Source: a virus. Taken from it: DNA of 29,080 bases. Location: positions 1 through 29,080 of IMG/VR virus record IMGVR_UViG_3300042987_000987; one strand, given 5' to 3'. The position numbers were made by a program, and so were the translations under genes. This document shows positions 1 through 29,080 of this stretch, in pieces. Each line of letters begins with the position of its first letter. Position 1 is the first letter of the stretch. The notes under the pieces were generated by a model. That model was not told the DNA's origin. It saw nothing but the letters and a program-made list of their open reading frames with translations, and did not search any database.

Positions 1-2
1 AC

Positions 3-344
3 CTCGAGCTCGGAGATACATCTGAGTCGTTCGGTCTTCCGGCCACCGCCGACTTTATGTTTGCTCTCATCACTAATGAGAACCTCGAGGCACTCGGACA
101 GCTTCTAGTTAAGCAGCTTAAGAACCGGTACGGCGATCCAGTCATCAATAAGAAGTTTGTAGTAGGCGTCGACCGCCCAAAGATGCGCCTCTACAACGTC
201 GAGCAGTCTGCTCAGACCGACATTCACGAGGGTCCAGTAATGGATCGCACTGGGTTCGGAGAGCGACAGCGCGAGGACGACTCCATGAAGTGGGCAACCA
301 AAAAACTAGGAAGAAAGGACTTTAGTGGGCTGAGAGTGTCATGA
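3..344 (+). CDS. Replicative DNA helicase, gp41/DnaB-like (C-terminal fragment)
   Basis: The reading frame is open to the left edge, so only the last 113 codons are present. The visible part runs from TSESFGLPATADFMFAL through a segment with KQLKNRYGDP and FVVGVDRPKMRLYNVE. This is the end of the RecA-fold ATPase domain of T4 gp41-type replicative helicases, as found in T4-like cyanophages, where R/K residues on the last strands face the neighbouring subunit. The enzyme would unwind the replication fork and recruit the primase encoded at 11060. The tail after about residue 75 is charged and poorly structured. The Walker A and B motifs lie outside the window. The stop overlaps the next start by four bases (ATGA), which suggests translational coupling. 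The family call rests on remembered conservation. Confidence 0.8.
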   Translation, partial: LELGDTSESFGLPATADFMFALITNENLEALGQLLVKQLKNRYGDPVINKKFVVGVDRPKMRLYNVEQSAQTDIHEGPVMDRTGFGERQREDDSMKWATKKLGRKDFSGLRVS

Positions 345-529
345 GCAAGACAAAGAAGCGCGATAGATACGACTGGGACAACGACGACGACTCGTCGTAC
401 AGAGACTCAATGCGGCAGAGGCGTCGAGAGAGGCAGGATAAGTCTAAGCGACGCGAAGTGTTCGGCGACTATCAGGATGAGACTGACACGTATAGAGTCA
501 GCACTAAATATCCAAAGAGAGCTTATTGA
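341..529 (+). CDS. Small highly charged hypothetical protein
   Basis: This 62-residue protein is not recognised. It is dominated by Arg, Lys, Asp and Tyr, with an acidic patch (DWDNDDD) followed by a basic stretch (RQRRRERQDKSKRR). It has no hydrophobic core, membrane segment or cysteine motif, so it is probably disordered and could bind nucleic acid. The start overlaps the helicase stop by four bases. Its own stop lies inside the TTGACA of the next promoter, so it is the last gene of the upstream operon. The overlap and composition support a real gene; function is unknown. Confidence 0.6.
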   Translation: MSKTKKRDRYDWDNDDDSSYRDSMRQRRRERQDKSKRREVFGDYQDETDTYRVSTKYPKRAY

Positions 530-554
530 CACTCGATTCGACATGTGATAGAAT
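526..554 (+). promoter_or_regulatory. Sigma70-like promoter for the metallopeptidase operon
   Basis: TTGACA at 526-531, a 17-bp spacer, and TAGAAT at 549-554 preceded by TGA (extended -10 type). Predicted transcription start is near 561, about 28 nt upstream of the ATG at 589. The -35 box overlaps the stop codon of the preceding gene. This places the longer possible start at 526 outside the transcript and favours ATG 589. Confidence 0.75.
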
Positions 555-588
555 GTACATAGTGAGTCCTGTAAGAAAGGGGGTTCAC

Positions 589-1065
589 ATGCCGTTCATA
601 AACGTGTCTGGAAAGTCTGACGCTGGGATCAGGAAGTGGGAGTACGCGACTGCTGCCGGATGGATGCTCGAGCGTGTCCTCGGTAAGCGTCTCGCCTCAA
701 ACATCGTTCTCAACGTCAAGCTCGTGCCTAAGCTGAAGCAGATCGACGACGTCAAGGGTGACGTGTGCTGGGAAGACGACAACACGCGACCTAGAGAGTT
801 TCTCATACGTATCGACAGCAGTCAGTCCAAGAGTATGCAGATGCGGATTCTAGCTCACGAGCTCATCCACGTCAAGCAGTTCGCTCGAGGAGAATTGTTC
901 GACTATCTTCTGTCTGACAAGACGCGTTGGAAGGGTAGGAAGTACGTCCTGAAGTCTAAGATGCTTCTTCGAGACTATAAGAAGCTTCCCTGGGAGGCTG
1001 AGGCGTACAAGTACGAGAAGATCATATACGAAGAGTGGCTCAAGAGAGGAGATCGTGATGACTGA
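589..1065 (+). CDS. SprT-like zinc metallopeptidase
   Basis: This 158-residue protein carries the zinc-binding helix HELIH at residues 90-94 (H90, E91, H94). A WEAEA motif at 135-139 probably supplies the third acidic ligand. The layout of an N-terminal alpha/beta region, HExxH helix and downstream WExxA matches small phage SprT/Spartan-like metallopeptidases, which in cellular organisms degrade proteins crosslinked to DNA. The phage substrate is unknown. ATG 589 is chosen because AAGGGGG lies just upstream and the sigma70-like promoter at 526-554 would begin transcription near 561; the frame extends to 526, but that start would not be on this transcript. The gene overlaps the next start by eight bases. 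Zinc peptidase is fairly sure; a SprT role is inferred. Confidence 0.7.
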   Translation: MPFINVSGKSDAGIRKWEYATAAGWMLERVLGKRLASNIVLNVKLVPKLKQIDDVKGDVCWEDDNTRPREFLIRIDSSQSKSMQMRILAHELIHVKQFARGELFDYLLSDKTRWKGRKYVLKSKMLLRDYKKLPWEAEAYKYEKIIYEEWLKRGDRDD

Positions 1066-1228
1066 GGATAAGATGAGCGCAGTGCGCGAGGTCGTGGAGA
1101 ACGTCGGTATGCGCCGCATCGAGGCGGCGTACAACGCTTTCAATGCGTGCCACGACGCGGGCAACCAGTGGGGCATCAACTACTGGGGTCAGGTGTACAG
1201 TAAGCTCATGCAGACGATGTCTGCATGA
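1058..1228 (+). CDS. Small hypothetical protein (56 aa)
   Basis: A 56-residue reading frame begins MTEDKMSAVREVVENVGMRR. It is mostly predicted helix with a Trp/Tyr-rich second half (NQWGINYWGQVYSKL). It overlaps the metallopeptidase end by eight bases, and its TGA overlaps the ATG of the phosphate transporter by four bases. It therefore fills an otherwise empty gap with the tight coupling seen throughout this genome. No family is recognised. Its position directly before the transporter suggests co-translation, not necessarily shared function. Confidence 0.55.
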   Translation: MTEDKMSAVREVVENVGMRRIEAAYNAFNACHDAGNQWGINYWGQVYSKLMQTMSA

Positions 1229-2229
1229 TAGAGACCGGCCTCCTCGCCGTCGCTGCTCTGGTACTCGTCGCTCTAGCGTTCGACTTCACTAACGGCTTTC
1301 ACGACGCCGCGAACTCGATAGCGACTGTAGTCGCCACCGAGGCGCTGACTCCACTTCAAGCCGTAGCCATGGCTGCCTTCTTCAACTTCGCTGCGCTTTG
1401 GGTGTTCGACCTAAAGATCGCTGCGACGATCGGTAAGGGAATCGTTGACCCACAGATCGTCGACCTCTACGTCCTGTTTGGTTGCTTATCCGGCGCGATC
1501 ATATGGAACATGCTGACGTGGTGGTTCGGCATGCCTACTTCGAGCTCGCACGCTATCGTCGGCGGCCTGGTCGGAGCCACCGTCGCTAAGTCTGGATTTG
1601 ACTACTTGATCGAGAGCGGCATCGTCAAGGTCGCGGCGTTCATCCTCATATCTCCGGTGCTCGGGTTCATCCTGGCAGCCGGAATATTCACGATCATCAA
1701 GACGGCATTTCCGGAGGGAGATCGGTCCAAACCCTGGTACAAGAGGCTTCAGGTCGTATCCTCGGCTATGTACAGCCTCGGTCACGGAAGCAACGACGCG
1801 CAGAAGACTGCCGGCATCATATTCCTTATTCTAGTTGCGGGTGGTATGCTCGGGCCTAGAGACGCGATTCCGTACTGGGTTGTGTTCTCCAGCTTCGCCG
1901 TCATGGGTCTGGGAACACTCGCTGGAGGCTGGCGCATAGTGCACACCCTCGGTCACAAGCTGACTCCACTCACGCCATCCGGCGGCGTCGCCGCTGAGGT
2001 TGGCGGCGCGGCAATGCTTTTCGGTGCTAGCGCCATAGGTGCTCCAGTGTCGACTACCCACACCATCACTGGAGCCATACTCGGCGTCGGCTCAGCACAA
2101 GCAACTCCATCGGTGTCGTGGCTCGTCGCTAAAAACATCTTCTTCGCATGGCTGATGACGATACCGTGCGCCGCCCTCATGTCCGCCGCCATGTGGGTCG
2201 CCGCAAGAGCCTGGTTCGGCCACATATAG
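1225..2229 (+). CDS. PiT/PHO4-family inorganic phosphate transporter
   Basis: This 334-residue, very hydrophobic protein has both inverted PHO4 repeats. Repeat one has GFHDAANSIATVV from about residue 24 and PTSSSHAIVGGLVG at 104-117. Repeat two has GHGSNDAQKTAG at 186-197 and PVSTTHTITGAILGVG at 274-289. The Asp/Asn and Ser/Thr positions that bind phosphate and cation in this family are present in both halves, and about ten membrane segments are visible. It is shorter than E. coli PitA because the central cytoplasmic loop is brief, but no conserved element is missing. It would import phosphate with H+ or Na+ across the inner membrane. Phages usually carry pstS or phoH for phosphate stress, so a full permease is uncommon. 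The start is coupled (ATGA) to the preceding small gene. Confidence 0.93.
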   Translation: MIETGLLAVAALVLVALAFDFTNGFHDAANSIATVVATEALTPLQAVAMAAFFNFAALWVFDLKIAATIGKGIVDPQIVDLYVLFGCLSGAIIWNMLTWWFGMPTSSSHAIVGGLVGATVAKSGFDYLIESGIVKVAAFILISPVLGFILAAGIFTIIKTAFPEGDRSKPWYKRLQVVSSAMYSLGHGSNDAQKTAGIIFLILVAGGMLGPRDAIPYWVVFSSFAVMGLGTLAGGWRIVHTLGHKLTPLTPSGGVAAEVGGAAMLFGASAIGAPVSTTHTITGAILGVGSAQATPSVSWLVAKNIFFAWLMTIPCAALMSAAMWVAARAWFGHI

Positions 2230-2241
2230 GAGTATGGTGAC

Positions 2242-2373
2242 GTGAACGTGATCGAAGCGAAGTACTTAGCCGCTCTGGCCATCTCGATCTACATTCTGTT
2301 CGGGCTACCGCAGACCATCAACTGGATGATCAGGCACTCGGGTTGGTTAGAGTCTCACCGAACTCACGAGTGA
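2242..2373 (+). CDS. Small single-helix membrane protein (43 aa)
   Basis: A GTG-initiated frame follows the transporter stop with AGGAG nine bases upstream. The product has a short N-terminus, one hydrophobic segment (about residues 8-24, LAALAISIYILFGLP) and a polar tail ending in SHRTHE. An ATG at 2234 meets a stop after two codons, so GTG 2242 is preferred. It may associate with the transporter membrane complex, but that is inferred only from position. Confidence 0.5.
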   Translation: MNVIEAKYLAALAISIYILFGLPQTINWMIRHSGWLESHRTHE

Positions 2374-2376
2374 GCC

Positions 2377-2589
2377 GTGAAGGGTAAGAAACCCTACGTA
2401 CCAGACATCACTTGTCCATACATCGACCGTACGATCAGTCTAATAAATACGATGGTTGAGGTCGAGGACGTAGAGTGGCGGCGAGAGATGGCTAAGCTGA
2501 TCCACGCCCACCTCGAGTTCATAAGAGAGTCGAACTCGACTCTACGCGAGGTCGGAAAGTTCTGGTACGAGAGGAGCAAAAAGAGATGA
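2377..2589 (+). CDS. Hypothetical helical protein (70 aa)
   Basis: This GTG-started protein has a short Pro/Cys-containing N-terminus (PYVPDITCPYIDRTI) followed by amphipathic helix rich in Glu, Arg and Met. It ends KFWYERSKKR. No membrane segment is seen and no family is recognised. It lies three bases after the preceding stop and overlaps the next start by four bases (ATGA), so it is embedded in the transporter operon. An AATAAATAC string inside it (2442-2450) resembles a late promoter but lies in coding sequence. Confidence 0.55.
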   Translation: MKGKKPYVPDITCPYIDRTISLINTMVEVEDVEWRREMAKLIHAHLEFIRESNSTLREVGKFWYERSKKR

Positions 2590-2696
2590 GCGCAGTATTC
2601 TGGGTAGCGGTAGGTGTTATCGTCGGGTGGCACGTCCCTCAGCCGACCTGGGCGACGGTAGCTTTCGACAAGGTTCGCGGCTGGTTTAAGTCCTAA
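2586..2696 (+). CDS. Small membrane protein of T4-like phages (36 aa)
   Basis: The product begins MSAVFWVAVGVIVGWHVPQP and continues TWATVAFDKVRGWFKS: one hydrophobic helix, a WHVPQPTW turn, and an amphipathic basic end. Very short proteins with this helix plus PQPxW layout recur in T4-like cyanophage genomes, in my recollection, with no assigned function. The start overlaps the preceding stop (ATGA). It is the last gene before the late promoter at 2709. Confidence 0.6.
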   Translation: MSAVFWVAVGVIVGWHVPQPTWATVAFDKVRGWFKS

Positions 2697-2708
2697 GAAT
2701 ACTTCTAC

Positions 2709-2716
2709 CATAAATA
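2709..2716 (+). promoter_or_regulatory. T4-type late promoter (CATAAATA)
   Basis: CATAAATA lies 40 bp upstream of the 834-residue virion gene in an intergenic gap. It matches the single -10-like element (TATAAATA-type) recognised by the T4 gp55 late sigma factor with the sliding clamp. No -35 element is needed. Two other intergenic copies, at 7303 and 28266, also precede genes expected to be late. Confidence 0.7.
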
Positions 2717-2719
2717 GAC

Positions 2720-2747
2720 CCGCAGTGAGTCCACGGAAAACCTGCGG
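2720..2747 (+). promoter_or_regulatory. Leader hairpin overlapping the ribosome-binding site
   Basis: CCGCAG (2720-2725) can pair perfectly with CTGCGG (2742-2747), enclosing a 16-nt loop. The 3' arm contains the first two bases of the GGAGG Shine-Dalgarno (2746-2750) for the GTG start at 2756. The hairpin could lower or gate initiation on the late mRNA. Only six pairs are involved, so this is suggestive. Confidence 0.35.
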
Positions 2748-2755
2748 AGGATATA

Positions 2756-5260
2756 GTGGAAGTAGACCTTTATGCTGTGCCGAGCGACCAGGAGCTCAAC
2801 GACGTCGTTAGGACGCATGACTGCTCCGAGTTCGAGCCGCATCCCAGCGACGCCGTCTACGCCCACGTTCTAGACGACCTGATCGAAGAAGACCTGACTG
2901 AAGCTGGAGCGCGCTCGCTAACGACGCGTCGCAAGCTGGCTACTCGCATGCGATCGATGTCGTCTAAGCTGACGAGGATGCGCGCCGCCAAGCGGATGCG
3001 CCTCGCTCCCGCAGAACGGCTTCAGTACAGAGCGCGCAAGGCCGCCATCATGCTTCTCCGAGCCCGCCTCGCCGGAAAGCGTGGTCAAGACTACTCGAAG
3101 CTGTCGCCGAGCGATCGCGTAATGATCGACAAGCAGGTCGTTAATCGCTACGGAAAGAACCTAGAGAAGATGGTTAAGGCCATCGCGACTCGACTACTTC
3201 CGATGGTGCGCCGCAAAGAGGCAGACCGCCTGCGAGTCGCTAAGATGCAAGAAGGTCATCAGTACTACACCGGTCTATCGACGAGCACAAAGTCTGCACG
3301 AGCGGCGCAGTTCGCGAAGCAGACCAAGATGTCTGACAGCGACCCATCGGCCTACAAGAAGGCTCCAGGAGACGACAAGGAGACACGCATGAGCAAGCAC
3401 ACTAAGAAGTATCGCGATATGTTCGAGGCGCGTAAGTCTGCTCACGGAGCCGGCGACGCCGACGAGCCGAGCGACAACATCGTCTACCAGATGCGTAAGG
3501 TCATCAACCTCCGCGGTAAGCACCCAGTCAAGTTCGCCGACGGCTCGACGATGCAGCTGCATCCCGACCATGCGCACCACGTCATTAGAATGTACCACGC
3601 CCAGCAGCGTCCTCTCGACAAGCACAAGTTCGTTCGACACATGGGAGCGAGCTCGACCAACTTTAAGAAGGCTATCGGTCTCAGCGATCAGTTCGCGATC
3701 GACAAGGACCTTCCGGTGTCTTCTGACCCGCGCGAGTTTCCAGTCCGCTCGTCCTACATCACGAGCAGCAAGAAGGCCGTGAGAGAGGAGATCGGTTACA
3801 GAGTCACCGGTCGCGCGACGGCGTTCGTCCCACAGAACGCTCCTGAGTATCCTCCGACGAGCCACGCCGTTCCGAGCGACTTACCGGAGAAGAAGGGAGA
3901 CAAGAAGACGCTCATCGACCGCCTCGTCTCTAAGGCCCGCTCAGCTAAGAACGAGGACGTGAGCGACGTCCTGCACCGAGAGCGCGACGCTCTCAAGCAG
4001 AAGCAGCACCGAGAGCGCGACGCGCTGGCGCGCCGCCACGCCGCTAAGGTCAAGGTCGCGGCGATGCACAAGAAGACTATCGCGAAGTCGCGATCGAGCT
4101 CGTACCTAAAGAGCGAGGAGTACGACTACGCGATCAGTGAGTCCGCTCTCGCCGGTCTACAGAAGAAGGCTGAGAAGTCAGGCATCCCCCTCGGTGTTCT
4201 TCGCAAGGTGTACAATCGCGGAATGGCCGCGTGGAAGACGGGACACCGTCCGGGCGCTAACCAGCAGCAGTGGGCGTACGCTCGTGTCAACAGCTTCATC
4301 ACTAAGGGTAAGGGAACATGGGGCGGCGCCGACAAGGACCTAGCCGCTAGCGTGCGCAAGGAGGATGTTGAGGTGAGCGAGGCTACCATATCTCGCCGCC
4401 AGCACACCGTCGGTAAGCCGGTGTCTTCCTACAAGCCGATTCAGTCGACCTCGAGCGGCGTAATGAACTTCAAGGGCGTCGACTGGAAAGCCGCCTCCGA
4501 CTCCGTTAGAGACGAGATTCGTAAGGAGAAGGAGGCTAAGCTAGCCAAGCTTAAGAAGCCTGTATCTGAGTCGGCTGGTGTCGGAAGCGACGAGCTTCGC
4601 GACGAGTACGCATCGGCAACTCCCGGACAGAACCCAGGCGGAATCGACGTGTCGCACGTGTCTGCGCCGAAGCCGTGGGAGGTCGACGAACAGACGCACA
4701 AGTCACGCGACATCGGTAAGTCCGTCCGCACGTGGGAGGACGTTCGCAAGGTACTGAGCGGAAAGAAGAACGTCAATGAGTCTTTCGTCGCGGGTATCAG
4801 CGACGCACCGTTCGCTAGGGAGGTCGGCTTCACCATCGGTGGACAGACATTCAAGCATCACGACTCAGTGGTCGTCGCCGAGGCTGATAGATCTGAGAAG
4901 ACGGACGATGACGACTACGATCACGACGGGTGCAAGGACTGCGACTGCGTCGAGGAGGGACTCGAGAATTACAGAGACGTCAGCGAGACGACCATCACTC
5001 ACAAGGGCCACGCCGTGAAGCTCGGCGCAGTGACTAAGTCTGACCGCCCCGACAAGAAGCGAATGGTGCACGTTCGCAACGACAAGGGCAACGTCGTGCG
5101 AGTTCACTTCGGCGATCCTAACCTCGAGATCAAGCGCGACAACCCTGAGCGCCGCAGAAACTTTCGCGCTCGTCACGGCTGCGACAATCCTGGTCCGAGG
5201 TGGAAGGCTAAGTACTGGTCTTGTCGGTACTGGTCTAAGAAGCCCGTCAGTAAGATGTAG
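2756..5260 (+). CDS. Large modular late virion protein
   Basis: This 834-residue polar protein reads as a string of modules known from T4-like phages. Residues 1-50 are acidic and end LTEAG. Residues 55-165 are a basic helical module (ARKAAIMLLRARLAGKRG...DYSKLSPSDR). Residues 243-310 hold a KFADGSTMQLHPDHAHHVIRM module. Residues 405-440 are coiled coil with two HRERDAL repeats. Residues 470-535 resemble the DUF5824-like block (VYNRGMAAWKTGHRPG, QQQWAYARVNSF). An acidic Asp/Cys-rich linker (717-733) precedes the C-terminal block (745-834; VHFGDPNLEIKRDNPERRR, then CDNPGPRWKAKYWSCRYW). In relatives, as I recall, some blocks occur as separate proteins. GTG 2756 has GGAGG five bases upstream. 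Late promoter and neighbours suggest a prohead-core or capsid-interior role, but the exact part is unknown. Confidence 0.7.
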   Translation: MEVDLYAVPSDQELNDVVRTHDCSEFEPHPSDAVYAHVLDDLIEEDLTEAGARSLTTRRKLATRMRSMSSKLTRMRAAKRMRLAPAERLQYRARKAAIMLLRARLAGKRGQDYSKLSPSDRVMIDKQVVNRYGKNLEKMVKAIATRLLPMVRRKEADRLRVAKMQEGHQYYTGLSTSTKSARAAQFAKQTKMSDSDPSAYKKAPGDDKETRMSKHTKKYRDMFEARKSAHGAGDADEPSDNIVYQMRKVINLRGKHPVKFADGSTMQLHPDHAHHVIRMYHAQQRPLDKHKFVRHMGASSTNFKKAIGLSDQFAIDKDLPVSSDPREFPVRSSYITSSKKAVREEIGYRVTGRATAFVPQNAPEYPPTSHAVPSDLPEKKGDKKTLIDRLVSKARSAKNEDVSDVLHRERDALKQKQHRERDALARRHAAKVKVAAMHKKTIAKSRSSSYLKSEEYDYAISESALAGLQKKAEKSGIPLGVLRKVYNRGMAAWKTGHRPGANQQQWAYARVNSFITKGKGTWGGADKDLAASVRKEDVEVSEATISRRQHTVGKPVSSYKPIQSTSSGVMNFKGVDWKAASDSVRDEIRKEKEAKLAKLKKPVSESAGVGSDELRDEYASATPGQNPGGIDVSHVSAPKPWEVDEQTHKSRDIGKSVRTWEDVRKVLSGKKNVNESFVAGISDAPFAREVGFTIGGQTFKHHDSVVVAEADRSEKTDDDDYDHDGCKDCDCVEEGLENYRDVSETTITHKGHAVKLGAVTKSDRPDKKRMVHVRNDKGNVVRVHFGDPNLEIKRDNPERRRNFRARHGCDNPGPRWKAKYWSCRYWSKKPVSKM
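3973..4023 (+). repeat. Short direct repeat encoding a coiled-coil repeat
   Basis: The 18-bp string GCACCGAGAGCGCGACGC occurs perfectly at 3973-3990 and 4006-4023, 33 bp apart (11 codons). It encodes two HRERDAL units in the coiled-coil part of the 834-residue virion protein, giving an 11-residue period. The identical DNA suggests a recent small duplication. Confidence 0.7.
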
Positions 5261-5268
5261 GACGACGC

Positions 5269-6570
5269 GTGGCACAGTTTCGCACAGACGTCAGTAAGCT
5301 AGACAACTCGCACCTCATAACGAGGTACGAGGTCGGCATGCTGAGCGACAAGCTCACTCCATCTGGGACGTTGGTCGACGCGTTCGGAAGGATGCGCGTG
5401 GCTAATCCCGTCACGCTGTTCGACAGCTCGCACCGGTATCAAGACAGCGGCAAGTGGTCGACCACAAACACCGCGTCCGCATTCATCACTCATCGTTCGG
5501 ACGAAAGTGCGGTAGACCTCATAGTGAAGACTGCAGTCAACGCCGAGGTCGTTCGTGAGACGTACAGAGTGTTTACTTACCAGCCGGGTAAGTCTCTCAT
5601 GATCATGAACACGTTTGCCATGCACGACGACAACAGTAAGACTGGCGTCAGGCAGCGTGTCGGATACTTCAACTCAAACAACGGCGTGTTCCTTGAGAAG
5701 CTCGGCGCTAACGTGTACTTCGTCTTGAGGTCAAAGACTACGGGAACTGTAGTCGACACTCGCGTCCTGCAGTCCAACTGGAACAAAGACACCTTCACTA
5801 GTAACTCATACTCGACGCAGACTGGCACAAACTTTACGGCCGGTCTCGACGTTACCAAAGCGAACGTCATGTGGATAGACCTAGAGTGGCTGGGTGTCGG
5901 TGACGTTCGCTGCGGGTTCTTGGTAGACGGCCGACCTATTCCGGCTCACGTCTTTAGAAATGAGAACGTGAACTACTCAGCCTACATGACTACGGCGACG
6001 CTTCCGCTTCGCTACGAGATTAAGAACACGATCGCGACGACTTCTAACTCGGTGCTCAAGCAGATCTGTGCGACCGTCATCTCTGAGGGCGGCTACGAGC
6101 GAGTGTCACCGATGACAGTCGTGAGGTCGACTGCAAACACGACAGTTGGGCACACGCTCTTCACACCCATCATGTCGATCAGGTTGGCTTCTGACAGGTT
6201 AGACTCCGTGATCATTCCGGCCCAGATGAATTTTCTTCCGACGTCAGCGGACAACTTCGAGGTCGCATTGATAAAGAACGCGACGTTGACTGGCGCGAAC
6301 TACGACACGACGACGTACGCCAGCATCGACGTAGACACCACGGCCACGGCGCTGACGGGAGGAACGATCGTCAGGCATGAATACGTAGTGTCGTCTGTGT
6401 TGGCCTCCGCTCCACTGAATCAGGGAACCTTCTTATACAACTTTGAGCTGCAGCTCGGTCGAACTACGGGAGGCGTCTCAGATGTCCTCACTCTAGCTGC
6501 CAGAGCCATTAAGAATTCTGGAACCGGCACGGGCATGGGATCGCTATCTTTCTACGACTTAACGAACTAA
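5269..6570 (+). CDS. Conserved phage virion protein, DAFGRxRV type
   Basis: This 433-residue protein belongs to a structural-protein family widespread in marine T4-like and podoviral phages. Diagnostic stretches are DAFGRMRVANPVTLFDS (from about residue 37), YQPGKSLMIMNTF (about 104), RQRVGYFNSNNGVFLE and WIDLEWLGVGDVRCGFLVDG (about 200), followed by TTATLPLRYEIKNT and ISEGGYE. It is rich in beta-strand and Thr/Asn, as expected of a surface or fibre-associated protein; the precise position in the particle is not known to me. It starts with GTG nine bases after the preceding stop, with only a weak ribosome site, so it is probably translated from the late mRNA starting near 2720. Confidence 0.75.
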   Translation: MAQFRTDVSKLDNSHLITRYEVGMLSDKLTPSGTLVDAFGRMRVANPVTLFDSSHRYQDSGKWSTTNTASAFITHRSDESAVDLIVKTAVNAEVVRETYRVFTYQPGKSLMIMNTFAMHDDNSKTGVRQRVGYFNSNNGVFLEKLGANVYFVLRSKTTGTVVDTRVLQSNWNKDTFTSNSYSTQTGTNFTAGLDVTKANVMWIDLEWLGVGDVRCGFLVDGRPIPAHVFRNENVNYSAYMTTATLPLRYEIKNTIATTSNSVLKQICATVISEGGYERVSPMTVVRSTANTTVGHTLFTPIMSIRLASDRLDSVIIPAQMNFLPTSADNFEVALIKNATLTGANYDTTTYASIDVDTTATALTGGTIVRHEYVVSSVLASAPLNQGTFLYNFELQLGRTTGGVSDVLTLAARAIKNSGTGTGMGSLSFYDLTN

Positions 6571-6580
6571 GGAGCAACGA

Positions 6581-7300
6581 ATGTTCACTAACAAGAAGTT
6601 TGGTCTATCCGACAGCCTCATCGAGGCTGCCAAGAAGGTGATGGCCAAGGAGAAGAAGCACAAGGAGTACGGCGTCGACGCCGAGCGTGAGCTCGCCGCT
6701 AAGAAGAGCCCAAAGAAGGCAGCCGAGTACGGAGTCAAGACCGAGATCGCTGATCCGGCCGGCTCTCCCGCCGGAGGTCGCATCACCGGCTCGATGGACA
6801 CCAAGAGCAAAAAGGCTAGTCCGACCGGAAAGAAGGATTCAGTCGAGGTCAACCCGTCTCTCAAGGAGATGACCATGAAGGAGCGCACCGCGTTCCATAT
6901 GGCGGCGGCGTCGGCAAAGAGACTCGGTAAGTCGCACTTTATGTTCTCTGGTAAGAAGTTTCCGGTCAAGATGTCCGGCGACGTCGCTAAGCAGATGACT
7001 TCCGAAGAGGCCGTCACCGAGGAGCGGTGGGTCGACCTCAAGACCAAGAAGTTCGTTCAGGCTCCGACGCGCGAGAAGGCGGCCGAGCTCCTGAACACGC
7101 TGCCACTGTACATTCGTAAGGCGCCGATGCAGGCTGAGGCTAAGATGAGCGACGCCGAGGTCACTCGCGCTCATAAGATCGGCAAGCACTTCAAGAAGAA
7201 GGGCATCGGCGACGAGCCGTACGCCCTGGCCACCTGGTTGACTCAGAAAAAGCCTGGAGCGGCGAAGAAGGCTGAGAAGACCATCAAGAAAGAAGATTAA
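6581..7300 (+). CDS. Lys-rich late protein, probable prohead-core/virion component
   Basis: This 239-residue protein is very rich in Lys, Ala and Glu. It begins MFTNKKFGLSDSLIEAAKKV, an opening common among T4-like cyanophage late proteins and containing LIE|A, which fits the gp21 prohead-protease consensus. A central low-complexity region leads to a module with HMAAASAKRLGKSHFMF...GKKFPVKM (residues 106-137). The C-terminus has HKIGKHFKKKGIGDEPYALA (about 193-212), a small helical motif seen in other phage proteins. AAGGAG lies just before the ATG. It sits between two virion proteins. A core or internal head role is inferred from composition and the N-terminus. Confidence 0.6.
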   Translation: MFTNKKFGLSDSLIEAAKKVMAKEKKHKEYGVDAERELAAKKSPKKAAEYGVKTEIADPAGSPAGGRITGSMDTKSKKASPTGKKDSVEVNPSLKEMTMKERTAFHMAAASAKRLGKSHFMFSGKKFPVKMSGDVAKQMTSEEAVTEERWVDLKTKKFVQAPTREKAAELLNTLPLYIRKAPMQAEAKMSDAEVTRAHKIGKHFKKKGIGDEPYALATWLTQKKPGAAKKAEKTIKKED

Positions 7301-7302
7301 CC

Positions 7303-7310
7303 CATAAATA
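7303..7310 (+). promoter_or_regulatory. T4-type late promoter (CATAAATA)
   Basis: CATAAATA followed by C lies in the 73-bp gap between the Lys-rich protein and the 255-residue structural protein. The expected transcript would have a leader of about 55 nt ending in a strong GAGGAGG ribosome site at 7358-7364. Confidence 0.7.
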
Positions 7311-7373
7311 CTCGAAGCGATAGTATACATCATGCCGAGTAGTCACTGACGAAAAGCGAGGAGGAAAACGTCA

Positions 7374-8141
7374 ATGCCACTTTGGAACTTTCTACACGAG
7401 AAGAACAACCCATCTTCCGGCGCGAACAGCGTAGCCGGTAAGATCGCGGGTTACCAGCCGTTCGGTGGAATGACCGACGGCAAGGAGGCTTGGAAGCGCA
7501 ACGTCGTAGCGACGAAGCTCGGCTGGGTCCGCCGCACTAACAAGACTAAGGACAGCACCACCAGTCAGCACGATGAGATTTTGGTCGCGGGCAACCCGGC
7601 CATCACCAGCGGTACCGACGACGGCTACGCGAACGTCGCGCACCTGGCGTTCCCCGACGTCGCGCAGATCTACTTCAGCTCGAACAGCACGGGCGGGACT
7701 GCGCTGCAGGCGAACAGCTACGCGAACATCTACGTCGTGTTCAACGAGCCGGTTCGCAGCAAGGGCGGACGCGTCCTCTACCAGTTCAAGGTGGCCAACA
7801 CCGTCTCTGGCAACGCGACGGTCGCGTACTTCTCAAACAACGCCGTCGTCGCTGGATACAAGCAGGGCGGCAGTTCGATCATCAACGCAAACAACACCCT
7901 CGTGTTCCGCGTGTACCTGCCGTTCGTCAGCGGCAAGACGTCGACCTACAAGGTCAACGCAAACACGATCCAGGCTAACGGCGTCACTGCCGCCGGTGTG
8001 GTCAAGGGCGGCGTGACGTCGAACCTCGTCAGCGAGAACATCACGACTGCCGGCTCCGAGTCCGCGAACCTGGTGATCACAGGTGCGGTGTCGAACAGTG
8101 CCGGAACGTTCACGGTGCGCTCCGCGAAGTCCGGCGGATAA
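7374..8141 (+). CDS. Late structural protein (255 aa)
   Basis: The N-terminus (MPLWNFLHEKNNP) and an early basic segment (KRNVVATKLGWVRR) resemble virion proteins of T4-like cyanophages. The rest is a Ser/Thr/Asn/Gly/Val-rich, beta-type sequence with almost no cysteine, ending TFTVRSAKSGG. It has its own late promoter and one of the best ribosome sites in the window, so it is probably made in quantity; a head-decoration or tail-tube-associated role is possible. No enzymatic motif is present. Confidence 0.6.
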   Translation: MPLWNFLHEKNNPSSGANSVAGKIAGYQPFGGMTDGKEAWKRNVVATKLGWVRRTNKTKDSTTSQHDEILVAGNPAITSGTDDGYANVAHLAFPDVAQIYFSSNSTGGTALQANSYANIYVVFNEPVRSKGGRVLYQFKVANTVSGNATVAYFSNNAVVAGYKQGGSSIINANNTLVFRVYLPFVSGKTSTYKVNANTIQANGVTAAGVVKGGVTSNLVSENITTAGSESANLVITGAVSNSAGTFTVRSAKSGG

Positions 8142-8158
8142 CTCGGAGGTCCTAGGTA

Positions 8159-8563
8159 ATGGCCGATAAGAAAGTATCGCAGTTAGCAACTCTAACGTCG
8201 ACCGCGGCAGAGGACCTCCTCTACGTGGTCGACGACCCGAACGGTACGCCGACGTCGAAGAAGATGACCGTCAAGAGCTTCTTCGGCGCGGTGCCGTCGA
8301 ACACCGTGTTCAACTCGAGAGTCAGTGCCAAGGCTAACGTCACGGTCACGTGCTCGAACACCGTCGTGACTTCCAACGTCAACTTCGTCGGCGCGGGTCT
8401 GACTCGCGTCAACAACATGATCATGGTCGTCAAGAGCAACCCAGCGACTAACAACGCCACGACCGAGGGTTACAAGATCGGCGCGGCGTTCTTCTCCAAC
8501 ACACACCTCTACGTCGCCGTCAACGCAACGACGCTGAAGCGCGTGTCTCTGAGTACTTTCTGA
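8159..8563 (+). CDS. Phage structural protein with fibre-type N-terminus (134 aa)
   Basis: The first 45 residues (KVSQLATLTSTAAEDLLYVV, then DDPNGTPTSKKMTVKSFFG) match a short module found at the start of many phage fibre and structural proteins, where it probably mediates attachment to the particle. The remainder is Asn/Thr/Val-rich beta sequence (repeated NVTVT, NTVV). GGAGG is at 8145-8149. At 134 residues it is much shorter than a typical fibre, so it may be an adaptor or surface protein. The stop overlaps the next start by one base. Confidence 0.6.
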   Translation: MADKKVSQLATLTSTAAEDLLYVVDDPNGTPTSKKMTVKSFFGAVPSNTVFNSRVSAKANVTVTCSNTVVTSNVNFVGAGLTRVNNMIMVVKSNPATNNATTEGYKIGAAFFSNTHLYVAVNATTLKRVSLSTF

Positions 8564-8676
8564 TGAAGACCTTCAAGCAGCTAAGAGAGTGGCTGACGCG
8601 AGGCGGCGCCGACGAAGAGAAGACGGAGCTTCCAAAGAGCAAGAGAAAGGAAGCGAAGACTACTAAGAAGACTTGA
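8563..8676 (+). CDS. Small prohead-core-like peptide (37 aa)
   Basis: The product starts MKTFKQLREWLTRGG and then becomes almost entirely Lys/Glu/Thr (EEKTELPKSKRKEAKTTKKT). The opening resembles the capsid-targeting sequence of T4 internal proteins (MKTYQEFIAE-type), and LRE fits the [L/I]xE cleavage rule of the prohead protease. Tiny Lys/Glu-rich peptides of this sort act in T4 as core components such as gp67. The start shares one base with the preceding stop. Role is inferred. Confidence 0.5.
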   Translation: MKTFKQLREWLTRGGADEEKTELPKSKRKEAKTTKKT

Positions 8677-8678
8677 TC

Positions 8679-9059
8679 ATGAGAGACTTGACTGACAGCA
8701 ACTTCGTCCTATACGCTGCTCGACATTATGACAATCCCCGGTGCGTCAATGAGTCTGAGTTCTACGAGGATGTGGGAAGAATAAAGAGCGTCAATCGACT
8801 CTTTGGTCGCTACGAGAAGACGGGTGAGCTTAAGTATCGACTGATACTGAACCACCTTCGAGTATTGTACAACGTGTTTGAGCATGAGGCTTTGACTAAG
8901 ATGCTGTGCTTCAGACTGAATCGATACCTGCACTTCCTGAAGCCGTTCTTAGTCCTGTTGAACTACTGGCCCGCGAGAGTCGAGGTCGGCAACGTCGTCG
9001 TAGTCGACTCTTGCGTGCCTATGGACCGAGGTATAGTAGAAGCGCTGAGGAAGATCTAA
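8679..9059 (+). CDS. Conserved T4-superfamily hypothetical protein (126 aa)
   Basis: The product contains FVLYAARHYDNPRCVNESEF, then LFGRYEKTGELKYRLILNHL and LLNYWP. I recognise it as a small conserved protein of T4-like phages with no known function. It is largely helical and basic. The frame also offers a TTG at 8673, but ATG 8679 is preferred because homologues as I recall them begin close to the LYAAxHY motif. Its stop shares a base with the next ATG at 9059, so it belongs to the late operon. Confidence 0.65.
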   Translation: MRDLTDSNFVLYAARHYDNPRCVNESEFYEDVGRIKSVNRLFGRYEKTGELKYRLILNHLRVLYNVFEHEALTKMLCFRLNRYLHFLKPFLVLLNYWPARVEVGNVVVVDSCVPMDRGIVEALRKI

Positions 9060-9793
9060 TGAACGACATCGATACGATCGCGGTTTATAAGCTACTGAAG
9101 TCGCTGTCGACTCCCATAACGGAGACGGCGGCGTACGAGCTTGGTCTCGTCTCTGCAGACGGAAGAGGTCTCCGTGCTCCTAAGAACTCGCGCGAGGCCG
9201 TCGTCTATGAGTACGTCGACCGCTTATCGCTTGGACTCAGAGGCATACTAAACGAGCAGCCGGAGCATCAGGCCAGTCGCGCGACCTACGCAGCGATGCT
9301 GATCATGATGCGCGAGCGAGACGACAGCCTGCTCGATCCCGCCCGCCTACGCTCGCAGCTCGTCGCTGAGATGCGTAAGATCGCGCGATTCAATCTTCCG
9401 GACTTCAGCGACCTCAGAGAGGCCGCGCGCGCCATCAAGAAGATTCGCTCGTCGTCTCGAGACCCCAGGAAGTCTCTCACCAAGTTTCTCAAGGACCGTG
9501 AGCAGTGGGCGACCATGTTCAAGAAGCCGACGGCGCCGGTCAAGGAAGACGCACCGGCAAACGCGGTCGGTGGCGGCGCGATCCACGGAGTGGGCGTCGG
9601 ACCTAAGGGCGAGCCCGGTGTGCGTCCGATGGCGACTCTTCGTAGGAAGCGTCCCGTCCCTATGGTCCACTACAAGGCTCTGGGTAAGAAGGTTCCCGTC
9701 GGTAAGTCGAGCTCCTCGAGAGGTAACGGAGGAGACGGCGGTAACGGTGGCGAGGAGTACCTCCACCTCTCAGAGAAGCCTAGGAGGCGCTGA
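9059..9793 (+). CDS. Hypothetical late protein with Gly/Ser-rich basic tail (244 aa)
   Basis: This 244-residue protein starts at ATG 9059, one base overlapping the preceding stop; the open frame extends upstream but would run across the previous gene. Residues 1-150 are helical and Arg/Leu-rich (DTIAVYKLLKSLSTPITETA and ATYAAMLIMMRERDD). Residues 160-244 are low complexity: Gly/Pro segments, a KALGKKVPVGKSSSSRGNGG stretch and a basic end (EKPRRR). No catalytic motif is seen. Position between structural genes and the spanin pair suggests a virion or lysis-timing role, but function is unknown. Confidence 0.6.
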   Translation: MNDIDTIAVYKLLKSLSTPITETAAYELGLVSADGRGLRAPKNSREAVVYEYVDRLSLGLRGILNEQPEHQASRATYAAMLIMMRERDDSLLDPARLRSQLVAEMRKIARFNLPDFSDLREAARAIKKIRSSSRDPRKSLTKFLKDREQWATMFKKPTAPVKEDAPANAVGGGAIHGVGVGPKGEPGVRPMATLRRKRPVPMVHYKALGKKVPVGKSSSSRGNGGDGGNGGEEYLHLSEKPRRR

Positions 9794-9795
9794 GC

Positions 9796-10269
9796 GTGTT
9801 TGCCGGCCTGGGACTCAAGCTAGCGATCGCACTGTTCCTGGTGTCGGCGATGTCTGGTGGCATCATCTACGTTCAGATGCTTCGCATGGACTTACAGATC
9901 GCTAGAGAGAATCAGGCTAAGCTCGAGAACGTCGTCGCTTCTCAGAAGGCAGTCATGGAGCAGACCAACCGTGACATCGAGAAGATGCGCGAGATCAACA
10001 GCAACCTCAACGTCGAGATGCGAAGCGCTCAGCGAGACGTGAGCGACCTCGAGAGAAAGTTTCGCGAGGGTCCGGGTGGTAAGCCTAGAGACGTCGGCTC
10101 GATGGCTATGAAGGACCCGCAGAAGCTTCAGGATAAGATCAATCGCGGCACTCACCTGGCTCTCAGGTGCAACGAGATCGCGACGGGAAGCCCACTCACC
10201 GAGGACGAGCGAAGCGGCAAGGAGAGGAACTCGATATGCCCAGAGCTGATCAAGCAGGCTGCCAAGTGA
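9796..10269 (+). CDS. Inner-membrane spanin subunit (Rz-like)
   Basis: This 157-residue protein has an N-terminal membrane helix (residues 5-26, GLKLAIALFLVSAMSGGIIY), then a long coiled coil (about 28-90) rich in Glu, Lys, Gln and Asn, and a polar C-terminus with two cysteines (HLALRCNEIATG and SICPEL). That is the architecture of i-spanins, which sit in the inner membrane with the coiled coil in the periplasm. It overlaps by four bases (GTGA) a lipoprotein gene, the usual arrangement for two-component spanins that fuse inner and outer membranes at the end of lysis. GTG start two bases after the previous stop. Family assignment rests on architecture and pairing. Confidence 0.75.
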   Translation: MFAGLGLKLAIALFLVSAMSGGIIYVQMLRMDLQIARENQAKLENVVASQKAVMEQTNRDIEKMREINSNLNVEMRSAQRDVSDLERKFREGPGGKPRDVGSMAMKDPQKLQDKINRGTHLALRCNEIATGSPLTEDERSGKERNSICPELIKQAAK

Positions 10270-10658
10270 AGACACTCATAGCCATCATCCTCGTCGCTCT
10301 CGTCGCGGGATGCTCGTCGACTCAGAAGATAGTCGAGAAGCCCGTCATGGTCGAGAGGCAGAAGCTTCTCGTGCCGGAGGTGCAGCCCGTCGAGCAGATC
10401 AACCTCGAGTGGACGGTACTGACGAAGGAGAACTTCGAGGCTAGAGTGCGCGAGATCGAGGAGCAGGGCGGTCAGTTCGTCGTGTTTGCTCTCACGCCAC
10501 AGGGATATCAGAACCTGTCGATAAACGTAGCCGAGCTGCGCCGCTACATCATACAGCAGCGCTCGATACTGGTCGCGTACAAGGAGTACTACGACAAGCC
10601 GCCCGAGGCACCTAAGCCTCCTCTCGCAGAAGACAAGCCTTTCTGGAAGCTCTGGTAG
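10266..10658 (+). CDS. Outer-membrane spanin lipoprotein (Rz1-like)
   Basis: From the overlapping GTG at 10266 the protein has a lipoprotein signal (KTLIAIILVALVAGC) with lipobox V13-A14-G15-C16, then SSTQ. The frame is open further upstream, but only this start gives a clean signal peptide. The mature part includes EKPVMVERQKLLVPEVQPVE and a conserved-looking TPQGYQNLSINVAELRRYI, and ends with a Pro-rich segment (KPPEAPKPPLAEDKPF). At 130 residues it is larger than lambda Rz1, but a Pro-rich tail and direct overlap with an i-spanin fit an o-spanin. It shows that the host has an outer membrane. Confidence 0.78.
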   Translation: MKTLIAIILVALVAGCSSTQKIVEKPVMVERQKLLVPEVQPVEQINLEWTVLTKENFEARVREIEEQGGQFVVFALTPQGYQNLSINVAELRRYIIQQRSILVAYKEYYDKPPEAPKPPLAEDKPFWKLW

Positions 10659-11045
10659 ATGGGGCAGCCTAACGACATCAAGACCGACGTCGAGCTCCTT
10701 AAGAAGGACTTCGAGCAGCTCAGTGCTCTGATCGATCGGATGGACCTAATGATCGAGAAGTTGTCGGAGGTCTCGACCGGTCTAAACAGAATCCTCGCTG
10801 TTCACGACAACCGACTGTCGCAGCAGGAAGAGATCACTAAGCACATATTCGAGCTGATCGAGATGCGTCGCAGAGAGTCCGTCGAGAGCACTAAAGAACT
10901 AAAAGATATGTTTGACAAAGTCACTGCCGAGCTTAAGAAAGGTATTGACAATCTTGAGAAGTGGCGTTATTATCTGATAGGTATGGCGATCGCATCTGGT
11001 TTCCTTCTGTCTAAGTTGCCGGATATTCGAGCGCTCCTCTCTTAA
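10659..11045 (+). CDS. Coiled-coil protein with C-terminal membrane anchor (128 aa)
   Basis: The ATG follows the spanin stop directly. Residues 1-105 form an amphipathic coiled coil (DVELLKKDFEQLSALIDRMD, RLSQQEEITKHIFELIEMRR), and residues 106-125 form one hydrophobic helix (YYLIGMAIASGFLLSKL). A family with this layout (an RILAVHDxRLxxQEE-type core followed by EKWRY and a membrane helix) is widespread in T4-like marine phages, near lysis or tail genes. It could be a holin-associated or membrane-anchored factor; no direct evidence decides. The end of the gene contains the sigma70-like promoter at 10945-10973, and codon use around it is visibly more AT-rich than in neighbours. Confidence 0.65.
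   Translation: MGQPNDIKTDVELLKKDFEQLSALIDRMDLMIEKLSEVSTGLNRILAVHDNRLSQQEEITKHIFELIEMRRRESVESTKELKDMFDKVTAELKKGIDNLEKWRYYLIGMAIASGFLLSKLPDIRALLS
10945..10973 (+). promoter_or_regulatory. Internal sigma70-like promoter for primase-ThyX-RNR
   Basis: TTGACA at 10945-10950, 17-bp spacer, TATTAT at 10968-10973. It lies inside the end of the preceding coding region and would start transcription near 10980, about 80 nt upstream of the primase start. It would let DNA-metabolism genes be expressed early, independent of the late block upstream. Confidence 0.65.
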
Positions 11046-11059
11046 CCATTACGTTTGCT

Positions 11060-12073
11060 ATGAGCCTTCTGGTCGACCAAAAGTACGCGCTGCTACTGTC
11101 GAGTAAGCTCGATCGCTTCAAGCGAGTCGACGCGCGCGTGTTTAATTTCAGGTGTCCGTTCTGCGGCGACTCGCAGAAGAACAAACACAAGGCTCGCGGC
11201 TACCTCTACGAGAAGTCGGGTCGCGTCTCGTTCAAGTGCCACAACTGCTCGCACAGCGCGTCTCTGTCCGGTCTGATAGAGACGGTCGACCCACTTCTTC
11301 ACCGAGAGTATAAGCTCGAGAAGTTTCGTGAGAGTCAGTCGTCCAACAGCTACGCCGTCGCGATACCGTCTCCATCGCCAGTCTCGATAGAGAAGACACG
11401 TACCGACCTCATGGAGCTCGGTCTGACACCAATGTCCGACCTTCCGGCCACTCACAGAGCGGCGCAGTACCTCAAGGGACGAATGATACCGCGCAGTCGC
11501 TGGAGCGACCTATACTACTGCGAGGACATGAGAGTCTTTGAGAAGCTCAACGACGCGTACCGTGGTCGACTGATGCCTGGCGCTCGCGTAGTGATACCGT
11601 ATCGAAACACACGGGGAGAGCTGACTGGCGTCTCAGGTCGAGACCTAGGCACGTCTAAGCTCAGGTACGTCGTGGTGCGTCTGTCAGAAGACGCCATGAT
11701 CTACGGACTCGACCGCGTCAACGTCGACCGCCGAGTGTACGTGGTGGAGGGTCAGTTCGACAGCATGCTGGTCGACAACGCCATCGCGGCCGGAGGCACC
11801 GACTTTCAGCGAGCTGTAGACATGCTTCCGCTCGAGAGAGCGGTGCTCGTGTTCGACAACCAGCCGAGGAACGAGCAGGTCGTGAAGCTGATAGAGCGTC
11901 AGGCACAGCGCGGAAGCACGTGCGTGGTGTGGCCGGCGTCATGGGAGTACAAGGACATAAACGAGGCCGTGATGGACGGCGTCACTCTGTCCGAAGTGAT
12001 GCACGTCATAGACCAGAACGCTCGATCCGGACTCGCGCTTAAACTAGCCATCAGGGACTGGAAGAAGACATGA
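11060..12073 (+). CDS. DNA primase, T4 gp61-like
   Basis: This 337-residue protein has the T4 gp61 layout and length (T4 gp61 is about 340). A zinc ribbon uses C32/C35 (FRCPFCGDSQ) and C60/C63 (FKCHNCSHS). A TOPRIM core follows, with VYVVEGQFDSMLVDNAIAAGG (about 225-245) supplying the catalytic Glu, and AVLVFDNQPRNEQVV supplying the metal-binding Asp. It makes RNA primers for lagging-strand synthesis, working with the gp41-type helicase whose end opens the window. Transcription probably comes from the promoter at 10945. Its stop overlaps the ThyX start by four bases. Confidence 0.92.
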   Translation: MSLLVDQKYALLLSSKLDRFKRVDARVFNFRCPFCGDSQKNKHKARGYLYEKSGRVSFKCHNCSHSASLSGLIETVDPLLHREYKLEKFRESQSSNSYAVAIPSPSPVSIEKTRTDLMELGLTPMSDLPATHRAAQYLKGRMIPRSRWSDLYYCEDMRVFEKLNDAYRGRLMPGARVVIPYRNTRGELTGVSGRDLGTSKLRYVVVRLSEDAMIYGLDRVNVDRRVYVVEGQFDSMLVDNAIAAGGTDFQRAVDMLPLERAVLVFDNQPRNEQVVKLIERQAQRGSTCVVWPASWEYKDINEAVMDGVTLSEVMHVIDQNARSGLALKLAIRDWKKT

Positions 12074-12729
12074 CCGCTAAGTTAGTATCCTGCACAAAGA
12101 TGATCGACAGCGACTTGAGTCTGACTAAGCAGGTCGCGTACGTCGCTCGAGTCTCTAACCCGAGCAGTCAGATCAACAACATCGACTCGTGCGAGAAGCT
12201 GGTGCGCTACCTAATCACGCACAAGCACTGGTCGCCGTTCGAGATGGTGTCGCTGGCTCTAGAGATCGTCACTTCTCGAGACATCGCTCGACAGATGCTC
12301 AGGCACCGATCGTTTACGTTCCAGGAGTTCTCTCAGCGATACGCCGACCCGACTCTAGAACTTGGTCTGATCGCGAGAGAAGCGCGAATGCAGGACACGA
12401 AGAATCGTCAGAATAGCCTACCTGCCACCGACGAGGACCTCAAGCAGAACTGGACTAAGATGCAGGAGGATGTCATCGCCGGCAGCATTCGAGCGTACCA
12501 GTGGGCAGTGAGAAAAGGAGTGGCAAAAGAGGTCGCGAGAGCGGTTTTGCCTGAAGGGATGATGCAGTCGCGAATATATATGAGCGGCACACTCAGAAGC
12601 TGGGTTCACTACGTTCAGCTGCGCTCTGGAAACGGAACGCAGCTGGAGCACCGCATTGTCGCTAGAGAGTGTGCCGAAGCCATCGCGCCTGTGTTTCCAG
12701 AGATAGTAGATTTTATAGAAAAGGAGTAG
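12070..12729 (+). CDS. thyX: FAD-dependent thymidylate synthase ThyX
   Basis: This 219-residue flavoprotein makes dTMP from dUMP using methylene-tetrahydrofolate and NAD(P)H. The ThyX signature appears as RHRSFTFQEFSQRYA (usual form RHRxxSxNExSxRY; Thr and Gln substitute at two tolerated positions). LPEGMMQSRIYMSGTLRSW and GTQLEHRIVA match the later conserved blocks that bind FAD and dUMP. Length is typical. ATGA overlap with primase and a 3-nt gap to RNR place it in a dNTP-supply operon. Confidence 0.93.
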   Translation: MTAKLVSCTKMIDSDLSLTKQVAYVARVSNPSSQINNIDSCEKLVRYLITHKHWSPFEMVSLALEIVTSRDIARQMLRHRSFTFQEFSQRYADPTLELGLIAREARMQDTKNRQNSLPATDEDLKQNWTKMQEDVIAGSIRAYQWAVRKGVAKEVARAVLPEGMMQSRIYMSGTLRSWVHYVQLRSGNGTQLEHRIVARECAEAIAPVFPEIVDFIEKE

Positions 12730-12732
12730 CGG

Positions 12733-14670
12733 ATGTCGAATCACCTACCGACTATGATGCAGCAGTTCATTCACCTCTCGCGATACTCGCGGTGGATACC
12801 CGAGGAGAACCGCCGAGAGACGTGGACTGAGACGGTCGGTCGGTACTTCGACTTCTTTCAGAAGCACCTCGGTCGAGACAAGCTCGACGACGCCACTCGC
12901 TCTCGCCTAGAGGACGCCGTCCTCAACCTCGACGTCATGCCGTCGATGCGCTGCATGATGACTGCCGGTCCGGCCCTCGAGCGCGACCACATCGCCGGTT
13001 ACAACTGCTCCTACGTCGCGATCGACAACGCGAGGGCGTTCGACGAGATCATGTACATCCTCATGTGCGGCACTGGCGTCGGCTTCTCCGTAGAGTCTAA
13101 GTACGTCGAGCAGCTGCCCGTAGTCGCTGAAAAGTTCTATGACTCCGACACAGTCGTCGTCGTCGCCGACAGCAAGCTGGGCTGGGCTAAGTCTCTTCGA
13201 GAACTAATCCACCTCCTCTACGCCGGGCAGGTCCCGAAGTGGGACGTGACGCGCGTCCGCCCAGCCGGAGCGCCGCTAAAGACCTTCGGTGGGCGCGCGT
13301 CTGGACCCGATCCGTTGGTCGACGTGTTCAACTTCGTCGTCCGTACGTTTAAGAACGCCGCTGGCCGAAAGCTCAACACGCTCGAGTGCCACGACATCGT
13401 CTGCAAGATCGCCGAGGTGGTCGTAGTCGGCGGAGTGCGTAGGTCCGCTCTCATCTCGCTGTCCGACTTGGACGACAGTCGAATGAGAGAGGCTAAGAGC
13501 GGGCAGTGGTGGGTGACTGAGCCGCAGAGAGCTCTAGCCAACAACAGCTACGTGGCTCGAGACAAGTCGATCGACGTCGGCGTCTTCATGGAGGAGTGGA
13601 AGTCGCTGTACGTGTCGAAGTCGGGCGAGCGTGGTGTCTTCTCTCGGTACGCGTCGAGGAACCAGGCGGTCAGCACCGGTCGTCGCGATCCAAACCATGA
13701 CTTCGGAACCAATCCTTGCTCAGAGATCATCCTTCGCAGCCGTGAGTTCTGCAACCTGACGGAGGCAGTGATCCGCGCCGACGACACGGCGGAGACTCTG
13801 CTTCGTAAGGTCGAGATCGCAACCATCCTAGGGACGATGCAGTCGACGCTCACTGACTTTAAGTACATCTCTAAGAAGTGGAAGGAGAACTGCGACGAGG
13901 AGCGCCTCCTGGGCGTGTCTCTCACCGGAATAACCGACAGCGTCCTCACGAACGGCACCAACGGCACAGGTAGCGACAGCGAGACCGCAAAGCTGCTCCG
14001 CTCTCTTCGGCAGAAGGCGGTCGACACCAATGTGGTCTGGGCCGATAAATTCGGCGTGTCTCAGTCGATGGCCGTCACCTGCGTCAAGCCGAGCGGGACG
14101 GTGTCTCAGCTCGTCGACTCTGCGTCTGGCATCCACGCGCGTCACAGTCAGTACTATATTCGCACCGTCCGCGCCGACAAGAAGGACCCTCTCGCTCGCA
14201 TGATGGTCGACGGAAGCTTTCCCGTCGAGGACGACGTGATGAAGCCGGCGTCGACCTACGTGTTCTCGTTTCCAGTCAGAGCGCCGGAGCACGCACTGTT
14301 TCGCGAGGAGATGAGCGCGATCGCACAGCTCGAGTTGTGGAAGCTGTATCAGGACAACTGGTGCGAGCACAAGCCGTCCATCACCGTCACGGTTAAAGAA
14401 CACGAGTGGCTCGACGTCGGCGCCTGGGTGTTTAAGAACTTTGAGAAGATGTCCGGCGTATCGTTCCTACCGTTCAGCGATCACGTCTATAAGCAAGCAC
14501 CGTACCAAGACTGCACTCGAGAGGAGTACGAGGCACTTCTGGCTAAGATGCCTAAGGTCATCGACTGGTCCGTGCTGTCACTCTACGAGAAGACCGACAT
14601 GACGGTAGGCAGCCAGGAACTCGCCTGCTCCGCCGGCGCGTGCGAGGTCGTGGACCTGAGCGCTCGCTGA
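12733..14670 (+). CDS. nrdJ: Class II (adenosylcobalamin-dependent) ribonucleoside-triphosphate reductase
   Basis: This 645-residue monomeric RTPR reduces NTPs to dNTPs using adenosylcobalamin. MPSMRCMMTAGPALERDHIAG and YNCSY (C92, first redox Cys) match the Lactobacillus leichmannii type. NPCSEI gives N327, thiyl C329 and E331. C340 in REFCNL is the second redox Cys, eleven residues after C329 as in L. leichmannii (C408/C419). The C-terminal CSAGAC (C632/C637) is the shuttling pair. It is about 95 residues shorter than the bacterial enzyme, but all catalytic residues are present. T4-like phages usually carry class I NrdA/NrdB; class II removes the oxygen requirement but needs B12. It shares one base with the next start. 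Confidence 0.93.
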   Translation: MSNHLPTMMQQFIHLSRYSRWIPEENRRETWTETVGRYFDFFQKHLGRDKLDDATRSRLEDAVLNLDVMPSMRCMMTAGPALERDHIAGYNCSYVAIDNARAFDEIMYILMCGTGVGFSVESKYVEQLPVVAEKFYDSDTVVVVADSKLGWAKSLRELIHLLYAGQVPKWDVTRVRPAGAPLKTFGGRASGPDPLVDVFNFVVRTFKNAAGRKLNTLECHDIVCKIAEVVVVGGVRRSALISLSDLDDSRMREAKSGQWWVTEPQRALANNSYVARDKSIDVGVFMEEWKSLYVSKSGERGVFSRYASRNQAVSTGRRDPNHDFGTNPCSEIILRSREFCNLTEAVIRADDTAETLLRKVEIATILGTMQSTLTDFKYISKKWKENCDEERLLGVSLTGITDSVLTNGTNGTGSDSETAKLLRSLRQKAVDTNVVWADKFGVSQSMAVTCVKPSGTVSQLVDSASGIHARHSQYYIRTVRADKKDPLARMMVDGSFPVEDDVMKPASTYVFSFPVRAPEHALFREEMSAIAQLELWKLYQDNWCEHKPSITVTVKEHEWLDVGAWVFKNFEKMSGVSFLPFSDHVYKQAPYQDCTREEYEALLAKMPKVIDWSVLSLYEKTDMTVGSQELACSAGACEVVDLSAR

Positions 14671-14852
14671 TGTCTAAGCTCATAAAGAAGAACGTGACGT
14701 GCGAGGCGTGCGACAGCGCGTATGAAGTCTCGCACTACCCGGGCGCGGTAGCGAAGGGTATAGACATCTTTTGCCACTTCTGCGGAGCCATCATCGATGG
14801 CGTCGACGAATATATAGACGAGGACGTAGAGGATGATGCTGAGGAAGAGTGA
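14670..14852 (+). CDS. Small zinc-ribbon protein (60 aa)
   Basis: From ATG 14670, which shares a base with the RNR stop, the product begins MSKLIKKNVTCEACDSAYEV and has CEAC and CHFC pairs 26 residues apart, a classic zinc ribbon. An acidic tail follows (DEDVEDDAEEE). Small zinc-ribbon proteins of this type are frequent in T4-like phages; a nucleic-acid or RNA-polymerase partner is possible but unproven. The frame is open further upstream inside the RNR gene, but the overlapping start fits the local pattern. Confidence 0.65.
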   Translation: MSKLIKKNVTCEACDSAYEVSHYPGAVAKGIDIFCHFCGAIIDGVDEYIDEDVEDDAEEE

Positions 14853-15295
14853 CCTACGAGAACCCGTGGACTTTCGAGGGTGTCGAGTTCGACGACGAAG
14901 ACGCTAAAGGCTTCGCGGGGTTCGTGTACCTGATCACGAACACGGTCACGGGCGAGATGTACGTCGGAAGAAAGTACTTTGAGAAGATACGAAAGCAGAG
15001 AGGCAAGAAGCGCAGGACTAGGTCGGAGAGCGACTGGAAGGACTACTACTCGTCCTCAGAGAGGCTCAAGTCAGACGTAGAGAAGTATGGCAGAGAAGCG
15101 TTCAAGCGTGAGATACTGAGCCTACACACGACGAGAGGCATGGTGAACTTCTCAGAGATCGTCGAGCAGTTCAATAGGCGAGTTCTAGATGATGGGAGCT
15201 ACATAAATGACACGATCGGCAAGTGGAGAAGAATACCCGGTCACATTCAGGACCGAAGCCGGTACGCCGGATCATCTAGGCGGTCACCTCAATAA
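14849..15295 (+). CDS. GIY-YIG-type endonuclease
   Basis: This 148-residue protein has FVYLITN (25-31) and MYVGRKYF (37-44), the GIY and YIG strands of a GIY-YIG nuclease with the catalytic Arg after YVG (R41). DWKDYYSSSERLKSDVEKYG and AFKREIL match the later part of the domain in Seg-like phage nucleases. It would nick or cut DNA; similar phage genes are freestanding homing enzymes or general nucleases. No DNA-binding domain follows, arguing against a large homing enzyme. GTG start overlaps the zinc-ribbon stop by four bases. Its last 89 bases overlap the methyltransferase gene in another frame. Confidence 0.7.
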   Translation: MTYENPWTFEGVEFDDEDAKGFAGFVYLITNTVTGEMYVGRKYFEKIRKQRGKKRRTRSESDWKDYYSSSERLKSDVEKYGREAFKREILSLHTTRGMVNFSEIVEQFNRRVLDDGSYINDTIGKWRRIPGHIQDRSRYAGSSRRSPQ

Positions 15296-15812
15296 GACGC
15301 ACGTAGACGTCGGGTCGCTGAAGTGGCTCGTCGATAACTACGACGTGGCGACGATGGTCGATGTCGGCTGCGGCCCGGGCGGCATGCGCGTCGAGGCTGA
15401 GAAGCTCGGTGTCACGTGGTACGGAGTCGACGGCGACGAGTCCGTGTGGGTACCCGGTTCTCGCATTCATACGCACGACTTCACGCTGGGTTCGTTTAAG
15501 AGTGCCGAGCCGAAGTACGACCTGGGCTGGTCGGTCGAGTTCCTCGAGCACGTCGAGGAGAGGTACGTGCCCAGCTACATGGACCTGTTCTCTCGCTGCC
15601 GCGTGGTGGCGGCGACTGCGGCTCCGCCTGGCTACCCCGGCCACCACCACGTGAACTGTCGGTCGACAGACTACTGGGCCGGAGTCTTTGCGGCCCACGG
15701 GTTCGTGCTCGACGCTGCGGCGACGGCCACTCTAAGGTCGGTGTCGACTATGGTCAAGCCGTTCATGCAGAGGACTGGAATGCTGTTCAGGAGGTACGAC
15801 TACTGTGACTGA
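15207..15812 (+). CDS. Class I SAM-dependent methyltransferase
   Basis: This 201-residue protein has a Rossmann-type motif I (MVDVGCGPGGM, residues 50-60), an acidic end to strand two (YGVDGD, about 72-77) and a post-motif WSVEFLEHVEE. A downstream YPGHHHVN loop is seen in phage methyltransferases of unknown substrate. It starts inside the GIY-YIG gene with GGGAG eight bases upstream of ATG 15207; no later ATG precedes motif I without damaging the fold. Neighbouring glycosyltransferases suggest sugar or glycan methylation, but DNA or protein targets cannot be excluded. No DNA-methyltransferase DPPY/NPPF motif is seen. Confidence 0.7.
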   Translation: MTRSASGEEYPVTFRTEAGTPDHLGGHLNKTHVDVGSLKWLVDNYDVATMVDVGCGPGGMRVEAEKLGVTWYGVDGDESVWVPGSRIHTHDFTLGSFKSAEPKYDLGWSVEFLEHVEERYVPSYMDLFSRCRVVAATAAPPGYPGHHHVNCRSTDYWAGVFAAHGFVLDAAATATLRSVSTMVKPFMQRTGMLFRRYDYCD

Positions 15813-16620
15813 CCGCATCAAGCTCTTCGTAGGCTGCGCACCGAACGGCGAGGACGCCGAGTCCCAGATGGTTCTCGAGTACACCGCTCGAAAGCACTCG
15901 TCTCTGCCGATAGACATCGTGTGGATGCGCGTCAGCGCCGACCCAAAGAGCTTCTGGTTCGGATGGAACACGAGCGAGTGGTCGACGCCGTTCTCAGGAT
16001 TCAGGTGGGGAATCCCTGAGTACTGCGGTCACAGCGGAGAAGCGATCTACATGGACTCGGACATGATCATCATGGCCGACCTAGCCGAGCTGTGGCGCGC
16101 TCCGTGGAACGTCGGTGACGTACCGCACGCTGTCGTTCAGGCTAAGGGCGGGTGGAGGTTCTGCGTGGCTAAGTGGGACTGTCGAAAGACGTACAACCAC
16201 ATTCTTCCAATCGACCGCCTGAGGTCTCAGGCCAACGCGCACCAGCGACAGTTCTCATACTTTGCGAACAGCCCGGAGCTGGTGCAGGTGTTCGACCGTC
16301 AGTGGAACAACTTCGACGGCGAGAACGATCCGCTCGACCAGATAAAGATACTCCACTACACCGACATGTCGACACAACCCCACGCCAAGTACGCCGTGCC
16401 GCGCCTCACAGCAGCCAAGCAGACGCACTGGTTCGACGGTGAGTTTCGTCAGCACAGGCGCGCCGACGTGGTCGAGCTATTTGATCGAATGTACGACGAA
16501 GCGTCTCGCGCCGGCTACAGTGCTTCGCAGTACGTGCCTGAGAAGCTCGTCAAGTACTCTAAGAAGAGCCAGGCTGGGTACACCGCAGCCAACGGCTTCG
16601 ACGTCACGAGGGGACAGTGA
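15805..16620 (+). CDS. Glycosyltransferase, GT-A fold (GT8-like)
   Basis: This 271-residue protein opens with a beta strand (IKLFVGCAP). The nucleotide-sugar metal motif DxD sits at D84-S85-D86 in IYMDSDMIIMADLAELW, a classic GT8-type context. A C-terminal ILHYTDM resembles the HxG/HY metal-binding element of GT8 enzymes. It would transfer a sugar from a nucleotide donor; donor and acceptor are not predictable. No membrane helix or signal is present, so it acts in the cytoplasm. GTG start overlaps the methyltransferase by eight bases; its stop overlaps the next GTG by four. Confidence 0.75.
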   Translation: MTDRIKLFVGCAPNGEDAESQMVLEYTARKHSSLPIDIVWMRVSADPKSFWFGWNTSEWSTPFSGFRWGIPEYCGHSGEAIYMDSDMIIMADLAELWRAPWNVGDVPHAVVQAKGGWRFCVAKWDCRKTYNHILPIDRLRSQANAHQRQFSYFANSPELVQVFDRQWNNFDGENDPLDQIKILHYTDMSTQPHAKYAVPRLTAAKQTHWFDGEFRQHRRADVVELFDRMYDEASRAGYSASQYVPEKLVKYSKKSQAGYTAANGFDVTRGQ

Positions 16621-17333
16621 GCTACCTAGCCTTCACAGCGTGCGACGAGAAGTACTTCTACGCTCACGGACCGGCATACATGCAGTCGTGCATCGAGACT
16701 GGGACTAAGTTCGAGATCGTGGTGGTCGACGCATCTTCAAGTAAAGCCGAGGATATGCGGTCCTACGTCGAGAGCGAGCGCTTTGGTCGAGTGTGCGTCA
16801 TAGAGCGAGCAGAGAACGCTCCACCGATGGATCGAGTCGGATACGCCTGCGCCAGGTTCAAGTATGCTGCTCAAAGAATGCGAGACTCTGAGGAGACGAC
16901 GTCGCTTCTCATAACCGACATCGACTGCCTATTCATTCAGCCTGTACAACAGCCGTCTCGTCCGATCGGTCTCTTCACTCGAGAGTCGCTTCCGGGCACC
17001 GTCGGCTGGGAGCGAGAGGGAACGACTGTAGCTGCCGGCCTAGTCTACGTTCAGGACTCTCCGGTCGGACATCGATTCATCAACGAAGTGGCTAGACAGA
17101 TCGAGACTCTACCGCAGCAGTGGTTCGTAGATCAAGTCGCGCTGAGCCGAGCTGCTACGTCTCTAAGAGTTGAAGAGTTGGGACACCTCCACAAGTTCAC
17201 TCAGCTCGACATGGACTGGGAGTTTAGGTCAGACTCGTTCATCTGGACGGGCAAGGGCGATCGAAAGTACAACAACTTGACGTACACACGAATGAAGCAT
17301 GATCTCGAGAGGAGGTTCGTATTCGCGTCCTAA
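16617..17333 (+). CDS. Glycosyltransferase-like protein with DxD motif
   Basis: This 238-residue protein begins with MSYLAFTACDEKYFYAHGPA and has a DxD at D101-I-D103 in SLLITDIDCLFIQP. VAAGLVYVQDSPVGHRFINE and QQWFVDQVALSRA are typical of GT-A enzymes that use a loaned acceptor pocket. Length is near the lower limit for the fold. It overlaps its neighbours by 4 and 1 bases, placing it in the glycosylation cluster. The fold is moderately sure; the family is not assigned. Confidence 0.65.
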   Translation: MSYLAFTACDEKYFYAHGPAYMQSCIETGTKFEIVVVDASSSKAEDMRSYVESERFGRVCVIERAENAPPMDRVGYACARFKYAAQRMRDSEETTSLLITDIDCLFIQPVQQPSRPIGLFTRESLPGTVGWEREGTTVAAGLVYVQDSPVGHRFINEVARQIETLPQQWFVDQVALSRAATSLRVEELGHLHKFTQLDMDWEFRSDSFIWTGKGDRKYNNLTYTRMKHDLERRFVFAS

Positions 17334-18343
17334 TGCTCAGGCCCAGGATGGACGTCACCTTCAAGGAGGGTGCCGTTCCGTCCGAGAGAGGTTCAATACC
17401 ACCGATTCGACGGCACTGGATCAACTTCATCGACCGAATAGTCGATGCTCATCGCGACCGAGGTGACTTCGTTGAGGATCGTGAGAAGCCGCTCTGGCAG
17501 TTCAGTCCGAGCGAAGTCAACGGCGATGCGTTCGATCTGGTGTATGTTCCGCATCGTGAAGCTAAGACATTTTCTGTATCTGATCCGCGCGTGACGGTTA
17601 GGTACTACATGCAGACGGTGTTTCCCGAGAGGTTCTATGTAGACCGTCTCGGGTGGGCCGGCGGTGTCTTAACCTACCCGTGCTTCGAACTGATCTCTAA
17701 GGGTCATCGTCTCCTTCGCGATAGAGATGAGAAAACGCTACGCGCGATCGGCGCCCTCAGAGTTAGATCTCAACGAAACGAGAGTAAGTTTGAGCAGCCT
17801 CCGCTCGATCATAAGATCAAGCTGCCGAGCGACTACGTGTTCTTTCCGTGCCAGCTGCCGCACGACGAGACGATACGATCGCACAGCAATTGGTCCGTCG
17901 CTCGAGCGCTGGTCGAGACTCTGGAGTCAGCGGCTCGAGTCGGTCTCAGCGTAGTCGTGAAGGGCCACCCAGTCAATCCTGGCAGCATGATCGACCTTAA
18001 GAATATCGCGTATAAATACGACCACGCGACTTGGGTGGACGACGCTTCAGTGCACCAACTCATCGCAGGCTCTCGCTTAGTCGCCTGCGTGAACTCTGGT
18101 GTGGGACTCGAGGCTGTCGTTTACGGCAAGCCCGTGGTTACCTTTGGTCGCTCCGACTACGACGTCGTGACTATGAACGTCGAGAGGCACTACGACCAGT
18201 ACGGGGAACCGGCGAGCGACGCACTGGACGGGTGGCTCACTGCGCCGCACGTCTTCGACGAGGAAGTGAGGATGGGCTTTCTAGCCGGATGGTGCGACTG
18301 GACGTACGACACGACTGACGTTGACTTTAACTCAAGAATCTAA
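17333..18343 (+). CDS. Capsule-polysaccharide-synthesis-like glycosyltransferase (KpsC/KpsS type)
   Basis: This 336-residue protein has the C-terminal signature of the capsule synthesis family: YVFFPCQLPHDETIRSHSNW (about 165-185), VVVKGHPVNPGSM, then ATWVDDASVHQLIAGSRLVA and NSGVGLEAVVYGKPVVTFGR. In KpsC and KpsS, proteins of this family are GT-B-like beta-Kdo transferases that build the lipid-linked Kdo primer of capsules. The phage protein is a single domain and lacks any export partner. It could add Kdo-like or other sugars to a phage-made glycan or alter the host surface. TATAAATA at 18011 is coding. Confidence 0.7.
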   Translation: MLRPRMDVTFKEGAVPSERGSIPPIRRHWINFIDRIVDAHRDRGDFVEDREKPLWQFSPSEVNGDAFDLVYVPHREAKTFSVSDPRVTVRYYMQTVFPERFYVDRLGWAGGVLTYPCFELISKGHRLLRDRDEKTLRAIGALRVRSQRNESKFEQPPLDHKIKLPSDYVFFPCQLPHDETIRSHSNWSVARALVETLESAARVGLSVVVKGHPVNPGSMIDLKNIAYKYDHATWVDDASVHQLIAGSRLVACVNSGVGLEAVVYGKPVVTFGRSDYDVVTMNVERHYDQYGEPASDALDGWLTAPHVFDEEVRMGFLAGWCDWTYDTTDVDFNSRI

Positions 18344-18355
18344 GGAGACACTGAA

Positions 18356-18793
18356 GTGAGCTACTGGGGATACCACTACATCATGGACTGCCGCTCGTGC
18401 GACGTCGATAAGGTTCGGAGTCGCGACAACATCGCTGAGTTCGTCAAGGCACTCGTCGTCGGGATCGACATGAAGGCGTACGGCCCGCCGATGATCGAGC
18501 ACTTCGCTACGCACAACGCAGACGCTGCCGGCTACTCGATGGTGCAGCTCATCGAGACGTCGTCGATCACCGGACACTTCGTCGATAAGAACGGAGACGC
18601 GTACATCGACATCTTCTCTTGTAAGCCTTTCGACGGTGACACTGCCCGGCGCATCGCAGTCGATTACTTCAATCCCCAGCAGGTCCGCTCGTCGTTCTTA
18701 GTTCGCGACGCTCGAGAGGCCGGCGCGTCTCCCGGCTCGTCGCTGAAGAGCTGGAACCAGTGGACGTCGTTCTCTAAGTCCGCGGACGACTGA
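18356..18793 (+). CDS. Divergent S-adenosylmethionine decarboxylase-family protein (phage type)
   Basis: This 145-residue protein begins WGYHYIMDCRSCD and contains YGPPMIEHFATHN, GYSMVQLIETSSITGHF and GDAYIDIFSCKPF. It is the SpeD-like type known in T4-like cyanophages. Aligned with the canonical neighbour, S69, H74 and C89 occupy exactly the same positions and spacings as the pyruvoyl-forming Ser, processing His and catalytic Cys. However, the residue before the scissile serine is Thr68 instead of Glu, and the usual ESHxxxHTWPE string is lost. It may self-process poorly, act on another substrate, or pair with the canonical subunit. GTG start follows AAGGAG. Confidence 0.7.
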   Translation: MSYWGYHYIMDCRSCDVDKVRSRDNIAEFVKALVVGIDMKAYGPPMIEHFATHNADAAGYSMVQLIETSSITGHFVDKNGDAYIDIFSCKPFDGDTARRIAVDYFNPQQVRSSFLVRDAREAGASPGSSLKSWNQWTSFSKSADD

Positions 18794-18794
18794 C

Positions 18795-19166
18795 GTGCTG
18801 GAGAAGACAGTGACTCGCCTCGGCAGGCACGCCATCGCAGAACTGTGGGACTGCGACGTCGAGGTCCTACGAGACGAGTCGCTGCTCGACACGCTGTTCC
18901 GAGCGGCCTGCGAGGCCGCCGGAGCAACGATCCTTCACTCTCACTTTCATAAGTTTGGAGACGAGGGTGGAGTCACGGGCGTGGTAGTCTTGGCTGAGAG
19001 CCACGCCAGCGTCCACACTTGGCCGGAGCATGGATACGCTGCGGTCGACGTCTTCATGTGCGGAAACTGCGACCCGCAGAAAGCGCTGAACATCATCAAG
19101 CGAGCCACTCAGGCTAAGATTCGAGACAAAGTCACGCTTCAGCGCGGAGTACTTGAAAACAAATAG
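18795..19166 (+). CDS. speD: S-adenosylmethionine decarboxylase proenzyme
   Basis: This 123-residue protein is a canonical short (Thermotoga-type) SpeD. HSHFHKFGDEGGVTGVVVLA leads to ESHASVHTWPEHGYAAVDVF and MCG. Self-cleavage would occur between Glu68 and Ser69 to create the pyruvoyl group; His74 (processing) and Cys89 (proton donor) have the expected spacing of +5 and +20. It makes decarboxylated AdoMet, the aminopropyl donor for spermidine. No spermidine synthase lies in this window, so the host SpeE would be needed. GTG start is one base after the previous stop. It is the last gene before the promoter at 19167. Confidence 0.93.
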   Translation: MLEKTVTRLGRHAIAELWDCDVEVLRDESLLDTLFRAACEAAGATILHSHFHKFGDEGGVTGVVVLAESHASVHTWPEHGYAAVDVFMCGNCDPQKALNIIKRATQAKIRDKVTLQRGVLENK

Positions 19167-19195
19167 TTGACATCTCGTCGCCGTCGTGGTACTAT
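19167..19195 (+). promoter_or_regulatory. Sigma70-like promoter with extended -10
   Basis: TTGACA at 19167-19172, 17-bp spacer, TACTAT at 19190-19195 preceded by TGG. Start expected near 19202. The spacer end GCCGTCGTGGTA is nearly identical to GCCGCCGTGGTA in the promoter at 21880. It begins right after the speD stop and drives the block of small genes from 19237. Confidence 0.7.
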
Positions 19196-19236
19196 ACTCT
19201 TATAGGTTGGTGAATGCAAAGCTACGGGATACTGAC

Positions 19237-19647
19237 ATGGGCCTCATGCCTCCGTACTTCAACTCATACGCATCGAGTCGAGCTAAGCCGCGCGTCAAGA
19301 CCGCGTCGCAGCTTCGCGCCGAGGCTGAGTACGCTAAGTTTCTAAAGTCCGTTGGCGTTCGAGGAGTGACGGCCGGCACGCAGCGTAAGCTGCTCCGCGC
19401 CGAGAAAGAGCAGATGTCAGCTGCACTTCCGGCACTCTCGAACGCCATACCCGCCGGAGTCGCGTCGAAGCGCTCGATCCTCACGGATCACGAGTGGCGC
19501 CGCGACTCCGGCGAGTCGGCGGGCACTGTGGACGCTATCCGTGAGAAGGCATCGCGAGCCATGCCTTTGTACAACAAGGGTGGGTACCAGCTCGCGTCTA
19601 AGAGCGAAGACCCAGCCACACTCGGCTCCAGATCAAGAAGGGGATGA
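19237..19647 (+). CDS. Conserved phage hypothetical protein (136 aa)
   Basis: The protein contains MPPYFNSYASSRAKPRVKTA, then QLRAEAEYAKFLKSVGV, IPAGVASKRSILTDHEWRRD and PLYNKGGYQLAS. I recognise this combination from small basic proteins in T4-like and other marine phages, function unknown. It is polar, basic and without cysteines or membrane helices. The frame extends upstream to 19186, but that lies within the promoter; ATG 19237 is preferred (ATG 19246 is also possible). The leader would be about 35 nt. Confidence 0.6.
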   Translation: MGLMPPYFNSYASSRAKPRVKTASQLRAEAEYAKFLKSVGVRGVTAGTQRKLLRAEKEQMSAALPALSNAIPAGVASKRSILTDHEWRRDSGESAGTVDAIREKASRAMPLYNKGGYQLASKSEDPATLGSRSRRG

Positions 19648-19649
19648 CC

Positions 19650-19934
19650 ATGAGCAACGATAAGATTCGTATGCAACAGTGCGATAGCGACTTCGTGTTT
19701 AGACTAAACTGCACCATGATGGGAAACGATAGACGAGCGATTCACATCAATCACGAGTTTTCCATGCCTGACTCTGCAACTCACCAGGACGTCGCAGATC
19801 AGTTCGCAGTGTTTCTTCGAGCGCTGCAGTTCGAGATAAGCGGCCTTCGCGTCGAGGTCGACAATAAGACGTGGACCGATGATGCACACGATCACGTCGA
19901 AGACGATTCTACCTGGGAGGTTCCGCATGACTGA
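19650..19934 (+). CDS. Hypothetical acidic protein (94 aa)
   Basis: The product begins MSNDKIRMQQCDSDFVFRLN and is alpha/beta in appearance, ending with an acidic segment (DDAHDHVEDDSTWEVPHD). AAGGGG ends six bases before ATG 19650; an in-frame ATG at 19644 directly abuts the ribosome site and is less likely. No family is recognised. The last eight bases overlap the following gene. Confidence 0.55.
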   Translation: MSNDKIRMQQCDSDFVFRLNCTMMGNDRRAIHINHEFSMPDSATHQDVADQFAVFLRALQFEISGLRVEVDNKTWTDDAHDHVEDDSTWEVPHD

Positions 19935-20190
19935 GTGGACCAAAGATGCCGTGCGCGCACTGGCTCAGGACCGCGTGATCACCGTCACGTTCAAGAAGAA
20001 GAACGGCGACACACGAATCATGGACTGCACTCTCCTCGAGAAGTTCCTTCCCGTGCAGCTGGACATCGAGAACACTACGACGCGCGACAACCCCGACGTG
20101 TTGGTTGTGTGGGACATCACGTCTGGGGGATGGAGGTCGTTCCGAATCGACTCCATCATCGCGATCGAGAACTCACCGAGGGCTGGCTAG
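19927..20190 (+). CDS. Small SH3-barrel-like phage protein (87 aa)
   Basis: The protein has MTEWTKDAVRALAQDRVITV, then TFKKKNGDTRIMDCTL, VLVVWDIT and GGWRSFRIDSI. The xVTFxKKxGxxRxMxCTL start and WRSFRxDxI end match a small beta-barrel family common in phages (DUF2693-like), thought to bind nucleic acids or proteins; function is unknown. The start at 19927 follows GGAGG at 19917-19921, although the frame opens further upstream. Eight-base overlap with the preceding gene. Confidence 0.65.
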   Translation: MTEWTKDAVRALAQDRVITVTFKKKNGDTRIMDCTLLEKFLPVQLDIENTTTRDNPDVLVVWDITSGGWRSFRIDSIIAIENSPRAG

Positions 20191-20238
20191 TCGATAGATA
20201 GATATAGAGTCGTCATGCTTTTGAGGAGGACGTGACCA

Positions 20239-21234
20239 GTGACTAAGATCAACGTGACCGGTGGCATCGATGCCGGGGAGCTCAAAGCCCTAGCGACTTC
20301 GATGGGTCCAGCTACAGACGGGACCTACGCTCACATCGGATCACAGGGTGGCACCGAGCAGATGATGGCTGGTCTCAAGAAGAGAGTCCCAGCCGACCTC
20401 CTCGATAAGTTCAACATCATCTGCTCTCGCGTTCGGACCGTCGACCAGAGCAAGAAGAACATACTGTGGCTTCACGACACTTGGGACGACCCGGAGTCTG
20501 AGCACCTCGAGAAGGAGGAAAGCCGCAAGCGGTTCACTAAGCTAGTGTTCGTGTCTCACTACCAGCAGGCGACGTACAACATCGGGCGCGGCGTCCCGCA
20601 CAGCGACGGTGTGGTTCTACAGAACGCCATCGTTCCGATCCCCGAGCACGAGAAGCCGACGGGAAACATTCGCCTGGTCTATCACACCACGCCGCACCGC
20701 GGCCTGGACCTACTCGTTCCGGTGGTCGAGAAGATCGCTGAGAGCGTGCCTGGCATTCATCTCGACGTGTTCTCGTCCTTTAAGATCTACGGCTGGGGTA
20801 AGCGAGACGAGGACTACGCCAAGCTGTTCCAGCGCATCGAGCGCCACCCCAACATGACGTACCACGGCTTTCAGCCGAACGACGTGGTTCGAGAGGCGCT
20901 GCAGCGAGCACACATCTATGCGTATCCCTGCATCTGGCCTGAGACCTCGTGCATCTCGGTCCTCGAGGCTATGTCAGCCGGCTGCGAGGTGGTGTGCCCG
21001 TCGTTCGCTGCTCTGCCTGAGACATGCGCTAACTTCGCCTCGATGTACCCATTCGTCGAGGACTACAACCAGCACGCCAACATCTTCTACAGCGTGCTGA
21101 TGTCGGTCATTCGCAACTACCGCAGCGATGGCGGAGTCAATAAGAGGAAGTACCAGAAGACCTACTTCGACAACTTCTACAGCTGGGACTATCGAGCAAC
21201 TCAGTGGACCGGATTCTTGAAGTCGCTGACATAG
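20239..21234 (+). CDS. Glycosyltransferase family 4-like protein
   Basis: This 331-residue GT-B protein has an ordinary N-terminal acceptor domain (ILWLHDTWDDPES; LVFVSHYQQATY) and a C-terminal donor domain. The latter has RLVYHTTPHRGLDLLVPVVE, YHGFQPNDVVREALQRAHIY and the EX7E retaining motif E235-E243 in PETSCISVLEAMSAG. It transfers a sugar from a nucleotide sugar with retention. Related single-domain GT4 enzymes are common in T4-like cyanophages. Start GTG 20239 has GAGGAGG upstream at 20223-20229. The gap 20191-20238 contains a short GATA repeat and no evident promoter. Confidence 0.82.
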   Translation: MTKINVTGGIDAGELKALATSMGPATDGTYAHIGSQGGTEQMMAGLKKRVPADLLDKFNIICSRVRTVDQSKKNILWLHDTWDDPESEHLEKEESRKRFTKLVFVSHYQQATYNIGRGVPHSDGVVLQNAIVPIPEHEKPTGNIRLVYHTTPHRGLDLLVPVVEKIAESVPGIHLDVFSSFKIYGWGKRDEDYAKLFQRIERHPNMTYHGFQPNDVVREALQRAHIYAYPCIWPETSCISVLEAMSAGCEVVCPSFAALPETCANFASMYPFVEDYNQHANIFYSVLMSVIRNYRSDGGVNKRKYQKTYFDNFYSWDYRATQWTGFLKSLT

Positions 21235-21243
21235 AGAATCAGA

Positions 21244-21879
21244 ATGAGCTTCTTAGTATCAAACCTTCCGCCAGTCAACTGCTTCGTCAGGCGCGAGTAC
21301 CTCTACGACTTCAAGAGTGGTCACGGAGAACTCGAGCCGTGCATATGGATCAGTCTGAAGAGCATACGTGGTCAAGCGTTTCGCATAGAGGTGTACCTAC
21401 CAAGATACGGCGCAATGTACGACAAGCTGCCTCTCGACGCATTCGTGAGCAGGAAGACTGACCTAAAGCCGGAAGAGTTCCTCTCTCTCGACACGCTTCA
21501 GATCTGGGACTGCTTCAGCTACGACATGGCGGTGATTCAGAAAGCGTTTCTCAGGAACCTAAGCTGCAAGTTCTACGCTAAGGATAAGAAGTTTCACCAC
21601 GGGAACTACATGTTCACCGTCGACCACGCGTCACCCGACCTCAACATGATAGACACCAGCTTCGCTGAGAGTCCAGAAGATCACAAGAGTTTCAACTTCA
21701 TCGAGCTGTCTAACGGTCAGTATGCGGCTCAACCAAACAATCGAGTCATATTCTTTGACGCGGCGAGCAACCCAAAAGAGATGCTCTTTCCAGACTTCAA
21801 GGTCTGCACGAAGAAGTACGTGGTGGAGACCAATCCAAAGTGGCGTCTCGGAGACTCAGATACTGTTACGTATGAGTGA
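21244..21879 (+). CDS. Conserved T4-like phage hypothetical protein (211 aa)
   Basis: The protein contains SFLVSNLPPVNCFVRREYLY, HGELEPCIWISLKSIRGQAF and RIEVYLPRYGAMYDKLPL. These blocks are strongly conserved among T4-like cyanophages in my memory, always as an uncharacterised protein. It is alpha/beta, soluble, with scattered cysteines not arranged as a metal site. It sits between the GT4 gene and the promoter at 21880, and its stop is one base before the TTGACA box. No function can be offered. Confidence 0.65.
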   Translation: MSFLVSNLPPVNCFVRREYLYDFKSGHGELEPCIWISLKSIRGQAFRIEVYLPRYGAMYDKLPLDAFVSRKTDLKPEEFLSLDTLQIWDCFSYDMAVIQKAFLRNLSCKFYAKDKKFHHGNYMFTVDHASPDLNMIDTSFAESPEDHKSFNFIELSNGQYAAQPNNRVIFFDAASNPKEMLFPDFKVCTKKYVVETNPKWRLGDSDTVTYE

Positions 21880-21908
21880 TTGACAATGAGTAGCCGCCGT
21901 GGTATAAT
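21880..21908 (+). promoter_or_regulatory. Consensus sigma70-like promoter, probably giving a leaderless mRNA
   Basis: TTGACA at 21880-21885, 17-bp spacer, TATAAT at 21903-21908 preceded by TGG. It is a perfect match at both boxes. The expected transcription start is 21914-21916, exactly at the ATG (21915-21917) of the next gene. Confidence 0.85.
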
Positions 21909-21914
21909 CTGACT

Positions 21915-23030
21915 ATGGGAAAGAACCTACTCAAGAGCGTTAAGAAGCGCGCGACTCGCACGATCGTGCCTCGTGGCTTTGACACGAAGTACCTCGGCGA
22001 GGAGCCGACCTGGTCTGGTCCAGCTACGGAAGCAGACCTTGGTAAGGCGCTGAACTGGTACAACTACATGGTGGACGAGAAGCAGTGCCGAGAGTTTCTC
22101 GGCGAGTGGATGTCCACGCAGAGCGCGTACTCGTCTCGAGTCGACGCTCTCAGCGAGCTTCCCGACTGGAAGTTTCAAGGAACGATCGGTGCCCTAGCTC
22201 GAATGATGAGCCGCGGTCTGACTCTTCGCGACGACATGATGGCGCGCTTTCGCGCTCGTCTCGACGGTCTCTTAGCATCCACTACTCAGAGAGTCGAGAA
22301 GAAGGCCGAGCCCGTAGCCGAGCGCGTTCGCGTCAGCCCCGACAGCTACTTCGTGGCCGAGGTCGACTTTCAGATCGACGAGTTCGTACGAAACAAGTGC
22401 TCGAGCGAGTGGTCGATGTACGACACGCTGAAGAGCAGCTCCACTCCGAGTCCGATCGCCAACCGCGTCGCCGCTCACTTCTCTCGTCTGCGAGACGAGC
22501 TGGCAGAGGCTGTCGATGGTGGAGACGACCAGCTTCGCGAGGCGTACCGCACGTACTCGAAGAAGCAGCTCCGAGCGTTCCGAGAGTTCGTCGATAAGAT
22601 CGTGACTGAGTGTCAGACCTGGAGCGGAAACACTAAGAAGGCACGCGCTCCACGTAAGAAGCGCGTCAAGACCGCCGACCAGCTGACTAAGCGAGTCAAG
22701 TACCTGCGCGAGCACTCCGGACTGAAGCTTGTGAGCGTCGCACCGACTAGCATCGTCGGCGCTCGAGTGCTCTGGACCTACAACGTCAAGACTAAGGCTC
22801 TGGCTCGGTACGAGTGGGCCGAGGGTGAGTTCGAGGTCCGTGGGTCTACGCTGACTGGGTACGCCGTCGCCGGGCAGAAGCGACTTCGCAAGCCCGAGTC
22901 GATGCTGCCGAGCGTATCGACCGGCGGACCGAAGGCGGCCGACAAGGCGTTCCTCGACATCAAGACTAAGATGTCTCAACCCAACGGTCGCCTGAACGAC
23001 CAGACCATCCTACTGCGAGTGGTGCGATGA
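21915..23030 (+). CDS. Large conserved T4-like phage protein of unknown function (371 aa)
   Basis: This 371-residue protein begins with a basic N-terminus (MGKNLLKSVKKRATRTIVPR). KYLGEEPTWSGPATEADLGK then ALNWYNYMVDEKQCREFLGE follows, a motif I recall from a widely conserved T4-like cyanophage protein. The middle is helical and charged, with low-complexity KKARAPRKKRVKTADQLTKR near residue 245; the end is beta-rich (VGARVLWTYNVKTKALARYE). ATG 21915 coincides with the predicted transcription start and no Shine-Dalgarno exists, so it may be translated from a leaderless mRNA; GTG 21966 is a weaker alternative. Position before RNase H suggests a replication-related role by association only. Confidence 0.7.
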   Translation: MGKNLLKSVKKRATRTIVPRGFDTKYLGEEPTWSGPATEADLGKALNWYNYMVDEKQCREFLGEWMSTQSAYSSRVDALSELPDWKFQGTIGALARMMSRGLTLRDDMMARFRARLDGLLASTTQRVEKKAEPVAERVRVSPDSYFVAEVDFQIDEFVRNKCSSEWSMYDTLKSSSTPSPIANRVAAHFSRLRDELAEAVDGGDDQLREAYRTYSKKQLRAFREFVDKIVTECQTWSGNTKKARAPRKKRVKTADQLTKRVKYLREHSGLKLVSVAPTSIVGARVLWTYNVKTKALARYEWAEGEFEVRGSTLTGYAVAGQKRLRKPESMLPSVSTGGPKAADKAFLDIKTKMSQPNGRLNDQTILLRVVR

Positions 23031-23374
23031 GCGACGAACCCAAGGTGTTTAAGTTTCCAACGAGTCGGATCGTCCGCACTCCGTCTCAGGTCGACAGCCG
23101 AGGTGGAGAGGACGAGCGTAAGAAGGTCAGCATCGACATCATAGTCGACAACTGCCTAGAGGTGTTCGCCGCAGCCCTAGCCTCCAACCGTGTCGACTTC
23201 AAGGACGGTGAAGTGCTTCGTATGTTTGGGTTCTCCATGGAGTGCCTAAGAGCCGCGGCCTACCGCGGCCTGAGCATAGAACATCCTCTTCACGCGCTCA
23301 TGCCGCAGTTCATAACCGAGGCTGAAGCAAAGATGGCGTTGACACGGAGCGAGTCTCCTGATATAATTAGCTAG
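23027..23374 (+). CDS. Conserved phage hypothetical protein (115 aa)
   Basis: The protein starts MSDEPKVFKFPTSRIVRTPS and has a helical second half (IDIIVDNCLEVFAAALASNR, RMFGFSMECLRAAAYRGLSI). Small proteins with an FKFPTxRI opening followed by a helical bundle recur in T4-like phages; function is unknown. The start overlaps the previous stop by four bases. Its 3' end contains the promoter at 23339-23367, so the final residues (LTRSESPDIIS) are shaped by promoter sequence. Confidence 0.6.
   Translation: MSDEPKVFKFPTSRIVRTPSQVDSRGGEDERKKVSIDIIVDNCLEVFAAALASNRVDFKDGEVLRMFGFSMECLRAAAYRGLSIEHPLHALMPQFITEAEAKMALTRSESPDIIS
23339..23367 (+). promoter_or_regulatory. Consensus sigma70-like promoter for RNase H
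   Basis: TTGACA at 23339-23344, 17-bp spacer, TATAAT at 23362-23367 preceded by TGA. It is perfect at both boxes and nested in the end of the upstream gene. Start expected near 23374, giving a 19-nt leader with GGAGATG ahead of GTG 23393. Confidence 0.85.
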
Positions 23375-23392
23375 TAGCATGGAGATGACGCC

Positions 23393-24277
23393 GTGATCTT
23401 AGTCGACCTCAACCAAGTCATGATCTCGAACCTGATGGTTCACATTCACTCGTCCAACAGCCACCACGAGGTCGGCTCTGGGGCCACGGTGGTAGACGAG
23501 TCCATGGTCAGGCACATGGTTCTCAACAGCCTACGCATGTACAATAAGAAGTTTGGTCAGGAGTTCGGCGAGCTCGTGATCTGCATCGACGACAAGCAGT
23601 ACTGGCGTCGCGAAGTCTATCCGCACTACAAGGCGCACCGGCGGCGCGACCGTGAGAAGTCCGACGTCGACTGGCAGGTGCTCTTCGACGCGATGCACAT
23701 GATTCGCGCCGAGCTCAAGGAGCACATGCCGTACAAGGTCGTGCAGGTCCCTCGAGCCGAGGCCGACGACATCATCGGTGCGGTCTGCATCGACCGCGGC
23801 TCGATCCTCAACGCAGGCGAGAAGCTTCTGGTGCTGTCTGGCGACAAGGACTTCGGTCAGCTCCTTCGGTACGGCAACGTGTATCAGTACGCGCCGGTTC
23901 AGAAGAAGATGATCGCGATCGACAACGCCGAGCGGTTTCTTCGCGAACACATCCTCCTCGGCGACCGTGGCGACGGTATTCCAAACTTTCTGTCAGAAGA
24001 CGACACCTTCGTCGCTAACAAGCGTCAGCGCCCGCTGTCTCGAACCAAGCTGGCGGAGTGGGTGACTATGAACCCGAGCGACTTCTGCGACGACGCCATG
24101 CTTCGCGGTTACAGGCGCAACGAGCAGCTGATCGACCTGTCTCACATTCCGACCGACGTTCGCGACTCCATCCTAGCAGCGCTCGACGATGCCAAGCCGG
24201 CGCCTCGCAGTAAGATGTTCTCATACTTCGTGGAGAAGCGCCTCCGCAAGTTGACTGAAGCTATCGCGGAGTTCTAA
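23393..24277 (+). CDS. T4 RNase H-like 5'-3' exonuclease (FEN family)
   Basis: This 294-residue protein corresponds to T4 RNase H (305 residues), which removes RNA primers and flaps at Okazaki fragments. Metal-binding acidic clusters of the FEN/PIN-like fold appear in order: ILVDLN (D5), VICIDD with YWRREVYPHYKAHR (arch/bridge region), RAEADDIIGA (about 123-132), LSGDKDFGQLL (about 150) and LLGDRGDGIPNF. The last is the helix-turn region that binds duplex DNA. It would act with the primase and helicase. It has its own strong promoter. GTG start, with GGAG eight bases before. Confidence 0.88.
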   Translation: MILVDLNQVMISNLMVHIHSSNSHHEVGSGATVVDESMVRHMVLNSLRMYNKKFGQEFGELVICIDDKQYWRREVYPHYKAHRRRDREKSDVDWQVLFDAMHMIRAELKEHMPYKVVQVPRAEADDIIGAVCIDRGSILNAGEKLLVLSGDKDFGQLLRYGNVYQYAPVQKKMIAIDNAERFLREHILLGDRGDGIPNFLSEDDTFVANKRQRPLSRTKLAEWVTMNPSDFCDDAMLRGYRRNEQLIDLSHIPTDVRDSILAALDDAKPAPRSKMFSYFVEKRLRKLTEAIAEF

Positions 24278-24278
24278 C

Positions 24279-24599
24279 ATGCCACTCTTCAAGATCGAAG
24301 TCATGAGCTGCTTCCGAAACACTTACGTGGTTGAGGCAGACGATGCTGAGGCCGCGGAGGACGCGTTCCTCGTGGCCGATATGGATCACGACGATCCTCC
24401 AGTCGAGGTCGATCAGAAGCACGTCGGTACACTAAACTTCATGACTGACGAGATAAGTCGGCGAGACCTCGACCGCATTCTAGAGGCTAGCTACAACGGC
24501 CACCTCGGAGACGCGCTCGTAATTCAGGCTGGGTACGCCACCGCCAAGATGGTAAGTCGAGCTCGCGCCGCCGCGGAACAAAAAAATGAAGATGACTGA
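24279..24599 (+). CDS. Hypothetical acidic protein (106 aa)
   Basis: The N-terminal 50 residues (MPLFKIEVMSCFRNTYVVEA, then DDAEAAEDAFLVADMD) have the pattern of the small alpha/beta phage modules in which a strand, VEAxxxxEAxxxA helix and acidic loop alternate. The second half is helical and Ala-rich (ALVIQAGYATAKMVSRARAA). No catalytic motif is visible. It starts one base after the RNase H stop and is co-transcribed with it. Confidence 0.55.
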   Translation: MPLFKIEVMSCFRNTYVVEADDAEAAEDAFLVADMDHDDPPVEVDQKHVGTLNFMTDEISRRDLDRILEASYNGHLGDALVIQAGYATAKMVSRARAAAEQKNEDD

Positions 24600-24789
24600 T
24601 AAGTGTTTGATTCATCAGACGAGCGGCGCGCGTGATTTTCGAGACTCTGAGTACGCTTGGTTCAGATGCGCCACGCACGGTGTCGATTTTGTATTCGTGA
24701 CTTACTGCGACATCACTCGAGAGTGTAGAACACCTATCTTATGTAATGACCGCCGCTATGACACCGAGCCACAAGTCGACTATCCATAA
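24586..24789 (+). CDS. Small Cys-containing hypothetical protein (67 aa)
   Basis: The product has five cysteines and two histidines (CLIHQ, CATH, YCDITRECR, ILCN) that could form a small metal site, with aromatic residues between. It overlaps the preceding gene by 14 bases from ATG 24586; the second in-frame ATG at 24592 (8-base overlap) is equally possible. No clear ribosome site is present. Base composition is visibly more AT-rich than in neighbours (for example TTTTGTATTC), which may mark a more recent acquisition. Function unknown. Confidence 0.45.
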   Translation: MKMTDKCLIHQTSGARDFRDSEYAWFRCATHGVDFVFVTYCDITRECRTPILCNDRRYDTEPQVDYP

Positions 24790-24806
24790 GCCTAAGGAGA
24801 CGCAAG

Positions 24807-25232
24807 ATGATGAAGAAGCTATCTAAGATAATCTCTGAGATCGAGTCGGCCAAGGACGTCGGTGAGCAGGTCGCTCGGCTTCGAGCGGCAGATAGTCGTT
24901 CTGTTCGAGACGTACTCCTCTACACACTGCACCCTCAGGTCGAGTGGAAGCTTCCTCAGACCGACCCGCCGTACAAGCCGCTGTTCGAGGCGGCCGACGC
25001 CGAGGGTCGCCTGCACTCCGACACTAAGATGTTTCAGTACTTCACGAACACTCAGGAAGGAATGAACACCAAGCAGGCAAAGCGAGAGCAGATGTTCATC
25101 ACTCTCCTTGAGTCGCTCGATCCGGAAGACGCTAAGTTCATGCTCAGGATCAAGAACAAGGACGTCCGCATCTCTCGCGAGGCCGTCGACATCGCTATGC
25201 CGGACTTGACCAAGGGGTGGCCAAAAGCGTGA
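24807..25232 (+). CDS. Conserved T4-like phage protein (DUF6433-like, 141 aa)
   Basis: The protein contains a short helical start (KKLSKIISEIESAKDVGEQV), the segment SVRDVLLYTLHPQVEWKLPQ, the conserved PPYKP turn, and MNTKQAKREQMFITLLESLD followed by a PEDAKFML block. This order matches the DUF6433-like family of T4-like phages. Function is unknown; it is soluble and helical and often lies near replication genes. TAAGGAGA precedes the ATG. Its end overlaps the next GTG by four bases. Confidence 0.7.
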   Translation: MMKKLSKIISEIESAKDVGEQVARLRAADSRSVRDVLLYTLHPQVEWKLPQTDPPYKPLFEAADAEGRLHSDTKMFQYFTNTQEGMNTKQAKREQMFITLLESLDPEDAKFMLRIKNKDVRISREAVDIAMPDLTKGWPKA

Positions 25233-25819
25233 GCACGGCGTTCGTAATTGGAAACGGAAGGAGTCGGTCGTCGTTCGACATACGTCGGCTGAGAGGCCGA
25301 GGCGTAGTCTACGGCTGCAACGCGCTTTATCGAGAGTTTGCTCCAGGCTACGAACTTCCCGACTATTTGGTCGCTATCGATCCAGGTATGATCGAGGAGG
25401 TCGACCGAAGCGACTTTCCAAAGTCGAGGTTCATCGTCCCTCCCCTCGACGAGCAGTGGGAGCCGCGCGAGTGCAACCCCATGCGTGCTCGAAGCAACGC
25501 CGGCATCAACGCGATTCGAGAAGCGATTAAGGCCGGCCACCGAAGCGTGGTGTGCCTCGGCTTCGACTTCTTGATCGACGATCGGTCGGCTTCGGTCAGC
25601 AACATCTTTGAGAACACTGCGAACTACGGTCCTGAGACGCGAGCCATCTACGAGGAGAACTCCGGTCGACGCCGGTACCTCGAGTGGGTGGCGCGCCGAA
25701 ACTTTGACGTTGAGCTGTACTTTGTGTTTCCACGAGACAGCCGACTGCTCGAGGTTGACACGCAGTTCGACAACGTCATGACGCTGACATACGATAACCT
25801 AGAGAGGATAGCGAAGTGA
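25229..25819 (+). CDS. Rossmann-like protein, GT42/MptE-like
   Basis: From the coupled GTG at 25229 the 196-residue protein begins STAFVIGNGRSRSSFDIRRL. GNGxS followed by VVYGCNALYREF and YLVAID is the pattern shared by GT42 sialyltransferases (Cst type) and MptE/DUF115 proteins. A second block, SVVCLGFDFL, and a late YLEWVARRNFDVELYFVF resemble the end of that fold. Similar proteins occur in T4-like cyanophages without assigned function. A CMP-sugar-dependent transferase is possible, but the catalytic His/Tyr cannot be placed confidently. An in-frame GTG at 25217 is an alternative start. Confidence 0.6.
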   Translation: MSTAFVIGNGRSRSSFDIRRLRGRGVVYGCNALYREFAPGYELPDYLVAIDPGMIEEVDRSDFPKSRFIVPPLDEQWEPRECNPMRARSNAGINAIREAIKAGHRSVVCLGFDFLIDDRSASVSNIFENTANYGPETRAIYEENSGRRRYLEWVARRNFDVELYFVFPRDSRLLEVDTQFDNVMTLTYDNLERIAK

Positions 25820-26496
25820 GAGTGCACATCCGCGGTCAGATGGGAGTTCAGATCCTTCAGTCGTTCGTAGCGTTGAGTCGCCTGCACGACGATGAGGAAC
25901 CCATCATCGTCGTCAACACCGCCGGGCTGCACTACGATGCCACCGAGAAGCTGACTCAAGTGTTCGACGTCAAGTGCGAGATTCGCCACCAGGACGAGAT
26001 GAGAAAGACACCGTACTGGGAGCCGGGTGCCGCCGAGGCCGTCTACCACACGCGCGAGCGTACGCTCAGCAAGTGGCTTCAGCCAAAGAAGCACAAGTTC
26101 AGCGGCCTACTCCTTCAGGTCATGCACTGCCGCGGCGGCGACAAGTCGGTGGCGAGCGCCGAGGCGTACAAGGTCCTGGCCGATCGCGTCGGCTTGAAGA
26201 TCGACCTCGTGGTGTCTAACGACCGCACTCTAGGCGAGAGCGTGGCGTCGCAGATCGGCGCCGAGTTCAATCCCGAGTCGACACCCATCGAGGACTGGGT
26301 GACGCTTCTCAACGCCAACGCCGTGGTGGCGGCGCCGTCGGCTTTTGTGGCCAGCACGCTCGTTCTCGATCCAAATAAGCGCATTCACTTCGCAGGCGAG
26401 TCTCTGTGCGACGGTCCGTACTCGGCTACGGCCGGCGACCTGCTCTTCATCGACGAGATGTCGCGCTACTGCAAGAGTGTCGGAGTCGTGGGATGA
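25816..26496 (+). CDS. Fucosyltransferase-like protein (GT11-type GT-B fold)
   Basis: This 226-residue protein starts RVHIRGQMGVQILQSFVALS, echoing the GGLGNQMFQYAxAL opening of GT11 alpha-1,2-fucosyltransferases. HCRGGDK (H104, R106, D109) matches the HxRxGD motif that binds GDP-sugar in GT11/GT23-type enzymes. DLVVSNDRTLGESVASQIGA and a late NANAVVAAPSAFVASTLVLD resemble the fvfSDD and IxANSSFSWWxAxL blocks. The protein is shorter than typical GT11 (about 290), so some loops are missing. It overlaps both neighbours by four bases. The call is suggestive, not certain. Confidence 0.55.
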   Translation: MRVHIRGQMGVQILQSFVALSRLHDDEEPIIVVNTAGLHYDATEKLTQVFDVKCEIRHQDEMRKTPYWEPGAAEAVYHTRERTLSKWLQPKKHKFSGLLLQVMHCRGGDKSVASAEAYKVLADRVGLKIDLVVSNDRTLGESVASQIGAEFNPESTPIEDWVTLLNANAVVAAPSAFVASTLVLDPNKRIHFAGESLCDGPYSATAGDLLFIDEMSRYCKSVGVVG

Positions 26497-27488
26497 GCTA
26501 CGCGCTTCTAAACATTCTCAGAGACAGCGGGCAGTACACTGCGGAGGAACTAAAGCTGGCCGACGACTTAGTGTTTGCCGCTAACTCGACGCAGTCTCTG
26601 TCGGTCGTCAATGATGCGGCTCGCAAGCTGTTCGCATCGATCGCACCGACCGCTGACGTGACGGAACTAATGAGTAGCGCTAAGAACCTGCACTCCATGC
26701 GACTGACTCGAGTAGATGCAGCCCGCGGAATCCATGCGGCTCGAGCATGGATGGCTCGTGCGGCTCAGAACGTTCGTCGCCGCCTGCACCCATGCGACAC
26801 GACTCACGCCATCGAGTACGACATCAACGGCATCACCTGCGTCAGAAACTTCATGGGCGACGAGGCGGCGTCGGATATATCCGAGATGATCAAGACGCTG
26901 CCCGTGTCGACGGCTAAGAACGGAGCCAACCTGGTCTTGGCTCACGACCACGAGACGTCTCGCCGGTGCCTAGCTAAGATTCGCCGAGTCGCGTTCGACT
27001 GCCACGCTCTCGGTGAAGACCATGCTGACGGCAACTCTCAGGTGTCTCTCAACTCATTCTTTCAGAGAGTAAAGAACGCACCTGGTGACGGCGACGTACA
27101 GAAGGTCCACCACCAGGACACGTACTTTAGCGCTCTTAAGTTCTGGTACTTTCCCGATGCTGTGAGGCTGGAAGACGGCCCGTTCCACTATGTCAGTCGG
27201 TCTCACTTACTGAACCGAGAGAGGCTGGACTTCATTCACCAGCAGAGCCTTACGTTCTACGACCACAAGATCGAGGTCGAGCGCACGTACGGTCACGCCG
27301 AGGGTTCGCTCAGAGCGTTCCTCAGCGAGCTTAGAGACATGGACCTGTTCGAGGAGGCCGTAGTCTGTGAGTCGGACACGCTCGTGGTCGCCAACGTCTT
27401 TGGGTTCCACCGCCGAGGCGAGGCTAAGCACGACCACGTTCGAGACGCGATCCACGGTTCGATCCGACTCGAGAGGCCGTTCGAGTGA
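26493..27488 (+). CDS. PhyH-type 2-oxoglutarate/Fe(II) dioxygenase
   Basis: From the coupled ATG 26493 the protein is 331 residues. The C-terminal half carries the iron facial triad: H207-x-D209 in KVHHQDTYFSALKFWYFP and distal H306 in VANVFGFHRRG. R317 is well placed to bind the 2-oxoglutarate carboxylate. GPFHYVSRSH is the usual PhyH link between these motifs. The N-terminal 110 residues are helical and unassigned. PhyH enzymes hydroxylate small molecules, lipids or sugar-nucleotide products; the adjacent transferase-like genes suggest a glycan-related substrate. The frame opens further upstream, inside the previous gene, but the ATGA overlap fixes the start. Confidence 0.82.
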   Translation: MSYALLNILRDSGQYTAEELKLADDLVFAANSTQSLSVVNDAARKLFASIAPTADVTELMSSAKNLHSMRLTRVDAARGIHAARAWMARAAQNVRRRLHPCDTTHAIEYDINGITCVRNFMGDEAASDISEMIKTLPVSTAKNGANLVLAHDHETSRRCLAKIRRVAFDCHALGEDHADGNSQVSLNSFFQRVKNAPGDGDVQKVHHQDTYFSALKFWYFPDAVRLEDGPFHYVSRSHLLNRERLDFIHQQSLTFYDHKIEVERTYGHAEGSLRAFLSELRDMDLFEEAVVCESDTLVVANVFGFHRRGEAKHDHVRDAIHGSIRLERPFE

Positions 27489-27643
27489 GAGTCTTAGCTC
27501 TGGCTCTAGCCCTCGGTGGCTGCTCGTCGATGTGCACGTCAGACGTAAAGACCAACCCGTGCGTCGGTCTAGGCAGTGAGACTAGAGTGACGATCGAGAC
27601 TAAAGAAATTTTTGTCGTTCCAGCAGTTACTTACCGATTCTAA
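27485..27643 (+). CDS. Small lipoprotein (52 aa)
   Basis: A GTG-initiated frame overlaps the dioxygenase stop by four bases. It encodes a short signal (RVLALALALGGC) with lipobox L10-G11-G12-C13 followed by SSMCTSD, then a small polar domain with two further cysteines (C17, C26) and a hydrophobic end (EIFVVPAVTYRF). Size and lipid signal resemble Rz1-like o-spanins or small superinfection/receptor-masking lipoproteins. It is not paired with a second i-spanin gene here, so the role is open. Confidence 0.6.
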   Translation: MRVLALALALGGCSSMCTSDVKTNPCVGLGSETRVTIETKEIFVVPAVTYRF

Positions 27644-27774
27644 GTAATATATAGAACATGGACAAAAGGAGACTCAACGTTCTGTGCCGAGATCAGAAAC
27701 AAATGCATTGGAATATTCGCGAGGTCTCAAGATAGACTAGCTCGGCTCTGCGTACATCTTAAGAGTACTTAGAA

Positions 27775-27812
27775 AAGGCCGAGACCAAGTTGGGATCGGC
27801 CTTAGTTTTTTT
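27775..27812 (+). terminator. Rho-independent terminator
   Basis: AAGGCCGA (27775-27782) pairs perfectly with TCGGCCTT (27796-27803) across a 13-nt loop, followed by AG and seven Ts (27806-27812). It ends the long upstream operon, and a strong promoter begins four bases later. The 130 bases between the lipoprotein gene and this stem are AT-rich, with only tiny open frames (25 codons at 27658, 18 at 27684) that I do not call. Confidence 0.8.
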
Positions 27813-27816
27813 GTCG

Positions 27817-27845
27817 TTGACAACGGTCTCGAACCGTTGTATAAA
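27817..27845 (+). promoter_or_regulatory. Sigma70-like promoter P1 with spacer dyad
   Basis: TTGACA at 27817-27822, 17-bp spacer, TATAAA at 27840-27845. The spacer is filled by a perfect 7-bp inverted repeat: CAACGGT (27821-27827) and ACCGTTG (27833-27839) with a 5-bp centre. A dyad between -35 and -10 is a classic repressor-operator position. Start expected near 27852. Confidence 0.75.
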
Positions 27846-27876
27846 TGACATAACGGTCGGTGAGGAAGCCGGTCGA

Positions 27877-27914
27877 AGTCTGGTGCAAAAAGTCGTTGAC
27901 ATACGTACCAGACT
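27877..27914 (+). promoter_or_regulatory. Inverted repeat around the P2 -35 box
   Basis: AGTCTGGT (27877-27884) is repeated inverted as ACCAGACT (27907-27914), extendable to ten pairs with one G-T and one C-G pair inside. The arms flank the -35 box of P2. It may be an operator, or a stem in the RNA made from P1 that forms while P2 is bypassed. Confidence 0.55.
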
Positions 27915-27924
27915 GTCGTATAAA
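27896..27924 (+). promoter_or_regulatory. Sigma70-like promoter P2
   Basis: TTGACA at 27896-27901, 17-bp spacer, TATAAA at 27919-27924. Start expected near 27931, one base before a perfect 9-bp hairpin. P1 and P2 share GTCGTTGACA and TATAAATG, suggesting duplication of one promoter cassette 79 bp apart. Confidence 0.75.
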
Positions 27925-27930
27925 TGGTTA

Positions 27931-28195
27931 TGACTCTGGAAATGAAGTCCAGAGTCGACTCCAGTAGGGAGTCACCGGTATCGCGGAACGAGGCTGCGAG
28001 CCGCCGGTCTACAAGGGTTCGAACGGGCGGGACTGAGGATGAAAGCTCTGGCGGTAACGGAGCGAGTAAAATCCAGGAGTGGCATGGCTTTGACCGTTGA
28101 GCCCTATCAACCGTCCGTACTGCATCACGAAAGCCACGCGGGAAGCGCCAGTGCAGTGGTACCCGCACCAATTTTGCTCGAGTGAGCATCGCAGT
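27931..28195 (+). ncRNA. Candidate structured non-coding RNA
   Basis: No credible coding frame lies in this 265-base stretch, yet it follows a strong promoter and is dense in perfect inverted repeats. Helices: 27932-27940/27948-27956 (9 bp, 7-nt loop), 27957-27962/27968-27973 (6 bp), 27974-27978/28004-28008 enclosing GGCT-GCG-AGCC, CTCTG/CGGAG near 28047-28062, a GACCGTTGA/TCAACCGTC stem with one C-C mismatch near 28093-28116, an ACTGCA/TGCAGT long-range helix, GCGGG/CCCGC near 28139-28166, and TGCTC/GAGCA at 28175-28188. Two copies of CCA-like ends (28168-28170, 28265-28267) and a GGTTCGAAC at 28017 recall tRNA elements, but no second tRNA folds. It may be a leader processed with tRNA-Met or an independent RNA. 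Confidence 0.45.
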
Positions 28196-28267
28196 TGCGG
28201 AGAGGACCGGGTCCCATCTTGGCTCATACCCAGGACCGCGCACGTTCGACTCGTGCCTCCGCAACCA
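28196..28267 (+). tRNA. tRNA-Met (CAT), with shortened D arm
   Basis: Acceptor TGCGGAG/CTCCGCA (28196-28202 with 28257-28263), discriminator A and encoded CCA. Anticodon arm CTTGG-CTCATAC-CCAGG with CAT at 28225-28227. T arm GCACG-TTCGACT-CGTGC. Only 15 bases separate acceptor and anticodon stems, folding as GGAC-CGG-GTCC, so the D loop is three bases yet still holds a GG. The initiator signature of three G-C pairs in the anticodon stem is absent, so it is an elongator Met or a lysidine-modified Ile tRNA. 72 nt in total. Confidence 0.65.
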
Positions 28268-28273
28268 TAAATA
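28266..28273 (+). promoter_or_regulatory. T4-type late promoter (CATAAATA) overlapping tRNA-Met CCA
   Basis: CATAAATA followed by C begins at the second base of the tRNA-Met CCA (28265-28267) and lies 20 bases before the HAD gene start, whose GGAGAGGAG ribosome site is between. It is identical to the element at 7303. Confidence 0.7.
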
Positions 28274-28292
28274 CACGGGAGAGGAGAGTGCC

Positions 28293-28922
28293 ATGCTGTC
28301 GTTCAGGTCGTTCATCGCTGAGGAGAGAGATCCGAAGTCTGACACGGCACACTTCACCGACATGGACGACACTCTCTTTCACTACGACAACGACAAGCTG
28401 CGCATTCACGTCAGAGACCAGCACGGCAACCACGTGCAGAGTCTGACGAACTCGCAGTTCAACACGCACAAGCTGCAGCCCGGACACCACTACGACTTCA
28501 GTGAGTTCCGGTCGGCTGAGAAGTTTGGTAAGACCGCTAAGCCGATTCGCAAGATGCTGTCGAAGATCAAGGCGATCCACAAGAAGAACAAGAACGTAGA
28601 GATCGTCACGGCTCGGTCTGACTTCGACGACAAAGATAAGTTCGCCCACCACATGAAGCGGTTTGGGTTAGACATTCACAAGATGCACGTTAGGCGAGCC
28701 GGCAACTTAGGTCTGCCTCCCGCCGAGGGTAAGAAGCGCATCATGTCCGATCAGATACGTAAGAACGGATACAAGAAGGCGCACCTCTACGACGACTCGA
28801 AGGCAAATCTCAACGCCTTCCTGTCGCTGAAGAAGGATCACCCAGACGTAGAGTTTCACGCCCACCACGTCGACCACGACGCTAAGACTGGCGTGACTAA
28901 GATCACTACGACAAAAGCTTAA
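28293..28922 (+). CDS. Late HAD-superfamily phosphatase with capsid-targeting-like N-terminus
   Basis: This 209-residue protein has HAD motif I DMDDT (D23, D25, T27), motif II in EIVTARSDF, a Lys-rich motif III region (EGKKRIMSDQIRKNG) and motif IV in AHLYDDS. It is likely to hydrolyse a phosphate monoester; T4 relatives in this superfamily include the 3'-phosphatase of polynucleotide kinase. The first residues, MLSFRSFIAEE, mirror the T4 capsid-targeting sequence MKTYQEFIAE and contain the [L/I]xE protease rule (IAE). The gene has a late promoter, so the enzyme may be packaged in the head. The frame extends upstream through tRNA-Met, but ATG 28293 with its ribosome site is the real start. 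Its stop is one base before tRNA-Glu. Confidence 0.75.
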   Translation: MLSFRSFIAEERDPKSDTAHFTDMDDTLFHYDNDKLRIHVRDQHGNHVQSLTNSQFNTHKLQPGHHYDFSEFRSAEKFGKTAKPIRKMLSKIKAIHKKNKNVEIVTARSDFDDKDKFAHHMKRFGLDIHKMHVRRAGNLGLPPAEGKKRIMSDQIRKNGYKKAHLYDDSKANLNAFLSLKKDHPDVEFHAHHVDHDAKTGVTKITTTKA

Positions 28923-28923
28923 C

Positions 28924-28999
28924 GCACCGTTCGTCTAAAGTTAAGGACACCGGCCTTTCAAGTCGGGAAGTGCCGGTTAGAGTCCGGCACGGTGCACCA
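28924..28999 (+). tRNA. tRNA-Glu (TTC)
   Basis: Acceptor GCACCGT/ACGGTGC, D stem GTCT/GGAC, anticodon arm CCGGC-CTTTCAA-GTCGG with TTC at 28957-28959, variable loop GAAGT, T arm GCCGG-TTAGAGT-CCGGC, discriminator A and encoded CCA. 76 nt. All stems pair. T-loop position 56 is A (28979) instead of the near-invariant C, and D-loop position 19 is T (28941) instead of G, a compensating swap. It begins one base after the HAD stop codon. Confidence 0.93.
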
Positions 29000-29003
29000 T
29001 CAT

Positions 29004-29078
29004 GGCCGATTAGCTCAGCGGAAGAGCGCCTGCTTTACACGCAGGATGTCGGCGGTTCGAATCCGTCATCGGCTACCA
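29004..29078 (+). tRNA. tRNA-Val (TAC)
   Basis: Acceptor GGCCGAT/ATCGGCT (first pair G-T), D arm GCTC-AGCGGAA-GAGC, anticodon arm CCTGC-TTTACAC-GCAGG with TAC at 29036-29038, T arm GGCGG-TTCGAAT-CCGTC, discriminator A and encoded CCA. 75 nt, canonical D and T loops. Four bases separate it from tRNA-Glu, so both are likely cut from one transcript. Confidence 0.95.
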
Positions 29079-29080
29079 CA

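Follow-up and report, generated by a model that had tools for sequence, protein, structure and literature searches.

The tRNA cluster of phage T4 carries the small stable RNAs C and D, whose function is unknown. On their transcripts, rRNA operons and lambdoid phages counter Rho with leader elements. GOLLD and ROOL are structured RNAs of phages and prophages that are encoded near tRNA islands; they span hundreds of nucleotides, form nanocages and have no known function (PMC12286853). Theta ribozymes, which are HDV-like ribozymes of gut phages, are compact, pseudoknotted and tied to phage tRNA genes, and they cut at the 3' end of the tRNA (PMC10879173). The put RNA of phage HK022, which is about 73 nt long and V-shaped with two stem-loops, achieves antitermination as RNA alone (PMC9378689).

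Here, we describe an RNA element found in a 29,080-base IMG/VR virus record (the window, meaning the whole stretch of DNA analysed) that carries a tRNA array at its right end. Like GOLLD and ROOL, this element is encoded near phage tRNA islands. However, its conserved core is only about 103 nt long with variable flanks, it lies upstream of the tRNAs, its pseudoknot fold is unrelated and neither model matches it. Size and model therefore rule out that the element is GOLLD or ROOL. The element differs also from HDV-like ribozymes. In these ribozymes, the strands follow the order P1a-P2a-[P3 hairpin]-P1b-P2b, which makes a nested double pseudoknot (P1-P2-P3-P3'-P1'-P2'), whereas the order is P1a-[P2 hairpin]-P3a-P1b-P3b (P1-P2-P2'-P3-P1'-P3') in the element. 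Furthermore, the element is separated from the 5' end of the next tRNA by 38 to about 1,850 nt, whereas theta ribozymes cut at a tRNA 3' end. Strand order and position thus rule out an HDV-like theta ribozyme. A self-cleaving ribozyme of a new class could free the tRNA array in the same way as theta ribozymes free tRNA 3' ends; the compact pseudoknotted fold, the highly conserved unpaired nucleotides and the use of ribozymes by phage tRNA arrays (PMC10879173) would all suit such an activity. However, besides the unlike strand order, the distances to the tRNA imply that no cut would occur at its end and no conserved sequence outside the fold could serve as cut site, so that we consider such a ribozyme very improbable. 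The HK022 put RNA and the rrn leaders, short folded leaders acting in cis on RNA polymerase, are proposed here as functional analogues; put has no sequence or structural relation to the element, which is pseudoknotted according to covariation. Riboswitches and T-box leaders have a terminator or another expression platform between the aptamer and the gene. A terminator-like hairpin was found within about 310 nt downstream of the element at only 2 of 84 loci (L160 and L071), and a riboswitch with a terminator platform was rejected. The features of the locus are listed in Table 1.

Table 1. Coordinates in the window of the RNA element, its flanks and the neighbouring tRNA genes
Feature	Position	Strand	Basis
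Intrinsic terminator of the upstream unit (AAGGCCGA...TCGGCCTT + T7)	27775..27812	+	read directly
P1 promoter, TTGACA-17-TATAAA	27817..27845	+	exact match; TTGACA-17-TATAAA also at the corresponding site of L003, the closest relative
P2 promoter, TTGACA-17-TATAAA	27896..27924	+	exact match; not conserved in L003
Variable 5' leader with two hairpins (27932-27956, 27957-27973)	27932..27973	+	sequence; not conserved
Core conserved across the new RNA family (pseudoknot domain and P4/P5 arm)	27974..28076	+	covariance model R1, 91 bits; about 137 IMG/VR contigs
Helix P1, 5' strand ACCGG, pairing with CCGGU 28004-28008 (pseudoknot)	27974..27978	+	type-specific pairing test in relatives
P2 hairpin GCGG/CUGC, 7-nt loop AACGAGG (27987-27993)	27983..27997	+	native pairing in 57/57 distinct sequences
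Nucleotide 7 of the P2 loop, in a tertiary Watson-Crick pair with C28024	27993..27993	+	G-C 79, A-U 15, C-G 2, mismatch 1 across 97 distinct sequences
Helix P3, GAGCC (27998-28002) / GGUUC (28016-28020)	27998..28020	+	full pairing in 46/57
Conserved strand AACGGGCGG	28022..28030	+	nearly invariant in alignments A2 and A3
Helix P4, CUG/CAG (28033-28035/28074-28076)	28033..28076	+	pair counts
Helix P5, GCUCUG/CGGAGC, loop GCGGUAA (28051-28057)	28045..28063	+	91.9% of cells paired
Variable 3' region with hairpins, before the first tRNA	28077..28195	+	long hairpins follow the core in relatives
tRNA-Met(CAT), first tRNA of the array	28196..28267	+	ARAGORN
tRNA-Glu, tRNA-Val	28924..29078	+	ARAGORN

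The terminator of the upstream unit ends 4 nt before the P1 promoter (TTGACA 27817-27822, 17-nt spacer, TATAAA 27840-27845) and the P2 promoter (TTGACA 27896-27901, 17-nt spacer, TATAAA 27919-27924) is found 79 bp further on. These are the two exact TTGACA-17-TATAAA sites of the window, where 0.00 are expected from shuffles; a promoter scan requiring T at the last -10 position misses both for that reason only. Inverted repeats are read directly around the spacer of the P1 promoter (CAACGGT/ACCGTTG) and on both sides of the -35 of the P2 promoter (AGTCTGGT/ACCAGACT), and a 9-bp hairpin is formed by 27932-27940 and 27948-27956. All these signals had been pointed out by an earlier, sequence-only reading of this locus and are indeed present. 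From these signals, we infer that the element would be transcribed from the P1 and P2 promoters in the window phage. A hint of an alphaproteobacterial host comes from the B12-dependent ribonucleotide reductase of this phage, whose closest counterparts are the enzymes of Puniceispirillum, Roseobacter and rhizobial phages. The same reading had taken the dual promoters as a defining part of the locus and its palindromes as regulatory, and the relatives support neither proposal. L003, which is 82% identical over the RNA, lacks the promoter palindromes as well as the two 5' hairpins, and carries a terminator hairpin at the site of the latter; a role of the palindromes as operators was rejected since they are not conserved. 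Of the extent claimed for the structured RNA, the core is thus retained, and the 5' hairpins and promoter palindromes are not. Only 11 of 84 relatives have strict promoter-like sites close before the element (1.3/kb versus 0.74/kb for the background), so that a dedicated promoter as a feature of the family has no statistical support and was rejected. Upstream units usually end in a terminator: in 67 of 84 relatives, a terminator-like hairpin precedes the element by no more than 500 nt.

From 5' to 3', the core begins with P1a, the P2 hairpin (loop AACGAGN), P3a, P1b, an A-rich linker and P3b, the loop of P3 therefore containing the 3' strand of helix P1 and the linker. It continues with AACGGGCGG, P4, a GG bulge, two A-U pairs, a GAAA/GAGUAAA internal loop and P5 (loop GCGNNAA). 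On the comparative evidence, the interlocked P1 and P3 are an H-type pseudoknot in which the P2 hairpin is inserted. In the P4/P5 arm of the window, the conserved GG bulge is at 28037-28038 and the A-U pairs (AU/AU) are at 28039-28040/28071-28072; the internal loop GAAA/GAGUAAA is asymmetric and its GAA/AGUA pattern might correspond to a loop-E motif. Besides the form with the GCGNNAA loop, P5 takes other forms across relatives, down to a minimal CC-GAAA-GG in L155. About 30 nucleotides of the core are both invariant and unpaired.

The comparative evidence for this RNA fold is very strong. Covariation in related phages, which had been set beforehand as the test of the structure, is strongly present in helices P2, P3, P4 and P5: in alignment A3, 80.5% of cells pair versus 57.7% in shuffles and the covariation score reaches 0.549 versus 0.188 in shuffles and 0.06-0.16 in slid controls. 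When partners are swapped between sequences, pairing of P2 drops from 57/57 to at most 23 and, even with offsets re-optimised, full pairing of P3 drops from 46/57 to no more than 13. Among the 43 distinct pairs of P4 strands, 21 match at 4/4 and 15 at 3/4 positions, and both sides of P5 have changed in 5/6 pairs. For P1, the type-specific test shows that the P1b strand GCACG pairs with its own upstream strand in 7/8 sequences versus 1/76 others, CCACC in 2/2 versus 0/82, GCAGT in 1/1 versus 0/83 and CCGGT, the type of the window, in 1/1 versus 1/83. Moreover, the last nucleotide of the P2 loop and the second base of ACGGGCGG (G27993 and C28024 in the window) change together, and the A-U form of this tertiary pair is found behind at least four different P2 stems. 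Over the 265 nt from 27931 to 28195, the folding energy departs only mildly from expectation (z = -2.1), and it shows no departure for the conserved core (z = 0.0), since energy folding cannot represent a pseudoknot such as this one; energy alone would therefore have been insufficient for this finding. The minimum-energy fold even draws several helices supported by covariation wrongly, and single-sequence folding was discarded as uninformative. Hence, the description of the locus as highly structured holds for its covarying fold and only weakly for its folding energy, and the at least eight helices proposed at the outset come down to P1-P5 as those supported by covariation.

An ordinary 5' untranslated or short coding sequence, conserved by descent or for its peptide, would be another explanation of this conservation, and a frame of 48 codons can be read from the ATG at 28040 in the window. 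However, this frame is broken in relatives (by ATGAAACTCTTCTTCTAG in L131 and by P5 stems of differing lengths) and the helices keep pairing through double changes, so that we give this explanation almost no credence. No conserved reading frame was found, in agreement with the non-coding character initially attributed to the locus. A permuted tmRNA was also dropped, since the region has neither a tag frame nor an ARAGORN call.

The first relatives were reached through neighbouring genes and include L003, which is 82% identical over 217 nt, as well as L006, L007 and L008, which have a 60-nt core in common. Scans of IMG/VR returned 16 true stretches with the pattern GATGAAA-stem-GCGNNAA-stem-GAGTAAAAT, 108 stretches with AACGAG...ACGGGCGG...GGATGAAA and at least 20 new true matches with a relaxed pattern; a covariance search of whole records added one further member. 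The family comprises about 137 IMG/VR contigs of up to 383 kb, which is a lower bound, and the analysis covered 89 distinct cores obtained by the first two pattern scans. Many members come from large phages, and the family spans phages whose gene content is quite different. The covariance model R1, built from 31 sequences, gives 54-103 bits to members outside its training set and also found further members and a second copy in L155. Among the matches listed for the relaxed pattern, it separates the true ones (at least 67 bits) from 31 chance ones (below 15 bits).

The RNA has no match at the gathering threshold in Rfam 15, GOLLD and ROOL included. At relaxed E-values, the window and three divergent members only give chance-level matches, such as preQ1 on the opposite strand (E 1.3), so that no Rfam family explains the locus. 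Furthermore, blastn of the window and four variants against annotated phages (50,697 records) detected no homologue except the tRNA-Met, the matches in Salmonella phages (E 4) sitting in a primase/helicase gene. Among 85,000 bacterial and archaeal genomes, a scan by pattern returned 50 matches that were treated as chance; the best of them (L207) reaches 21 bits with the covariance model and lacks the AACGAG loop. A literature search found no description of this RNA, although an earlier one may exist. Taken as a whole, we are nearly certain that the RNA is a real structured family linked to phage tRNA arrays and, relative to Rfam 15 and the literature searched, this family is very likely undescribed, as the sequence-only reading had supposed. 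The RNA may turn out to have a function of known type.

The link with tRNA genes is found throughout the family. Same-strand tRNA genes are located downstream of 82 of the 89 distinct copies, at 38-1,403 nt (median 201), and the tRNAs within 3 kb of the element include 777 downstream and 30 upstream, with none on the opposite strand downstream. For the seven remaining copies, the fetched sequence ends within 314 nt, except for L071, in which an array of more than 20 tRNAs begins about 1.85 kb downstream, beyond a GIY-YIG endonuclease-like ORF; the case of L092 was settled by a longer fetch (L251). Among the matches listed for the relaxed scan, a downstream tRNA was found for 19 of the 20 true matches, the sequence of the 20th ending after 144 nt, and for none of the 31 chance matches below 15 bits. 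The element is thus upstream of same-strand tRNA genes in essentially every copy with enough flank. Most genomes carry one copy. In L155, each of the two arrays is headed by an element of its own; the second copy (7375-7494, also in L164) lies directly before its own tRNAs and is strongly diverged (36.7 bits), every helix having been rebuilt. The array of the window continues past its end in an identical, overlapping contig (L002) as Met, Glu, Val, Ala, Asp and Glu. Since the first downstream tRNA varies between phages, tRNA-Met is not special.

Other features of these regions were also observed. The tRNA-Met(CAT) of the window has a 3-nt D loop (GGAC-CGG-GUCC) and its anticodon at position 30; this ARAGORN match is below the Rfam tRNA cut-off and is possibly an unusual or decaying tRNA. 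In L003, GGTACCTCGCATCAGTTTTGCCCGAATGGGCATC occurs twice (4726-4762 and 5014-5053), the second copy being fused to a 5' fragment of tRNA-Met (4976-5010), and these may be signs of recombination within the tRNA array. A gene encoding a HAD-family phosphatase or polynucleotide-kinase-like protein, with 58 relatives in IMG/VR, is located inside the tRNA region of the window (28293-28919); its product might repair or trim RNA ends. ARAGORN also calls possible phage tmRNA genes (L039:6555-6917, L052:9227-9540, L255:6864-7269, L085, L089 and L135), several of which carry the tag ANDDVY...; the phages concerned are relatives by either the HAD gene or the element. Finally, the phage contig of L071 and G002 carries groEL, pstS-like and amtB-like genes.

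In 46 of 76 relatives, the core is followed by hairpins of 12 bp or more, with a density of 2.65/kb versus 0.24/kb far upstream. These hairpins of 12-25 bp (in L007, L070, L131, L085 and others) have similar stems (GTATTAAAGCAT...) and hypervariable tips, and could be RNase III sites or variable cargo. On the other side of the core, a conserved ORF of about 50 aa (pattern LTKEQLQKLIQDKFERA) is located between the terminator and the element in about half of relatives (L135, L131, L118, L120 and others) and ends about 20-30 nt before the P2 loop. It has no convincing match in Pfam or PHROG, and its product is a possible partner protein. The element therefore separates this small ORF, and more generally an upstream mRNA or terminator, from the first tRNA. 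Such a position, together with the long perfect hairpins directly after the core, would fit a leader devoted to processing or stability: the pseudoknot and the long hairpin would shield the 5' part of the tRNA precursor or guide the first cut in it by RNase III, E or P, leaving RNA polymerase untouched. However, simple protection would need neither about 30 invariant unpaired nucleotides nor a covarying tertiary pair. In addition, bacterial tRNA operons manage without such a leader, none being known to us in these operons. A role limited to processing or stability is thus rather improbable.

With the element, its fold, its linkage to tRNAs, its strand and its upstream polarity demonstrated, the RNA probably helps to make or process viral tRNAs. 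Our first choice, held tentatively and at less than even confidence, is a cis-acting leader of the tRNA-array transcript that would promote antitermination as HK022 put does. The element would be transcribed within the tRNA-array unit, near its head (from the P1 and P2 promoters in the window phage). This leader, in whose fold the P2 loop pairs with the strand AACGGGCGG, would then act in cis by way of its folded surface on the tRNA-carrying transcript, binding the elongating host RNA polymerase or the Nus machinery, and the long, largely untranslated array would be spared from Rho or pausing. Action in cis is favoured by the upstream position, the same strand, the upstream terminators and the presence of one copy per array in L155; position, strand and terminators are consistent with cis antitermination of the put type. 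A put-like function comes first because a tRNA transcript is exposed to Rho and leader elements solve this problem elsewhere. No enrichment of intrinsic terminators was found within the arrays (0.078/kb on the same strand versus 0.046/kb on the opposite one), so that antitermination would have to oppose Rho or pausing, and antitermination of built-in intrinsic terminators was rejected.

Several observations count against cis antitermination, the lack of terminator enrichment among them. Even with model filters off, no element was detected for further arrays in G003 (C1, 9-21 kb, about 20 tRNAs) and G012 (C1, 322-327 kb, about 15 tRNAs), and no further copy for the 13 tRNAs located upstream of the element in G008 (C1, 85-92 kb); the element is therefore not required for every array. 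Moreover, a near promoter is not general in relatives and, in many of them, the element comes after the small ORF and not at the start of the transcript. Since some second arrays lack the element, a trans-acting stable RNA is nearly as likely as the cis-acting leader that we prefer. The element would then be an independent small RNA gene within the tRNA transcript, freed by tRNA-processing enzymes, and would act elsewhere, with the ribosome, RNA polymerase, a nuclease or a defence protein as its target; GOLLD and ROOL are suspected of a similar role. Its single copy in most genomes, several of which have more arrays without a copy, its many invariant unpaired nucleotides, as a binding surface would have, and the long hairpin found after the core at 46 of 76 loci, where RNase III might release the RNA, all fit this alternative, and tRNA-linked RNAs of such a kind are known (PMC12286853). 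However, a trans-acting RNA could sit anywhere in an array, which is at odds with the 777 tRNAs downstream versus 30 upstream, and the second array of L155 has a copy of its own.

Although catalogues of phage tRNA arrays abound, hardly anything is known, to our knowledge, about how their long untranslated transcripts are made and controlled. The conserved and well-defined RNA described here is a mark of the upstream side of these arrays, in phages whose gene content differs considerably. Its structure is good enough for the design of clean mutants, including one swappable tertiary pair, and the RNA is therefore a handle on whether phages express their tRNA operons by an RNA-based device or hide a trans-acting RNA in them. 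Furthermore, annotators gain a model that pinpoints the heads of tRNA arrays in uncultured phages. It is somewhat unlikely that the element by itself reprograms RNA polymerase on phage tRNA arrays and represents a new structural class of cis-acting antitermination RNA, which many uncultured large phages would use for long untranslated tRNA operons.
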